DNA from: an uncultured Caryophanales bacterium
Lineage (GTDB): Bacteria > Bacillota_I > Bacilli_A > Acholeplasmatales > Anaeroplasmataceae
Length of the DNA: 57,231 bases
NCBI GenBank assembly: GCA_946405105.1
Contig: CAMJFY010000010.1
Location: forward strand, 1-57,231
Direction: 5' to 3'
Positions 1 to 57,231 of this stretch are shown here, in pieces. Position 1 is the stretch's first letter. Each line of letters opens with the position of its first letter. The notes below the pieces were generated by a model. The model had not been told where the DNA came from. It saw only the letters and a program-made list of their open reading frames with translations, and did no database searches. The position numbers and the translations under genes are program-made.

Positions 1-33
1 AATATATTCTTTCTTCATTAATAAGCCATACAT
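1..33 (-). CDS. possible 5' end of a gene truncated by the window edge
   Basis: An open frame starts at the ATG at 33 and runs off the left edge, reading MYGLLMKKEYI. It follows a promoter (140-168) and a leader with an intrinsic terminator (55-90). A purine-rich GAGGGCGGG lies just upstream but is not a good ribosome binding site. Eleven codons are too few to assign a product, and a later start at the ATG at 18 is equally possible. Confidence 0.25.
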   Translation of the reverse strand, partial: MYGLLMKKEYI

Positions 34-54
34 AATAAAATCCCGCCCTCAAAA

Positions 55-90
55 CAAAATAAAAAGAGTAGTTGATGGTCTACTCTTTTC
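55..90 (-). terminator. intrinsic terminator within a short leader
   Basis: Perfect 10-bp stem (AAAAGAGTAG at 62-71 with CTACTCTTTT at 80-89), followed on the minus strand by a T-rich run. It lies about 45 bases downstream of the predicted start of transcription at about 133 and upstream of the truncated frame at 33, so it could end a very short RNA or act as an attenuator. Confidence 0.7.
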
Positions 91-139
91 CATACAAAGG
101 AGTTTTATAATTTACATTAGTAAATTCTCTTACATTCTA

Positions 140-168
140 ATGATATCATCCTTGTGTAAAATTGTCAA
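140..168 (-). promoter_or_regulatory. promoter reading off the left edge
   Basis: TTGACA (168-163) and TATCAT (145-140) on the minus strand are separated by 17 bases. The promoter lies just downstream of the 183-578 gene and reads away from it, so it drives whatever lies left of the window. Confidence 0.6.
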
Positions 169-184
169 CAAAATGTGTAAAATT
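153..184. repeat. direct repeat flanking the -35 box, operator-like
   Basis: TGTGTAAAATT occurs at 153-163 and again at 174-184, exactly 21 bp apart, which places both copies on the same helix face around the TTGACA box. Read on the minus strand each gives TTTTACACA, which also resembles a DnaA box with two mismatches. No binding protein can be named. Confidence 0.45.
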
Positions 185-578
185 AGCTTTGATTATTTTC
201 AGCCAAATATTTACTTCTTTGTACAAGCATCAATATGCCTGCAACAATATTAACTAATAATAATGTTGAAATAGCTGTACCAATATTTGGATATTTTCTT
301 ACATTATATACAATTATCATAACTAAGTTAACAATTGCACATATTATAAATAATCCGCATATTATGAACATAATAAAAATAAAGAAAAAGGCTCCAAAGA
401 TTGATCCAATAGCTCTACCTAGTTGATCTCCAGCACTACCCGTTGATTCTGATGCTTCGGCACTAATTTCTGCCAAACCTTGATTTACAAAAACTGTAGG
501 CCATAAAACAGCTAATGCTATTAATATAATTAATTGAACAGCTAATATAATATTTATTGCGATTTTAAATCCCTTCAT
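183..578 (-). CDS. small multi-pass membrane protein, unknown function
   Basis: 131 residues. A hydrophobic N-terminal helix (about residues 6-30) is followed by a short polar Ser/Glu segment (about 37-55), a long hydrophobic stretch that could hold two helices (about 60-93) and a last helix (about 100-118). The start ATG follows GAGG at good spacing. It is last in a run of small genes of similar style (598-864, 899-1279). I do not recognise the family; nothing catalytic is visible. Confidence 0.65.
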   Translation of the reverse strand: MKGFKIAINIILAVQLIILIALAVLWPTVFVNQGLAEISAEASESTGSAGDQLGRAIGSIFGAFFFIFIMFIICGLFIICAIVNLVMIIVYNVRKYPNIGTAISTLLLVNIVAGILMLVQRSKYLAENNQS

Positions 579-597
579 AAATAATACCTCTATTCTT

Positions 598-864
598 CTA
601 TTTTTTATCTATATCTTTAACAAGAATATTGAAATGACAATCATTATCTTCTCTATACACATAATATAATCTATCTGTATCACTAAAATTATATATTAGT
701 TCCTTATTACATGAATAAAAAATATGTGTACCTGTCTTTAATGAGATATTAAGATATCCATTATCATCAAAATAATATTTATTATTACCAAATATTAATG
801 GATTTCTTTTTATAGTTCCATCATCTGTATAAATAACAAATTCCTTCTTCTTATTAAAAAACAT
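598..864 (-). CDS. hypothetical protein, 88 aa
   Basis: Start taken at the ATG at 864 (MFFNKKKEF) because GAGG lies 6 bases upstream; an earlier in-frame ATG at 876 overlaps that ribosome binding site. The protein is soluble, rich in Asn, Asp, Tyr and Phe, with alternating short strands (KRNPLIFGNNKYYFDDNGYL), which suggests a small beta-rich fold. It lies between two membrane-protein genes with short gaps. Function unknown. Confidence 0.55.
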   Translation of the reverse strand: MFFNKKKEFVIYTDDGTIKRNPLIFGNNKYYFDDNGYLNISLKTGTHIFYSCNKELIYNFSDTDRLYYVYREDNDCHFNILVKDIDKK

Positions 865-898
865 AATTGACCTCATGTAGCTAGATTTTTATTAATTT

Positions 899-1279
899 CT
901 AGCCAAGCGTTGTTCCTACAAGTTGAATATAAGTCCAAATCATAACTGCTGAGATAAAACAATCAATTGAGTTAAGTACTATTCCTGTAATAGCTTTTCC
1001 TTTATGATTCTTAGATAAAACACCAATAATAGATAAAATTAATCCAGAAAGAGGAATAATGCACATAACAGGAAGAAATGCAACAAGAATTGATAAAAGA
1101 ATTCCTACGAACCCTAACACAAAGCCTATTATGGCAAATACTTTATATGGTCCTTTATCTTCATCCGCATATACTAATGTTTGTTGTTCTTGATATACAA
1201 CAGTTTCTACACTAGCTCCACAATTTGAGCAAAATTTATCATCAAGTTTTAATTCTTTTCCGCAATTTTTACAATACAT
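899..1279 (-). CDS. zinc-ribbon membrane protein (DUF4190-like)
   Basis: Start chosen at the ATG at 1279 (MYCKNCGKEL), preceded by GGAGAG; an upstream 30-codon extension is low-complexity and overlaps the terminator of the next gene. The 126-residue product has a zinc ribbon with two CxxC pairs (CKNCG near residue 3 and CSNCG near residue 18), a linker, then three hydrophobic helices (about 47-125) with glycine-rich turns. Such ribbon-plus-membrane proteins are common in Firmicutes and mostly uncharacterised. It has the same architecture as the 1332-1733 product and is probably its paralog. Confidence 0.75.
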   Translation of the reverse strand: MYCKNCGKELKLDDKFCSNCGASVETVVYQEQQTLVYADEDKGPYKVFAIIGFVLGFVGILLSILVAFLPVMCIIPLSGLILSIIGVLSKNHKGKAITGIVLNSIDCFISAVMIWTYIQLVGTTLG

Positions 1280-1310
1280 ATCAAAACACTCTCCATTTAT
1301 ATTATATATG

Positions 1311-1345
1311 AAAAATAAAAAAAACTCCAGTTTAAACTGAAGTTC
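1311..1345 (-). terminator. intrinsic terminator overlapping the 3' end of the 1332 gene
   Basis: The stem is built on the palindrome CAGTTTAAACTG with flanking pairs, followed on the minus strand by a long T-rich run (1312-1324). The last codons and the stop of the upstream gene lie inside the stem. Confidence 0.75.
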
Positions 1346-1733
1346 TATAAAGTAGTAATATGAAGACAAAATAAAAAATAACTATTAAGAAAATACCTAT
1401 TGCCTTTAATATTGAAATAATAATTCCTGCAATAGCGAATCCCTTCTTATTCGCTCTTAATCCAATAATTGAAAAAACAAAGCCTAAAATAGGAGTAAAA
1501 AATGGTACTAAGCTAAATATAAAACCTAAGATTGCAAAAGTATCAAATTTGTTTGATGTTGCAGCAGCTTGAGGTTGTGTATTTGGTGTCTCTTCGATTA
1601 CAGGTGTTATAACCACTTGTTTTTCTTCTGATTCAGGTGATTCGTTAAATAATTCTTCTTTTTCTATTTTCGCACCACACTGTGTACAAAATTTTGCATT
1701 TTCTATTTCCTGGCCACAATAATTACATTTCAT
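1332..1733 (-). CDS. zinc-ribbon membrane protein (DUF4190-like)
   Basis: 133 residues from the ATG at 1733 (MKCNYCGQEI), which follows GGAGAG; the longer frame adds six unlikely residues. A zinc ribbon (CNYCG and CTQCG) is followed by an acidic, Pro/Thr-rich linker of about 40 residues and a C-terminal membrane domain of two to three helices (about 67-130). The layout matches the 899-1279 product, but this gene ends at its own terminator, so the two are separate transcripts or a read-through pair. A role in envelope sensing is only a guess. Confidence 0.75.
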   Translation of the reverse strand: MKCNYCGQEIENAKFCTQCGAKIEKEELFNESPESEEKQVVITPVIEETPNTQPQAAATSNKFDTFAILGFIFSLVPFFTPILGFVFSIIGLRANKKGFAIAGIIISILKAIGIFLIVIFYFVFILLLYRTSV

Positions 1734-1793
1734 TTCTATCACTCTCCACAATTAAAGATTATAAACTCATTATATCTTAGTGTCAATTAAACA

Positions 1794-1828
1794 AAAAAAA
1801 GAATTCAGTTAATAATTACTGAACTCTT
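1794..1828 (-). terminator. intrinsic terminator of the 1828 gene
   Basis: Stem GTTCAGTAAT / ATTAACTGAAT (about 1800-1826) followed by an unbroken T run on the minus strand (1794-1801). Confidence 0.8.
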
Positions 1829-2277
1829 TATCTTCGTCTATCTTCTAATTCTTCTTTTTCTCTAATGTCATCATCTGTTAATCTTAATAAGAATACTCCA
1901 GGTGCAACAAATGAGAAAATACAAGCTAATATACCATAAGTCTTAACATCTTTTTTAGTCTTAGCTTTTTCAAGCTTCTTTAATGCAATAATTGATACTA
2001 TTGCACAAGCAAGACCATAAATGAAAAGTATAATTCCAACTGTAAGCATTGCAGTGGCACCATTAGATGTATAATTTGGAAGTGCTTCTTTAGCTTTTTC
2101 AACTAATACTCCGCTAGATTCAGCTATCTCCTGAGTCGCCTCTGCTTGTTCTGGTGAAGCACTAGCAACAACACTTGACATTTGACCAGCCATACCCATG
2201 AATGCAATGCCTAAAATTCCAAAAACTATTCCAGCAACAGCCGTCATAATCAATGTTATTCTTGATATAATTTTCAT
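1828..2277 (-). CDS. membrane protein resembling DUF4064
   Basis: 149 residues. An N-terminal helix (about 6-28) is followed by an Ala/Ser/Glu-rich external segment (about 33-70) and two more helices (about 75-98 and 112-130), ending in a charged tail (EKEELEDRRR). The pattern, one helix, a polar loop and two helices, resembles the DUF4064 family of Firmicutes membrane proteins; this is recognition by layout only. GGAGG supports the start. It is monocistronic or first in its unit, ending at a strong terminator. Confidence 0.65.
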   Translation of the reverse strand: MKIISRITLIMTAVAGIVFGILGIAFMGMAGQMSSVVASASPEQAEATQEIAESSGVLVEKAKEALPNYTSNGATAMLTVGIILFIYGLACAIVSIIALKKLEKAKTKKDVKTYGILACIFSFVAPGVFLLRLTDDDIREKEELEDRRR

Positions 2278-2336
2278 ATGCTACGCCTCCAATCATTATA
2301 TATTATAACTCATAATATTAATTTAATCAATTAATA

Positions 2337-2798
2337 CTATTCTTCAATCTCTGAAAGTCCTTCAGTTAAATATTTTAAAGTTAATTTATCTGATGTATTA
2401 CCAGATTCAGCTGATTTATTTAACCAATATAAATAATATCTATCAGCTGGCATATATGTTGAACAAAGTAAATAAATATCAGCTAATACATGGTAGATAT
2501 ATTCATTTTTATTATCTACCTCTTTAAAACAAATGCTTGTTAGATTATAAATATCTTCTAAAGATAAATTAAAAGAATTTGAATATAGATAATTGAACGC
2601 ATTTGCTATAGATTTTGCGTTAGCTTCTAAGTCAGATGATATAGTAATTTTATTATTATCTAGCTTAGCGTTAAATGCTTTTAAATATTCATTTCTTTCC
2701 TTAGCTGTAATTGTTTTATAGCCACAATTAGGACAGAAATGAATTATGCCTTCTTTTTCATTAAATTTAGTACCACAAATCTTGCAACAAACTTCCAT
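2337..2798 (-). CDS. zinc-ribbon protein with helical Sel1/TPR-like C-terminus
   Basis: Start placed at the ATG at 2798 (MEVCCKICG) because AAAGGA lies 10 bases upstream; ATGs at 2804 and 2807 are closer to it. A zinc ribbon has CKICG near residue 5 and CPNCG about 20 residues later. The rest is soluble and helical, and the C-terminus (YYLYWLNKSAESGNTSDKL) looks like part of a Sel1 or TPR unit. No membrane segment, unlike its zinc-ribbon neighbours. Function unknown; a protein-interaction role is likely from the fold type. Confidence 0.6.
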   Translation of the reverse strand: MEVCCKICGTKFNEKEGIIHFCPNCGYKTITAKERNEYLKAFNAKLDNNKITISSDLEANAKSIANAFNYLYSNSFNLSLEDIYNLTSICFKEVDNKNEYIYHVLADIYLLCSTYMPADRYYLYWLNKSAESGNTSDKLTLKYLTEGLSEIEE

Positions 2799-2883
2799 AT
2801 TCATCATATCCTTTACAATATCTAGTATAACATTTTATAAAATATTTAAAAAGATAAAAAAGAATATTTTTATTATATAAAAT

Positions 2884-2916
2884 ACAAAAAAAGACTACCA
2901 TAAAGATAGTCTATTT
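2884..2916 (-). terminator. terminator of the CoA operon
   Basis: Stem AGACTA/TAGTCT (2892-2897 with 2907-2912) with a run of seven T on the minus strand. It ends the unit that contains the Cys-rich ORF and coaX. Confidence 0.75.
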
Positions 2917-3105
2917 ATTGTTTTCGTAATAATCTTTATTTTCATTACAACATGAATCACATGGATCTTCTATTTCTACTGTTGTAATTGATACAAAATC
3001 ATTACATTTTATTTTGTTATTATAAATGTCATCATTTATTATTGAATTGTTCTTTTGGCATTTTCTTCCAAAAACATATTTACACATTAAACATTGAGAA
3101 TGCAT
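2911..3105 (-). CDS. cysteine-rich miniprotein
   Basis: 64 residues with eight cysteines: CLMC near the start, then C (FGRKCQKN), C (IKCNDF), and CDSCC near the end. The spacing suggests metal binding or a compact iron-sulfur or zinc site, but fits no family I can name. It begins 10 bases after coaX, with GGTGA at the start codon, and ends at the operon terminator, so it is the last gene of the pantothenate/CoA unit. It has no signal peptide. A link to CoA synthesis is only suggested by position. Confidence 0.6.
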   Translation of the reverse strand: MHSQCLMCKYVFGRKCQKNNSIINDDIYNNKIKCNDFVSITTVEIEDPCDSCCNENKDYYENNK

Positions 3106-3115
3106 ATTTCACCTA

Positions 3116-3880
3116 TTAGCTATTTTTCTTATAAAGATAATATAGTCCCTTTAATAATAAATCCTTATCATAAGTAATCTTATGCTTAGAATGAGGAATA
3201 ATTAATGGAGCTAAGCCACCAGTTGCAATAATTATGAAATCTTCATTAATTTCAGCTTTAATTCTATCAATTAATCCATCAATTAATGATGCATTACCAT
3301 ATATAATACCTGATTTCATACAATCAATTGTATTCTTTCCTATTAATGTTTTAGGAGTATCAAGTGAAATAAATGGTAGTTGTGATGCATTTATAGATAA
3401 TGAATCTAATGATGTTTTAATACCAGGAATTATCATACCACCGATATGATTTTTATCCTTATCAATAACTGAAATAGTTGTTGCAGTACCCATATCAATA
3501 ATAATTGCAGGAACCTTATATTCCTCAATTACACATACTGCATCACATACTCTATCTGCGCCTAAGCTTTGAGGGTTATCAATTTTAATCTTTAAACCTG
3601 TTTTTATTCCAGGACCAACTAATAATACCTTTTTATCTAATAGATTCTTTAAAGCACTTAAAACCTGGTTTGTAACCTCAGGTACTACACTTGATAATAT
3701 AGAGCCTTCAATATTTGCTTTATTTACCTTAAAGATTTCAAGCATTTGCTGAAATTGGATTAAGAAATCCATTTCAGTTTTCTTTCTATCAGTTGCTATT
3801 CTAGCAGAATTTAATATTTTAGTTTCTTCTAATAATCCGATAACAATATTTGTATTTCCAATATCAATTGCTAAGATCAT
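3116..3880 (-). CDS. coaX: type III pantothenate kinase
   Basis: Phosphorylates pantothenate with ATP, the first committed step of CoA synthesis, in the cytoplasm. At 254 residues it has the normal length for CoaX. The N-terminal phosphate-binding motif of the ASKHA fold is DIGNTNIVIG (about residues 5-14). The central GADRVCDAVC segment and the DMGTATTISVID motif (about 129) with GGMIIPGI complete the active site. Type III kinases need a monovalent cation and resist CoA feedback, as known for the family. The start follows GGTGAT. It lies 8 bases after coaBC in the pantothenate operon. Confidence 0.96.
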   Translation of the reverse strand: MILAIDIGNTNIVIGLLEETKILNSARIATDRKKTEMDFLIQFQQMLEIFKVNKANIEGSILSSVVPEVTNQVLSALKNLLDKKVLLVGPGIKTGLKIKIDNPQSLGADRVCDAVCVIEEYKVPAIIIDMGTATTISVIDKDKNHIGGMIIPGIKTSLDSLSINASQLPFISLDTPKTLIGKNTIDCMKSGIIYGNASLIDGLIDRIKAEINEDFIIIATGGLAPLIIPHSKHKITYDKDLLLKGLYYLYKKNS

Positions 3881-3888
3881 AATATCAC

Positions 3889-5073
3889 CTATAATTTAAT
3901 AATTTTATCTAGAATCATATCAGCTAGATTATCCTTAGTATCAAAAGGAAGCTCAATTAATTCATTCTTAGTAATTAATGTGATTTGATTTGTATCTACC
4001 TTGAATCCTGTTTTATCTCCATTAATTGAATTAGCACAAATCATATCAGCATTTTTCTTTTCTAGCTTTTTCTTACTATTTTCTAATAAGTTCTCTGTTT
4101 CCATTGAAAAGCCTATAATCTTTTGATTATTTTGCTTATTCTTTCCTAAGAAGCTTAATATATCATCTGTTCTCTTTAAATCAATTGACATATCATTATC
4201 GCACTTCTTTATTTTATTATCTGCATAGCTCTTTGGAGTATAATCAGCTACTGCGGCAGCCATAATAATATAATCATAATTCTTATAACATTTTTCTATT
4301 TCAGTAAACATATCATATGCTGAGCTAATGCTTGTCTTTTCAATTCCATCATATAGCTTTAAATTATCAGTGCTTGTGATTATTTTAACATCAGCACCTC
4401 TTAAATATGCCTTGTTTGCAATTGAAAAGCCCATTTTTCCAGTTGAATGATTAGTTATATATCTAACTGGGTCAATTGCTTCCTTTGTAGCACCTGCAGT
4501 AATTAAGACTTTCTTTCCCTTTAGGTCATGATTAGATAGATTATAAACAATTGCATCTAATAATGTTTCTTCTGATGGAAGCTTACCTACTCCTTCATCA
4601 CCACATGCTAACATACCCTTGGCAGGCTCAATAATTTGGTAGCCATATTTTTTAAGCTTTAATAAATTATCTTGCAATATTGGATTATTATACATATTTG
4701 TATTCATTGCAGGTGAAATTAGCTTTACCTTATTGAATGCAAATAATGTTGTTGTTAGCATATCATCACAAATACCACTTGCAATTTTTCCAATTACATT
4801 AGCACTTGCAGGAGCAACTAAAAAGATATCAGCCTTTTTAGCTAATGATACATGCTCAACATTAAATTCAAAATTTCTATCAAATGTATCTACTAGGCAC
4901 TTATTTCCTGTTAAAGTTTCAAAGGTAATAGGATTAACAAAATTAGTAGCATTCTTTGTCATTATTACATGTACATCAGCATGTAACTTTTTTAATGCTG
5001 AAGCTAAATAACAAATCTTATATGCAGCAATAGATCCTGTTACACCTAGTATTACTGTTTTTCCTTTTAGCAT
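3889..5073 (-). CDS. coaBC: bifunctional phosphopantothenoylcysteine decarboxylase / phosphopantothenate-cysteine ligase
   Basis: Joins 4'-phosphopantothenate to cysteine using CTP and then decarboxylates the product to 4'-phosphopantetheine. The N-terminal flavin-dependent CoaC half (about 1-180) shows GVTGSIAAYK, the catalytic-His segment FNVEHVSLAK, PASANVIGK, PAMNTNMYNNP and the ACGDEGVGKLPS substrate flap. The C-terminal CoaB half (about 185-394) begins VLITAGATKEAIDPVRYITN and includes HSTGKMG. At 394 residues it is full length. AGGAGG supports the start. It sits between panD (12 bases) and coaX (8 bases), consistent with one operon for the whole route. Confidence 0.97.
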   Translation of the reverse strand: MLKGKTVILGVTGSIAAYKICYLASALKKLHADVHVIMTKNATNFVNPITFETLTGNKCLVDTFDRNFEFNVEHVSLAKKADIFLVAPASANVIGKIASGICDDMLTTTLFAFNKVKLISPAMNTNMYNNPILQDNLLKLKKYGYQIIEPAKGMLACGDEGVGKLPSEETLLDAIVYNLSNHDLKGKKVLITAGATKEAIDPVRYITNHSTGKMGFSIANKAYLRGADVKIITSTDNLKLYDGIEKTSISSAYDMFTEIEKCYKNYDYIIMAAAVADYTPKSYADNKIKKCDNDMSIDLKRTDDILSFLGKNKQNNQKIIGFSMETENLLENSKKKLEKKNADMICANSINGDKTGFKVDTNQITLITKNELIELPFDTKDNLADMILDKIIKL

Positions 5074-5085
5074 AGAGTATACCTC

Positions 5086-5475
5086 CTATTGATCAGATAG
5101 CTTACCGTATTTTTCGTAATTAGTTTTTCTAATTATTTTATTATTATCATCTACAAATAATACTGTAGGCTTATTAGTCTTAGCTTCCTCAGGGCTCATT
5201 TTAGCGTAGCACATAATAATTACTTTATCTCCTACGTTAGAACATAATGCGGCAGCACCATTTAAACAAATAATACCTGAGCCTCTTTCTCCACTAATTG
5301 TATATGTTTCAAATCTTGCACCATTATTAATATCAACAACCTGAACCTGCTCATATTCTAAAATGTTTGCTTCATCTAATAGATTAGCATCTATTGTAAT
5401 TGAGCCAACATAATCAACATTTGCCTCTGTTACTGTTGCACGATGTATTTTTGATTTTAGCATTGTTAAAGTCAT
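5086..5475 (-). CDS. panD: aspartate 1-decarboxylase
   Basis: Makes beta-alanine from aspartate for pantothenate. It is made as a proenzyme that cleaves itself between Gly24 and Ser25; both are present here in DYVGSITID, and the new Ser25 becomes the pyruvoyl cofactor. The family motif [18 protein letters not shown] follows. 129 residues matches the family. The start at the first ATG ([12 protein letters not shown]) fits the usual N-terminus. It lies 2 bases after panC. Confidence 0.97.
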
Positions 5476-5477
5476 TA

Positions 5478-6329
5478 TTAATCCTCACACTTATAAATAA
5501 AATTATCAATTAGTCTAGTTTTTCCAATATATACTGCGATTGCACAAAGGATTTCACCTTTGATTTCATCAATATATTGAATGTTTTCATTATCAACAAT
5601 TGAAACATAATCAATTCTTGCTAACTTTTCAGTTTCGATATTCTTAGAGATAATATCAATTACCTTCTTTGAGCTTCTTTCACCATTCTTAATAGCCTCT
5701 AAGCCAAGCTTTAATGACTTAGATAAGATTAATGCTGCTTGTCTTTCTTCAGCATTTAAATATGTATTTCTACTAGATTTGGCAAGACCATCAGCTTCTC
5801 TAATAATAGGACAGCCAATGATTTCAATATCAAAATTTAAATCCTTAACAAATCTCTTAACTACTGCTAGCTGTTGGGCATCCTTTTGACCAAAATATGC
5901 TCTATCAGGCTTAACAATATTAAATAGCTTAGATACTACAGTACAAACACCACCGAAATGAACTGGTCTCTTTGCACCACAAAGGTTTTCTGTTACCTCA
6001 GTTGTATTAACTGATGTAGTAAAATGCTTGCCATACATTTCTTCTGGCTCTGGATTGAAAATTAAATCTCCACCAGCTGATTCAACTAGCTTCTTATCAT
6101 GTTCGATATCTCTTGGATATGAAGCTAAATCCTCATTTGGTCCAAATTGAATTGGGTTAACAAATACTGATACAACTGTTCTATCATTATTTGCTACTGA
6201 CTTTTCAATTAAGCTTTTGTGTCCTTCATGAAGGAATCCCATTGTTGGAACTAAGCCAACACTTAAGCCTTGCTTCTTCCATTCATTTACTATTTCTCTA
6301 ACTTCTTTAACTGTTTTAACTAATTTCAT
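5478..6329 (-). CDS. panC: pantothenate synthetase
   Basis: ATP-dependent condensation of pantoate with beta-alanine. 283 residues from the ATG at 6329 ([10 protein letters not shown]): AGGAG lies 9 bases upstream inside the end of panB, while the longer frame would add 13 residues that overlap panB. Family motifs are present: [11 protein letters not shown] for ATP and pantoate, [26 protein letters not shown], and KSSRNTYL in place of the usual KMSSRN. It sits between panB (1-base gap) and panD. Confidence 0.97.
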
Positions 6330-6330
6330 T

Positions 6331-7158
6331 TTATTTATACTCCTTAATTGCATATTCAAAATCCTCATCAGACATCATATATGTATGACTCTTATCAGGA
6401 TATGTCATATTTTCTACTTCATTTTTATAATCAGTGAATGCTTTAATTTCTTCTTCATATAAATTTGCAAATCTCTTTACAAATTTAGCGCTAGGCTGAT
6501 TTGTATAGCCTGTCATATCTTGCCATACTAATACCTGGCAATCACATTCATTTGATGCACCTATACCAATTGTTGAAACATGTAGCTTTTTAGTAATAAA
6601 TTCAGCTATTCTTCTAGGAACACATTCAAGTGTAATCGCAAATACACCAGCCTCCTCAAGCTTTAAGCAATCTGCAATAAGCTTTTTAGCTGCTTCTTTT
6701 TCTTTTCCTTGAACCTTATAGCCACCCATTGAATTAACTGATTGTGGTGTTAATCCTAAATGACCAACTACAGGAATACCTGCAGTAGTTATTGCCTTTA
6801 TTTGATCAACATACATACCCTCAAGCTTAACAGCCTGACAGCCTGTTTCCTTAATTAATCTTCCAGCATTTCTAACTGCTTCCTCAACAGATACCTGATA
6901 AGACATAAAAGGCATATCAACAACAACAAATGCGTTCTTTGCCCCTCTTACTACTGCCTTACCATGATGAATCATATCCTCCATTGTTACAGCAAGTGTA
7001 TCAGGATATCCTAGCATAACCATGCCTAATGAATCTCCTACTAATATTGAATCAATACCAGCATCATCAATGTTTTTTGCAGTTAAATAATCATATGCTG
7101 TTAGCATAGTCATTTTCTTTTTACCTTTGTTTTCTTTGAAATTATTAATTGTTACCAT
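6331..7158 (-). CDS. panB: 3-methyl-2-oxobutanoate hydroxymethyltransferase
   Basis: Transfers a one-carbon unit from methylenetetrahydrofolate to 2-ketoisovalerate to give ketopantoate. The TIM-barrel motifs are clear: TAYDYLTAK, VGDSLGMVMLGY, VVDMPFMSY, VKLEGMY, GHLGLTPQS and GIGASNECDCQVLVWQD. The start is taken at the ATG at 7158 (MVTINNFK): GGAGG lies 9 bases upstream of it but directly abuts the ATG at 7167, which also overlaps the upstream gene. 275 residues is normal. It follows the DUF2520 gene with a 1-base gap. Confidence 0.97.
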   Translation of the reverse strand: MVTINNFKENKGKKKMTMLTAYDYLTAKNIDDAGIDSILVGDSLGMVMLGYPDTLAVTMEDMIHHGKAVVRGAKNAFVVVDMPFMSYQVSVEEAVRNAGRLIKETGCQAVKLEGMYVDQIKAITTAGIPVVGHLGLTPQSVNSMGGYKVQGKEKEAAKKLIADCLKLEEAGVFAITLECVPRRIAEFITKKLHVSTIGIGASNECDCQVLVWQDMTGYTNQPSAKFVKRFANLYEEEIKAFTDYKNEVENMTYPDKSHTYMMSDEDFEYAIKEYK

Positions 7159-7159
7159 A

Positions 7160-7975
7160 TTATGCATCCTCCAACAATTTCTTTATTTTTGAATAATCAG
7201 TTCCATTATCCTTTAGCATATCTATTATATTTAAGCCTAAATATTTATATATTAATAAATCATTTCCATTTAAATTTGATATATGCTTTTGGACAGTATT
7301 ATAATCATTTCTAATAATTGGACCAGTTAAAGCCTTATTAGATCCTGATGTTAATATATTATTTACATTATTAATTATTAATGGATTATAAATATCTTTA
7401 TCATCAATTCCTATTTCTTTATATAATCTTTCACCGACATTTATTACTGAACAAACCATATTAGAAATAATTGATGCAGCTAGATGATATTTTTCTTTAT
7501 TCTTCTTATCTATTACCTTAACATTTTTAAATAATTTAGATAATTCATCAATATATTTAGGATTTCCTTCAATAGTAAAATAAATATTATCTAAATTTTT
7601 ATAAGATTCATATTTATCATTAAATGCATAAATAGGATGAATTGAATAACAATAATTATCATTATTTAATTCATTAAATATATCAGATGATAATATTCCT
7701 GATGTATGAATTAATATCTTATTTTTAATATTTAATTTAATTAATTCTTTGACTACATCTGTTATAGAATCATCATTTACAGTCAAAAAAAGAGTATCAC
7801 AATTACATATTATTTCATCTATGCTTTTGCAATACTCACTAATACTAAATTCTGCAAGCTCCTTAGCATCTTCTATATTCTTAGAATAAATGGATGAAAC
7901 ATTATGATAATTAATGTTTAACCATTTTGCTAGAGAAAAGCCTACTTTTCCTGCTCCTATAAAACCAATTCTCAT
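7160..7975 (-). CDS. Rossmann/DUF2520 oxidoreductase, probable ketopantoate reductase
   Basis: 271 residues from the ATG at 7975 (MRIGFIGAGKVG), preceded by GAGGAGG; the longer frame adds 13 residues with no ribosome binding site. The N-terminal half is a Rossmann domain with the dinucleotide motif GAGKVG at about residues 7-12. It is followed by HTSGILSSDIF and HPIYAFND, typical of the DUF2520 family, and a helical C-terminal half. Pantothenate synthesis needs a ketopantoate reductase between panB and panC, no panE is seen, and this gene is first in the operon. By context it likely fills that step, as proposed for PanG-type reductases; the substrate is inferred. Confidence 0.85.
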   Translation of the reverse strand: MRIGFIGAGKVGFSLAKWLNINYHNVSSIYSKNIEDAKELAEFSISEYCKSIDEIICNCDTLFLTVNDDSITDVVKELIKLNIKNKILIHTSGILSSDIFNELNNDNYCYSIHPIYAFNDKYESYKNLDNIYFTIEGNPKYIDELSKLFKNVKVIDKKNKEKYHLAASIISNMVCSVINVGERLYKEIGIDDKDIYNPLIINNVNNILTSGSNKALTGPIIRNDYNTVQKHISNLNGNDLLIYKYLGLNIIDMLKDNGTDYSKIKKLLEDA

Positions 7976-8105
7976 TTTGACCTCCTCGCTAATATAATTT
8001 ATTACTAATATCATTTAGTTATAAGTCATAAATTGTTTTATATATTCATTTTTAGTTATTAGTAAAGTTTTACATACATAAATACTTTCTAATCTTTACG
8101 CTATT

Positions 8106-8133
8106 ATTATATAACATTTAATAATTAAATCAA
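8106..8133 (-). promoter_or_regulatory. promoter of the pantothenate/CoA operon
   Basis: TTGATT (8133-8128) and TATAAT (8111-8106) on the minus strand, 16-base spacing. Transcription would start near 8099, leaving an unusually long leader of about 120 bases before the first gene at 7975. I see no recognised riboswitch in that leader. Confidence 0.65.
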
Positions 8134-8159
8134 CAATTATTATAAATTATTAATTTATA

Positions 8160-8462
8160 TTAAATGATATCTACATTACCTGATAATTCAATTTCAATAT
8201 CATTAATAACGATAAAATAATTATTATCCTTCTTTATTATTTTAGCATTATTAATCTTTGTAAAATTATGATTTTCGTGTGATACATTAAAAACAAATGT
8301 TTTATCTACATCCATATTCATTTCTGGTCTATATCCATTTGCTATTAATTCTAAATATACATTATATTTACCAACTAAAAATAGTTGGTTATTTTTAATA
8401 TATAGCTTCTTTATTTCTATATCTGAAATATCATAATTATTATAGAAAAATTCTAATGTCAT
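8160..8462 (-). CDS. hypothetical protein, 100 aa
   Basis: A soluble protein of alternating hydrophobic and polar residues (IKKLYIKNNQLFLVGKYNVY), predicted mostly beta. It starts 4 bases after the esterase gene and is probably translated from the same message. No motif or family is recognised. A small beta-sandwich or substrate-binding helper of the esterase is possible but unsupported beyond position. Confidence 0.55.
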   Translation of the reverse strand: MTLEFFYNNYDISDIEIKKLYIKNNQLFLVGKYNVYLELIANGYRPEMNMDVDKTFVFNVSHENHNFTKINNAKIIKKDNNYFIVINDIEIELSGNVDII

Positions 8463-8466
8463 ATAA

Positions 8467-9180
8467 TTAGTCCTTTAACATATTCCAATCAATTTCAGGG
8501 CTACTATCTAAATCAATGAAGCATTCCTTAATAGGATCATTTGTTTTTAAAATCTCTCTAACAAATAATTCTGCTACCATCACTGCACCCTCATACATTA
8601 AATGGGAATGGTCATCCTTTCCTTCTGGATATAGGTTATAAATGTTTGGGCCAAATATTAGGTGGAACTTCTTTGATTTTTCTTCACCTAGCTTTGTATA
8701 TAATTCCATAGTTAATTTATTTAAATCAATACATGTATAATTATATTTATTTGCAAAATCAAGCATAGCCTTTGGATAATCACCATGCGAATTAACACAT
8801 ACACCATTTTCAAATTTATGTCTTGTTATTGATGTTGCATATACAATATGTGCACCTTTCTTCTCTACTTCTTTAGCAAAATATAATAAATTATCTGTAT
8901 ATTCACCATAAGGCTTTGTATATCTTAATACATCATATTCCTTTTCATCATTATGGCCAAATTGGCAAATTACAAAATCACCCTTTTGTAATTTATTTAA
9001 GATATTATCAAATCTACCTTCAGCAATAAAGCTTTTAGATGATCTTCCATTTTCAGCCTCATCAAAAACTAATATTCCTTCCTTAGTAAATAAATTTAAT
9101 ACCTGTCCCCATCCATTTTGTGGATATGAAAAGAAATTATTAAATTTCATTGTAGAATCTCCCATCATAAAGATGTTCAT
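8467..9180 (-). CDS. SGNH-hydrolase, rhamnogalacturonan acetylesterase family
   Basis: 237 residues from the ATG at 9180 (MNIFMMGDSTM), which follows AGGAG at 10 bases. The longer frame would begin in the rpsU terminator. SGNH blocks are present: GDST near residue 7 with the nucleophile Ser, NGRSSKSF with the oxyanion Gly, FGHND, and the catalytic DHSH pair near the C-terminus. The family removes acetyl groups from pectin or related glycans. There is no signal peptide, so it probably acts on imported oligosaccharides or another cytoplasmic ester. The 100-residue gene 8160-8462 follows at once. Confidence 0.85.
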   Translation of the reverse strand: MNIFMMGDSTMKFNNFFSYPQNGWGQVLNLFTKEGILVFDEAENGRSSKSFIAEGRFDNILNKLQKGDFVICQFGHNDEKEYDVLRYTKPYGEYTDNLLYFAKEVEKKGAHIVYATSITRHKFENGVCVNSHGDYPKAMLDFANKYNYTCIDLNKLTMELYTKLGEEKSKKFHLIFGPNIYNLYPEGKDDHSHLMYEGAVMVAELFVREILKTNDPIKECFIDLDSSPEIDWNMLKD

Positions 9181-9199
9181 AATATTCACACTCCTATTG

Positions 9200-9232
9200 A
9201 TAAAAAATAAAAGGATGCTAATCGCATCCTTA
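9200..9232 (-). terminator. terminator of rpsU
   Basis: Perfect stem AAGGATGC (9211-9218) with GCATCCTT (9224-9231), then a T-rich run on the minus strand. It lies 17 bases beyond the rpsU stop. Confidence 0.85.
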
Positions 9233-9247
9233 CGCATTCACAAGATC

Positions 9248-9421
9248 TTACTTAAATCTTTTTCTAGCTTCCTGTCTTTTTTGCTTGCGGACATCGCTAG
9301 GCTTTAAATAATATTGACGTTTTTTCGCCTCTTGAAGGTTACCAGATCTAGATACATCTCTTTTAAATCTACGTAATGCATCCTCGATGCTTTCTTTTTC
9401 ACGTACAACTATTTTTGGCAT
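9248..9421 (-). CDS. rpsU: 30S ribosomal protein S21
   Basis: 57 residues beginning [20 protein letters not shown], followed by the basic segment [21 protein letters not shown]. This is the standard short, Arg/Lys-rich S21, which binds 16S rRNA near the decoding platform and helps initiation. AGAAGGAGG supports the start. It has its own consensus promoter and terminator, so it is a single-gene unit. Its place downstream of the chaperone, rsmE and mtaB genes is conserved in many Firmicutes. Confidence 0.96.
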
Positions 9422-9457
9422 CACTAAGCCTCCTTCTTGGGACGAATTCCGAGTGAT

Positions 9458-9486
9458 ATTATAACAAAGATTTTTTTTGTTGTAAA
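9458..9486 (-). promoter_or_regulatory. promoter of rpsU
   Basis: TTTACA (9486-9481) and TATAAT (9463-9458) on the minus strand with 17-base spacing. The start of transcription is near 9451, about 30 bases before the rpsU ATG. Confidence 0.75.
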
Positions 9487-9505
9487 GAACTTTTTTTCTA
9501 ATTTA

Positions 9506-10804
9506 TTACTTTTTTGCAATTTTTCCCATAATGAAGCCATTTTTTAGACTTTCAAGATATACATTTTCTATCTTAGAAATAAGATTATCATCTCTATTTA
9601 CTCTTACCTCTAAATAGTTAGATGTATGTCCTACAGTATAGTCATCATTAGATTGCTCAAATAATACATCTAGCTCTTTGCCAATAAATTCTTTATAATA
9701 ATTATTCTCTAATTCATCTGATAATTTAATTAAATCTGATACTCTCTTTTTCTTTACACTATCAGGTAATTGAGGCATTAATGCTGCCTTAGTGTTATTT
9801 CTCATTGAATAAGGGAAAACATGAAGCTTCGCAAAATTAATTTCTTTTATAAAATCTTTTGAATTTAAATATTCTTCTTCAGTTTCTGTAGGGAATCCTA
9901 CAATTACATCTGTAGTTAATGCTATATCAGGTCTTGCTTCTCTTATTTTATTTACTATCTCTTTAAATTTCTTAGTATCATATTTTCTATTCATATCCTT
10001 TAATACTTTATCACTACCTGATTGAAGTGGTAGGTGGATATGAGATGTAATAATTGGATTATTTTTTAATATTTCTAAGAATTCATCATCTATTTGAGTT
10101 ATTTCAATAGATGATATTCTTATTCTTTCTATATCTGGGATATTTTCTAATATTAGCTTAATTAATCCTGAGAAATTAGTATTTGTTTCTTTATCATAAT
10201 ATTTACCAATATCAATTCCTGATAATACTATTTCTTTATATCCTAAATTAGATATGTCTTTTAATTCTCTTAATGTAAGCATTAATGACTTACTTCTTAC
10301 TGGACCTCTTGCGTAAGGTATTACGCAATATGTACAGAAATTTTGACATCCATCCTCGATTTTAACAAAAGCTCTTGTATGGTCAAACATTGTGGCAGTT
10401 AAAGGCTCATATTCTTTATTATGTAATATATCATTAATCTTAACAATCTTTTCTCTTTTGTTATTTTTAAGCATATTATCAATTAATGATACTGCTTCAC
10501 CCTTATTGCCGTTACCAAGTAAAATATCTATTCCTTCAATAGATTTAGCTTCTTCATTAGATTGAATATAGCAGCCTGTTGCACAAACAATAGCGTTTGG
10601 ATTAAGCTTTTGACATTTATGAATCATTTGTCTAGATTTAGAATCAGCCATATTTGTTACACTACAGGTATTAATAATAAATGCTGCACAATCCTTTGTT
10701 GCATCTCCTACCTCATAGCCTAGCTCAATAAATTTATCCTTTAAGGCATTTGATTCATAAGTATTAACTTTACAACCTAATGTGATAAAGCCTATTTTAC
10801 TCAT
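9506..10804 (-). CDS. mtaB: tRNA t6A37 methylthiotransferase
   Basis: Radical-SAM enzyme that adds a methylthio group at C2 of t6A37 in tRNAs reading A-starting codons. 432 residues. The N-terminal UPF0004 domain begins ITLGCKVNTYESN and has three cluster cysteines (GCKVN, NTCSVTN, TGCYIQ). The radical-SAM core has EDGCQNFCTYCVIPYARG with the CxxxCxxC triad, followed by IVGFPTETEEEYLN. A C-terminal TRAM domain begins near 375. The sequence GCKVN with this length distinguishes MtaB from MiaB. The start overlaps the end of rsmE by 8 bases. Confidence 0.95.
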   Translation of the reverse strand: MSKIGFITLGCKVNTYESNALKDKFIELGYEVGDATKDCAAFIINTCSVTNMADSKSRQMIHKCQKLNPNAIVCATGCYIQSNEEAKSIEGIDILLGNGNKGEAVSLIDNMLKNNKREKIVKINDILHNKEYEPLTATMFDHTRAFVKIEDGCQNFCTYCVIPYARGPVRSKSLMLTLRELKDISNLGYKEIVLSGIDIGKYYDKETNTNFSGLIKLILENIPDIERIRISSIEITQIDDEFLEILKNNPIITSHIHLPLQSGSDKVLKDMNRKYDTKKFKEIVNKIREARPDIALTTDVIVGFPTETEEEYLNSKDFIKEINFAKLHVFPYSMRNNTKAALMPQLPDSVKKKRVSDLIKLSDELENNYYKEFIGKELDVLFEQSNDDYTVGHTSNYLEVRVNRDDNLISKIENVYLESLKNGFIMGKIAKK

Positions 10805-11537
10805 TTAATAACTCCATTTCATAGCTTATTGCTGAAAGAACATAATTAGATGCTGTTTCAGTTCTTAAAATTCTTTTTCCTAATGAGCAGGCAACAAATC
10901 CTTTATCTAATAAATATTCTAGCTCCTTAGGGTCTATTCCACCCTCAGGACCTATTAATACTGCAACCTTATCATCTTTTTTCAAAGATTTAATGATTGT
11001 TTTAAAGGCTGTTAGCTCATTATTTCTTGCTTGTTCCTCATAACATAATATTTTCTTATCATATCTAGAAAAATCTATTTCTTTTAAATTTAAAATATCC
11101 AAAACCTGTGGGACAATTAATCTTTCACTTTGTTCTGCTGCTTCCTTTGCTATTTTATTAAATCTTAATAGCTTAGAATCCTTTTTCTTATCATCTAGCT
11201 TAAAGACAGAACGCTTCATTATCGTTGGAATAATTTCATAGACACCAAGCTCAGTTGAATGCTTAATAATATCATCTAGCTTGTCACCCTTTGGGTAACC
11301 TTGAAATATAGATATAAAAACCGGCAATTCAGTATTGCCGATTTTTTCTTCTATAATTTCATAAGCAACATATTTTTTGGTAATCTCTTTTATCTTAGCA
11401 ACAAATACCTTTTTGTTGTTGCCAATTAAGATTAGGTCATTGATTTTAAAACGCATTACATTTGAGATATGGAATACATCATCAGATGTAATCATATTGT
11501 TTTTAAAATCATCATCACTTATAAAATATTTTTGCAT
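10797..11537 (-). CDS. rsmE: 16S rRNA (uracil1498-N3)-methyltransferase
   Basis: SPOUT-class methyltransferase that modifies U1498 of 16S rRNA. 246 residues. The N-terminal PUA-like RNA-binding domain (about 1-70, with DDVFHISNVMRFKINDLI) is followed by the knotted SAM-binding domain with IGPEGGIDPKELEYLL and LGKRILRTETASNYVLSAI, both hallmarks of RsmE. It overlaps mtaB by 8 bases and lies 2 bases after the 11540 gene. In most Firmicutes rsmE directly follows prmA; here it does not. Confidence 0.95.
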   Translation of the reverse strand: MQKYFISDDDFKNNMITSDDVFHISNVMRFKINDLILIGNNKKVFVAKIKEITKKYVAYEIIEEKIGNTELPVFISIFQGYPKGDKLDDIIKHSTELGVYEIIPTIMKRSVFKLDDKKKDSKLLRFNKIAKEAAEQSERLIVPQVLDILNLKEIDFSRYDKKILCYEEQARNNELTAFKTIIKSLKKDDKVAVLIGPEGGIDPKELEYLLDKGFVACSLGKRILRTETASNYVLSAISYEMELLNE

Positions 11538-11539
11538 AA

Positions 11540-12196
11540 TTATTGTTGATCCTTATATTTATTGAATCTAATATGCATTAATACTAATAATGCAGCTCCT
11601 AATGTAGCTCCTACAATGAATGTAGCACTATTAATTAGCATATATACAACTAAGCTAAAGCCTGTATATGAAGTAGATCCTACAATTGCAGAACCAATTA
11701 AAGCAATTACTGCTAAAACTGTTATTAAGATTTCAGCGATATCAGCAACGATTACTAGCTTAGAAAGAGCTGTTGATACATTATTTCTTCCTGCATGAAC
11801 AACTGCACGATATGTTTCATCGTCCATTGCTTCAATATAGATAACATCATATGCATAAGGCTTAAGATCTTTTCTTTCATCCTCAGCACCCTTGTTGTCT
11901 TCAACTAATTCAGCAATGAATAATAATTGCATTTTGTCTAAATCTCTATAAAGAGTATATAATCCTTTATATTTTTTAGTGTTTGTAAGCTTTTCTAATT
12001 TAGAGAAATCAACTTCAGTTACTTCCTTTTGAGAAAAACAGCCAAATTTGATAAGAGTGATTGCTTTAACATAATCCTCTCTATCACGTTCAGCTATTAA
12101 TAGCTTTTCGTATTCCTTTAAGCTACTAACTTCCTCTTCTTTTTTAACTTCAACCATTTCTACTTCTTCAAGTCCTTCAAATTGATTTTGTTCCAT
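11540..12196 (-). CDS. membrane protein of unknown function in the prmA position
   Basis: 218 residues. An acidic N-terminus (LEEVEMVEVKKEEEVSSLK) leads to a soluble alpha/beta domain of about 130 residues (for example KKYKGLYTLYRDLDKMQLLF and YAYDVIYIEAMDDETYRAVV), then two hydrophobic helices (about 145-170 and 180-207) and a basic end (HIRFNKYKDQQ). I do not recognise the family. It lies between dnaJ and rsmE, 2 bases before rsmE, where prmA normally sits; it has no methyltransferase motif, so it is not PrmA. GGAGG supports the start. Confidence 0.75.
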   Translation of the reverse strand: MEQNQFEGLEEVEMVEVKKEEEVSSLKEYEKLLIAERDREDYVKAITLIKFGCFSQKEVTEVDFSKLEKLTNTKKYKGLYTLYRDLDKMQLLFIAELVEDNKGAEDERKDLKPYAYDVIYIEAMDDETYRAVVHAGRNNVSTALSKLVIVADIAEILITVLAVIALIGSAIVGSTSYTGFSLVVYMLINSATFIVGATLGAALLVLMHIRFNKYKDQQ

Positions 12197-12258
12197 GATA
12201 AAATCCTCCGATAAAATACAAATAAATTATAACAACATTTAATTTATTAATCAAGATT

Positions 12259-12291
12259 AATATAAGAAAAAGCACTGATACAATCAGTGCA
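12259..12291 (-). terminator. terminator after dnaJ
   Basis: Perfect stem GCACTGAT (12272-12279) and ATCAGTGC (12283-12290) with a T run on the minus strand. It separates the chaperone operon from the 11540-rsmE-mtaB unit. Confidence 0.85.
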
Positions 12292-12301
12292 TTAATTCTT
12301 T

Positions 12302-13432
12302 TTATCTAAATAGATTCTTAAAGCCTGTAACGAATTTATCCCAAGGAGATTTCTTTTGTGTCTTCTCAGATTCCTTTAATTGCTCATAAAGTTTCTTTTC
12401 ATCTGAAGATAATGAAGTAGGTACTAATACATTACAAATAACATATTGGTCTCCTCTTCCCATTCCACCCTTAGGGTTCTTAGTTCCACGGCCCTTTAAT
12501 CTTAGCTTAGTTCCTGGTTGAGTACCTGCAGGGATCTTAAGATCAACTGGTCCATCAATTGTAGGAACCTTAATTGTATCTCCTAATGCTGCTTGAGAAA
12601 CAGATAGTGGGATTTCAAGAATAATATCTTGACCATTACGCTTGAAGTTAGGATGTTCTTGAACATTGAATTGGATATATAAATCTCCAGGCATTCCTCC
12701 ATTGTATCCAGATTGACCATATCCCTCCATACGAAGTGACATACCAGTTTGAATACCTGCAGGAATTGTTATCTCAACATCCTTAGTCTTTCTAACTCTA
12801 CCTGTACCATTACATTCAGGACATTTCTTAGTAACAGTCTTTCCTTTACCTCTACAATCTGGACATACGCTCTCTACTGTAGATGTACCAAAGATTGTTT
12901 GTTGACGAATATATACTCTACCACGGCCATTACACTTAACACATGTTTTAATATCATTTTTAGATGCTGCGCCTGAGCCACCGCATTGGATACATTCCTC
13001 ATCAACAGATAATCTGATTTTCTTCTTGCATCCAAATACTGCTTCCTCAAATGTAATAGTCATTTGCTTTTCTACATCATCACCCTGTCTAGGACCATTT
13101 GATTGACGTCTACCGCCACCAAAGAATGAATTAAGAATATCATCGAAGCCACCAAAGCCGCTAAATCCACCTTGACCTCCGAATCCTCCTTGGCCACCAA
13201 AGCCACCAGTTGGATCCTCAAAGCCAAATTGATCATATCTTGCCTTCTTGTTAGGGTCAGATAAAACCTCATATGCTTCGTTAATTTCCTTAAATTTTTC
13301 TTCTGCTCCAGGTTCTTTATTTATATCAGGATGGTATTTTTTTGCCATCTGACGATATGCTCTTTTTATTTCATCATCTGATGCACCCTTTGAAAGGCCA
13401 AGCACCTCATAATAATCTCTTTTTGCTGCCAT
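12302..13432 (-). CDS. dnaJ: chaperone protein DnaJ
   Basis: Hsp40 co-chaperone that delivers clients to DnaK and stimulates its ATPase. 376 residues. The J domain (1-70) carries the HPD motif in [11 protein letters not shown] Gly/Phe region (about 76-125) follows, then four CxxCxGxG zinc repeats ([32 protein letters not shown]) and the C-terminal client-binding domains. AAAGGAGG supports the start. It is last in the hrcA operon, 55 bases after dnaK, with a hairpin in between. Confidence 0.98.
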
Positions 13433-13456
13433 AGCGAGCCTCCTTTAAAACACTAA

Positions 13457-13481
13457 TGAAGGGCATTTTTACTGCCCTTCA
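13457..13481 (-). other. intercistronic hairpin between dnaK and dnaJ
   Basis: Perfect 9-bp stem TGAAGGGCA (13457-13465) with TGCCCTTCA (13473-13481) and a 7-base loop, just after the dnaK stop. Only a weak T-rich stretch follows, so it looks more like an mRNA processing or stability element, or a leaky terminator, than a full stop. Confidence 0.6.
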
Positions 13482-13487
13482 GTTTTA

Positions 13488-15949
<2,462 letters not shown>

Positions 15950-15958
15950 TTTCAGCAC

Positions 15959-16975
15959 CTACCTTTTATCAATTTTCTTCATACTCTTTGCTACATATTC
16001 TAGTAGTGGAACTGTAGCGCGATAATTCATTCTAGTTGGACCAACTAAGATAATTGAACCAGCTTCATTTTCATTTACTGAGAAAGGCATTGTAATGATT
16101 GAACATTCCTCAAGACCATCACATAGGTTTTCAGTACCAATGTGAATCTTCATTCCTGCTTCCTCACCTGTAGTGAATGTTCTCATGATTTCACCATCAA
16201 TTGCCTTAATAATCTTTTGCATTGTAGTATGATCTTGGAATTCTGGTTGATTTAACAATTTAGATAAACCTGAATCAGTTGAATCACCCTTTAAGAATCC
16301 TGCGAATGCTTTAATCATGAAGTTTAAGATATCATCTCTAAAGTCAACCATCTGTCTAATTCTTGGTTTAGATGCTTCATTAGATAAAATATCTCTAATT
16401 TCATAGATTGAATGACCATACATTGCATTATCAAACATTTGGATAATTCTTAATAAATCATCCATCTTATAGCCATTAGGAATTACAATTCTTTGAGATT
16501 GAACACTACCAGATGATGTAACAATTAATAATACTGCTTCATCATGAGATAATGGAACAATTTCCATTTTTAATACCTTAGCTAAATCATTAGGTGATGT
16601 GATAATAGCTGTATAATAACCAGTTAATTCACTTAAGAATGATGTAATCTTTTTGATACATTCTTCTTTAGAATAATACTTGTTATCTAATATTTCATCA
16701 ACATATTTATAATATTCAACTACATCATCATCTCTTATAATAAGATGATCTACATAATATCTATAGCCTTGTTCAGAAGGAACTCTACCACTTGATGTAT
16801 GAGTTTTCTTTAAATATCCTGTTTCCTCTAGGTGCTGCATCTCATATCTTAATGTTGCAGATGAGAAAGCAAGATAAGGCTTCTCAGTTAGCATTTTAGA
16901 ACCAACTGGCTCATTAGATGTAACATATTCTTCAATAATCGCTTTTAAAATAAGCTTCTGTCTATCTGTAAGCAT
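15959..16975 (-). CDS. hrcA: heat-inducible transcription repressor HrcA
   Basis: Repressor of class I heat-shock genes that binds CIRCE. 338 residues from the ATG at 16975 (MLTDRQKLILKAIIEEY), preceded by GAGGTGA; the longer frame extends into the operator. The N-terminal winged helix includes SNEPVGSKML and FSSATLRYEMQHLEE, with TSSGRVPSEQGYRYYVD typical of HrcA. The rest is the GAF-like and dimerisation region. It is first in the operon and lies just below the two operators at 16996-17068, so it controls itself. Confidence 0.97.
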   Translation of the reverse strand: MLTDRQKLILKAIIEEYVTSNEPVGSKMLTEKPYLAFSSATLRYEMQHLEETGYLKKTHTSSGRVPSEQGYRYYVDHLIIRDDDVVEYYKYVDEILDNKYYSKEECIKKITSFLSELTGYYTAIITSPNDLAKVLKMEIVPLSHDEAVLLIVTSSGSVQSQRIVIPNGYKMDDLLRIIQMFDNAMYGHSIYEIRDILSNEASKPRIRQMVDFRDDILNFMIKAFAGFLKGDSTDSGLSKLLNQPEFQDHTTMQKIIKAIDGEIMRTFTTGEEAGMKIHIGTENLCDGLEECSIITMPFSVNENEAGSIILVGPTRMNYRATVPLLEYVAKSMKKIDKR

Positions 16976-16995
16976 TGTTTCACCTCTCATAGATA

Positions 16996-17022
16996 TTTGC
17001 ACTCTTATTATCCAAGTGCAAT
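16996..17022. promoter_or_regulatory. CIRCE operator, proximal copy
   Basis: TTTGCACTC (16996-17004), a 9-base spacer, then AAGTGCAAT (17014-17022). The inverted arms and exact 9-base spacing match the CIRCE pattern TTAGCACTC-N9-GAGTGCTAA with a few changes. It covers the predicted start of transcription of the hrcA operon. Confidence 0.85.
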
Positions 17023-17025
17023 TGT

Positions 17026-17054
17026 ATTATAAACCTTTATTTTGGCACTGTCAA
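17026..17054 (-). promoter_or_regulatory. promoter of the hrcA-grpE-dnaK-dnaJ operon
   Basis: Perfect consensus on the minus strand: TTGACA (17054-17049), 17 bases, TATAAT (17031-17026). The -35 box lies inside the distal CIRCE and the start site inside the proximal one. Confidence 0.92.
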
Positions 17055-17068
17055 GAAAAAAGTGCCAA
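17042..17068. promoter_or_regulatory. CIRCE operator, distal copy
   Basis: TTGGCACTG (17042-17050), a 9-base spacer, then AAGTGCCAA (17060-17068), with the symmetry extended by further T/A pairs. It overlaps the -35 box, so two HrcA sites bracket the promoter. Confidence 0.85.
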
Positions 17069-17076
17069 AATGTGTG

Positions 17077-17106
17077 CAAAAAGAAATGCCATATATAAAT
17101 ATGGCT
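17077..17106 (-). terminator. terminator after the tandem paralog pair
   Basis: Stem GCCATAT (17088-17094) with ATATGGC (17099-17105) and a T-rich tail on the minus strand, just past the stop of the 17113 gene and immediately upstream of the heat-shock promoter. Confidence 0.75.
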
Positions 17107-17112
17107 ATGTTC

Positions 17113-17928
17113 TTATTGTTCTATTAATGTTTTTAAAATCTGACAATTATCTACATTATTGATTTTAAACGCTAGATAACAAGTTCTAGACGTTTCTCTA
17201 TAAAACCAATCATATATTACTAATTTTTCAGTTTCAAAATCATATCTTAATATTATTGAATATTCATCACCTAATAAACATAAATAGATTTGATCATCCC
17301 ATACATAATAATTGAATAATCTACCATCAAGATTACTCATAAGATACTTTATCACTGACATTTTATATAATTTAGTTGATTTTATTATCTTTGTTGAATT
17401 ATTTTCATTATCTGTAATTGAAATATTCATTCTACCATCCTCTAATGATGTATCGAAAGAATATTTACTTCCGTCCCTCTTTTCATAATATTCTTTTCTT
17501 GAAATAGTTATTAAAGACTCATCATCAACATCATAAGAATAATTAATATCATTACTTATGAAATAAATTCTATTTTTTTTAACAAATAGAGAGCCATATG
17601 TTATTCCTTCAACATCACTTAGGACTAATTCTTTAGTATTATCGTTACTCCTAATATAATACTTGCCTTCACTTTCATAAATAATGTATGTATCATCAAT
17701 CCATAATACTTCGTATTCATAATCATATTTTTGATTATGGTAATAAATATCTTTGTAATCCGAATATATTAATTTTGATTCTTGTCCATATTTTTTTAAA
17801 GATTTATTAAAATTATTATCATTCAAAAATCCAGCAAATATGGCTACTATTATTAATGCCAAATACGCAAGCCATAAACCAGTTAACACACTACCAATTA
17901 TGATCCATACCTTAGCTCTTTTACTCAT
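17113..17928 (-). CDS. membrane-anchored protein, paralog of the 17921-18757 product
   Basis: 271 residues. One N-terminal membrane helix (about 8-32) is followed by a large extracytoplasmic domain rich in Tyr, Asp and Ser with repeated beta strands (YIIYESEGKYYIRSNDNTKE). It shares with its neighbour the blocks YDYEYEVLWIDD, ISRKEYYEKRDGSKYSFD and SIILRYDFETEKLVIYDWF. Unknown family; the repeated strands suggest a propeller-like or sandwich fold. Its start overlaps the neighbour's end by 8 bases, so the two are translated together. Confidence 0.7.
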   Translation of the reverse strand: MSKRAKVWIIIGSVLTGLWLAYLALIIVAIFAGFLNDNNFNKSLKKYGQESKLIYSDYKDIYYHNQKYDYEYEVLWIDDTYIIYESEGKYYIRSNDNTKELVLSDVEGITYGSLFVKKNRIYFISNDINYSYDVDDESLITISRKEYYEKRDGSKYSFDTSLEDGRMNISITDNENNSTKIIKSTKLYKMSVIKYLMSNLDGRLFNYYVWDDQIYLCLLGDEYSIILRYDFETEKLVIYDWFYRETSRTCYLAFKINNVDNCQILKTLIEQ

Positions 17929-18757
17929 AAGCAGTCACCACAAAATATCTTTCTAAGCTTACCGGATATTTATTTTTAAAAAAGTAAAATTTTACTGATA
18001 TTTCGTCATTTTCATCCATATAGTGTCTAAACCAGTCAGCGATTTCCATTATTCCATTGACAATATTATATGACAATATTATTTCATAATAATTATAGTA
18101 AAGCTGAATATAAAGAGTATCGTCGCTTACTTGATAATTAATACTATGAAATTTTGTTGAACCTGCAATATTTTTTACATTCAAAAAATCTATTATATCC
18201 TGCTTTGAAATTGATATGTCTGAATCTAAATAACTGCTAGATATATTGAAACCTGAATCTTCCATATTAATATTGTATTTATTTCCGCTTTTAGCATCAT
18301 AATATTCTTCTTTAGATATTTTAGTTTGATTTTTTGTCTTGAAATTACATCTATAATACGATTCATCATCATTTGTCATTGAATAAATATCAAATCCGGA
18401 TACAAAATATCTATACCCAGTCAAACTGTCATCAATCAAGAAAAGTTCATTTTTATAATAAACCAATGTTTTCGTTTTACGACTAGATGAATCTTCCCAT
18501 ATTGTGACATCCTCATCAATATATAAAATATCATAATCAAATCTAGCATTTGTATCATTATAATATATATGACTATTTGCATAATATACAACAAAATTAC
18601 TTTTTTCGTATTTTAGCAAAGAATTATAAATGTTCTTATGCAATTTTTCACTTTGTTGAGACATTATAAATACTATGGCAAAAACAACTAGAAAAAATGT
18701 TAAACGAATTGATACAAGAATAAAAATAATTTTCCTAATGCTTACTTTTTTTTCCAT
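17921..18757 (-). CDS. membrane-anchored protein, paralog of the 17113-17928 product
   Basis: 278 residues with one N-terminal membrane helix (about 9-32) and an external domain of similar length. Shared blocks with the downstream gene are FDYDILYIDED, ISKEEYYDAKSGNKYNIN and EIILSYNI followed by ADWF, in the same order, so the pair arose by tandem duplication and has diverged strongly. No lipobox or catalytic motif is seen. Function unknown; constant spacing of the shared blocks suggests the same fold and possibly a heteromer. Confidence 0.7.
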   Translation of the reverse strand: MEKKVSIRKIIFILVSIRLTFFLVVFAIVFIMSQQSEKLHKNIYNSLLKYEKSNFVVYYANSHIYYNDTNARFDYDILYIDEDVTIWEDSSSRKTKTLVYYKNELFLIDDSLTGYRYFVSGFDIYSMTNDDESYYRCNFKTKNQTKISKEEYYDAKSGNKYNINMEDSGFNISSSYLDSDISISKQDIIDFLNVKNIAGSTKFHSINYQVSDDTLYIQLYYNYYEIILSYNIVNGIMEIADWFRHYMDENDEISVKFYFFKNKYPVSLERYFVVTAYE

Positions 18758-18772
18758 AGTTTACCCCCTCTT

Positions 18773-18997
18773 TTAGCGAGTCAATAATAACATTATCAAG
18801 CCAAAAATATTAAATCTACGTGCAAAATATACATATGACAAAACCATTACCCATGATAAAGGTCCATGATTATCATCAAATATAGTAGGTTCAATATCAG
18901 CATTGTTGGTCTGGCCTATTACTTTAGAAAGATCATCATTATCAACAAAAAAATCTACAACTCGTGCGCAATAATTTATTAAATTATGTCCTCCCAA
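18773..18997 (-). CDS. doubtful small ORF or gene remnant
   Basis: 74 codons ending in a hydrophobic segment (LSWVMVLSYVYFARRFNIFG). The only in-frame start is TTG at 18997, but the sequence GGGAGG that would be its ribosome binding site lies inside its first codons, and no usable start follows at normal spacing. It may be a remnant, or start at a rare codon. It lies 15 bases upstream of the paralog pair, so it may be co-transcribed. Confidence 0.3.
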   Translation of the reverse strand: MGGHNLINYCARVVDFFVDNDDLSKVIGQTNNADIEPTIFDDNHGPLSWVMVLSYVYFARRFNIFGLIMLLLTR

Positions 18998-19049
18998 TTG
19001 TTAATTTTTTGTAAATCGTACTTTCAATTGAATTATAACACAAAAACAA

Positions 19050-19078
19050 ATAAAAAACCAAGAGCTTCCTCCTGGTTA
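19050..19078 (-). terminator. terminator after asnA
   Basis: Stem of AACCAAGAG (19056-19064) with CTCCTGGTT (19069-19077), nine pairs with one G-T, followed by a T-rich run on the minus strand. Confidence 0.75.
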
Positions 19079-19110
19079 ATTATAATCTAACTAATATAGC
19101 CTTTATTATT

Positions 19111-20118
19111 TTATAATAAATGAATGTTACATTTCTCTAATGCAGCTATATCTTCTTCTGGCCAAATAGATGCTTGAACCTCGCCAATATGTGCTTTCTT
19201 TAACATAAACATACAAAGTCTTGATTGGCCAATACCTCCGCCAATTGTTAAAGGTAATTTATCATTTAATACATCTTGATGATACTTATCATTAATCTTT
19301 TCTAATTCATTCTTTTCTTTCATTTGTTTATATAATGAATCAGCATCAACTCTAATGCCCATTGAAGAAATTTCAAATGCGATATCTAATACATCATAAT
19401 ATAATAAGATATCTCCATTTAATTTCCAATCATCATAATCAGATGCTCTACCATCATGTGGTTGACCATTCTTTAATTTACAACCAATTTGCATTAAGAA
19501 TACTGCTTTATGTTCTTTACAAATTTCATATTCTCTTTGGTTTGGTTCTAATTCAGGATACATTGCTTCTAATTCCTTAGTAGTAATAAAGAATATATCT
19601 TCTGGAAGATCATGCTTAATTTGAGGATATTGTGCTTCTACATTTTTAGCTAACTTCTTTAAAACAGAATAAATTTGTTTAACAGTTTTCTTTAGATATC
19701 CTTTTGTTCTTTCATCTCTTGTAATAACTTTTTCCCAGTCCCATTGATCTACATAACATGAATGCATAGTATCTAGGTCTTCATCTCTTCTTATCGCATT
19801 CATATTTGTATATAGACCTTCACCAGGTTGGAAGCCATATTTACCTAAAGCATTTCTTTTCCATTTTGCTAAAGATTGAACTACTTCAACCTCTTCAGAA
19901 ATGTTTTTAACATCAAATGAAACTCTTCTTTCAAATCCATTTAAATTATCATTTAAGCCTGTAGAAGGGAAAACAAATAATGGGGCAGATACTCTTGTTA
20001 AATTTAATTTCTTGCATAATTCTCTTTCAAAACTATCTCTAACGAATTTAATAGCTTTTTCAGTTTCCTTAACTGTCATATTAGGCTTATAATCTTTTAC
20101 TAAATATAATCTTTTCAT
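19111..20118 (-). CDS. asnA: aspartate-ammonia ligase (asparagine synthetase A)
   Basis: Makes asparagine from aspartate, ammonia and ATP; structurally a relative of class II tRNA synthetases. 335 residues. Motifs include KAIKFVRDSFERELCKKLNL, SAPLFVFPSTGLNDNLNG, YTNMNAIRRDEDLD, MHSCYVDQWDWEKVI and the C-terminal GGGIGQSRLCMFML. AAGGAGA supports the start. It is a single-gene unit behind an asparagine T-box leader, so it should be turned on when charged tRNA-Asn falls. Confidence 0.97.
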   Translation of the reverse strand: MKRLYLVKDYKPNMTVKETEKAIKFVRDSFERELCKKLNLTRVSAPLFVFPSTGLNDNLNGFERRVSFDVKNISEEVEVVQSLAKWKRNALGKYGFQPGEGLYTNMNAIRRDEDLDTMHSCYVDQWDWEKVITRDERTKGYLKKTVKQIYSVLKKLAKNVEAQYPQIKHDLPEDIFFITTKELEAMYPELEPNQREYEICKEHKAVFLMQIGCKLKNGQPHDGRASDYDDWKLNGDILLYYDVLDIAFEISSMGIRVDADSLYKQMKEKNELEKINDKYHQDVLNDKLPLTIGGGIGQSRLCMFMLKKAHIGEVQASIWPEEDIAALEKCNIHLL

Positions 20119-20134
20119 ATTCTATTCTCCTTAT

Positions 20135-20360
20135 AATAAAAAAATCCTTAAGAATAAATCTTAAGGACGAATTATCGCGGTACCACCTTAATTCTGTATA
20201 ACAATATACAGCACTCAAATACTTTAACGCAGTAATACGTAGGGTTCTACTCTGTTCTTCCCTAATCCTCCGAGCTGTTGTCCGATTATTAGTATTATCC
20301 TCTCTCACCAAACAGGATTCGCTTAAATACACCTAAATCATTCTTCTCATCTTAGGATTT
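20135..20360 (-). promoter_or_regulatory. T-box riboswitch, asparagine type
   Basis: The 14-base T-box (AAGGTGGTACCGCG on the minus strand, 20189-20176) pairs with the tRNA acceptor end and precedes a terminator stem (20145-20152 with 20161-20167, then a T run). Stem I closes with AATCC/GGATT (20359-20355 with 20068 plus 200, i.e. 20268-20264). The distal AGCGA and GGTG elements are present. In the specifier loop the bases GACAACAG place codon AAC (asparagine) at 20279-20277, matching asnA. The leader ends about 15 bases before the asnA start. Confidence 0.93.
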
Positions 20361-20469
20361 ACGAATTAATTTTATAACACTTTTGTATATTTGTATAGTA
20401 TTTTTTACAAAAAAGTGATTTTTTTAAATAAAATTTTAATTTTTTGTTAAAATTTAGAATAAAATTCAA

Positions 20470-21084
20470 TTATTTTATGAATGGATTGTGAATTCTTTCA
20501 TATCCTATATCAGTTATATCATTATGTCCGGGATAGCATTTAACATTATCATTAAATGTATTCATAATTCTTTCAAGTGATTCTTCCATTTGACTAAAGC
20601 TTCCACCAGGGAAATCACATCTACCACATGATTCATTAAATAATGTATCACCTGTAAATAAATCATTACCCATTAAATAACAACAAGAGCCTGGAGTATG
20701 ACCTGGAGTATGATATACCTTAAATTTAAAATCTGATATATTTATTTCTTCTAAATCAGATACTTTTATTATATTTAAATTCATTCCATCAAATGGAGAT
20801 TTCCTTCCGATCATTTCATATAAATTTAAATTAGAATCATTAAATACTCTTATTTCATCCTTATATAAATATATAGGCAAATCATTAAAATATTTAATAC
20901 CATCTATGTGATCCATATGAGCATGTGTAATTAATATAGCTAATGGCTTATACGTCTTTTTAATTGCGTTAGCTACTTCTACATACCCAAGACCTGGATC
21001 TACGATAATACATTCTTTATTATCATTAGATATAATATAGCTATTAGTAAAATAAAAGCCTGTAGTCATCATTTCGATTTTCAT
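20470..21084 (-). CDS. MBL-fold metallo-hydrolase (glyoxalase II-like, YcbL type)
   Basis: 204 residues with the full metal-binding set of the metallo-beta-lactamase fold: THAHMDH (about residue 53), HTPGHTPGS, FTGDTLF and CYPGHND. The segment ESCGRCDFPGGSFSQMEESL is characteristic of small hydroxyacylglutathione-hydrolase-like proteins. It probably cleaves a thioester in the cytoplasm; the substrate is not shown by sequence. Its start overlaps the GNAT gene stop (ATGA), so the two are co-translated. Confidence 0.88.
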   Translation of the reverse strand: MKIEMMTTGFYFTNSYIISNDNKECIIVDPGLGYVEVANAIKKTYKPLAILITHAHMDHIDGIKYFNDLPIYLYKDEIRVFNDSNLNLYEMIGRKSPFDGMNLNIIKVSDLEEINISDFKFKVYHTPGHTPGSCCYLMGNDLFTGDTLFNESCGRCDFPGGSFSQMEESLERIMNTFNDNVKCYPGHNDITDIGYERIHNPFIK

Positions 21085-21551
21085 TTAAGTATCTTCTCCA
21101 TTCCAATCTTTTGAGGCTTCATCCCAAGACTCTCATAAAATTTAATAGCATTGTCATTTCCTACCCAAACATTTAATGTGATATTATAAAAGTTATTATT
21201 TTTTGCATATTCCAAAACATAATCATATATCTTATGACCTATATTTTTTCCTCTTACATTTTCATCTACGCATAAATCATCTATATATAATGTTTTAATA
21301 TCTGTTAACATATTATCATTTTTATGTTCAAATACTACACAAAAAGCATAACCTAATACTTTATTATTATCATAATATACAAATATAGGTCTATTATTAT
21401 CATCTATTATCTTTACTAATTCATCTTTACTATATTTAGTACATGGTCCATTAAATAAATCAGGTCTAATATTATGATGTACCATATTAACCTGAACTAA
21501 TAAATCTAAGATATCATCTATATCTGAATACATTGCTTTTCTAATTTCCAT
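21081..21551 (-). CDS. GNAT-family N-acetyltransferase
   Basis: 156 residues spanning a single GNAT domain. The acetyl-CoA site is the DDLCVDENVRGKNIGHKIYD segment (motif A, about residues 93-112), followed by motif B with NVWVGNDNAIKFYESLGM, as in small-molecule or peptide acetyltransferases. The acceptor cannot be predicted. It begins behind GGTGAT and overlaps the next gene by 4 bases. Confidence 0.88.
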   Translation of the reverse strand: MEIRKAMYSDIDDILDLLVQVNMVHHNIRPDLFNGPCTKYSKDELVKIIDDNNRPIFVYYDNNKVLGYAFCVVFEHKNDNMLTDIKTLYIDDLCVDENVRGKNIGHKIYDYVLEYAKNNNFYNITLNVWVGNDNAIKFYESLGMKPQKIGMEKILK

Positions 21552-21562
21552 ATTATCACCTA

Positions 21563-21593
21563 TAAAATAGAAATGGATGCAATACGCATCCTT
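21563..21593 (-). terminator. terminator of the 21592 gene
   Basis: Stem GGATGC (21575-21580) with GCATCC (21586-21591) and a moderately T-rich tail on the minus strand. It overlaps the start region of the GNAT unit. Confidence 0.6.
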
Positions 21594-22059
21594 ATTTCCT
21601 ATTCTTTCTATTAGTAATCATTTTTACAATTCCGATTATAATGAAAGGTAAACCAGCAATACCCACTAAATACATCGGATAATTATTTGATTCTAATAAT
21701 TTATTAAGCCAGAAAAAAATAAAAATAGCAATACCAGAAACTACCAAAAAAGAGCCCACAATTAGAAATATAACTCCTTTTTTAAAATTTGCAGGTCTTT
21801 CACTTATTTCACGTTGTAAATTTTCTTTTCTTATTTGCTCTAAATTCTTTTTACTTTTATAGTAATCTTTTTCTCTTTGTTCTTCTTCAGTTATAAGGCT
21901 ATCATCACCTTCAAATGTTAATTCACAAAAAGTGTGAATATATTTTCCTCTTATTTCTTGGCATCGTTGGTTACTCATCAACCTCCATCCTTTGGATGTA
22001 TATTCTTTGATAGTTCTTTCAGCGTATTCGGGATTTCTTCTAATGACCATATTTTTCAT
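21592..22059 (-). CDS. two-helix membrane protein with coiled-coil segment
   Basis: 155 residues. The N-terminal soluble part includes TIKEYTSKGWRLMSNQRC, a pattern seen in DUF2812- or DUF4177-like small domains. A charged helical stretch (EEEQREKDYYKSKKNLEQI, about 57-90) is followed by two membrane helices (about 96-120 and 128-147). AAGGAGG supports the start. It ends at a hairpin terminator and is probably monocistronic. Function unknown. Confidence 0.6.
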   Translation of the reverse strand: MKNMVIRRNPEYAERTIKEYTSKGWRLMSNQRCQEIRGKYIHTFCELTFEGDDSLITEEEQREKDYYKSKKNLEQIRKENLQREISERPANFKKGVIFLIVGSFLVVSGIAIFIFFWLNKLLESNNYPMYLVGIAGLPFIIIGIVKMITNRKNRK

Positions 22060-22157
22060 AAATAAATCCTCCTTATAAATTCTGATGTATTTTTAAAATG
22101 TCAACCCTATATAGTAATTATACAATAAAATGACAATTATTCAAATAGGTTATAAAA

Positions 22158-22187
22158 CCAAAAAAGGACTAGAAATTTCTAGTCCCT
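22158..22187 (-). terminator. terminator of the InlB-repeat lipoprotein gene
   Basis: Perfect 20-base palindrome GGACTAGAAATTTCTAGTCC (22166-22185) followed by six T on the minus strand. Confidence 0.85.
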
Positions 22188-22193
22188 TATATA

Positions 22194-24698
22194 TTATAAA
22201 TTAATAGTTATAGCAGGTCTTACACCAATAGATGTATAGAAACATTGAGCTGTAGTTGTTGTACCCCCTGTTGTAGCAACAAATACATATGTTGAATCAT
22301 CACCAGTTCTTGTGCTTTGTGAAGCTGTATAATATGAGCCTGCTAAGCCTTGGATTTTTGCATATTCAGTACCTTGGGAAGCAAGAGTACTACTAGTAAA
22401 TTCTGATGTTTTAAATAATCCAACATTGTCTAATTTAGATGTATTAGCTGGAACGTAAGTTGATTTTACAATAATTGCTTTTTCAGTAGTTGAGAATGCT
22501 GTATTATAGAAATCATCATTTAACCAAACTCTAAGATCAGATGCTAAATAGCTATTTGCTGTAGTAGTTAAACCATTATGTGTGAATGAAGTTGTGCTTA
22601 TAGAATTACAATATGCTTGAGAATCTAATATCATATTAGCTAACATTCTTACTTGACCATTATTATTTACTGAAATAGTCCATTTAATTGGTTCAAATTT
22701 AAAATAATATACATATCTTAATGAAAAATTGTTATCATCAATTTGACTATTAGAAGGTGATGCTGAATCCAAAGCATAGCCAGTATATTTAGTAGGTCTA
22801 AAGTTTGTCATATAAACAGCTCTATATTTTGTGTTTTTATATGTAATATCTTTATAGAACATATATTTAGATATATTCGAATCACTATAATAAAGATATG
22901 CTGTCCAACCATTAAGCTCTGTTGCTGTAGGTCTAGAACCTATCTTTGTATTTAAATCTTGTAAAATAGCTGAATTCTTTTCTCTTGATTGTGGGTATGA
23001 ACCAAATGTTACAGTATTACCACTCATTGCATAAACTAATTGATTAATATAAATTGTAATATTATTAGCAGGCATATTGAATGAGAAATCTATTCCTGTA
23101 TATGTAGTGCTTGTATTATCACTTCTTGACCATACGATAGTATAGCTACCTGAATTTTTAACTGACATATTAATTTTTTGACAATATTCAGCTGTTGTAG
23201 CACTAACTGTATATTCAAAACTTGTATTATTAACAACAGTTACTTTGTAATATACCTTTGACCAAATTGCAGTAATTGTTATATTCTCCTTAGGCATTAC
23301 TTCAGGAAGTTCTTTATCCCATCCCTCAAATTGATATCCTGGTCTTACAGGATCTTTTGTTGGAGCGTATACTGCTTGTCCCCACTCTCTTACATATGGC
23401 TCAAATTCTGTACCGCCTTGTGTATCAAATGTAATAGTATATTTTGTTTTTGATTCTAAATAATATGCATAATAATATGTATCGCAAGTTATCATATTAA
23501 ATGATGATACATAAGTATTATTTTTATCTTTCCAACTATAAAATTCATATGTGTAATCAGCATTAGATTCCTTAGTTGGATTTGTTTTAGGTTTTGAAAT
23601 ATATGTACCATATTTGACTGTTTCTTGTTTTATTATTGTAGTTTTATCTTCATCATAGAATGTATATGTATAATAATTAGGATTTGATGTGTATTTAGCA
23701 CTGTAAGATACATCACCTTCAATTGTGCCAAAAGATGAAACTAAAACACTACCAAGATACCAACCATTAAATTTATATGTAGCTTCTATTTTGACTTTAT
23801 CTGCAGGATTCTCTGGGGCAACAATTTGTGTACCATAATCAACAGTAGCCTTCTTTATTTCAGTACCATCTGAATCAAGAAATTTATATGTATATTGTTT
23901 AGTTACCTTATTAAACTTTGGATAATAAGAAACATTATCTTCTAATTTATCATTTTCGTTAAATGCTATGCCATCTAATGTATACCAACCTACAAATTGA
24001 TAAGCATATTGTACATCTCCATCCTTTGTAGGATTATTAGTTGGCTTAGAAATTGATGAACCATAATTCTTAGTATCTTCCTTTAATACTTGTGTACCAT
24101 CTACATTATAAAATTTATATGTATATTGATTTACTGTCTCTCCAAATACAGCTTTATATGTTTGATCAGATGAAACTACTGCTGTAATTGCAGGTTCCCA
24201 TCTTAAAAAACTATAAGAATATTGTTTTGTTGCTTCCTTTAAAGGATTATTATGTGATGGAAGACCTCCAACTTCTACCTTAGTTGTATCAATTAGAGTA
24301 TCATCATCTAATAGCCATGTTATTTTATATTTTCTAACAGTTTCTTCAAATCTTGCATAAAGAGTTATATTAGAATTTATATTATCGAATGAAGTTACTT
24401 TTTCTCCACCCTCTTTTGCTGTATACCAACCTATAAAATCATATGAGTTAGTATCAGTAGATTCTTTTTCAGGATCTGCTGGTGGAATAATGGCATTTCC
24501 TTCTTTTATTGTGTCAGTCTTTATAATTTCTATACCGTCTTCATCATAAAATGAATATGTGTATTCTTTCTTATTTTCATCTAATGAAACATCAGACGTC
24601 TTTGAATCTGATGATTCTTTTTCTTTCCCACAGCTTGCAAATACAAATGCAAAGCTAAATATAGATAAGATTAATAACATTTTAAATGCTTTTCTCAT
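22194..24698 (-). CDS. surface lipoprotein with InlB B-repeats and a DUF6273 domain
   Basis: 834 residues. A signal peptide (about 1-22) ends in FVFASCGKE, whose Cys is the probable lipidation site. An acidic spacer is followed by about six InlB B-type repeats of roughly 70 residues (about 45-500), each with YTYxFYDxDG, a central KYGT...P and xFxGWY, ending in a Flg_new-like copy (TFDTQGG, GYQFEGWDKE). A degenerate beta unit follows, then a C-terminal DUF6273 domain (about 575-834; VTFGSYPQS, EPIKWTI, WLNDDFYNTAFS, SIGVRPAITINL). Likely a cell-surface adhesin or glycan-binding protein. GGAGGG supports the start; single-gene unit. Confidence 0.88.
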   Translation of the reverse strand: MRKAFKMLLILSIFSFAFVFASCGKEKESSDSKTSDVSLDENKKEYTYSFYDEDGIEIIKTDTIKEGNAIIPPADPEKESTDTNSYDFIGWYTAKEGGEKVTSFDNINSNITLYARFEETVRKYKITWLLDDDTLIDTTKVEVGGLPSHNNPLKEATKQYSYSFLRWEPAITAVVSSDQTYKAVFGETVNQYTYKFYNVDGTQVLKEDTKNYGSSISKPTNNPTKDGDVQYAYQFVGWYTLDGIAFNENDKLEDNVSYYPKFNKVTKQYTYKFLDSDGTEIKKATVDYGTQIVAPENPADKVKIEATYKFNGWYLGSVLVSSFGTIEGDVSYSAKYTSNPNYYTYTFYDEDKTTIIKQETVKYGTYISKPKTNPTKESNADYTYEFYSWKDKNNTYVSSFNMITCDTYYYAYYLESKTKYTITFDTQGGTEFEPYVREWGQAVYAPTKDPVRPGYQFEGWDKELPEVMPKENITITAIWSKVYYKVTVVNNTSFEYTVSATTAEYCQKINMSVKNSGSYTIVWSRSDNTSTTYTGIDFSFNMPANNITIYINQLVYAMSGNTVTFGSYPQSREKNSAILQDLNTKIGSRPTATELNGWTAYLYYSDSNISKYMFYKDITYKNTKYRAVYMTNFRPTKYTGYALDSASPSNSQIDDNNFSLRYVYYFKFEPIKWTISVNNNGQVRMLANMILDSQAYCNSISTTSFTHNGLTTTANSYLASDLRVWLNDDFYNTAFSTTEKAIIVKSTYVPANTSKLDNVGLFKTSEFTSSTLASQGTEYAKIQGLAGSYYTASQSTRTGDDSTYVFVATTGGTTTTAQCFYTSIGVRPAITINL

Positions 24699-24788
24699 AA
24701 TAATCCCTCCATTATCATAAATTCAAAGATATTATATAGTAATATATAATAATAAAAACCACCCAAAAGAGTGATTTTTTAGACTTTA

Positions 24789-24817
24789 TAAAACAAAAAA
24801 GCCCAAACGGGCTTTAA
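24789..24817 (-). terminator. terminator of rpmG
   Basis: Stem AAAGCCC / GGGCTTT with a 4-base loop (24799-24816) and a T run on the minus strand. Confidence 0.85.
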
Positions 24818-24832
24818 ATGTTATATTAGATA

Positions 24833-24982
24833 CTACTTCTTTTCTTTATGAATAGTATGCTTACGGCAAGTTGGACAATATTTTTTAATCTCCATTCTTT
24901 CAGGAGTAGTCTTCTTGTTCTTATCTGTATAGTAATTTTCGTTCTTGCAATCAGAACAAACTAATTTAACTAAATCACGCAT
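24833..24982 (-). CDS. rpmG: 50S ribosomal protein L33
   Basis: 49 residues starting [20 protein letters not shown] and ending in [17 protein letters not shown]. It keeps both CxxC pairs, so it is the zinc-binding form of L33. GGAGGG lies at the right distance from the ATG. A single-gene unit with its own terminator; no secE or nusG follows as it does in many relatives. Confidence 0.96.
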
Positions 24983-25101
24983 CTTTTATCCCTCCAGACC
25001 TAAAGATTAGTTTACTCGATTATTATATCAAAACAAATATATTAAATCAACAATTATTTTTACAATTTTTAATGTTTATTAACTGTTAAATTAATTATAT
25101 C

Positions 25102-25791
25102 TTATTCCTGATATGAAAGAGTATTATTATTTAGCTCAATTTGTTCTTTTTCTATAATTCTTATTGCTATAAGAGCAATTAAAGATAATGTTGAAATAAT
25201 AACTATTTTTATGATTTTAAAAAACTTTGTGTTAGGCTTTATGAATAACAAAATAACCTCTGCATATATTCCTACTAAGAAATATGCAAGTGGGAAATAA
25301 GCAATAACTATCACAAATAAGATGAATACTATAACTCCCAAACTTAATTGTTTAAATGCTTCTTTCATAAACCAATCACCATAAAATCCGGCTAATACAA
25401 CTTTACCAATTCCAACAATTATACCAATAATTATTAATACTTTTGCTAAAGATGTTTTCTTTGTTGTAACAATGTTTTTTTCTTTATTATATGAAGCATA
25501 TATTATAAATGATCCAATAGATGATAATATGCATAAAAATATTAATGATATGAATCTAAAGACTTTAACAAAGCCATGCTTTTTATTTAAGCATAATAAT
25601 AAAATAGGAATAGCTACTCTAAATAATCCTATTATTACTACTGCAGCTGAAAAGCCAATTCTATCTTCAATACTCCTATCAGTATTATCTCCTAAATATT
25701 GGAATAACAAATAAGCAAGATATCCAAAGCCTATTAAAGCAAATGCTGATAATATAATCTCAATGATAAATAATATTTTAACCTTTTTCAT
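25102..25791 (-). CDS. multi-pass membrane protein, unknown function
   Basis: 229 residues from the ATG at 25791 (MKKVKILFIIEIIL), behind GGGAGA; the longer frame adds 13 residues without support. Six hydrophobic helices are visible (starting at about 6, 42, 75, 110, 145 and 195), with a loop of charged residues after the third (SYNKEKNIVTTKK) and a polar tail. No transporter or enzyme motif is seen. It lies divergent from ispG, sharing the 25792-25940 gap. Confidence 0.6.
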   Translation of the reverse strand: MKKVKILFIIEIILSAFALIGFGYLAYLLFQYLGDNTDRSIEDRIGFSAAVVIIGLFRVAIPILLLCLNKKHGFVKVFRFISLIFLCILSSIGSFIIYASYNKEKNIVTTKKTSLAKVLIIIGIIVGIGKVVLAGFYGDWFMKEAFKQLSLGVIVFILFVIVIAYFPLAYFLVGIYAEVILLFIKPNTKFFKIIKIVIISTLSLIALIAIRIIEKEQIELNNNTLSYQE

Positions 25792-25917
25792 AATATTCTC
25801 CCTCATATATAAAACGATTAAGATTTCCAATTGGTGACATTTTTTAATATTTTCTTGTATTTTATCATTATAAAAATATTTTTGTCAAAGAATGGCCACT
25901 TTGAAGATTTTATGTTG

Positions 25918-25936
25918 TATAATAACTATTGGTGAT
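25918..25936 (+). promoter_or_regulatory. -10 box and GGTGAT ribosome site of ispG
   Basis: TATAAT at 25918-25923 is followed 7 bases later by GGTGAT at 25931-25936 and the ATG at 25941. If this -10 box is used, the leader is only about 11-15 bases. No clear -35 box is visible. Confidence 0.5.
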
Positions 25937-25940
25937 ATTT

Positions 25941-26975
25941 ATGCTAAGAGAAAATACTAGAGTTGTTAAAATTGGTGATAAATATATTGGTGGAAATAAT
26001 CCAATATTAATCCAAAGTATGACTAATACAAAAACTAAAGATGTTAAAGCAACAATTAATCAAATATTAGAATTAGAAAAATATGGTTGTGACATTATTA
26101 GAGTTGCAGTATTAGATATGGAGGATGCGAATGCGATAAAGGAAATAAAAAAAGGTATCCATATACCTTTAGTTGCTGATATCCATTTTGATCCTGAGCT
26201 TGCGATTACTGCTATAAAGAATGGTGTAGATAAAATTAGATTAAATCCTGGTAATATTCAAAATAAAGATAAAATAAAAGAAATTGTATTATTATGTAAA
26301 GAAAGAAATATTCCAATTAGAATTGGTGTTAATTCTGGTTCTTTACCAAAAGGAATGGAATTAAATGCTAAAAATATGATTTTAGCAGCTAAATCTCATA
26401 TTGAAATATTAGAGGCTCTAGATTTCCATAATATAGTATTATCTTTAAAAGCTTCTAATATTAAGTTAGCTAAGGAAGCATATAAGCTAGCTTCTGAAGA
26501 ATTTGAATATCCTTTACATGTAGGTATTACTGAAGCTGGTACTGATTTTAAAGGATTAATAACTTCTTCTATTGGATTAAATGAAATATTAGGATTAGGT
26601 ATTGGAAATACAATTAGAGTATCACTTACTGCTGATCCTATTTTAGAGGTTAAGGCAGCAAAAGATATATTAAAGGAATTAGGTTTGAAAAATAACATTC
26701 CTACATTAACATCATGTCCTACATGTGGTAGAACACAAATTAATTTAATTCCTATTGCTAAAGAAATTGAAGAATATTTATATACTGTTAACAAGGATGT
26801 ACATGTTGCAGTAATGGGATGTATTGTTAACGGACCTGGAGAGGCTAAGGAGGCTGATTTAGGTATTGCCGGTGGTAAGGGCGAAGCATTAATATTCTCT
26901 AAGGGTGTTCCTATTAGAAAAATTAAGGAATCAGAAATTATTACTGAATTAAAGAAAGAAATAGATAAATTTTAG
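25941..26975 (+). CDS. ispG: 4-hydroxy-3-methylbut-2-enyl diphosphate synthase (flavodoxin/ferredoxin)
   Basis: Iron-sulfur enzyme of the MEP isoprenoid pathway that reduces MEcPP to HMBPP. 344 residues from the ATG at 25941 (MLRENTRVVKIG) behind GGTGAT; the TTG at 25929 is less likely. The N-terminal barrel has PILIQSMTNTKT, VADIHFDPELA, KIRLNPGNI and RIGVNSGSLPKG. The C-terminal cluster domain has SCPTCGRT and GCIVNGPGEAKEAD, giving the three cluster cysteines. Size and the lack of a middle insertion match the bacterial form. A bidirectional terminator follows. Confidence 0.97.
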   Translation: MLRENTRVVKIGDKYIGGNNPILIQSMTNTKTKDVKATINQILELEKYGCDIIRVAVLDMEDANAIKEIKKGIHIPLVADIHFDPELAITAIKNGVDKIRLNPGNIQNKDKIKEIVLLCKERNIPIRIGVNSGSLPKGMELNAKNMILAAKSHIEILEALDFHNIVLSLKASNIKLAKEAYKLASEEFEYPLHVGITEAGTDFKGLITSSIGLNEILGLGIGNTIRVSLTADPILEVKAAKDILKELGLKNNIPTLTSCPTCGRTQINLIPIAKEIEEYLYTVNKDVHVAVMGCIVNGPGEAKEADLGIAGGKGEALIFSKGVPIRKIKESEIITELKKEIDKF

Positions 26976-26981
26976 TAAAAG

Positions 26982-27012
26982 AAAAACCGCTTTTAATAAG
27001 CGGTTTATTTTT
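26982..27012. terminator. bidirectional terminator between ispG and the GGDEF gene
   Basis: Perfect stem AAACCGCTT (26984-26992) with AAGCGGTTT (26998-27006), a T-rich run on the plus side and an A-rich flank serving the minus strand. Confidence 0.85.
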
Positions 27013-28094
27013 TATTCTTCTATTTTAAATAATTCATCAAGAGTAACATTAGCCTTAGTTAATAATACAGAGATAAGCTTACCAGCTACAATGAATAAAT
27101 CCATTTCAGCTGATTGCCATACTTTGATATTTGTGCAATCTACTCTTAATAATCCAACTTGCTTGCCATTGCATTCAACAATGATTGCAAATTGAGCTTG
27201 AATTTGTTGATTCTTTAATGCTGCATGTAATTGCATTGAACCTGTTTGTACTAATGATTTTCTAGCATTAAGGAAGAATAATCCACTAGAATTCATTTCT
27301 CTACAAATTAGGTTATGATCAATATATTCAAATTCCTTTACTACACATAATGAATGGATTTGTTCTACACAAATTCTTGAAGTTGATTGTAAACAAATAT
27401 GATCCATCATTAAATAGCTTGATAAATATTGAATTACAGATTTTATACTCTTCTTTAGGTCTTCACCTACTGTTAGAATATTAAATATTCTACAAATCAT
27501 TTCCATTGAAGAGAATAATTTTTCTTTTTTAGGTTGGATAAGAATATTTGAATGCTTTGCAGCTAGGTAAATAACGAAGCAGTTTCTACCCTTCATTTTA
27601 CCTCTATATAATGCTCTATCAGCCTTAGATAAAAGCTCCTCATATGTTTGTCCATCGATTGGGAATCTTGTAATACCTGTTGTTAGAGTAACATTTAATT
27701 CTTCTGCCTTTTCGTATTTGATTCTACCAACAAATACGTTGATGTTATGGCATACCTCCCAAACATCATTATATTCAGTGATACCATCGAAAATAATCAT
27801 GAATTCATCTCCACCGTATCTACCAACAACACCCTTATTACCAATTACTCTTTCAATTTCAGCACCGATGATTTGTAAAATTTCATCACCTAGCATATGA
27901 CCATAATTATCATTTACGCTCTTGAAATTATCGATATCACATAAACATACTGTAAATGGTCTCTTTGATTGAATCATAAATGATAAATAGCTTGAAATCA
28001 CTTCTCTATTTAAAACTTTTGTTAATCCATCAAATGCAAATTGTAAATCCTGATTTTGAAAAAAATCAATGGATTGAAGCTTTTCCATGTTCAT
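27012..28094 (-). CDS. diguanylate cyclase, GGDEF domain with C-terminal GAF-like domain
   Basis: 360 residues. The GGDEF domain (about 18-180) has FDGLTKVLNR, CDIDNFKSVNDNYGHMLGDEIL and the intact catalytic RYGGDEFMIIF, then TGITRFP and ADRALYRGKMKGRN, so it should make cyclic di-GMP. The usual inhibitory RxxD five residues before GGDEF is not present. The second half (about 190-350) is a soluble GAF-like domain (DHICLQSTSRICVEQ and VGLLRVD). There is no membrane segment, so it probably senses a cytoplasmic signal. GAGG supports the first ATG. A consensus promoter lies at 28136-28164. Confidence 0.9.
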   Translation of the reverse strand: MNMEKLQSIDFFQNQDLQFAFDGLTKVLNREVISSYLSFMIQSKRPFTVCLCDIDNFKSVNDNYGHMLGDEILQIIGAEIERVIGNKGVVGRYGGDEFMIIFDGITEYNDVWEVCHNINVFVGRIKYEKAEELNVTLTTGITRFPIDGQTYEELLSKADRALYRGKMKGRNCFVIYLAAKHSNILIQPKKEKLFSSMEMICRIFNILTVGEDLKKSIKSVIQYLSSYLMMDHICLQSTSRICVEQIHSLCVVKEFEYIDHNLICREMNSSGLFFLNARKSLVQTGSMQLHAALKNQQIQAQFAIIVECNGKQVGLLRVDCTNIKVWQSAEMDLFIVAGKLISVLLTKANVTLDELFKIEE

Positions 28095-28135
28095 AATTCT
28101 TTTCCTCTTTTTCTATAAAATCTCTCAATAAAAAA

Positions 28136-28164
28136 ATTATATTAAATATTATTGATTTTGTCAA
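28136..28164 (-). promoter_or_regulatory. promoter of the diguanylate cyclase gene
   Basis: TTGACA (28164-28159), 17 bases, TATAAT (28141-28136) on the minus strand: a perfect consensus. The -35 box overlaps the last codons of the upstream gene (28161-28769). Confidence 0.85.
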
Positions 28165-28769
28165 TTTTTGTGGCAAAGCCTCTTAAGCATATCAATGATT
28201 ATTTTAGCTACTGTAATCATTGCGTTATTATTTTTAATAAGCTCTTCCTTTAGTTCTGGATTACCTGGCTTAAAATTGATAGATGAAATATCAAATTTAT
28301 CACTTGCTGTATCCTTAAATGTACCTTTTATTGTTTGTTTAGAGAAATGTACTCCCTCACAAGCAAATTTATATACTCTATCAAATCCTGGATAATCTTC
28401 TCCTACCATTCTTTTTAAATATCCATCACTCATTGTTTCTTCTGTTTTTTCATCAATTATTATTTGATTTGGTCTTTGATTATTTAATATTAATTCCATT
28501 AGCTTATCTAATCCTAATAAAATACCAGATTCAATAGCTAGACAATTATCACATAATAATCTTAATAATGAGATTTGAACTGTAATAATATTATTTTTAA
28601 AGGCATATTCTGATACAGTCAAAATATCAATAGACTTTTTAATAATCATACCAGTAAACACAACTTCTTTAGATCTACATTGATATCTATTATATGTTGC
28701 CACCATATAATCCTGCATAGCTGCCTTTATGTCATTAATTTTCTTTATTTCTTCATCCTTTGAACTCAT
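28161..28769 (-). CDS. helical protein of unknown function
   Basis: 202 residues, soluble and almost wholly helical. Blocks include SEYAFKNNIITVQISLLRLL, CLAIESGILLGLDKLMELIL and VYKFACEGVHFSKQTIKG. The single His in EGVHFS and the helical layout faintly recall HEPN-like or DUF5677-type proteins, but the Rx4-6H motif is absent, so I make no assignment. GAGG supports the start. It lies between the aquaporin and the GGDEF gene, each with its own signals. Confidence 0.6.
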   Translation of the reverse strand: MSSKDEEIKKINDIKAAMQDYMVATYNRYQCRSKEVVFTGMIIKKSIDILTVSEYAFKNNIITVQISLLRLLCDNCLAIESGILLGLDKLMELILNNQRPNQIIIDEKTEETMSDGYLKRMVGEDYPGFDRVYKFACEGVHFSKQTIKGTFKDTASDKFDISSINFKPGNPELKEELIKNNNAMITVAKIIIDMLKRLCHKN

Positions 28770-28801
28770 AAATAATACCTCAAGTATTATTCTATCATAA
28801 A

Positions 28802-28835
28802 ATATAAAAAAAACGGCAAGTTAATTTGCCGTTTT
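28802..28835 (-). terminator. terminator of the aquaporin gene
   Basis: Perfect stem AAACGGCAA (28811-28819) with TTGCCGTTT (28826-28834) and eight T on the minus strand. Confidence 0.85.
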
Positions 28836-28843
28836 ATTATGAA

Positions 28844-29587
28844 TTATTCTGCGTCTGCTGAATCAGCTGATTCGTCATCTTTCTTATGTAAAAGATTATA
28901 GATTACAGCTGCTAAAGCACCACCAGCTAATGGAGCAACAATGAATACCCATACTTGAGCTAAAGCGTCAGCCTTACCATTGAAGATTAAATCTCCTAAT
29001 GCAGTTGCAATACTTCTAGCAGGGTTTACTGATGTACCAGTTAAGCCAATTCCAACTAAATGAACTAAAATTAATGTTAAGCCAATGATGATTCCAGCTA
29101 ATTTTGGAGCTGCAGCCTTCTTAGATGTAGCATTTAAAATAACGTATACGAAGATGAATGTTAATACTACTTCAACTAAAATACTTGCAATAATCTTACC
29201 TGCATCAATAACATATTTTGTTCCTTGAACTGAATTAACGAAATAGTTACAAGCATTTCCTAATAAAGTTTTATCAGCCATCTTAGCAATACCAAAAATT
29301 AATAATGCACCTAATAAGCCTCCAATAATTTGTGCACATACATATACTAAGAATTCTACAAATGTCATCTTCTTAGCAATAAGCATTGCGATTGATACTG
29401 CTGGATTAATATGGCAACCAGAAATTCTTCCGATTGAATAAGCCATAGCAACGATTACTAGACCGAATGCCATTGCTGTAGCAACTAATGAACCACCTGT
29501 AATAGCAGCAACACCACATGCCGCAAATACTAAAACAAATGTTCCAATACATTCAGCAATACCTTTTTTAAATAAACTTGAATTCAT
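28844..29587 (-). CDS. MIP-family aquaporin / glycerol channel
   Basis: 247 residues with six membrane helices and the two half-helix NPA boxes: GCHINPAVSIAMLI near 58-71 and GTSVNPARSIATAL near 185. The second NPA is followed by Arg as expected for the selectivity filter. The first half resembles AqpZ-type water channels (GTFVLVFAACGVAAITGG). The Ser and small residues around the filter do not let me choose between water and small solutes with certainty. AGGAG-like RBS; single-gene unit ending at a strong terminator. Confidence 0.92.
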   Translation of the reverse strand: MNSSLFKKGIAECIGTFVLVFAACGVAAITGGSLVATAMAFGLVIVAMAYSIGRISGCHINPAVSIAMLIAKKMTFVEFLVYVCAQIIGGLLGALLIFGIAKMADKTLLGNACNYFVNSVQGTKYVIDAGKIIASILVEVVLTFIFVYVILNATSKKAAAPKLAGIIIGLTLILVHLVGIGLTGTSVNPARSIATALGDLIFNGKADALAQVWVFIVAPLAGGALAAVIYNLLHKKDDESADSADAE

Positions 29588-29676
29588 TTTTTAATTTTCT
29601 CCTCTCATAATATGCAAATATTATACCACTTTTTTAAAAAACAAAAAATACAATATGGTTATTTTTGTCATTTTTA

Positions 29677-29705
29677 TTGAAAATATGTATTTTATTAATT
29701 ATAAT
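29677..29705 (+). promoter_or_regulatory. promoter of the 29726-31053 operon
   Basis: TTGAAA (29677-29682), 17 bases, TATAAT (29700-29705). The first ATG at 29726 follows AGGAGG. Confidence 0.75.
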
Positions 29706-29725
29706 AAATCAGTAGGAGGTTTAGT

Positions 29726-30253
29726 ATGAAAGAAAAAGTAATTCAGAATAAAGGAATTATTATTTTGATTGCATCTATAGTTTCTGCAGCATTACTGGTA
29801 CCTTCTTTTATATCATTCTTCGGTGATGTAATTAATGATATATTGGTTATTAGATTAGTTAGCTATTCATTACTACTTCTAGCTAGCTTATCATTCGTAT
29901 ATTATTTTATTGCTAAAAAGGAGATTGATTTAAAGGCGTTAATATTACCAGTAGCATTATTTGAATCAGCAGGAATTTTAACTGAAGTATTTAATATAGT
30001 TAAATATAATTCTTGGTCTTCAATTTATTATGCAGCACTATATACAGCAGTATTAATTCTATTTATAATCTACTTAATAAAGCAAAATAAAATATTAAAG
30101 ATTGCTTTATATATTCTACTTCTAATCTGTATGGTATTTAATTTACTAAATACATTTACTGGTAGCAATATAGAATTTAGTAGATTCATTCTTAATTTAA
30201 TTTTTGTTGGAACTTTATATTTAATACCTGAGGGAGGAGAAAAACAACAATGA
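29726..30253 (+). CDS. multi-pass membrane protein, unknown function
   Basis: 175 residues with about five or six hydrophobic helices separated by very short loops (IIILIASIVSAALLVPSFIS near the start, AALYTAVLILFIIYLIKQNK in the middle). Its stop overlaps the next start (CAATGA), so the two proteins are made together. AGGAGG supports the start. No family recognised. Confidence 0.65.
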   Translation: MKEKVIQNKGIIILIASIVSAALLVPSFISFFGDVINDILVIRLVSYSLLLLASLSFVYYFIAKKEIDLKALILPVALFESAGILTEVFNIVKYNSWSSIYYAALYTAVLILFIIYLIKQNKILKIALYILLLICMVFNLLNTFTGSNIEFSRFILNLIFVGTLYLIPEGGEKQQ

Positions 30254-31053
30254 GAAAAACTACAATCGTATCAGCAATAATTGCTTGCATAAGCTTCTGT
30301 TTATTCGCTGCAAGTGCTGTATTTATTAAATGGAGTAGAACAGATGCTGACGCTACACCATCAATTATTATTACTTCTATTTTAGCTATAGCAATCGTTG
30401 ATGCTGCAGCTATCGCTTTAGCATTAATATTTGATAAAAAGCATGAAATGATTTTAATTGCTCCAATCGTAAGCTTATTTGCATTAACAATTATGTTTAC
30501 AAAGGGAATCAATGAATTATTAGGAGATAATGGTGCTTCTATTATTGATTTCATTTCACCATCATCTAATAATCCAACTGTATTAGCTTTATTATTAGCT
30601 ATTCTATTCATCGTAGCTGTAATATTAGTTTTAAGCAAGAAATATAAATTTGCTTCTATTATTGCAGTATCTTATGCTTCATTATTAATTGTTACTTCAT
30701 TCAATAATTTATCTAATATCTTCTTTGTTGAAAAGAACTTATTATATTTATTATCTTCATTAGGATTATTATTCGCATTAGTATCTTTAATCGTTTATCT
30801 AATTGCACCATTCGTTGCAAACAATGATATCGTAAAGAAAGAAAAGGCTCCTGCTGCTGTTGAAGAAACAAAGGCTGAAGAAACTAATGAAGAAGCTTCT
30901 ACTGAAGAAGAAAAAACTGAGGAAGCTAACGAAGAAGCTCCTGCCGAGGAAGAAAAAAAGGAAGAAACAAATAATGATCCTTTCAAGAATCAATATTCTT
31001 CTTCTAGTTCAATCTTCGATGTTCAAGAAGACGCAGACAAAAAACAAGATTAA
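30250..31053 (+). CDS. membrane protein with long acidic Glu/Ala tail
   Basis: 267 residues. Six hydrophobic helices fill about residues 6-195. A cytoplasmic tail (about 196-267) is built of repeats of the kind EEA, EEK and AEE, with many Lys and Ala, and ends in DPFKNQYSSSSSIFDVQED. The tail is intrinsically disordered and near-repetitive at the DNA level. The gene is translationally coupled to 29726-30253, with which it may form a complex. Function unknown. Confidence 0.65.
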   Translation: MRKTTIVSAIIACISFCLFAASAVFIKWSRTDADATPSIIITSILAIAIVDAAAIALALIFDKKHEMILIAPIVSLFALTIMFTKGINELLGDNGASIIDFISPSSNNPTVLALLLAILFIVAVILVLSKKYKFASIIAVSYASLLIVTSFNNLSNIFFVEKNLLYLLSSLGLLFALVSLIVYLIAPFVANNDIVKKEKAPAAVEETKAEETNEEASTEEEKTEEANEEAPAEEEKKEETNNDPFKNQYSSSSSIFDVQEDADKKQD

Positions 31054-31058
31054 TAACA

Positions 31059-31094
31059 AAAAAAGATTTGGATTGATTTCCAAATCTTTTTTAT
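31059..31094. terminator. bidirectional terminator
   Basis: Stem AAAGATTTGG (31062-31071) with CCAAATCTTT (31080-31089), flanked by A and T runs, between the 30250 gene and the hemolysin-III gene on the opposite strand. Confidence 0.85.
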
Positions 31095-31975
31095 TTATAT
31101 ACACATAAATAGATACCAATAAATTGGATAACTACTCCTGCCATTACTATAAAGTGCCATATAAAGTGAGCACTTTTTTTACCTTTTAATAATCCAAAAG
31201 GAATCATTCCTAAAGTATAAACTATACCACCAAATAATATCCATAATAATAATGCGATATTATTATGAATTATCCAACCAGGTAAAACACAAAGACCACT
31301 CCAGCCAACTACAAAATATAATGGGAAATTAATTTTTTTAGTTCTTCCTGGACCAAATACACATGTTAATGTAATACCAGTAATTACTACTGCCCACATG
31401 GCAATAAAATATGTAATACCAAATATATATCCTGCTGGATTTCCATATTCATTTGGTATTTCAATAAGTTGTAATGGAGCGAATGTTCCAGCAATCATTA
31501 AATAAATAGATGTATAATCGAATCTTCTCCAGATTCTTTTTACCTTACTTCCCCATTTCCATGAATGGTATAAACAGCTATTAAAGAACATGAAAAACAT
31601 TGCAGTACAATAAACAATTGAAGCTATTATTTTTAATGTAGTATCGGATTTCATTATTAATAATATTAATGCGATTACTGTAAGTACAGCACCTACTCCA
31701 TGAGTAGTTGCGTTACCTATTTCTTCTAGGACAGTTAGATGAGGTGCTTCATTTAATCTTTTTCTTTCCTCCCATATGGGTGTCATTTTTTTAATATATG
31801 CTTCCTTCTTAGCTGCGTTTATATCTTTATAGATTTCCTTTTCAGCTAATTTATCTTGCATATAAGCTTCCTCAAGCTCTAATCTTTCCTTTTTCTCTAA
31901 GGCCTTCAGTGCCTTTTTTTGTTCTTTTATTTCTCTTTTTCTTTGTTTCTTTTCTAATTTTTCTAACTTACCCAT
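31091..31975 (-). CDS. hemolysin III / PAQR-family protein with N-terminal coiled coil
   Basis: 294 residues from the ATG at 31975 (MGKLEKLEKK) behind GAGG. The first 80 or so residues are a charged, Lys/Glu-rich coiled coil (KEQKKALKALEKKERLELEE), an addition to the usual family length of about 215. The seven-helix PAQR domain follows, with EIGNATTHGVGA, the metal-site FNSCLYHSWK, FDYTSIYLMIAGTFAPL and HFIWHFIVMAG. Family members are zinc-dependent membrane hydrolases or transport-related proteins; the bacterial role is unsettled. A perfect palindrome lies over its likely -10 box. Confidence 0.9.
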   Translation of the reverse strand: MGKLEKLEKKQRKREIKEQKKALKALEKKERLELEEAYMQDKLAEKEIYKDINAAKKEAYIKKMTPIWEERKRLNEAPHLTVLEEIGNATTHGVGAVLTVIALILLIMKSDTTLKIIASIVYCTAMFFMFFNSCLYHSWKWGSKVKRIWRRFDYTSIYLMIAGTFAPLQLIEIPNEYGNPAGYIFGITYFIAMWAVVITGITLTCVFGPGRTKKINFPLYFVVGWSGLCVLPGWIIHNNIALLLWILFGGIVYTLGMIPFGLLKGKKSAHFIWHFIVMAGVVIQFIGIYLCVYK

Positions 31976-31988
31976 ACTGCCAAACCTC

Positions 31989-32007
31989 AAGTGATATTAT
32001 ATCACTT
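31989..32007. promoter_or_regulatory. palindrome over the -10 region of the hemolysin-III gene
   Basis: AAGTGATA (31989-31996) and TATCACTT (32000-32007) form a perfect inverted repeat with a 3-base centre. On the minus strand it contains GTGATATAATATCAC, so the probable TATAAT box sits at its centre, 13 bases before the ATG. This is where a repressor would bind, but it could also be a simple AT-rich palindrome. Confidence 0.45.
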
Positions 32008-32009
32008 TT

Positions 32010-32044
32010 GAATTAAAATAAAAAGCATAGATAAACTATGCTTC
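32010..32044 (-). terminator. terminator of typA
   Basis: Stem AAGCATAG (32023-32030) with CTATGCTT (32036-32043) and a T-rich run on the minus strand. The typA stop codon lies within the stem. Confidence 0.8.
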
Positions 32045-33865
32045 ATTTTCTGCACGCTTCTTAGCGTCAAATTTCTTTCTTTCAACAGTATCAAGAATTT
32101 TCTTTCTTAATCTAATATGCTCTGGAGTTACCTCTACTAGCTCATCTTCATTAATGAACTCTAAGCAGTTTTCTAGAGTTAATACTCTAGGCTTCTTTAA
32201 TACTACTGTCATATCCTTATTTGATGAACGTGTATTTGTTTGTTGTTTAGCCTTAACTACATTAACTGCTAAATCCATATCCTTATTACATTCACCAACA
32301 ATCATACCCTCATAGATATCCTCACCTGGAGCAATAAACATAGAGCCTCTATCCTCTAGAGCGCCAATTGAATATGCTGTAGATTGGCCCTGAGCCATAG
32401 ATACTAATACACCAGTAGTTCTTTCACCAACGTTTACCTTTTCCATTGGTCTATAATCTAAGAAACTATGAGAAATAATTCCATATCCTCCTGTTAGAGT
32501 CATGAAATTAGTATTAAATCCTATTAATCCTCTTGAAGGAATATTATAAACTAATCTAGTTTGAGTTTCTGTGTTACTCATTGTAACTAGCTGACCCTTT
32601 CTATTACCCATCATTTCGATAATAGATCCGGCTGTGTCAGAAGGAAGGTCAATAACGCATTCCTCATATGGCTCACACATTACTCCATCGATTTCCTTCA
32701 TGATTACTCTAGGTCTAGATACTTGGAATTCATATCCTTCTCTTCTCATGTTTTCGATTAGGATACCTAAATGTAATTCACCACGACCAGAAACAATCCA
32801 TTCCTCTAAATTATTGATTCTATTTACTCTTAAAGAAACATCCTTTTGAACCTCACGGAATAATCTTTCTTCAATCTTAGATGCAGTTACTAATTTACCA
32901 TCTCTTCCACAGAATGGAGATGTGTTAGTACCAAATGTCATTTGAACAGTCGGCTCAGAAATGCTAATCATTTCTAGTGCTTCTTCTTTACCAACAGGAC
33001 AAATTGTTTCACCTACAGAAATATCACCTAAACCTGTTACAGCTACGATATCTCCTGCATATCCTTCTTGAATTTCTATTCTATTTAATCCTTGGAAGCC
33101 ATATAGCTTTTGGATTCTAAATTGCTTAATTGAACCATCAAGTCTCATACAAGATACAACCTCACCAGACTTAATAGTACCTCTATTAATTCTACCAATA
33201 CCAATTCTTCCTGTGAAATCTGTATAATCTAATAATGCTGGTTGGAATTGAAGTGGAGCTTCCTTATCCATTGATGGAGCAGGTATTTTTTCTAATATCA
33301 TATCTAATAATGGATCCATACCTGGCTTTTGAGTAGATGCATCCGGATCTAATGAAGATGTGTTGTTCATTGCTGAAGCATAAACAACTGGGAAATCTAG
33401 GTCATCCTCATCACAGCCTAAATCAATAAATAGTTCTAATACTTCATCAATAACCTCAAGGATTCTTGCTGAAGGCTTATCAACCTTATTAATAACTACA
33501 ATTGGCTTTAAATGAGATTCAAATGCTTTCTTTAATACGAATCTTGTTTGTGGCATTGTTCCTTCATAAGCATCAACAACTAAAACAACACCATCAACCA
33601 TTTTCATGATACGCTCAACCTCACCAGAGAAATCAGCATGTCCTGGAGTATCTAATACATTAATTTTTGTATTCTTCCAAGTGATAGCTGTGTTCTTAGC
33701 AAGAATAGTAATACCTCTTTCTCTTTCTAGAGCGTTAGAGTCCATTACTCTTTCTGCGACAACCTGATTATCTCTAAATGTATGAGAGTCTCTTAAAAGC
33801 TTATCTACTAATGTTGTTTTACCATGGTCAACATGGGCGATGATTGCTACGTTTCTAATATCCAT
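32036..33865 (-). CDS. typA: translational GTPase TypA/BipA
   Basis: Ribosome-binding GTPase of the EF-G/LepA group, linked to assembly of the large subunit and to growth at low temperature. 609 residues from the ATG at 33865 ([16 protein letters not shown]), behind GAGGTGG. The G domain has [15 protein letters not shown] (G1), [13 protein letters not shown] (G2), DTPGHADF (G3) and NKVDKPSA (G4). Domains II, III and V follow, ending with the BipA-specific C-terminal region ([20 protein letters not shown]). Single-gene unit. Confidence 0.97.
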
Positions 33866-33931
33866 AATCCACCTCAATTTTAACAAAAGTATTATAACAA
33901 AAAAATAAAGAAAATTTATAAGAAAGCGTTA

Positions 33932-35014
33932 TTATTTTCTAATATATTGTCTAAATGGTAGGCTTAGACCAAAAACTATTTCCTCTTGACCATTGCTATA
34001 AGCCTTTTTAATCATCTTTAAATAATCCCTAACATTTACATTATCAAGTCTAACAGCTTCATTATAAAGCTTATTAATGCTTGAATAAAATAATGGGTGA
34101 TCTGTTTCCTTTAAATTATCAATTAGATATGATAAATTACTATTTTTATTTAGCATTCTAAATAAAGCTGATACATATTTAGGATTTCTTTTATTCATAG
34201 TAATATCATAATCAATGCTGTTAACTAATTCATATAGCTTAAATAATTCAATACCTATACAATAATTAATTAATTCCTTTTCATTACTATTATGGCACTT
34301 ATAACTAGCTAGCTTATTAATAACATCATAACGCCACAATAATCTATGTTGTCCTTTTTTAGCATTAGGATATATTTCTTTATATGCTTCTATTAGCTTA
34401 TTAAGATTATTTGAATAATTACGATCATTCATATAATCATTAATTATCTTTTCAATAAGATCTTCATAGATATTATCAGTTTTAGCCTTTGTAGCTATTT
34501 CATATAAGTTATCTAATAAATTATTAGCTTCTTCATAATATGAATTCAAAATATCTTTTATCTTAACAGTTTTCTTTTCTATTTCTTCCTTTGAATAAAT
34601 ATAATAATTAAATTCTTCCTTTGTGATTGAATTATCATCTAATACACAAAAGGCAATATCATCACTTACCATTCTATTTGAAGGATGTCCTACTACATCA
34701 TTTCTAATATATTTTAATAATCTTAAATCAGCATTAGCATTAATATTAATAAAGCTTCTACTCTTTGTTAATCCATATGCTATAGCATATAAGCTATCGA
34801 TTGATACGAATAATGCTTGTAATAATGCATATAATCTAAGGGCATAATCACCCTTGTCTAAATTCTTTTCTTCCTTTAAAAAGCTTGCCTGAATATCATT
34901 TGTTGTTTTTAAAGCGGCTAATGCAGACACGATTTGATAATTTTTCTCATTTTTATAGAATTCAATATCAAATCTATTTATCTTCTCTCTATTTTCTTTA
35001 ACTAAATTATTCAT
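33932..35014 (-). CDS. HEPN-like helical protein coupled to a DUF815 ATPase
   Basis: 360 residues from the ATG at 35014 (MNNLVKENREKINR): AAGGGG lies 6 bases upstream, and this start overlaps the ATPase stop by 8 bases. The protein is helical. Around residues 60-120 it has LYALLQALFVSIDSLYAI followed by LRLLKYIRNDVVGHPSNR. RNDVVGH fits the Rx4-6H motif of HEPN domains, many of which are RNases or nucleotide-binding helpers. The C-terminal two thirds is helical with no recognised motif. HEPN membership is my inference from this motif and its helical setting. Confidence 0.65.
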   Translation of the reverse strand: MNNLVKENREKINRFDIEFYKNEKNYQIVSALAALKTTNDIQASFLKEEKNLDKGDYALRLYALLQALFVSIDSLYAIAYGLTKSRSFININANADLRLLKYIRNDVVGHPSNRMVSDDIAFCVLDDNSITKEEFNYYIYSKEEIEKKTVKIKDILNSYYEEANNLLDNLYEIATKAKTDNIYEDLIEKIINDYMNDRNYSNNLNKLIEAYKEIYPNAKKGQHRLLWRYDVINKLASYKCHNSNEKELINYCIGIELFKLYELVNSIDYDITMNKRNPKYVSALFRMLNKNSNLSYLIDNLKETDHPLFYSSINKLYNEAVRLDNVNVRDYLKMIKKAYSNGQEEIVFGLSLPFRQYIRK

Positions 35015-36194
35015 TATTTTGCCCCTTATTAGCCAAATAATTAATGAATTGAGTTGCACATCTACCAGATAGTGAGCCATATGTTAGCTCCCATTTAGTT
35101 GCCTCTTTAATTAGTTCATTTTCAGGAATTGTTATATCGTTTCTTAAAGCAAGCTCCTTAACCATTTCTCTAAATTCCATTGGAGATAATGAGCTATAAT
35201 ATATTTGAAGACCGAATCTATAAGCTAGTGATAATTTTTCAGCTTGTGTTTCATTTCTATGTAAGTCATCAAATACACCACCATTATCAGCCATTGTTTC
35301 TTTAATTAAATGTCTTCTATTAGATGTAGCATAAATAACAACATTATCAGGCTTTGGCTCTATTCCACCCTCAATTACGCTCTTTAAATATTTATATTCA
35401 ATTTCATTTTCTTCAAATGATAAATCATCCATGTAAATAATATAGAAATATGGTCTATTCTTTAATGTATTAATTACTTTAGATATTTCTTCCATTTGAT
35501 GCTTATAAACCTCAATGATTCTTAAGCCTTGTTCGAAATATTCATTTAATAATGCCTTAACTGATGTTGATTTACCCGTACCAGATTCACCATATAATAA
35601 AACATTATTATATTTCTTTCCATGAATGAAATTTAATGTATTTTCTTTTAATAACTTCTTTTGCTCATCATACCCTATTAAATCATCAAAAGATACATCT
35701 AAAACATTTTTAATAGGTCTTAATGTACCATCATCTACTCTAAATGCTTTATATATTGCCATATCTGCAATACCTTTATTTTTATAGAAGCTAATTATAG
35801 TTTTCTTAAATGATTCAAAATCATTTGGAATGTTATTATATAAATCATTAATAAGCTTTAATAAGCTTTTATCTCCTATTTCACTTTCAAATTTAAAATT
35901 TAATATTTCATCTAAATCTATTTTTTTATTATATAAATCAGAGAAATACTTTAAATCTAAATCTATATATTTACTGCTTCCTTTACTATCTAATCCTTTT
36001 TCAATGGATCTAGTATATGAATTATCATTATATATCAAGACATATAATATATATTTCTTATATAGATTACCATCTAAGCCCATTGAAATACCAAAATCTA
36101 ATAGCTTAGATATTAATAGGTCTTTATCGATATTTTCAGCTGTAATTAAATCGAAAATATCCTTTCTTTTTATGGTGTTAAAGATATATAGCAT
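35007..36194 (-). CDS. AAA+ ATPase, DUF815 family
   Basis: 395 residues from the ATG at 36194 (MLYIFNTIKRKD), with AAGGA 11 bases upstream; the GTG at 36203 is closer and less likely. The AAA+ domain has a Walker A YGESGTGKST (about 200), a Walker B YIIYMDDLSF, IYATSNRRHL as sensor 1 and DLHRNETQAEKLSLAYRFGL, all typical of DUF815. An N-terminal domain of about 170 residues precedes it. The family's substrate is unknown. It is coupled to the HEPN-like gene by overlap, so they probably act together. Confidence 0.88.
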   Translation of the reverse strand: MLYIFNTIKRKDIFDLITAENIDKDLLISKLLDFGISMGLDGNLYKKYILYVLIYNDNSYTRSIEKGLDSKGSSKYIDLDLKYFSDLYNKKIDLDEILNFKFESEIGDKSLLKLINDLYNNIPNDFESFKKTIISFYKNKGIADMAIYKAFRVDDGTLRPIKNVLDVSFDDLIGYDEQKKLLKENTLNFIHGKKYNNVLLYGESGTGKSTSVKALLNEYFEQGLRIIEVYKHQMEEISKVINTLKNRPYFYIIYMDDLSFEENEIEYKYLKSVIEGGIEPKPDNVVIYATSNRRHLIKETMADNGGVFDDLHRNETQAEKLSLAYRFGLQIYYSSLSPMEFREMVKELALRNDITIPENELIKEATKWELTYGSLSGRCATQFINYLANKGQNNE

Positions 36195-36298
36195 ACTAAT
36201 CACATTCCTTATACATAATATACCTATATTATATCATTATTTATACATATAGAAAAATAATATTAAATATGTTAAAATAATAAGTGGTTGGTGAGAAT

Positions 36299-37114
36299 AT
36301 GATTATACATTATACGATTGTTGCACTATCGTGTATTGCTGCCCTTTTGATTTACTTTTTAACAGGGCAATATTTATACTGGTACTGCATATTTTTAATT
36401 CCTCTATATTATTTAGGGGCAAATATTGGATTACTTTTAATATATATGCTATTTTTAGCTGTTGTTTCTTGGTTCTTAAATAGAAGAGATATACCAGCCA
36501 AACCAAATATCTTCTATTATGCAATCATTAGAGAAACTGCAATATTAGGCTTATTCTTCACTAGATGTAAAATTAAAAAAGTAAACACTAACCAAGAGCC
36601 TAAAAAGAAAAGATATTTATTAGTATGTAATCACCAATCAAACTTTGATGCGATAGTCGCATTTAAATGCTTAAAGGAATATCCTCTTATTTGTGTAACA
36701 AAACCATCTAATCTATCAATTCCTGTTGCAGGAAAATGGATGAGATATGCAGGATTTATTCCTATTTCAAGAGATGACATTAAACAAGCAGCTGAAGCTA
36801 TATCTACTGCTTCTAAATATATTAAAGAGGATAGATCTTCTATTTGTATCTTTCCTGAAGGAAAAAGAAATTTTGAGGATGGAGTCCTAGATTTCCATGC
36901 TGGCTCTTTTAAAATAGCATATAGATCAAAATGTCCTATAGTTATTTCATCACTTAAGAATACAAAAATGATAAAGAAACGCTTCCCTTTTAGACGTACA
37001 AAAGTAAGATATTCAATACTTAAGGTATTAGAATATGATGAATACAAAGATAAATCTACTTCTGAGATAGCAAGCTATGCTCAACAATTAATACTAGAGG
37101 ATTTAGGAAGGTAA
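36299..37114 (+). CDS. plsC: 1-acyl-sn-glycerol-3-phosphate acyltransferase (PlsC family)
   Basis: Acylates lysophosphatidate in membrane phospholipid synthesis. 271 residues from the ATG at 36299 (MIIHYTIVALSC), behind GGTGAG. Two to three N-terminal membrane helices (about 5-60) are followed by the acyltransferase domain with NHQSNFD (NHx4D, about 112) and FPEGKRNF, in which the usual FPEGT is slightly changed, and GSFKIAYRSKCPIV. It lies 4 bases before a lipid kinase gene, so the two form a lipid unit. Confidence 0.92.
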   Translation: MIIHYTIVALSCIAALLIYFLTGQYLYWYCIFLIPLYYLGANIGLLLIYMLFLAVVSWFLNRRDIPAKPNIFYYAIIRETAILGLFFTRCKIKKVNTNQEPKKKRYLLVCNHQSNFDAIVAFKCLKEYPLICVTKPSNLSIPVAGKWMRYAGFIPISRDDIKQAAEAISTASKYIKEDRSSICIFPEGKRNFEDGVLDFHAGSFKIAYRSKCPIVISSLKNTKMIKKRFPFRRTKVRYSILKVLEYDEYKDKSTSEIASYAQQLILEDLGR

Positions 37115-37118
37115 TTAT

Positions 37119-37958
37119 ATGGTCTATTTAATTTATAACCCCCTAGCATGCGGTGGTCATGGTGAAGAAAGAAAAAACAGCGCATTAGAAGCAATAAAAC
37201 ATATTTATACTGATATTAAAGAGGTTGTTTTTACTCAAGCAGATTTAAGCTTCTTTAAACAGCTATCAAAGGACGATATTTTAATTCTTATTGGTGGAGA
37301 TGGAACATTAAATACATTTGTTAACCTATATAAGGATTACGCAACTAGAAATAAATGTTATCTATATAAGGGTGGCAGTGGAAATGACTTTTTAAGAGAT
37401 GTTGAATCAAATGAGACATTAACACTTATTAATCCATATTTAGATAATATTCCTTATGTTGTTACTAATGGTACTAAAAAATATTTTATGAATAACGTAG
37501 GCTTTGGCCTAGATGGTGAAACATGCGTTATTGCAGATAAGAAAAAAGCAAAAGGACAAAACAAAGTTAATTATTCAAATATTGCTGTAAGTCTTCTTCT
37601 TGCTAAATATAAAAAGCGTAATGCGAGAGTTATTGTAGATGGCAAAGAATATACATTTAAGAATGTATGGGTTGCTTCTACTATGAATGGTAGATATTAT
37701 GGCGGTGGTATGAAAAGTGCACCAGATCAAAAGAGAACATCAAAGACATTAACTCTTGTAGTTATTCATGGATGGTCTAGAATATCTATATTATTTAAAT
37801 TCTCTAAAATATTTAAAGGAACTCATATTAAATATAAAAAGAATGTTAATTTATTTGAAGGAAAGCATATTCAGGTATTCTTTGATATACCGTGTGGGCT
37901 TCAATATGATGGTGAATCAGTTATAAAAACTGAGCATTATGCAGCTTATAAAGATTAA
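37119..37958 (+). CDS. diacylglycerol kinase-family lipid kinase
   Basis: 279 residues. The N-terminal catalytic domain opens IYNPLACGGHGEERK and has the nucleotide-binding LIGGDGTLNTFVN (about 57-69) and GGSGNDFLRD, as in DgkB- and YegS-type kinases. The C-terminal domain has NNVGFGLDGE and GGGMKSAPDQ. The family phosphorylates diacylglycerol or related lipids at the membrane surface. It lies 4 bases after plsC, whose step makes phosphatidate, which fits a phospholipid recycling role. Ends at a bidirectional terminator. Confidence 0.88.
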   Translation: MVYLIYNPLACGGHGEERKNSALEAIKHIYTDIKEVVFTQADLSFFKQLSKDDILILIGGDGTLNTFVNLYKDYATRNKCYLYKGGSGNDFLRDVESNETLTLINPYLDNIPYVVTNGTKKYFMNNVGFGLDGETCVIADKKKAKGQNKVNYSNIAVSLLLAKYKKRNARVIVDGKEYTFKNVWVASTMNGRYYGGGMKSAPDQKRTSKTLTLVVIHGWSRISILFKFSKIFKGTHIKYKKNVNLFEGKHIQVFFDIPCGLQYDGESVIKTEHYAAYKD

Positions 37959-37988
37959 AAAAAGCGATTTAAAAATCGCTTTTTTATT
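37957..37988. terminator. bidirectional terminator
   Basis: Stem AAAAGCGATTT with AAATCGCTTTT (37960-37984), flanked by A and T runs; it serves the lipid kinase on one side and the 37989 gene on the other. Confidence 0.85.
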
Positions 37989-38696
37989 TTATCTCCACTC
38001 AGCTGTTAATACAGTATAATCAGTTACTAAATCTGTACTAAAATCCCATTGAGTATCTCCATTGTACCAACCTTTTAATCTATAATTTGTATTTTGTAGA
38101 TCAAATTCTGGTACATAATTTATTTTTCCATCAGTATCGCTTGATACATATAAATAATTATGATTTTCATATTCAAAATCAAAGACAACTGAAGCTTTGT
38201 GAATCTTATCATGATTTTTGTATTCTTTTGCAATTGAATTATAATCATTTTCTGATACATATTGATCTGAATTTGTTTTTAATACCTTTTTATATAAGCC
38301 AAGATTTCCACCATATATTGTACTATTTTTGCCGATTTTTAAACGTTCGCTTTGATATTCAGCTGCACCTAAATAAATAGTTTTAGCTGTTGTGAAATCA
38401 ACATAATCTTCATACGAATAATAGGTTGTAAAACCTCGTACTATATAACCTTCAATTTGAAATGGTACTACAATTACATCTTTCTTCTTACCTTCATCAC
38501 TCAATCCTGTTATATCTACATAATTATGACCATCTTCATCTTTTGCATATGTAAAATCTTCATAAACTAATTCGAATTTTTTTCTATTTTTAATATCATT
38601 TTTGTATATACCATCTATAATAAAGAACATTGCAATACCACCTATTATAAGTGCTGCTACAACGCTTGAAATGATTATTATTAATTTTTTATTCAT
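37989..38696 (-). CDS. membrane-anchored protein ending in an InlB-type repeat
   Basis: 235 residues from the ATG at 38696 (MNKKLIIIISSVVAALI), behind GGGGAG. One N-terminal membrane helix (about 4-29) anchors a beta-rich extracytoplasmic region (about 35-190) of unknown fold. The last 45 residues (YRLKGWYNGDTQWDF and DYTVLTAEWR) form one Listeria-Bacteroides/InlB B-type repeat, related to those of the 22194-24698 lipoprotein. Probably a surface protein. It lies 24 bases downstream of the aminopeptidase gene. Confidence 0.75.
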   Translation of the reverse strand: MNKKLIIIISSVVAALIIGGIAMFFIIDGIYKNDIKNRKKFELVYEDFTYAKDEDGHNYVDITGLSDEGKKKDVIVVPFQIEGYIVRGFTTYYSYEDYVDFTTAKTIYLGAAEYQSERLKIGKNSTIYGGNLGLYKKVLKTNSDQYVSENDYNSIAKEYKNHDKIHKASVVFDFEYENHNYLYVSSDTDGKINYVPEFDLQNTNYRLKGWYNGDTQWDFSTDLVTDYTVLTAEWR

Positions 38697-38720
38697 TCTA
38701 AATCTCCCCAAATTTAATTT

Positions 38721-40022
38721 TTATTCAAATGCTATAAATCCATCTTCTGATACTTCTATATGTGTCTCATAAAATGTCTTTAATGCTTTAATTAGCTCAT
38801 CATAATCATAATATCCACATGTTTCCATTGCAGAATGCATTGCGATTTGAGCTAGTCCGATATCAACTGAATGAATTGATACATTAGATAATGAAATAGC
38901 TCCTAATGTTGAACCACCAGGTATATCACTTCTATTTGTGTTTATTTGATATTTAGCATTAGCCTTTTTACATATTTCTTGGAAATATGCTAAAGACATT
39001 GCATCTGTAGTATATGATCCTCTAGCTGCTGATTTAATTACTATTCCTTCATTCATATAGCATTTATTAGTAGCATCATATTTTCCAGGATAATTAGGAT
39101 GGTATCCTTGTGCATTATCAGCAGATATAATAAATGATTGTGCTAAAGCAATTGAATGCTTCTCATCATCTAATCCAAATGAATGTGATATTCTCTTTAG
39201 GGCATCACTTAATAAATTAGATGCAGCACCTTGTCTTGTTCTTGATCCTATTTCTTCGTTATCAAATAATACTGTAACATTAATAGATGAATCATGAGGC
39301 TTAGCCATAGTTAAGGCTCTTAATGAAATATATGAGCATAATAAATTATCGATTTGTGGTGCAAATATAAATTCATTATTTAATCCACCAATTGTTCCTC
39401 TATCTAATAATGCTAAATATAAATCATGACTTACAATAGCTTCCTTTTTAATATTAAGCTTTTGTGCTACTAAATCTAATAAATCTACATTTGAGATATC
39501 ATTATCACTAATTAATGGTAATAAATCAACTTGTGGATTTAGCTTATATCCATCATTTAATTCTCTATTATAATGAATTGAACAATTAGGAATAATACAC
39601 ATTGGCTTATCAAATGAGATAAGCATTGTTTTTAATGTATGCTCATTTGTTCTAACTATTATTCTTCCAGCAATATTTAATGGTCTATCCATCCATGTAT
39701 TTAAGATTGGTCCACCATATACTTCTGTATTCAATAAATTATATTTATCTTTTTCAATTGTAAAATTAGGTTTTAGCTTAAAGCATGGAGAATCTGTATG
39801 AGCAGCTACAATATTGTAGCTTAAATCATTAATTTCATTTGGAATACTAAATGCAACCAATGAAGAATTATTTCTTGTGAAATAATATTTTTCTCCTTTT
39901 TCTAGCTTCCAAGCTTCACCCTCTGATAGCTTAGTAAATCCAAAGCTATCTAGTATATCACATGCTTCCTTTACTGCATGAAAAGCTGTAGGACTCTTCT
40001 CTAAAAAATCTAAGAATTCCAT
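38721..40022 (-). CDS. M18-family aminopeptidase
   Basis: Dinuclear-zinc cytoplasmic aminopeptidase of 433 residues, releasing N-terminal residues (often acidic or neutral) from peptides. Metal and catalytic elements are AAHTDSPCFKLKP (about 77), FDNEEIGSRTRQGAASN, ADNAQGYHPNYPGKYD, DIPGGSTLGAI and the C-terminal His in AMHSAMETCG. Length and order match ApeB-type M18 peptidases. GAGG-rich RBS. It lies 2 bases after the thioesterase gene. Confidence 0.93.
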   Translation of the reverse strand: MEFLDFLEKSPTAFHAVKEACDILDSFGFTKLSEGEAWKLEKGEKYYFTRNNSSLVAFSIPNEINDLSYNIVAAHTDSPCFKLKPNFTIEKDKYNLLNTEVYGGPILNTWMDRPLNIAGRIIVRTNEHTLKTMLISFDKPMCIIPNCSIHYNRELNDGYKLNPQVDLLPLISDNDISNVDLLDLVAQKLNIKKEAIVSHDLYLALLDRGTIGGLNNEFIFAPQIDNLLCSYISLRALTMAKPHDSSINVTVLFDNEEIGSRTRQGAASNLLSDALKRISHSFGLDDEKHSIALAQSFIISADNAQGYHPNYPGKYDATNKCYMNEGIVIKSAARGSYTTDAMSLAYFQEICKKANAKYQINTNRSDIPGGSTLGAISLSNVSIHSVDIGLAQIAMHSAMETCGYYDYDELIKALKTFYETHIEVSEDGFIAFE

Positions 40023-40024
40023 TA

Positions 40025-40756
40025 TTACTCCTCCACCTCAAGCATTACTTCAAATGATAATTCACCATTAACGAAACCTTGATAACAATCTTTATTATCT
40101 TCTTTGAAATATTTAACATTAACAATATCATTTAGTCTAGCTTCAGAAATAAATGCTATTTCACATTTCTTTATTTTCTTCTTTCCATTTTCAACAAACA
40201 TATTGTAAACAATATCTAAATATCTAGCGTTATTTAAATGTAGATTATGGTCAAGATCTGTTAGATGAACTTTGTAATTATATTCAGCTATTATCTTTTC
40301 TGGCTTTAATCCTAATCTTCTCTTACATTTTTCTGTATAATTAGATTTATCATAATATTCACCAGGGAATGTAAGCTTATCTGCCTTTTCAAGTCTTCTT
40401 GTTTCACTATTAATTACACACCAATTAGAGATACCTTTAATTAATAAATTATCATTTTCATCTCTTATTTCATATTCACGTTCTGCCTCAAGTCTTGTTT
40501 GTACCTTAGGCCATGTATTAATTTTTATAGTCTGACCAAATGATGGAATATCTCCAACTACCTCATATGTAACATAAAGGATAACCCAGAATAAATTTAA
40601 TTTAATCATAGGCTCATATCCTAGGCCAAGCTCAGTACCATGAATACCAGCGATATCCTGGAAATAATCTAATACTGTTGCAGGTCTTATTTCATCATTT
40701 AAATTAACATCTCTTTCACGTACATTATAACTAATAGTTCTATACATTACAGCCAT
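40025..40756 (-). CDS. acyl-ACP thioesterase
   Basis: 243 residues forming the tandem hot-dog fold of the FatA/FatB family. The first half has DEIRPATVLDYFQDIAGIHG and NLFWVILYVTYEV; the second has LTDLDHNLHLNNARYLD, where the Asp, Asn and His of the active site fall. It releases fatty acids from acyl carrier protein, setting free fatty acid or chain length. First gene of a unit with the M18 aminopeptidase; GAGG supports the start. Confidence 0.9.
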   Translation of the reverse strand: MAVMYRTISYNVRERDVNLNDEIRPATVLDYFQDIAGIHGTELGLGYEPMIKLNLFWVILYVTYEVVGDIPSFGQTIKINTWPKVQTRLEAEREYEIRDENDNLLIKGISNWCVINSETRRLEKADKLTFPGEYYDKSNYTEKCKRRLGLKPEKIIAEYNYKVHLTDLDHNLHLNNARYLDIVYNMFVENGKKKIKKCEIAFISEARLNDIVNVKYFKEDNKDCYQGFVNGELSFEVMLEVEE

Positions 40757-40910
40757 AATAATAACCTCATTTTTAATAACAATTTGAAATAATTATATCA
40801 TAATTATTGATATAAATAAAGAATTGAAATGGTTAGATAATTATATTCATTATTTTTAAAAATAATTTCCAAAATTTTGTTCTTTTTTGGACTAATATTA
40901 TATGAGGGGA

Positions 40911-40941
40911 AAATAAAAAAGTCCACTAATAAGTGGACTAA
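40911..40941 (-). terminator. terminator of the arg operon
   Basis: Perfect stem AGTCCACT (40920-40927) with AGTGGACT (40932-40939), loop of 4, T run on the minus strand. Confidence 0.85.
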
Positions 40942-40946
40942 TTTTA

Positions 40947-41858
40947 TTAATCTTTCATTAATTTAACCATTACAGCCTTTTGAGCATGTAATCTATTTTC
41001 TGCTTCTTCAAAGATTTCATTAGCATGAGCTTCGAATACATCTGCAGTAATTTCTTCTCCACGATGTGCAGGAAGACAATGTTGAACCATACAGCCTTCA
41101 TTACATACAGCCATAAGCTCAGCATTTACTTGGTATTTACCTTCAAATGCTTTTCTTCTTGTTTCAGCTTCAGATTCTTCACCCATTGATGCCCAAACAT
41201 CAGTAAATACTACGTCTGCACCCTTAGCAGCAACCATTGGATCATTAGTCATTTCAAACATTCCAGGATATGCCTTTGCAAATTCTTGGATATGCTCACA
41301 AACCTCATAGCCCTTAGGTGAAGCAATTGATACTCTCATACCTAATTTTAAGCATCCAACAATAATTGAGTTAGCCATATTGAAGCCATCACCAATGAAT
41401 GTAGCCTTTAAACCGTCAAATCCGCCCTTAAATTCTCTTATTGTCATTAAGTCAGCTAACACTTGGCATGGATGACAATAATCTGTTAAAGCGTTAATTA
41501 CAGGGATTGAACCATATTTAGCTAAGTCTTCTACTTCAGATTGCTTATATGTTCTAATCATAATACCATCTAGGTAGCGTGATAATACTCTTGCAGTATC
41601 TTCAACTGGCTCACCACGACCAATTTGTAGGTCTCTAGATGATAAGAATAATGCATATCCACCTAATTCATACATACCAACTTCAAATGATACTCTTGTA
41701 CGAGTTGATGATTTTTGGAAAATCATACCTAAAGTTTTACCTTTTAATAGGTGATGTTCAATATTATTATTTCTTTGAAATTTTAATTGATCTGCTAGAT
41801 TTAAAATATCTAGAATTTCTTCTTTTGATAATTGTTCTAATGTTAATAAATGCTTCAT
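40947..41858 (-). CDS. argF: ornithine carbamoyltransferase
   Basis: Joins carbamoyl phosphate to ornithine to give citrulline. 303 residues. The carbamoyl-phosphate site is KSSTRTRVSFEVGMYELGG (about 48-66), with DCHP-like YCHPCQVLADLMTI and the catalytic HCLPAHRGEEI near the C-terminus. It is last in the arg operon; the start ATG overlaps the argD stop by one base (TAATG), and GGAGG lies inside argD. No carAB is present here. Confidence 0.97.
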   Translation of the reverse strand: MKHLLTLEQLSKEEILDILNLADQLKFQRNNNIEHHLLKGKTLGMIFQKSSTRTRVSFEVGMYELGGYALFLSSRDLQIGRGEPVEDTARVLSRYLDGIMIRTYKQSEVEDLAKYGSIPVINALTDYCHPCQVLADLMTIREFKGGFDGLKATFIGDGFNMANSIIVGCLKLGMRVSIASPKGYEVCEHIQEFAKAYPGMFEMTNDPMVAAKGADVVFTDVWASMGEESEAETRRKAFEGKYQVNAELMAVCNEGCMVQHCLPAHRGEEITADVFEAHANEIFEEAENRLHAQKAVMVKLMKD

Positions 41859-43033
41859 TATTTTAAATCCTCCATACTCTTTAAAAGTAAATCAAGGCCC
41901 TTAGATAATTCTTCCTTAGAAATATTTAACGGTGGTAATAATCTAACCTTTGTCTTAGCTGTTAGCATAATTACTCCATTTTCAATACCTTTAGCTACTA
42001 CATCAGCTGCCTTATATTTTTCATCTAATTCAATTCCAACCATTAGGCCTTTTCCTGAAATTGATTTAATGCCTGGCTTATTTGATAGCTTTTCTTCAAT
42101 AAGCTTACGCATTTCCTTAACATGATTTAATAGCTTATCGTCAATACGAGATAAAACTGAATATGCAGCTGCAGCACTTATAGGATTTCCACCAAATGTA
42201 GTTCCATGTTGACCATAGCCTAATACATTTTCTGTCTTTTCACCAAAAAGAATTGCACCAAAAGGTAAGCCACCAGCTAATCCCTTAGCTGTTGTAACGA
42301 TATCTGGCTTAACACCATATTCCATATAGCTATATAAATAGCCTGTACGTCCGTTACCAGTTTGTACCTCATCAACTACGAATAAAATATCTTTTTCCTT
42401 ACAAACATCTGCGATAAACTTAATATATTCAGGATTTAAGGCATTAACTCCACCTTCACCTTGAACTGTTTCAATCATAATTGCACATGTCTTATCAGAA
42501 ATTAAATTCTTTAATGCTTCAATATCATTTGCAGGTGCATATTTGAAGCCATCAACAAATGGGAAGAAAAATTGATGGAATACATCTTGTCCTGTTGCTG
42601 AAAGTGTAGCAATAGTTCTTCCATGGAATGAATTAATTAAAGTAATTATTTCATATCTTCCTTCACCATATTTATCAAATGAATATTTTCTTGCGGCCTT
42701 AATAGCACATTCATTTGATTCTGCACCTGAATTTGAGAAGAATACCTTCTTCATTCCAGTTTTTTCACATAAAAGCTTTGCAACCTTAGTTTGTGGTTCA
42801 CTATAATATAGATTTGATGTATGTTGAATTTTATGTGCTTGATCACATACTGCCTTAGTCCATTCATCATCACAAATACCAAAAATATTAGTTCCGATTC
42901 CTGAATTAAAATCAATATATTTCTTGCCTTTTTCATCTATAAGTGTTGAACCTTTACCACTAGTTAGTACAACATTATATCTTTTATATGTATTTAATAT
43001 GTTTTCATTGTCATCAATAATAATTTGACTCAT
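41858..43033 (-). CDS. argD: acetylornithine aminotransferase
   Basis: PLP enzyme of 391 residues converting N-acetylglutamate semialdehyde to N-acetylornithine. Class III aminotransferase features are FFSNSGAESNECAIKAAR, INSFHGRTIATLSATG, FVVDEVQTGNGRTG and TTAKGLAGGLPFGA, where the Lys binds PLP. It ends at MEDLK, overlapping argF. GGAAGGTG precedes the start. It lies 15 bases after argB. Confidence 0.96.
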   Translation of the reverse strand: MSQIIIDDNENILNTYKRYNVVLTSGKGSTLIDEKGKKYIDFNSGIGTNIFGICDDEWTKAVCDQAHKIQHTSNLYYSEPQTKVAKLLCEKTGMKKVFFSNSGAESNECAIKAARKYSFDKYGEGRYEIITLINSFHGRTIATLSATGQDVFHQFFFPFVDGFKYAPANDIEALKNLISDKTCAIMIETVQGEGGVNALNPEYIKFIADVCKEKDILFVVDEVQTGNGRTGYLYSYMEYGVKPDIVTTAKGLAGGLPFGAILFGEKTENVLGYGQHGTTFGGNPISAAAAYSVLSRIDDKLLNHVKEMRKLIEEKLSNKPGIKSISGKGLMVGIELDEKYKAADVVAKGIENGVIMLTAKTKVRLLPPLNISKEELSKGLDLLLKSMEDLK

Positions 43034-43048
43034 AAAAACACCTTCCTT

Positions 43049-43897
43049 CTACTTAAATTCTGTTCCTACGCCTTCATCTGTTAATACTTCAATTAAAATT
43101 GAGTGAGGAACTCTACCATCAATAATAACTACGTTCTTAACGCCTCTTCTTGTTGCTTCGACACAGCATTGTACCTTTGGTATCATACCACCATCGATAA
43201 TTCCTGCCATTTCTAATTGCTTTAATTCTGATACATTAATTGTTTTCATTAATGATGTAGGATCATTTTTATCTCTTAAAACACCTTTAATATCAGTCAT
43301 TGCAATAAACTTTTCAGCCTCAAGTGCTCCAGCAATTCTTGCTGCAGCTGTATCAGCATTAATATTATAAATATTTCCTTTATCATCAGAACCAATAGTT
43401 GAGATTACAGGAATATATCCCATATCTAACATATCTAGGATAACATCAGTATTTACTGCTTTAATCTTACCAACATATCCTAATTCCTTATTAATTTGTT
43501 GTGCTTCGATTAAATTGTCATCTAATCCAGATAGACCTACTGCATGTCCACCAGCTAAATTTAATTGCTTAACTAAATTCTTATTAACCTTACCAGCTAA
43601 TACTTCAGTAACGACATCAATAGTTTCTTCATCAGTTACACGAAGACCATCAATGAATTTAGATTCTTTTCCAATAGCCTTTAGGCCCTTAGAAATTTCT
43701 GGTCCACCACCATGAACTAAAACAACCTTCATACCTAATGAGTTAAGCATAACAACATCTTCCATTACTAATTGCTTTAGGTTTTCATCAACCATTGCAT
43801 TTCCACCGTATTTGATAACCATAATTTTATCCTTATATTTTAGGATATATGGTAATGCTTCTGATAAAATTTTTGCTCTTTCTTCTAAATTTACCAT
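43049..43897 (-). CDS. argB: acetylglutamate kinase
   Basis: Phosphorylates N-acetylglutamate, usually the point of arginine feedback. 282 residues from the ATG at 43897 (MVNLEERAKIL); the longer frame would start at TTG 43903. Motifs include IMVIKYGGNAM (about 27), VVLVHGGGPEISK, IKAVNTDVILDML and NINADTAAARIAGAL. The ribosome site is weak. It lies 8 bases after argJ and 15 before argD. The N-terminal helix of arginine-sensitive kinases cannot be judged with confidence. Confidence 0.96.
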   Translation of the reverse strand: MVNLEERAKILSEALPYILKYKDKIMVIKYGGNAMVDENLKQLVMEDVVMLNSLGMKVVLVHGGGPEISKGLKAIGKESKFIDGLRVTDEETIDVVTEVLAGKVNKNLVKQLNLAGGHAVGLSGLDDNLIEAQQINKELGYVGKIKAVNTDVILDMLDMGYIPVISTIGSDDKGNIYNINADTAAARIAGALEAEKFIAMTDIKGVLRDKNDPTSLMKTINVSELKQLEMAGIIDGGMIPKVQCCVEATRRGVKNVVIIDGRVPHSILIEVLTDEGVGTEFK

Positions 43898-43905
43898 AAT
43901 CAATA

Positions 43906-45132
43906 TTAGCTTCTATAATCGCCGTTGATCTTTACATAATCATATGTTAAATCACAACCAAAGGCAGAAGCTTCTCCTTTTCCATCATTAAGATTAATCT
44001 CGATAGTTATTTCATCCTCTAATAGGACTTCCTTAGCCTTTTCCTCAGAGAAAGGAATACCAGCACCATTCTTACATGTTTCTACAACACCCTTTGCTGA
44101 CTTGAAGGCCATATCTACCTTAAATACATCAACATCACAGTTTGCATAGCCGATTGCACAAAGTACACGACCCCAGTTAGCATCAGCACCAAAGATTGCT
44201 GCCTTTAATAAGCTAGAGTTAATTACTGATTTGGCAACGATTTTTGCATCCTTAGTTGTTTTTGCATTTTTAACATTACAAATAATTAAGTGAGATGCAC
44301 CTTCACCATCCTTAGCCATTCTCTTAGCTAAGTTGATTGTTACATATTTTAATGCATTAACAAATAATTTATATTCATTTGAATTTACATCATCAATTAG
44401 GATATTTTCTGCTAATCCGTTAGCAATGATTGAGCATGTATCATTTGTAGATGTATCTCCATCAACAGATAACATATTAAATGAATCACTTACTGCTTCC
44501 TTTAATGCGCTATTTAAGCAATTTGCTGAAATATTAGTATCTGTTGTAATGAAGCATAACATTGTTGCCATATTAGGAGCAATCATACCAGCACCCTTAG
44601 TCATAGCACCAATCTTACAAGTCTTACCATTAATTTCAAATTCAACAGCTATCATTTTCATAACTGTATCAGTTGTCATAATTCCCTTGCATGCTAATTC
44701 AGCATTTTCTTTTTTGTTGCCCATACCCTTTAATATAGCAGGAATACCTGTTTCAAAAGGCTTAATAGACATTGGCATACCAATTACACCAGTTGATGCA
44801 ACAATAACATCGTTAGCCTTAATATTTGCATATTTAGCTAAGATTTCGCATGTTTTAGTTGCAATTTCAACACCGTCAGCATTACATGTATTTGCGTTAC
44901 CACTATTACAAATCATTGCTTGAGCCTTTCCATCATTTATGTTGCTAATAGTAACATAAATTGGAGCACCTTTAACCTTGTTTGTAGTATATACAGCTGC
45001 TGCATTACCAACGCATGAAGATAATATTACTGATAAATCAATTTTATCCTTATTATCTCTAATACCAGCATGGATACCGTTAGCTGTAAATCCCTTTGGA
45101 GCAACAACTCCGTTTTCAATTTCTTTTATCAT
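43906..45132 (-). CDS. argJ: bifunctional glutamate N-acetyltransferase / ornithine acetyltransferase
   Basis: Transfers the acetyl group from acetylornithine to glutamate, recycling it, and may also make acetylglutamate from acetyl-CoA. 408 residues from the ATG at 45132 (MIKEIENGVVAPKGF), behind AAGGAGA. The precursor cleaves itself at the Thr of APNMATMLCF after the KGAGMI motif. Other landmarks are VFTTNKVKGAP-like VYTTNKVKGAP, ICNSGNANTC and SVDGDTSTND. No argA or argE is seen, which suits the cyclic ArgJ route. 11 bases after argC. Confidence 0.96.
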   Translation of the reverse strand: MIKEIENGVVAPKGFTANGIHAGIRDNKDKIDLSVILSSCVGNAAAVYTTNKVKGAPIYVTISNINDGKAQAMICNSGNANTCNADGVEIATKTCEILAKYANIKANDVIVASTGVIGMPMSIKPFETGIPAILKGMGNKKENAELACKGIMTTDTVMKMIAVEFEINGKTCKIGAMTKGAGMIAPNMATMLCFITTDTNISANCLNSALKEAVSDSFNMLSVDGDTSTNDTCSIIANGLAENILIDDVNSNEYKLFVNALKYVTINLAKRMAKDGEGASHLIICNVKNAKTTKDAKIVAKSVINSSLLKAAIFGADANWGRVLCAIGYANCDVDVFKVDMAFKSAKGVVETCKNGAGIPFSEEKAKEVLLEDEITIEINLNDGKGEASAFGCDLTYDYVKINGDYRS

Positions 45133-45143
45133 GATACTTCTCC

Positions 45144-46097
45144 TTATAGAACTAATCCCTTCTTGGGATCTAATCCAAGCATTATATTCATACATTCTAC
45201 TGCAGCACCTGAAGCACCTTTACCAAGGTTATCAAGACATGCAGAAATATTAATTCTTTCTTCATTTCCAGAAACATAAATTTCTAAGAAATCCTTACCA
45301 GCTAAATGATTTGCAGAAAGGAATCCAGATTCTGTTCCTTTTTCATCATAAGGCATAACTCTTACGAAATCTTTACCCTTATAGAAATCTGCAAGCATAT
45401 CTCTAATTTCAGCTGGAGTATATTTTTTATTAAGCTTTGAAGCATATAGAGGAATTGTTACAATCATACCTTGAATAAAATCACATACATATGGATTAAA
45501 TAAAGGCTTTTCCTTTAGATTAGGGAAATATTGCATTTCCTTTAAATGCTTGTGCATTTGACTCATTGCATATAATCTAGGTGCGTCAAATTCTGCTGCT
45601 CTATTTTGATCCTCATATTGAGCAATACCCTTTTTTCCAGCTCCTGAATAGCCAGAAATTGCGTTTGCTGAGAATGGATATTCATTTGATGCAATACCAA
45701 GCTTTACTAGAGGATATACAATTGAAATAAATCCTGAAGCATAGCAGCCTGGTGTTGCAACAAATTGAGATTTTTTAATTTTTTCAAGGAATTCATCACC
45801 TAGCTCTGGGAAGCCATATGCGAATTTCTCATCAGTTCTATGAGCTGTTGAAGCATCAATGATTTTTGTATGCTTATTATTCTCATCTAATAATCCAACT
45901 GCTTCAATGGCAGCTTGATCAGGTAAGCAAAGGAATGTAATATCAGATTGATTAATACATTTTCTTCTTTCATTTACATCCTTACGTAAATCCTCAGAAA
46001 TATTAATTAATTCAATATCATCTCTAGATTGGAATCTTTCAAATATTCTTAATCCAGTTGTTCCTTCTTTTCCATCAATAAAAATCTTAAACTTCAT
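45144..46097 (-). CDS. argC: N-acetyl-gamma-glutamyl-phosphate reductase, short (type 2) form
   Basis: NADPH-dependent reductase of the arginine route. 317 residues. The N-terminus KIFIDGKEGTTGLRIFERF and the catalytic cysteine in ATPGCYASGFISIVYP (about 117) mark the shorter type 2 ArgC group, where the usual GxTGYxG start is replaced by KEGTTG. It lies 2 bases after argH and 11 before argJ; AAGGAG supports the start. Type 2 enzymes are less common than type 1 in Firmicutes. Confidence 0.94.
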   Translation of the reverse strand: MKFKIFIDGKEGTTGLRIFERFQSRDDIELINISEDLRKDVNERRKCINQSDITFLCLPDQAAIEAVGLLDENNKHTKIIDASTAHRTDEKFAYGFPELGDEFLEKIKKSQFVATPGCYASGFISIVYPLVKLGIASNEYPFSANAISGYSGAGKKGIAQYEDQNRAAEFDAPRLYAMSQMHKHLKEMQYFPNLKEKPLFNPYVCDFIQGMIVTIPLYASKLNKKYTPAEIRDMLADFYKGKDFVRVMPYDEKGTESGFLSANHLAGKDFLEIYVSGNEERINISACLDNLGKGASGAAVECMNIMLGLDPKKGLVL

Positions 46098-46099
46098 AA

Positions 46100-47464
46100 C
46101 TAGCTCCTTAAATCCTTAATTTGAGCCTCAACAGATTCAATACCTGAAGCTCCAAGGCTTGTTCTCTTGAATGTACAAGTTTCTAAATTAATATAGCTAT
46201 ATACATCATTATCAAATAAATTAGAATAAGTCTTATATACATCTAATGAAACTTCTTCTAGTACTAAATTATTTTCAATACAATAAGCAACTATTGTACC
46301 TGAAATTTTATAAGCATCTCTAAATGCCATACCCTTTTTAACTAAATAATCTGCAAGATCTGTTGCGTTAATAAATCCTTTTGCAGCTGCTTTACGCATA
46401 TTTTCCTTATTAACCTTAATAGTTTGTAGCATAGGTGTAAATATTTTTAAGCATTGCTTAATTGTATCAACTGCATCAAATATTGCTTCTTTATCTTCTT
46501 GCATATCCTTATTATAAGCAAGTGGTAATCCCTTTAGCATTGTTAATAAAGTGACTAAATCACCATATACTCTACCTGTTTTACCTCTTACTAGTTCTGC
46601 AATATCAGGGTTTTTCTTTTGTGGCATAATTGATGAGCCTGTTGAATACGCATCATCTAAATCAATGAATTTGAATTCCCAGCTACAATGTAAAATAATT
46701 TCTTCTGAGAATCTTGATAAATGCATCATACAAAGACTGATGTCTGATGCTAATTCAACTACAGAATCACGATCAGAAACTGCATCTAATGAATTCATAA
46801 CTACACCATCGAAGCCTAAAGCATTAGCTACCATTTCACGATCGATTGGATATGTTGTTCCGGCTAAGGCACAAGCCCCTAATGGAGAATAATTCATACG
46901 CTTTAATGTGTCATTAAATCTTGAAATATCTCTCTTTAGCATATAAGCATAAGCTAATAAATAATTAGCATATGTAATAGGCTGTGCACGTTGTAGATGT
47001 GTATAGCCTGGCATAATTGTTTCCTTGTTCTTTTCTGCTAAATCTAGGATTGCGTTTAATAAATCCTTAGCTAATACTAATATTTCATTAATATCCTTTT
47101 TTAATTCTATCCTTATATCTAAGGCTACCTGATCATTTCTTGATCTTGAGGTATGTAATCTCTTACCAACCTCACCAATACGCTTAGTAAGCTCAGCCTC
47201 TACAAACATATGAATATCTTCAGCCTCTGGGTCTAAGCTTAAATCACCTGATTTAATATCAGCTAATATCTCAGCTAGCGTCTTACATATAAGGCTAGAA
47301 TCAGCCTTACTGATGATACCCTTTTGGCCAAGCATTGTTGCATGTGCAATAGAGCCTGTAATATCACTTTCAAACATTCTTCCATCAAATGATATAGAAG
47401 AGTTGAAATCATTCACATCTTTATTTTCTTCTTTTTGAAATCGTCCTGCCCACATCTTGGCCAT
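46100..47464 (-). CDS. argH: argininosuccinate lyase
   Basis: Last enzyme of the pathway: splits argininosuccinate to arginine and fumarate. 454 residues from the ATG at 47464 (MAKMWAGRFQ), with GGTGG upstream; the longer frame adds four residues. Fumarase-superfamily motifs are HTSRSRNDQVALD, MPGYTHLQRAQPI and the signature GSSIMPQKKNPDIAELV (about 275). It lies 21 bases after argG and 2 before argC. Confidence 0.97.
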   Translation of the reverse strand: MAKMWAGRFQKEENKDVNDFNSSISFDGRMFESDITGSIAHATMLGQKGIISKADSSLICKTLAEILADIKSGDLSLDPEAEDIHMFVEAELTKRIGEVGKRLHTSRSRNDQVALDIRIELKKDINEILVLAKDLLNAILDLAEKNKETIMPGYTHLQRAQPITYANYLLAYAYMLKRDISRFNDTLKRMNYSPLGACALAGTTYPIDREMVANALGFDGVVMNSLDAVSDRDSVVELASDISLCMMHLSRFSEEIILHCSWEFKFIDLDDAYSTGSSIMPQKKNPDIAELVRGKTGRVYGDLVTLLTMLKGLPLAYNKDMQEDKEAIFDAVDTIKQCLKIFTPMLQTIKVNKENMRKAAAKGFINATDLADYLVKKGMAFRDAYKISGTIVAYCIENNLVLEEVSLDVYKTYSNLFDNDVYSYINLETCTFKRTSLGASGIESVEAQIKDLRS

Positions 47465-47485
47465 AGAGTCCACCAACTTTCTTAA

Positions 47486-48718
47486 TTACTTTAAATTCTT
47501 ATTCTTTTCATTAACTAATGCTTGAACCTTAATTGGAAGTCCAAATAGATTAATGAATCCTGCTGAATCAGCTTGGTTATATGCTCCACCATCATCATCG
47601 AATGATGCAATGTCCATATTATGTAATGTCCAAGGAGATGTAATACCTGCAGGGATAATGTTACCCTTGTATAATTTTAACTTAACATCACCAGTAACAT
47701 GCTCTTGAGTCTTATCAACGAATGCTGATAAAGCTTCTCTTAATGGTGTATACCATAAACCATTGTATACTAAATCTGCAAACTTATCAGAAATTTGCTT
47801 CTTGTAATGACTAGTTTCCTTATCTAATGTAATAGATTCTAGTAATTCATGTGCTTCATAAAGGATAGTTCCACCTGGAGTTTCATAAACACCACGGCTC
47901 TTCATACCAACTAGACGGTTTTCAACGATATCTAAAATACCAATACCATTTCTTCCACCTAATTTATTTAATTCCCAAACTAAATCAACAGCGCCCATCT
48001 TCTTGCCGTTAACTGCTGTAGGAATACCCTTTTCGAAATGAATTGTTACATATTCAGGCTTATCAGGAGCTTGCTCTGGAGAAACACCTAACTCTAAGAA
48101 ACCTGGCTTATTGTATTGTGGCTCATTTGCTGGATCCTCAAGATCTAGACCTTCATGAGATAAATGCCATAAGTTCTTATCCTTAGAATAATTTGTTTCT
48201 CTTGAAATACGTAGAGGAATATTATGAGCCTCTGCATAATCAATTTCTTCATCTCTTGACTTAATATTCCATTCTCTCCATGGAGCAATAATCTTCATAT
48301 TAGGAGCGAATGCCTTAATAGTTAATTCAAATCTTACTTGGTCGTTACCCTTACCTGTACAACCATGACAAATTGCATCTGCGCCTTCCTTTAATGCGAT
48401 TTCAGCAATTCTCTTTGCAATAATAGGTCTTGCAAATGAAGTACCTAATAAATACTTCTCATATTTTGCACCAGCCTTAACAGTTGGGAAAATGAAATCC
48501 TCAACGAATTCCTTATTTAAATCCTCAATATATAATTTAGATGCGCCTGTCTTAATAGCCTTTTCCTCTAATCCATCAAGCTCATCTGCTTGTCCAACGT
48601 TACCAGATACAGCAATAACCTCACAGTTATTATAATTTTCCTTTAACCAAGGAATAATGATTGATGTATCTAATCCACCTGAATAAGCTAATACTACCTT
48701 CTTAATACTTTTATCCAT
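47486..48718 (-). CDS. argG: argininosuccinate synthase
   Basis: Joins citrulline and aspartate using ATP. 410 residues. The PP-loop is [16 protein letters not shown] (about 9-24); substrate-binding blocks are [26 protein letters not shown] and [25 protein letters not shown] supports the start. First gene of the operon argG-argH-argC-argJ-argB-argD-argF, behind a T-box and a second structured leader. Confidence 0.97.
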
Positions 48719-48747
48719 TTTTCTTTCCTCCTATACGTATTAATATT

Positions 48748-48946
48748 AAAAAAAAGCGTCTCAAATAAACATTTAAGAGACGCTTCATTTTGCGCGGTAC
48801 CACTCTTTTTGCATATCAAAATATGCCACCTCTAATTATTTCACCTACCTAGGCTCGTTTCAGATATCATTCATGCTATGCTTCCACCATTCACAGCTCT
48901 CTATAAATCCAAAATATCTTACTTTTCCTTTATCATCGGTGATATA
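48748..48946 (-). promoter_or_regulatory. T-box riboswitch upstream of argG
   Basis: GAGTGGTACCGCGC (48805-48792 on the minus strand) is the T-box that pairs with the tRNA end. A strong terminator follows (AAGCGTCTC 48754-48762 with GAGACGCTT 48777-48785 and a run of eight T). Stem I runs from 48942 to 48841, closed by TCACC/GGTGA, with the GATGA kink-turn, AGTA of the specifier loop, and AGAGAG and GGTGGAA of the distal loops. The 3' side of the specifier loop reads GAAACGAG, which contains CGA (arginine) and, in another register, ACG. Confidence 0.9.
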
Positions 48947-48957
48947 AAAGATTAATA

Positions 48958-48986
48958 AAGAAAAAAGGACTGTTGAGTCCTTTTTC
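48958..48986 (-). terminator. first terminator in the arg leader
   Basis: Stem AAAAAGGACT with AGTCCTTTTTT, loop of 4, T run on the minus strand. It lies before the T-box, so transcription of the arg genes must pass two terminators. Confidence 0.75.
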
Positions 48987-49105
48987 TTTGAAAGGACAAT
49001 AATTATGAATGACATAATATTGCTCTTTCATAATTATACTCAAGTTTATTTTATTAAACTATCTTTGCTAGGGTATCTATTAAGGAACCGGCCCAAAATA
49101 GATAC
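48958..49105 (-). other. structured leader segment upstream of the argG T-box
   Basis: On the minus strand, between the promoter and the T-box, four helices occur in order: a 9-bp stem 49105-49097 with 49081-49073 and a 15-base GC-rich loop; a 6-bp stem 49060-49055 with 49048-49043; an 11-bp stem 49037-49027 with 49009-48999; and an intrinsic terminator (48985-48976 with 48971-48961, then T). GTCCTTT at 48997-48991 can pair with the terminator's 5' arm, forming an antiterminator. No known riboswitch family is recognised. A short frame (ATG near 49030) runs through it but has no strong ribosome site. Confidence 0.6.
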
Positions 49106-49109
49106 TTCT

Positions 49110-49137
49110 ATTATAATACTTTAGTGTCTATTGTCAA
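49110..49137 (-). promoter_or_regulatory. promoter of the arg operon
   Basis: TTGACA (49137-49132), 16 bases, TATAAT (49115-49110) on the minus strand. Transcription would start near 49103, about 385 bases before the argG ATG. Confidence 0.85.
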
Positions 49138-49203
49138 TACTTTTAACCTTTGCGAAGCAACTAAAAGCGTTTTCATATATCCCTTATTATTATAAATAAT
49201 AAG

Positions 49204-49245
49204 TTTACATATCATTTTTTTAATGTTATAATGCTTTTTGGTGAT
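49204..49245 (+). promoter_or_regulatory. promoter and GGTGAT ribosome site of hslO
   Basis: TTTACA (49204-49209), 17 bases, TATAAT (49227-49232), then GGTGAT at 49240-49245 and the ATG at 49251. The leader should be only about 12 bases. Confidence 0.7.
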
Positions 49246-49250
49246 TTATT

Positions 49251-50117
49251 ATGGATAATTATTTACAAAAGGCATACTGTATGCACCAAACAGTAAGAAT
49301 ATATGCTGCTATTACTACTGAAATGGTTAGAAAGGTTCAAGATGATTTCAATATGTGGCCTACTAGCATTCAAGCATTAGGCAGAACATTAACAATTGGT
49401 GCTATAATGTCATGTACATACAAAAATGATGATTTTATTAATATTAAGGTAAAGGGTGATGGCCCTGTAGGACAAATAATTGTTGAGGGGCATGACGGTA
49501 AGGTTAGAGGCTGTGTAACTAATCCTGGAGTATTTTTACAAAACAATGATGGTTCTGTAAATGTTACTCATGGAGTAGGTGCTGGTGAAATCGAGGTTAT
49601 TAAGGATTTACACCTTCGCCAACCATTCTCTTCTTCTTGTGAGATAGTTGCTGGAGATATCGCAAATGATTTCACATATTATTTTGCAAAATCTGAACAA
49701 ATACCATCTTCTGTTGGTCTTGGTGTATCATTTACTAATGATTCAAAGGTTAAAGCTGCAGGAGGCTTCTTAATTCAAGTTATGCCAGGATGTAGTGATG
49801 AAGATCTAACTAAGCTTGAAAATAAGCTTAAAACATTAAAACCTTGTACAAAGATGATTGATGAAGGATATAATGCTGAAGATATCATTAGAGAAATAAC
49901 TGATGGTGATTATGAGCTATTAGAAACTAGAGAATTAAAATATGAATGTAATTGCTCATACGAAAGATTTGAAAATGGTCTTAGAACATTAGGTAAAGAA
50001 CAGCTATTAGATATCATTAATAATGATCACAAATGTGAAATAACTTGTAACTTCTGTAATAAGAAATATACATTTGATGAAAAAGGATTAATGAATATTG
50101 TTAATTCAATAAAATAA
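49251..50117 (+). CDS. hslO: redox-regulated chaperone Hsp33
   Basis: Holdase switched on by oxidation. 288 residues. The N-terminal domain (AYCMHQTVRIYAAITTEMV, KVKGDGPVGQIIVE, GEIEVIKDLHLRQPFSS) is followed by the zinc switch: the CxC of YECNCSYER and the CxxC of CEITCNFCNKKY, about 30 residues apart, plus the linker GLRTLGKEQLLDII. All four zinc cysteines are kept. Single-gene unit, divergent from the arg operon. Confidence 0.96.
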   Translation: MDNYLQKAYCMHQTVRIYAAITTEMVRKVQDDFNMWPTSIQALGRTLTIGAIMSCTYKNDDFINIKVKGDGPVGQIIVEGHDGKVRGCVTNPGVFLQNNDGSVNVTHGVGAGEIEVIKDLHLRQPFSSSCEIVAGDIANDFTYYFAKSEQIPSSVGLGVSFTNDSKVKAAGGFLIQVMPGCSDEDLTKLENKLKTLKPCTKMIDEGYNAEDIIREITDGDYELLETRELKYECNCSYERFENGLRTLGKEQLLDIINNDHKCEITCNFCNKKYTFDEKGLMNIVNSIK

Positions 50118-50151
50118 GCGATGCAAATAAAACGCATCGCTTTTCTTTTTT
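50115..50151 (+). terminator. terminator of hslO
   Basis: Stem AAGCGATGC (50116-50124) with GCATCGCTT (50134-50142) and a T-rich run; the hslO stop lies at the base of the stem. Confidence 0.8.
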
Positions 50152-50192
50152 TCTTTAAATGTCTCTATAATACTATAATACTATCTTTAAAC

Positions 50193-50744
50193 TTATTTAG
50201 ATGTTTGAATATAATTATCAATATTTTGATCGCACAAATATTTAATGTTACTATTGCTATAATTATATTCATTAAGATCAAAATAATCGTCATCATAATC
50301 AAAAGATATTTTATTTAATTCGTTTTCAAAATCTTGTGAGAATGATTTTATTAAACCAATTACTGTGTTTTTTAAATCCTCAATTTCTTTTTTATATTTA
50401 ATAATATCCTTTTTGTGCTCGTCAAAGCCAAATATAATTGATATAGTTTTATAACCAAATACGACCGCAAAAAATGCACCCGCTAATGGAATAGCGCCAC
50501 CAGGAAAAAGTGTAAATCCCCAATAAGGTTCTTTCTCTAAAATACTAGGATCATGGTTTGTGAAAAACCAAATATAATAATAAATACTAGCACCAAGAAC
50601 AGCTGCAGACAATAAAAACAGCCAAATGCCAATCATTAATCCTTTTGTTCTTTCATTTCTTTCATCAAATATTTTATCGCAAAGCTCATCTATTTTTTCG
50701 TTTGTAGTATTAATTATTTTTAAATATCTTACATCAGTAATCAT
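50193..50744 (-). CDS. two-helix membrane protein with flanking coiled coils
   Basis: 183 residues. A short charged helix (NTTNEKIDELCDKIFDERNE) is followed by two membrane helices (about 38-62 and 83-105) joined by a loop (HDPSILEKEPYWGFTLFPGG), and then a helical tail (EHKKDIIKYKKEIEDLKN) ending in acidic and Asn-rich sequence. Its start overlaps the stop of the 50741 gene by 4 bases. No family recognised; the pair probably forms a membrane-tethered coiled-coil complex. Confidence 0.65.
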   Translation of the reverse strand: MITDVRYLKIINTTNEKIDELCDKIFDERNERTKGLMIGIWLFLLSAAVLGASIYYYIWFFTNHDPSILEKEPYWGFTLFPGGAIPLAGAFFAVVFGYKTISIIFGFDEHKKDIIKYKKEIEDLKNTVIGLIKSFSQDFENELNKISFDYDDDYFDLNEYNYSNSNIKYLCDQNIDNYIQTSK

Positions 50745-51760
50745 AGTATAACACCACTCATTCTATTTACATATTCATAGTCTTGAAGCATTTTTTCACA
50801 TGAATCATTTTGTCTTTCAATCAAAGAATTAGTTAGTCTACTTGCATCAATTATTTCATCATTTTGCTTAATAATAGATGATAAACTGATTCCTAGTGAT
50901 TCCATTTCATTATTTAAACTATTTAATTGACTATTTAAATTAGTAAAACCCACATCAAGGTGATTACAAATACTATATTTTGCATCATTAATTGAATTCT
51001 TTATTTCATTTGTAGAATATTGAATAGCCCTACAAATTGTCTTAACAGCATCATTTAAAACACCAACTAATTCCTCATGTCTCAACTGTGTATCAACTAA
51101 GTTTAAAGCATCTTTAATTGAATCTGATCTACCTGTTTCAATGTAATAATAAATGTACTCTAATTTATCAAAGTCACTTGCATTTAGAAAATCCTTACTA
51201 TCTTCACATAATGACTTATACATTAATTCTATTTTTTGCTTAGTTATCTTTAAATTCTTTTGTATTCCATTATAGTATTGATCTGTTTTCGATTTCAATT
51301 CGTTAAGTGATTCAAGTGATTTCTTTTGATTATCCAAACCTGTATCCCTTAAGGCAATTGCTTTCTCTAAATATTCCTTTTGCTTCTCAATACTATTTTC
51401 ACAAGATGCAATATTACTATCCACTTTTTCTATTAATAGTTTATTTATCTCATCTTGTTTTTCTTCTAAATATCCATACTTAATGTTTTTATTTAAAATA
51501 TCAGACTTAATATTATTTAATTGCTTCAAATTATTTGTCCTAACGTTAATGCTCTTTCTTGTTTCTTCGATGTAATCATCTATCGATTTTAAATCTTCCA
51601 CATATACTTTTGACGATGCTATATTAAACTTTTTGTTAAATTCTTTATACTCATTTTTATATTTCATTACACCATATTCATATTGCTCGCATCTTACGCT
51701 TATATCGGAAATTACAGCTTTTATATAAAGAATCCTTTCCAAAATTTCTTTCTTTTCCAT
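50741..51760 (-). CDS. long coiled-coil protein, partner of the 50193 gene
   Basis: 339 residues, soluble, almost all predicted coiled coil with repeating hydrophobic spacing (SVRCEQYEYGVMKYKNEYKE; KEYLEKAIALRDTGLDNQKK; NLNSQLNSLNNEMESLGISL). No ATP-binding motif. The build recalls phage-shock or toxic-anion-resistance helper proteins, but no specific family is recognised. AGGAGG supports the start, and the next gene overlaps its stop by 4 bases, implying co-translation with the membrane protein. Confidence 0.65.
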   Translation of the reverse strand: MEKKEILERILYIKAVISDISVRCEQYEYGVMKYKNEYKEFNKKFNIASSKVYVEDLKSIDDYIEETRKSINVRTNNLKQLNNIKSDILNKNIKYGYLEEKQDEINKLLIEKVDSNIASCENSIEKQKEYLEKAIALRDTGLDNQKKSLESLNELKSKTDQYYNGIQKNLKITKQKIELMYKSLCEDSKDFLNASDFDKLEYIYYYIETGRSDSIKDALNLVDTQLRHEELVGVLNDAVKTICRAIQYSTNEIKNSINDAKYSICNHLDVGFTNLNSQLNSLNNEMESLGISLSSIIKQNDEIIDASRLTNSLIERQNDSCEKMLQDYEYVNRMSGVIL

Positions 51761-51903
51761 ATTGTCCTCCTTAATAAATGTTATTAAAATGTAAACCGCT
51801 TAAAAGATAAATTTTTATTAATTGTTTTTAAATTATCGCTCTTTTTCTTTATTATAGCATACTTTTTATTATTACAAATAAATTATTAGATATTACATTA
51901 TTA

Positions 51904-51937
51904 AATAAAAAAATAAAAAGGCTATAAAAATAGCCTA
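51904..51937 (-). terminator. terminator after the exonuclease gene
   Basis: Stem GGCTAT (51920-51925) with ATAGCC (51930-51935) and a T-rich run on the minus strand. It closes the alaS unit; the exonuclease stop lies in the stem. Confidence 0.75.
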
Positions 51938-52831
51938 ATTTATTTTAAATGTTTCAATCATTTTATCTCTATATTTATTTTCTAATATATCCTTTTTAAA
52001 TGCTAGAAATACTAATCTAGTTGCTTCTGAATCTGCTAGAGCATTATGAATTTGAACATCTGTATTATCATAATATACTGATAATAGCTTAAATAATCCT
52101 GGATCATTTTTTAATTCATAATATGTCTTAATTAATTGACATAAATTAATAAATCTTGTTTTATTATTTAATGATTTAACATTATTAATATCATATGATT
52201 CATTTAAAACAATTTTATCATTTCTACCATAAATAATTATTGATGGATCATATTTAAATAATACATTATTAAATTCATTATAGAAATCATTATAAGGTAT
52301 ACATTTTTCAAAGAAATCTTTTGATGTAATACCTAAGAAATCTTCCGCTCTTTTTGTTAATTCCTTATTAACACTTGGCTTAACATAATTTGAATATTGG
52401 TAAATAATATTGTTATTATCATCACAAATTTCAAATCCAGCCTGAATTATTTCTGTAACAAAGCCTTTACCTCTAAATGTATAAGAAGGCATTGTCATTT
52501 CTAAATCTAAAAACATTGTATTTCCTAAATTATTTAAGAAATCATATAATGATTTATCTAATGCAATTTTGTCATAATATATTGTTCTATCATATTTGCC
52601 AATTGCTTCTAGCTTATATACAAATGATACCTTATATGCAAGATAATTACCTTTCTTTGATAAAATATTTTCATCATATTCTAAATCAATCCAGTTATCC
52701 TGATATAAATATCTTTTAAATGTGTTCATTTGGCTATTTTGAAAATAGAAAAACTTAATTGATTTATAGCACTTAATACCTATTATTTTGTGATCTAATT
52801 CAAGCATGTGAATTAAGCCTCTTATTCTCAT
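51935..52831 (-). CDS. DEDDh-family exonuclease (RNase T/DnaQ-like)
   Basis: 298 residues from the ATG at 52831 (MRIRGLIHML), with AAGGG 9 bases upstream; the TTG at 52837 is the longer alternative. The N-terminal 110 residues are a separate beta-rich domain of unknown fold. The exonuclease domain has LDLEMTMPSY (first acidic pair), the middle Asp near IIIYGRNDKI and HNALADSEATRLVF with the catalytic His and last Asp. This matches KapD-like 3'-5' exonucleases; an RNA substrate is likely but not shown. 17 bases after the methyltransferase gene. Confidence 0.85.
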   Translation of the reverse strand: MRIRGLIHMLELDHKIIGIKCYKSIKFFYFQNSQMNTFKRYLYQDNWIDLEYDENILSKKGNYLAYKVSFVYKLEAIGKYDRTIYYDKIALDKSLYDFLNNLGNTMFLDLEMTMPSYTFRGKGFVTEIIQAGFEICDDNNNIIYQYSNYVKPSVNKELTKRAEDFLGITSKDFFEKCIPYNDFYNEFNNVLFKYDPSIIIYGRNDKIVLNESYDINNVKSLNNKTRFINLCQLIKTYYELKNDPGLFKLLSVYYDNTDVQIHNALADSEATRLVFLAFKKDILENKYRDKMIETFKIN

Positions 52832-52848
52832 AACCAAAATCCCTTCAT

Positions 52849-53448
52849 TTATTTTTTAACAGATATACTCATACCATCACCTATATCATATATAGATGTA
52901 TGATATTTATCATTATTTAATAGATATTCATGGAATTCATTTAGCTTTCTAATTAAGCCTCTAACTCCTCTTGAATAGCTATCAATATTTTCTACATCAC
53001 TAACTAATCCATGGAAATACATATTATCGCATACTACTACTCCTTCATCATTTAATAAAGGTGTATAGATATCAAAGAATTTATGATATTGTGCTTTAGC
53101 AGCATCAATAAATATTAAATCAAATTTAATATCCTTAACATCATCTAATGCTTCTAATGCATCTTTAAATATAATATGAATATTATCCTCTAAATTAGCC
53201 TTTTTGATATTACTAATTGCAAGATTATACATTTTTTCGTCTCTTTCAATTGAATAAACATTAGAATTGCATACTCTTGCCATTCTAATTGCTGAATAAC
53301 CAATTGCGCTACCTATTTCTAGGATGTTCTTTGGTTTTTTTATTCTTATTACAGATTCTAAAAATGATAATCCTTCATCAATAATAATTGGTACACTATT
53401 TTCCTTAGCATATTGTTTAAGCTCTAATTCTAAGGAATCAAATACCAA
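52849..53448 (-). CDS. SAM-dependent O-methyltransferase (YrrM type)
   Basis: 199 residues from TTG at 53448, directly after the DUF1292 stop. The open frame extends 39 codons further, but that extension is only another frame of the DUF1292 Cys-rich tail, so it is excluded. The class I fold shows ILEIGSAIGYSAIRMA (SAM motif, about residue 43), VYSIERDEKM, FDLIFIDAAKAQYHKFF and VCDNMYFHGLV, as in the catechol O-methyltransferase-like group. In Firmicutes such genes (yrrM, trmR) follow alaS; TrmR methylates 5-hydroxyuridine in tRNA, so that role is plausible. Confidence 0.88.
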   Translation of the reverse strand: MVFDSLELELKQYAKENSVPIIIDEGLSFLESVIRIKKPKNILEIGSAIGYSAIRMARVCNSNVYSIERDEKMYNLAISNIKKANLEDNIHIIFKDALEALDDVKDIKFDLIFIDAAKAQYHKFFDIYTPLLNDEGVVVCDNMYFHGLVSDVENIDSYSRGVRGLIRKLNEFHEYLLNNDKYHTSIYDIGDGMSISVKK

Positions 53449-53449
53449 A

Positions 53450-53791
53450 TTAGTTTTCAAAGTCTTCACAGTCCTCACAGCCTTCACATTCACTACAGCT
53501 ACTGCAGTTTCCACCACATCCACCGCAGCCTTCATATGCCTTCTTGTTTTCTTCAGCATAATCATTTAAAAGCTCTTCAAGCATAGCCCATTCTTCATCT
53601 GATTCAATCTTTTCTAATGTGCCATTCTTGTCATCACTTGATACATATGCAGCTGCAGAAATTTCCATTGTATCTCTAACCTGGAAAACTACATAATCTT
53701 TATTAAATTCGTCTGAATGATAAGTAAAGAAAATATCAGCAACAATTTCTTTACCATCATCACGAACTAATGTAATAGTACGATCTACCAT
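53450..53791 (-). CDS. DUF1292 (YrzB-like) protein with cysteine-rich tail
   Basis: 113 residues. The first 85 or so form the DUF1292 domain (ITLVRDDGKEIVADIFFTY, DYVVFQVRD, EEWAMLEELLNDYAEE), a small beta protein always near ruvX and alaS in Firmicutes. The last 25 residues are an unusual tail with eight cysteines in CGGC, CSSC, CEGC and CEDC-like steps, likely to bind metal. AAGGAG supports the start. 10 bases after ruvX and 1 base before the methyltransferase start. Confidence 0.88.
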   Translation of the reverse strand: MVDRTITLVRDDGKEIVADIFFTYHSDEFNKDYVVFQVRDTMEISAAAYVSSDDKNGTLEKIESDEEWAMLEELLNDYAEENKKAYEGCGGCGGNCSSCSECEGCEDCEDFEN

Positions 53792-53801
53792 ATTATTCTC
53801 C

Positions 53802-54221
53802 TTAAAAGCTTATTTTGTCCAAATAATTTTGTAATATTACTACAGCTGCCATTTCATCCTTTTTATTATGTCTATCTTTTCTTTTAACATTACCAGAAAT
53901 CATAGCTCTATCAACTATTACAGTTGTTAGTCTTTCATCCTCTAATATTACCTTAATATTTGATTTTTCTTCTATTTTATTTTTAAAATCAATTGAGATT
54001 TGAGCTCTAACACCGGCATCACCATTCATATGCTTAGGATATCCTAAAACAACAGTTGTTACCTTTTCCTTATTACAAATCTCTATTGTTTGATTAATTG
54101 CATAATCATAATCGTCATCTTTAAATCTTAGAGTATCATAGCTTCTAGCTAAAATACCTAATTCATCAGAAATTGCGATACCTAATGTTCTTGAGCCTAA
54201 ATCTAATCCAATGTATTTCAT
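53802..54221 (-). CDS. ruvX: Holliday junction resolvase RuvX (YqgF)
   Basis: 139 residues with the RNase H-like fold. The first acidic motif is YIGLDLGSRTLGIAISDE, followed by VVLGYPKHMNGD and LEDERLTTVIVDRAMI, all typical of YqgF/RuvX. The family has roles in 16S rRNA 5' processing and possibly junction cleavage. GGGAG supports the start. It lies 3 bases after alaS. Confidence 0.95.
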   Translation of the reverse strand: MKYIGLDLGSRTLGIAISDELGILARSYDTLRFKDDDYDYAINQTIEICNKEKVTTVVLGYPKHMNGDAGVRAQISIDFKNKIEEKSNIKVILEDERLTTVIVDRAMISGNVKRKDRHNKKDEMAAVVILQNYLDKISF

Positions 54222-54224
54222 TAA

Positions 54225-56834
54225 TTAAAATGCTCCCTTAACATGTGCTAAAGCTTCATCAACCTTTGATGCATCCTTACCACCAGCTTGGGCAAGGTCA
54301 GGCTTTCCGCCTCCGCCTCCACCACAAATGCTTGTAGCTGCCTTAACGATGTCTCTAGCATCAAATGGTGCTCTAGCAGAACATACAAATGTTACCTTTG
54401 TATTGTCAGTTGCAGCAAATAATACATAATCTAAGCCCTTGTTATTCTTAAGAGCACTAGCCATATCCTTTAATAGATTTGAATCCATTGTATCAACCTT
54501 AGCTACTAGCTTGTTGTTTGAAATAAATGAATCAAATTTAGATAAGTCATTTAAAGCATTTTGGCTCTTCTTTGCATTATATGCCTTTTCAAGCTCCTTA
54601 ATCTTATTTTGACCCTTTTCTAATTCTTTTCTTATTGCAAGAATATATCTATAACCGAATTCGTTTAATTCAGGCTTTTTATAATCAAATTCTAGCTTAA
54701 TTCCTTCTGAAGCTGCCTTCTTTACTAGGTCATTACCTTTAGCAATTAAATTGTCAATTGTTGCCATAACATTAGCTTGGCTTTCCTTAACATATTTCAT
54801 TGCATTATCAGATGTTGCAGCTGTTGCTCTAAAGATACCAGAACCAATTGATTCTACTGAATAAATAGCAAATTGCTTAATATCTTTTGTATTAGATACG
54901 TGAGTACCGGCACAGAATTCTTTAGAGATTTCCATATCAACTACTCTTACAAATTTACCATATTTTTCACCGAATAGAGCCATTGCTCCAAGCTTCTTAG
55001 CTTCTTCAATTGGAAGTACTAATGTATTTACCTTATGAGCATCATTAATGTATTTATTAACGATATCTTCAATCTTAATAATTTCTTCATCAGTTAATGC
55101 TTGATAATTATTGAAGTCGAAACGACAATATTCAGGTCCAACCTGAGAACCTTGTTGGTGAACATGGCTACCTAATACTGATTGTAATGAAGCCTGTAAT
55201 AAGTGAGCACTACTGTGGTTCTTTCTAGTTAGATTTCTATTTTCTTCATCAACCTTGGCAACAACAACATCGCCAACGCTTAATGTATTATTTTCTAAGA
55301 TATGTAAATGCTGTCCATTAGGCATCTTTGATACATCTAATACATTGATACCATTAATAGTACCCTTATCGCATAGCTGACCACCACTAAATGCATAGAA
55401 TGGTGTTTCATCTAATACTACTGCATTACCAAATACCTTGATAACCTTTGATTTAGATTCTAATGTATCATAGCCAATGAATTTAGATTCATCTTTGAAC
55501 TTAAGGAATTCTTCATTTTGACCTGCCATAGAATTTTCATCCTTTCTGGCATTTCTAGCTCTTTCCTTTTGTTCAAGTAAATATTTCTTAAATTCTTCAG
55601 TATCTACCTTTAATCCCTTTTCTTCAGCATACTCAATTGTAAGTTCAATAGGGAATCCGTATGTATCATATAATACAAACGCATCAGCACCTGAGATTGT
55701 ATCCTTTGTGCTTTCTGCAATTTGTAAGAATTTCTTTTCACCTTGTGCTAATGTAGAAAGGAATTTTTCCTCTTCAGCTGTAATTATTTGTTTAACAATA
55801 TCCTTCTTTTCATGTAAATATGGATAGAATGGATCCATTATTTGAATAACTACATCTACTAGATTAGACATAAATGGCTTATTAATACCTAATGATTTAG
55901 CATATTTAGAAGCTCTTCTTAATACTCTTCTTAATACATATCCTCTACCTTCATTAGATAATGTAGCACCATCAGCAACAGCGAATGTTACTGTTCTAAC
56001 ATGGTCAGCAATAACCTTGAATGCCATTTGACCATTATATTTAACACCAGAGATTTCCTCTGTCTTTTTAATAATAGGCATGAATAGGTCTGTATCATAG
56101 TTAGTATCTACCTGTTGCATAACACAGCATAGTCTTTCAAGTCCACAGCCTGTATCAATATTCTTAGAAGGAAGCTCCTTGTAGTTTTCTCTAGCTACTC
56201 CTTCTTTAGAATTAAATTGAGAGAATACGATATTCCAAATTTCAATGAATCTATCATTTTCAATATCGTCTCTAATTAATTCAGGACCTCTCTTATCATA
56301 TTTCTCACCACGATCATAGAACATCTCTGTATCAGGTCCACATGGTCCCTCACCGATTTCCCAGAAATTACCATCTAGTGGAATTAAATGATCTGAAGAA
56401 ATACCATTTTCAATCCAGTATTTTCTAGCATCATTATCATGAGTGTAATATGTGATATATAATTTATTCTTATCAAAGCCAAACCACTTTTCATCAAATA
56501 ATAGCTCTACCGCAAATTTGATTGCCTCTGGCTTAAAATAATCTCCAATTGAGAAATTTCCTAGCATTTCAAAGAATGTATGATGTCTTGCAGTCTTACC
56601 TACATTTTCAATATCGTTAGTTCTTATACATTTTTGAGCGTTAGTGATTCTTGGACATTCAGGTACCATTGATCCATCAAAATATTTCTTTAATGGTGTA
56701 ACACCTGCGTTTGTCCATAACAATGTTGGATCATTTACTGGAACTAAAGAAGCAGATGGTTCAACTAAATGGCCCTTAGATTTGAAGAAATCTAGCCACA
56801 TTTGTCTAATTTCACTTGAAGTCATATATTTCAT
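54225..56834 (-). CDS. alaS: alanyl-tRNA synthetase
   Basis: 869 residues. Class II catalytic domain (TNAGVTPLKKYFDG; ITNAQKCIRTNDIENVGKTARHHTFFEML), tRNA-recognition domain, then the editing domain with zinc-binding HSSAHLLQASL and CAGTHVSNT, and the C-Ala domain ending GGGGGGKPDLAQAGGKD. It charges tRNA-Ala and clears Ser and Gly mischarges. AGGAGG supports the first ATG. There is no T-box here; the leader is about 25 bases. First gene of the unit alaS-ruvX-DUF1292-methyltransferase-exonuclease. Confidence 0.97.
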   Translation of the reverse strand: MKYMTSSEIRQMWLDFFKSKGHLVEPSASLVPVNDPTLLWTNAGVTPLKKYFDGSMVPECPRITNAQKCIRTNDIENVGKTARHHTFFEMLGNFSIGDYFKPEAIKFAVELLFDEKWFGFDKNKLYITYYTHDNDARKYWIENGISSDHLIPLDGNFWEIGEGPCGPDTEMFYDRGEKYDKRGPELIRDDIENDRFIEIWNIVFSQFNSKEGVARENYKELPSKNIDTGCGLERLCCVMQQVDTNYDTDLFMPIIKKTEEISGVKYNGQMAFKVIADHVRTVTFAVADGATLSNEGRGYVLRRVLRRASKYAKSLGINKPFMSNLVDVVIQIMDPFYPYLHEKKDIVKQIITAEEEKFLSTLAQGEKKFLQIAESTKDTISGADAFVLYDTYGFPIELTIEYAEEKGLKVDTEEFKKYLLEQKERARNARKDENSMAGQNEEFLKFKDESKFIGYDTLESKSKVIKVFGNAVVLDETPFYAFSGGQLCDKGTINGINVLDVSKMPNGQHLHILENNTLSVGDVVVAKVDEENRNLTRKNHSSAHLLQASLQSVLGSHVHQQGSQVGPEYCRFDFNNYQALTDEEIIKIEDIVNKYINDAHKVNTLVLPIEEAKKLGAMALFGEKYGKFVRVVDMEISKEFCAGTHVSNTKDIKQFAIYSVESIGSGIFRATAATSDNAMKYVKESQANVMATIDNLIAKGNDLVKKAASEGIKLEFDYKKPELNEFGYRYILAIRKELEKGQNKIKELEKAYNAKKSQNALNDLSKFDSFISNNKLVAKVDTMDSNLLKDMASALKNNKGLDYVLFAATDNTKVTFVCSARAPFDARDIVKAATSICGGGGGGKPDLAQAGGKDASKVDEALAHVKGAF

Positions 56835-56866
56835 GATAATACCTCCTACAAATTTATAACATTAAT

Positions 56867-56895
56867 ATTATATCAAACTCATATATTAATATCAA
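56867..56895 (-). promoter_or_regulatory. promoter of the alaS operon
   Basis: TTGATA (56895-56890), 17 bases, TATAAT (56872-56867) on the minus strand; start of transcription near 56860, 26 bases before the alaS ATG. Confidence 0.75.
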
Positions 56896-57032
56896 TTATT
56901 TTTATTAAAAATAACGTTTGAGAAAAAAGCCCAATTTTTAGGCAATAAAATGGCTATTTTAAGCCAAAAAATTAAAAAAATAGAGGCTTCTTTTTCTTTC
57001 AATAATAGATTAAAATTATCTTGGTGATAATA

Positions 57033-57231
57033 ATGAATTATAAAGATTTTTCGTTAATAATTAAATATAAAAGAATTGAAAAAGGATACACTCAAAAGGA
57101 TTTTTCTAGGCTATTAGCTATTAGTCAATCTAAATACAATAAAATTGAAAATGGTAATATGGAACCATCATTTATTCTTCTTCAGCTTATCTCAAGATAT
57201 TTAGAAATTGATTTAAATGAAATATTAGAAA
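57033..57231 (+). CDS. XRE-family transcriptional regulator, N-terminal part
   Basis: The first 66 codons of a gene cut by the right edge. The helix-turn-helix runs from IIKYKRIEKGYTQKDFSRLL to ISQSKYNKIENGNMEPS and FILLQLISRYLEIDLNEIL, the usual Cro/CI fold. GGTGAT lies 5 bases before the ATG, and TAAAAT at 57011-57016 may be the -10 box. Divergent from alaS. What follows the DNA-binding domain cannot be seen. Confidence 0.88.
   Translation, partial: MNYKDFSLIIKYKRIEKGYTQKDFSRLLAISQSKYNKIENGNMEPSFILLQLISRYLEIDLNEILE

Follow-up and report, generated by a model that had tools for sequence, protein, structure and literature searches.

Our analysis of a window of 57,231 nucleotides (the whole stretch of DNA under study), which comes from an Anaeroplasma-type mollicute of a lineage of wall-less gut bacteria, suggests that positions 49105 to 48958 of the minus strand encode a conserved attenuator ahead of a T-box, and that this attenuator acts as an orphan RNA sensor, akin to a riboswitch, for a signal related to arginine. 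Based on sequence comparison, we assign a probability of roughly 0.6 to this reading, and it is plausible that the signal is a small molecule bound directly by the RNA. Both elements precede the operon argGHCJBDF, and ArgG, H, C, J, B, D and F each yield an NCBIfam hit above cut-off.

The preliminary description of this region had proposed a consensus promoter, a chain of perfect inverted repeats and a second attenuator standing ahead of a T-box with its own terminator, and we recover each of these on the minus strand (Table 1). The repeats comprise 9 bp (GTATCTATT/AATAGATAC), 6 bp (AGTTTA/TAAACT) and 11 bp (ATAATTATGAA/TTCATAATTAT, at 49037-49027 / 49009-48999); nine invariant pairs of the last (49037-49029 / 49007-48999) are named P3 below, and the leader through P3 spans ~105 nt. 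The heptamer GTCCTTT (48997-48991) is the complement of positions 48983-48977 and thus of part of the terminator, whose arms AAAAAGGACT/AGTCCTTTTT occupy 48985-48976/48971-48962. This terminator (48986-48961) is the sole one in 48600-49300, where 0.1 is expected in shuffles, and the 149-nt leader folds with -37.6 kcal/mol as compared with -20.85 +/- 3.37 for shuffled sequences (z -4.97; 0/200 as good).

Table 1. Features of the argG leader and its surroundings, in coordinates of the window.
Feature	Position	Strand	Remarks
hslO	49251-50117	+	upstream neighbour of argG leader
Putative cre-like box	49165..49175	-	TGAAAACGCTT; 5' of promoter
Sigma-70 type promoter	49110..49137	-	TTGACA-N16-TATAAT; 12/12 matches
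P1 5' hairpin	49073..49105	-	9 bp + U-U internal loop + 3 bp
Core	49038..49068	-	GC-AAA-GAU, P2 hairpin, U-GA-GU; kink-turn-like flanks
Core sites flanking P2		-	AAAGAU / UGAGUAUAA
P2 arms	49060-49055 / 49048-49043	-	within core
P3 5' arm	49029..49037	-	AUAAUUAUG; identical in 28/28 aligned core matches
P3 3' arm	48999..49007	-	CAUAAUUAU; identical in 28/28 aligned core matches
a1	49017..49029	-	pairs with a2 (anti-antiterminator)
a2	48990..49002	-	partner a1 or a3; includes GTCCTTT 48997-48991
a3	48976..48985	-	terminator 5' arm; alternative partner of a2
a4 and U-tract	48961..48971	-	terminator 3' arm
T-box leader	48773..48945	-	Rfam RF00230; specifier CGA (Arg) 48857-48855; T-box sequence 48806-48793
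T-box terminator	48748..48791	-	inverted repeat and T run
argG, first operon gene	47486..48718	-	operon argGHCJBDF = 48718-40947

The pairings a1:a2, a2:a3 (the antiterminator) and a3:a4 (the terminator) are mutually exclusive, and all three covary. The overlap of GTCCTTT with the terminator arm had already been taken to create an antiterminator and a terminator that exclude each other, and covariation of both pairings bears this out; the pairing a1:a2 (49029-49017 with 49002-48990), which sequesters GTCCTTT, was absent from the earlier list. For each pairing, the energy of the duplex formed by segments of one leader was set against that formed by segments of different leaders, using permutations, for 27 of the 28 leaders (L031, cut by a contig end, was omitted). 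The values are -12.17 within versus -7.72 between leaders for a1:a2, -10.18 versus -7.31 for a2:a3 and -14.56 versus -8.74 for a3:a4, in each case with 0/20,000 permutations as good, whereas the control pairings a1:a3 and a2:a4 gave 16,518 and 11,591, respectively. The pairing a1:a4 also covaries (20/20,000), which counts against our reading but would be expected if a1 resembles a3. To answer the relatedness among leaders, nine dissimilar representatives were picked by eye, for which 1, 3 and 0 of 100,000 permutations were as good for a1:a2, a2:a3 and a3:a4, the controls yielding 61,698 and 46,877 (62% and 47%). Sequence comparison thus points to an expression platform with mutually exclusive structures.

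The predicted energies indicate how such a platform could work. Before a3 is made, folds with P3 have a mean of -10.4 kcal/mol and the best folds in which the 5' arm of P3 is blocked a mean of -10.26 kcal/mol (free fold, -13.26), and by these modelled, near-equal values the switch is poised. The loop of P3 contains a1, and a2 follows P3 immediately, so that by geometry P3 and a1:a2 should exclude each other. The minimum-energy fold of the full leader combines a1:a2 with the terminator in 24/27 leaders; in L058 and L061 it places a1:a4 around a2:a3, in L062 it contains a1:a2 with the terminator broken, and P3 is part of it in 0/27; the last three observations count against our reading. With termination as the default, read-through would need a signal. 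P3 with the antiterminator (mean -16.93) is less stable than P3 with the terminator (-23.29), the latter being 6.4 kcal/mol better, and hence antitermination must be kinetic, acting before a4 is made. We thus envisage that formation of P3 would leave a2 free to pair with a3, so that transcription could continue to the T-box, which would then read tRNA-Arg, whereas formation of a1:a2 would allow a3 to pair with a4 and transcription would end; a signal bound by the core would choose between P3 and a1:a2. Because the energetic default is termination, a signal that stabilises P3 would turn the operon ON. We lean somewhat towards such a gate, in which the folded core means ON and acts as an AND gate with the tRNA-Arg T-box, because in the tandem copy of genus g2 (see below) a folded core would also accompany read-through. 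An ON switch would be compatible with a precursor or with a signal of starvation. For an OFF switch responding to arginine the bound core would have to block P3, and to the same slight degree we lean against this.

The core itself is strongly conserved in sequence. Alignment of 28 core matches to the model shows AAAGAUAG and CUUGA, like both P3 arms, to be identical in 28/28, and the flanks AAAGAU and UGA are likewise present in 28/28, spanning two families (L003, cut by a contig end, was excluded from all core alignments). Kink-turns are marked by a three-base bulge, an NC helix, a C helix and tandem GA on both strands. We take the three-base bulge, the tandem GA on both strands and the U-U beside P2 to be such marks in the core; it is named 'kink-turn-like' only, since its lower helix has ~2 pairs, with exceptions. 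A pattern script that demanded GAT, TGA and at least 4 P2 pairs found 33 core copies in 31/32 loci and missed L062, although its core fits. Among these 33 copies the first P2 pair is A-U in 30, C-G in 2 and G-U in 1, the second G-C in all 33, the third U-A in 27, G-C in 4 and A-U in 2, and the fourth U-A in 27 and A-U in 6; across lineages, three of the four pairs thus occur in 2-3 standard types. Below the bulge, the first pair of the C helix is C-G in 25, U-G in 4, A-U in 3 and A-G in 1 of these GAT/TGA-filtered copies, and the second is G-U in 30, U-U in 2 and A-C in 1; the core of L168 has a 2-nt bulge.

It had been proposed to look for covariation in the three stems, and here the outcome differs from stem to stem. 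RNAalifold, applied without guidance to 21 leaders of the genus, predicts P1, P2 and P3, and shuffles equal the observed value for the P1-P3 structure in 2 to 35 of 500, depending on the measure. Few changes are seen in P1, where 2/12 pairs are changed on both sides, in one sequence each. P2 is 100% paired in the 21 unfiltered leaders, with one pair changed on both sides in one sequence within the genus, and its covariation becomes clear across lineages, among which both its sequence and its loop vary. P3 exhibits no compensatory change in the 21-leader alignment; being invariant, its pairing cannot be supported by covariation. The gap between the P3 arms ranges from 13 to 23 nt in 28 leaders. 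The comparison thus suggests a conserved, aptamer-like core with a variable, covarying helix. The 15-base loop of P1 had been considered as a ligand pocket or pseudoknot. It is indeed GC-rich, and contains an extra 3-bp stem, but a ligand pocket at this site is contradicted by the observation that P1, conserved within the genus, is not kept outside it, whereas the P2/P3 core is: unrelated hairpins occupy its place in genera g6 and g7, a second core copy occupies it in g2, and in a second family only a weak fold is predicted for the 45 nt that precede the core (-1.9 to -3.8 kcal/mol).

Homologous leaders, whose collection had been suggested as a check, are present in relatives. ArgG was found in 23/27 genomes of the window's genus (g1), and the core in 21/22 of the regions upstream of argG that were read, the 22nd (L003) starting inside the leader at a contig end. 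In all 21 leaders a promoter TTGACA/T-N16-TATAAT lies 90 to 98 nt before a common core landmark, and the T-box sequence is present at all 22 argG loci of the genus as well as at both of g6. A pattern scan of 84,980 species returned 29 stretches, of which three were read: one (L142) belongs to a named strain, Anaeroplasma bactoclasticum ATCC 27112, and carries the full leader, while L139 and L154 are coding sequence and were discarded as chance matches. The titles of the remaining stretches are Acholeplasmatales, Anaeroplasma and loosely labelled metagenome-assembled genomes (Bacillales, Erysipelotrichaceae, Clostridium, Mollicutes). Some g1 genomes devoid of argG also contain the leader, whole or in part. 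One of them (G026; loci L037/L131) has kept the whole leader; a Cof-type hydrolase and an acyl-ACP-thioesterase-like gene follow there, as named by eye. Three others (G010, G020 and G022; loci L053, L054 and L055) have kept the cre-like box, the promoter and P1, with the hairpin of P1 followed immediately by 8 U's and the rest of the leader gone, and the promoter-proximal part with P1 may serve a separate function.

Within the family, model R2 matches 28/55 genomes at E 2.1e-8 or better, namely 23/27 of g1, 2/3 of g2, 2/2 of g6 and 1/1 of g7, with no match in the 22 genomes of g3, g4 and g5; ArgG was detected in 25/55, in g1 and g6 only. Both g6 genomes have the leader ahead of a T-box and argG, and in g2 (L058) and g7 (L062) it is followed by an amino-acid ABC transporter; the other g2 locus (L061) stops at the terminator, with its downstream gene out of view. 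A class-wide search of 395 genomes yielded 11 with a match at E <= 0.001, of which 7 belong to the same family, 3 to another family (G238, G414, G420) and one (G493) was rejected as lying inside coding sequence. Extension of the model with leaders of the second family adds G230, and thus 4/15 genomes of that family, and nothing more in 43 genomes of its order; all four of these leaders are intergenic and stand directly before an ABC transporter operon. All occurrences of the element known so far come from mollicute-related bacteria that belong to one GTDB class. Eight of the weak R2 matches (L121-L128) were dismissed by eye as chance, most being in coding sequence and none having leader context. 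The core pattern CAAAGATN{8,38}TGAGTATAA gave 15 non-leader matches in 160 genomes of the order, compared with 21 for a reversed-pattern control, and scanned viral contigs gave 0 and 0 matches.

Genus g2 offers a variation on this architecture, in that a second, upstream core copy with its own terminator-like hairpin is present (L058 1606-1648, minus strand; L061 1461-1503, plus strand). By eye, this copy sits in a possible stem UAGACAG/CUGUCUA, the 3' strand of which is the 5' arm of its terminator; the free fold of the stretch favours another structure. Between the terminator and the transporter gene of L058 and L062, small frames beginning MKVRRN... and MEGRRF... can be discerned by eye. 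Possibly, these Arg-Arg frames constitute a second arginine sensor that replaces the T-box.

The upstream element has 0 matches among 4227 Rfam families at gathering level, as the proposed search with all covariance models brought out, and in the window and 15 loci (L002 being the window's own) only T-boxes reach that level. At E up to 10, matches to the region other than the T-box stay below gathering (best, SraG with 27.4 bits versus 50) and were set aside. Positions 48958-49105 have no RF00230 match at E up to 10 and contain no T-box sequence, and the leader of g2 locus L129 has no Rfam match at E up to 1. For the T-box announced downstream of the first terminator, the match at 48945-48773 scores 84.7 bits (E 6.3e-19), short of the gathering threshold of 93, and a T-box sequence and a terminator can be read there; RF00230 exceeds gathering in 5/10 loci scanned, with A. 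bactoclasticum (L142) below. No T-box reaches gathering level in L129 and L130 (g2 and g7), and the second-family loci L161-L163 and L169 have no Rfam match at that level, T-box included. The upstream element and RF00230 share transcription attenuation by antiterminator and terminator, and differ in that the former lacks RF00230 match and T-box sequence and precedes the T-box.

Several other explanations for the conserved leader have to be weighed. It could be the binding site of a regulatory protein, that is, of an RNA-binding antiterminator or attenuator which perhaps recognises the kink-turn and P3, and this we regard as unlikely, yet worth keeping in view. The nine P3 pairs, invariant in 28/28 aligned core matches from two families, and the kink-turn-like flanks would suit such a site, and in PMC7583486 the kink-turn is described as a feature of T-box stem I, with YbxF/YlxQ as known protein partners. 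On the other hand, no candidate regulator gene was seen by eye in the operon, and P2 differs in sequence and loop among lineages. Quite improbable is a terminator that is simply constitutive, reducing read-through or yielding a small RNA from the argG promoter, and that senses nothing. Such a terminator would agree with the promoter, P1 and U-tract retained in three argG-less species and with the terminator winning at equilibrium in 24/27 leaders, but it would have no need of pairings a1:a2 and a2:a3 that covary, or of an invariant core that is maintained in different families.

We consider it very improbable that the AT-rich inverted repeat acts at the DNA level, as an operator of the ArgR type, with incidental RNA pairing. 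Although the P3 arms hold an invariant palindrome, ATAATTAT, a search for ArgR (PF01316) covering the window's family found it in 0/55 genomes, many of them incomplete, as compared with 9/14 for the positive control; the spacing between the arms is variable over the 28 leaders, and a1, a2, a3 and a4 covary as RNA, so that an ArgR operator was rejected. Equally remote is ribosome-mediated attenuation by a leader peptide starting at the AUG inside P3, which the preliminary description had already disfavoured. The attenuators of the trp and his operons form mutually exclusive 1:2, 2:3 and 3:4 hairpins. The successive pairings a1:a2, a2:a3 and a3:a4 resemble these in excluding one another, their three-hairpin layout matches the classical one, and the AUG lies in the 5' arm of P3 in 28/28 aligned core matches. 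However, inspection by eye shows a frame of 4 codons in L004 and L006 and of many more in others, e.g., L002, and the frames read contain no arginine run and no clear ribosome-binding site. Hence, unlike in the trp and his attenuators, a leader frame that is rich in arginine and has a ribosome-binding site is not seen, nor is a conserved short ORF with a run of regulatory codons, and this candidate was rejected as well.

Returning to a sensor RNA, we note that, wherever they can be read, the genes after the leader either form the arginine operon or encode an amino-acid ABC transporter, with G026 as the sole exception. Since such genes follow and no ArgR was found in the window's family, the signal is most likely arginine status. 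Substrate-binding proteins were compared for L129, L130 (a permease fusion), L163 and L168. TIGR01096 (Lys/Arg/Orn) is the best substrate-binding model for L129, L163 and L168, and a cystine model is best for L130, each below cut-off, and glutamine and cystine models score close by. Among solved chains, 4i62 is the best for L129, 4yms (permease) and 4h5f for L130, 6h30, named a glutamine transporter, for L163, and 4ymx for L168. Judged from these comparisons, arginine is the best candidate for a substrate joining the transporters with argG. As no argG was detected in g2 and g7, arginine itself, or else a general signal, appears more probable than a biosynthetic intermediate. It is then tempting to speculate that the element represents a naturally occurring class of riboswitch for arginine, or for a signal derived directly from it, which replaces ArgR and acts in series with an arginine T-box. 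We hold this to be doubtful at present, our estimate having been lowered because two of the four transporter proteins, each by one of two comparisons, are nearer to relatives for cystine or glutamine. If it were true, free arginine status and the charging of tRNA-Arg would be read successively by two RNAs on the same transcript.

A bacterial arginine riboswitch was not found in listings of the open-licence literature, the lone result having concerned magnesium and RNA stability, and the element itself appears in none of the listings searched. A 2022 review (PMC10043782) considers claims of a fungal arginine riboswitch insufficiently supported, and PMC7266159 points out that positively charged arginine can mislead in RNA-binding tests. 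Orphan riboswitch candidates obtained by comparative genomics, such as those of PMC2864571 and PMC8040213, likewise combine a conserved, covarying RNA core and an expression platform ahead of the genes of one pathway; the element described here differs in matching no Rfam family at gathering level, and may be listed unnamed in a supplement. The review PMC9481103 reports T-box(Leu) leaders that carry a ppGpp riboswitch in tandem, an arrangement that likely forms a logic gate, and such tandems are also described in PMC7583486. In the leaders of PMC9481103 a distinct riboswitch, which has an expression platform to itself, stands in series with the T-box and before amino-acid genes, as our putative sensor would; unlike them, the element has no ykkC-type match, and its T-box is read as Arg or is absent. 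Since tandems of this kind have already been described, the use of a T-box in serial logic has precedents, and the leader adds a further case. Standing before genes of arginine biosynthesis or amino-acid uptake, it offers a testable candidate sensor for the missing arginine riboswitch class, and suggests that a lineage with small genomes has swapped a protein repressor for RNA.

Finally, the surroundings of the leader merit brief comment. The box at 49175-49165, which presumably deserves the label 'cre-like', suggests carbon control of the arg promoter; the exact pattern TGAAAACGYTT is found in 19/21 leaders, where it begins 27 to 39 nt before the -35 element. A second T-box in the window (20160-20362, minus strand; 98.9 bits) lies ahead of asnA and is devoid of the upstream element. 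The specifier of the argG T-box of the window is read as CGA+G, i.e., an Arg codon followed by a purine, at a one-base offset relative to most relatives. Among 24 leaders the specifier is CGC or CGT in 16, CGA, AGA or ambiguous in 4, and UGA in 4, the last group consisting of L007 (read by eye), L010, L015 and L017.
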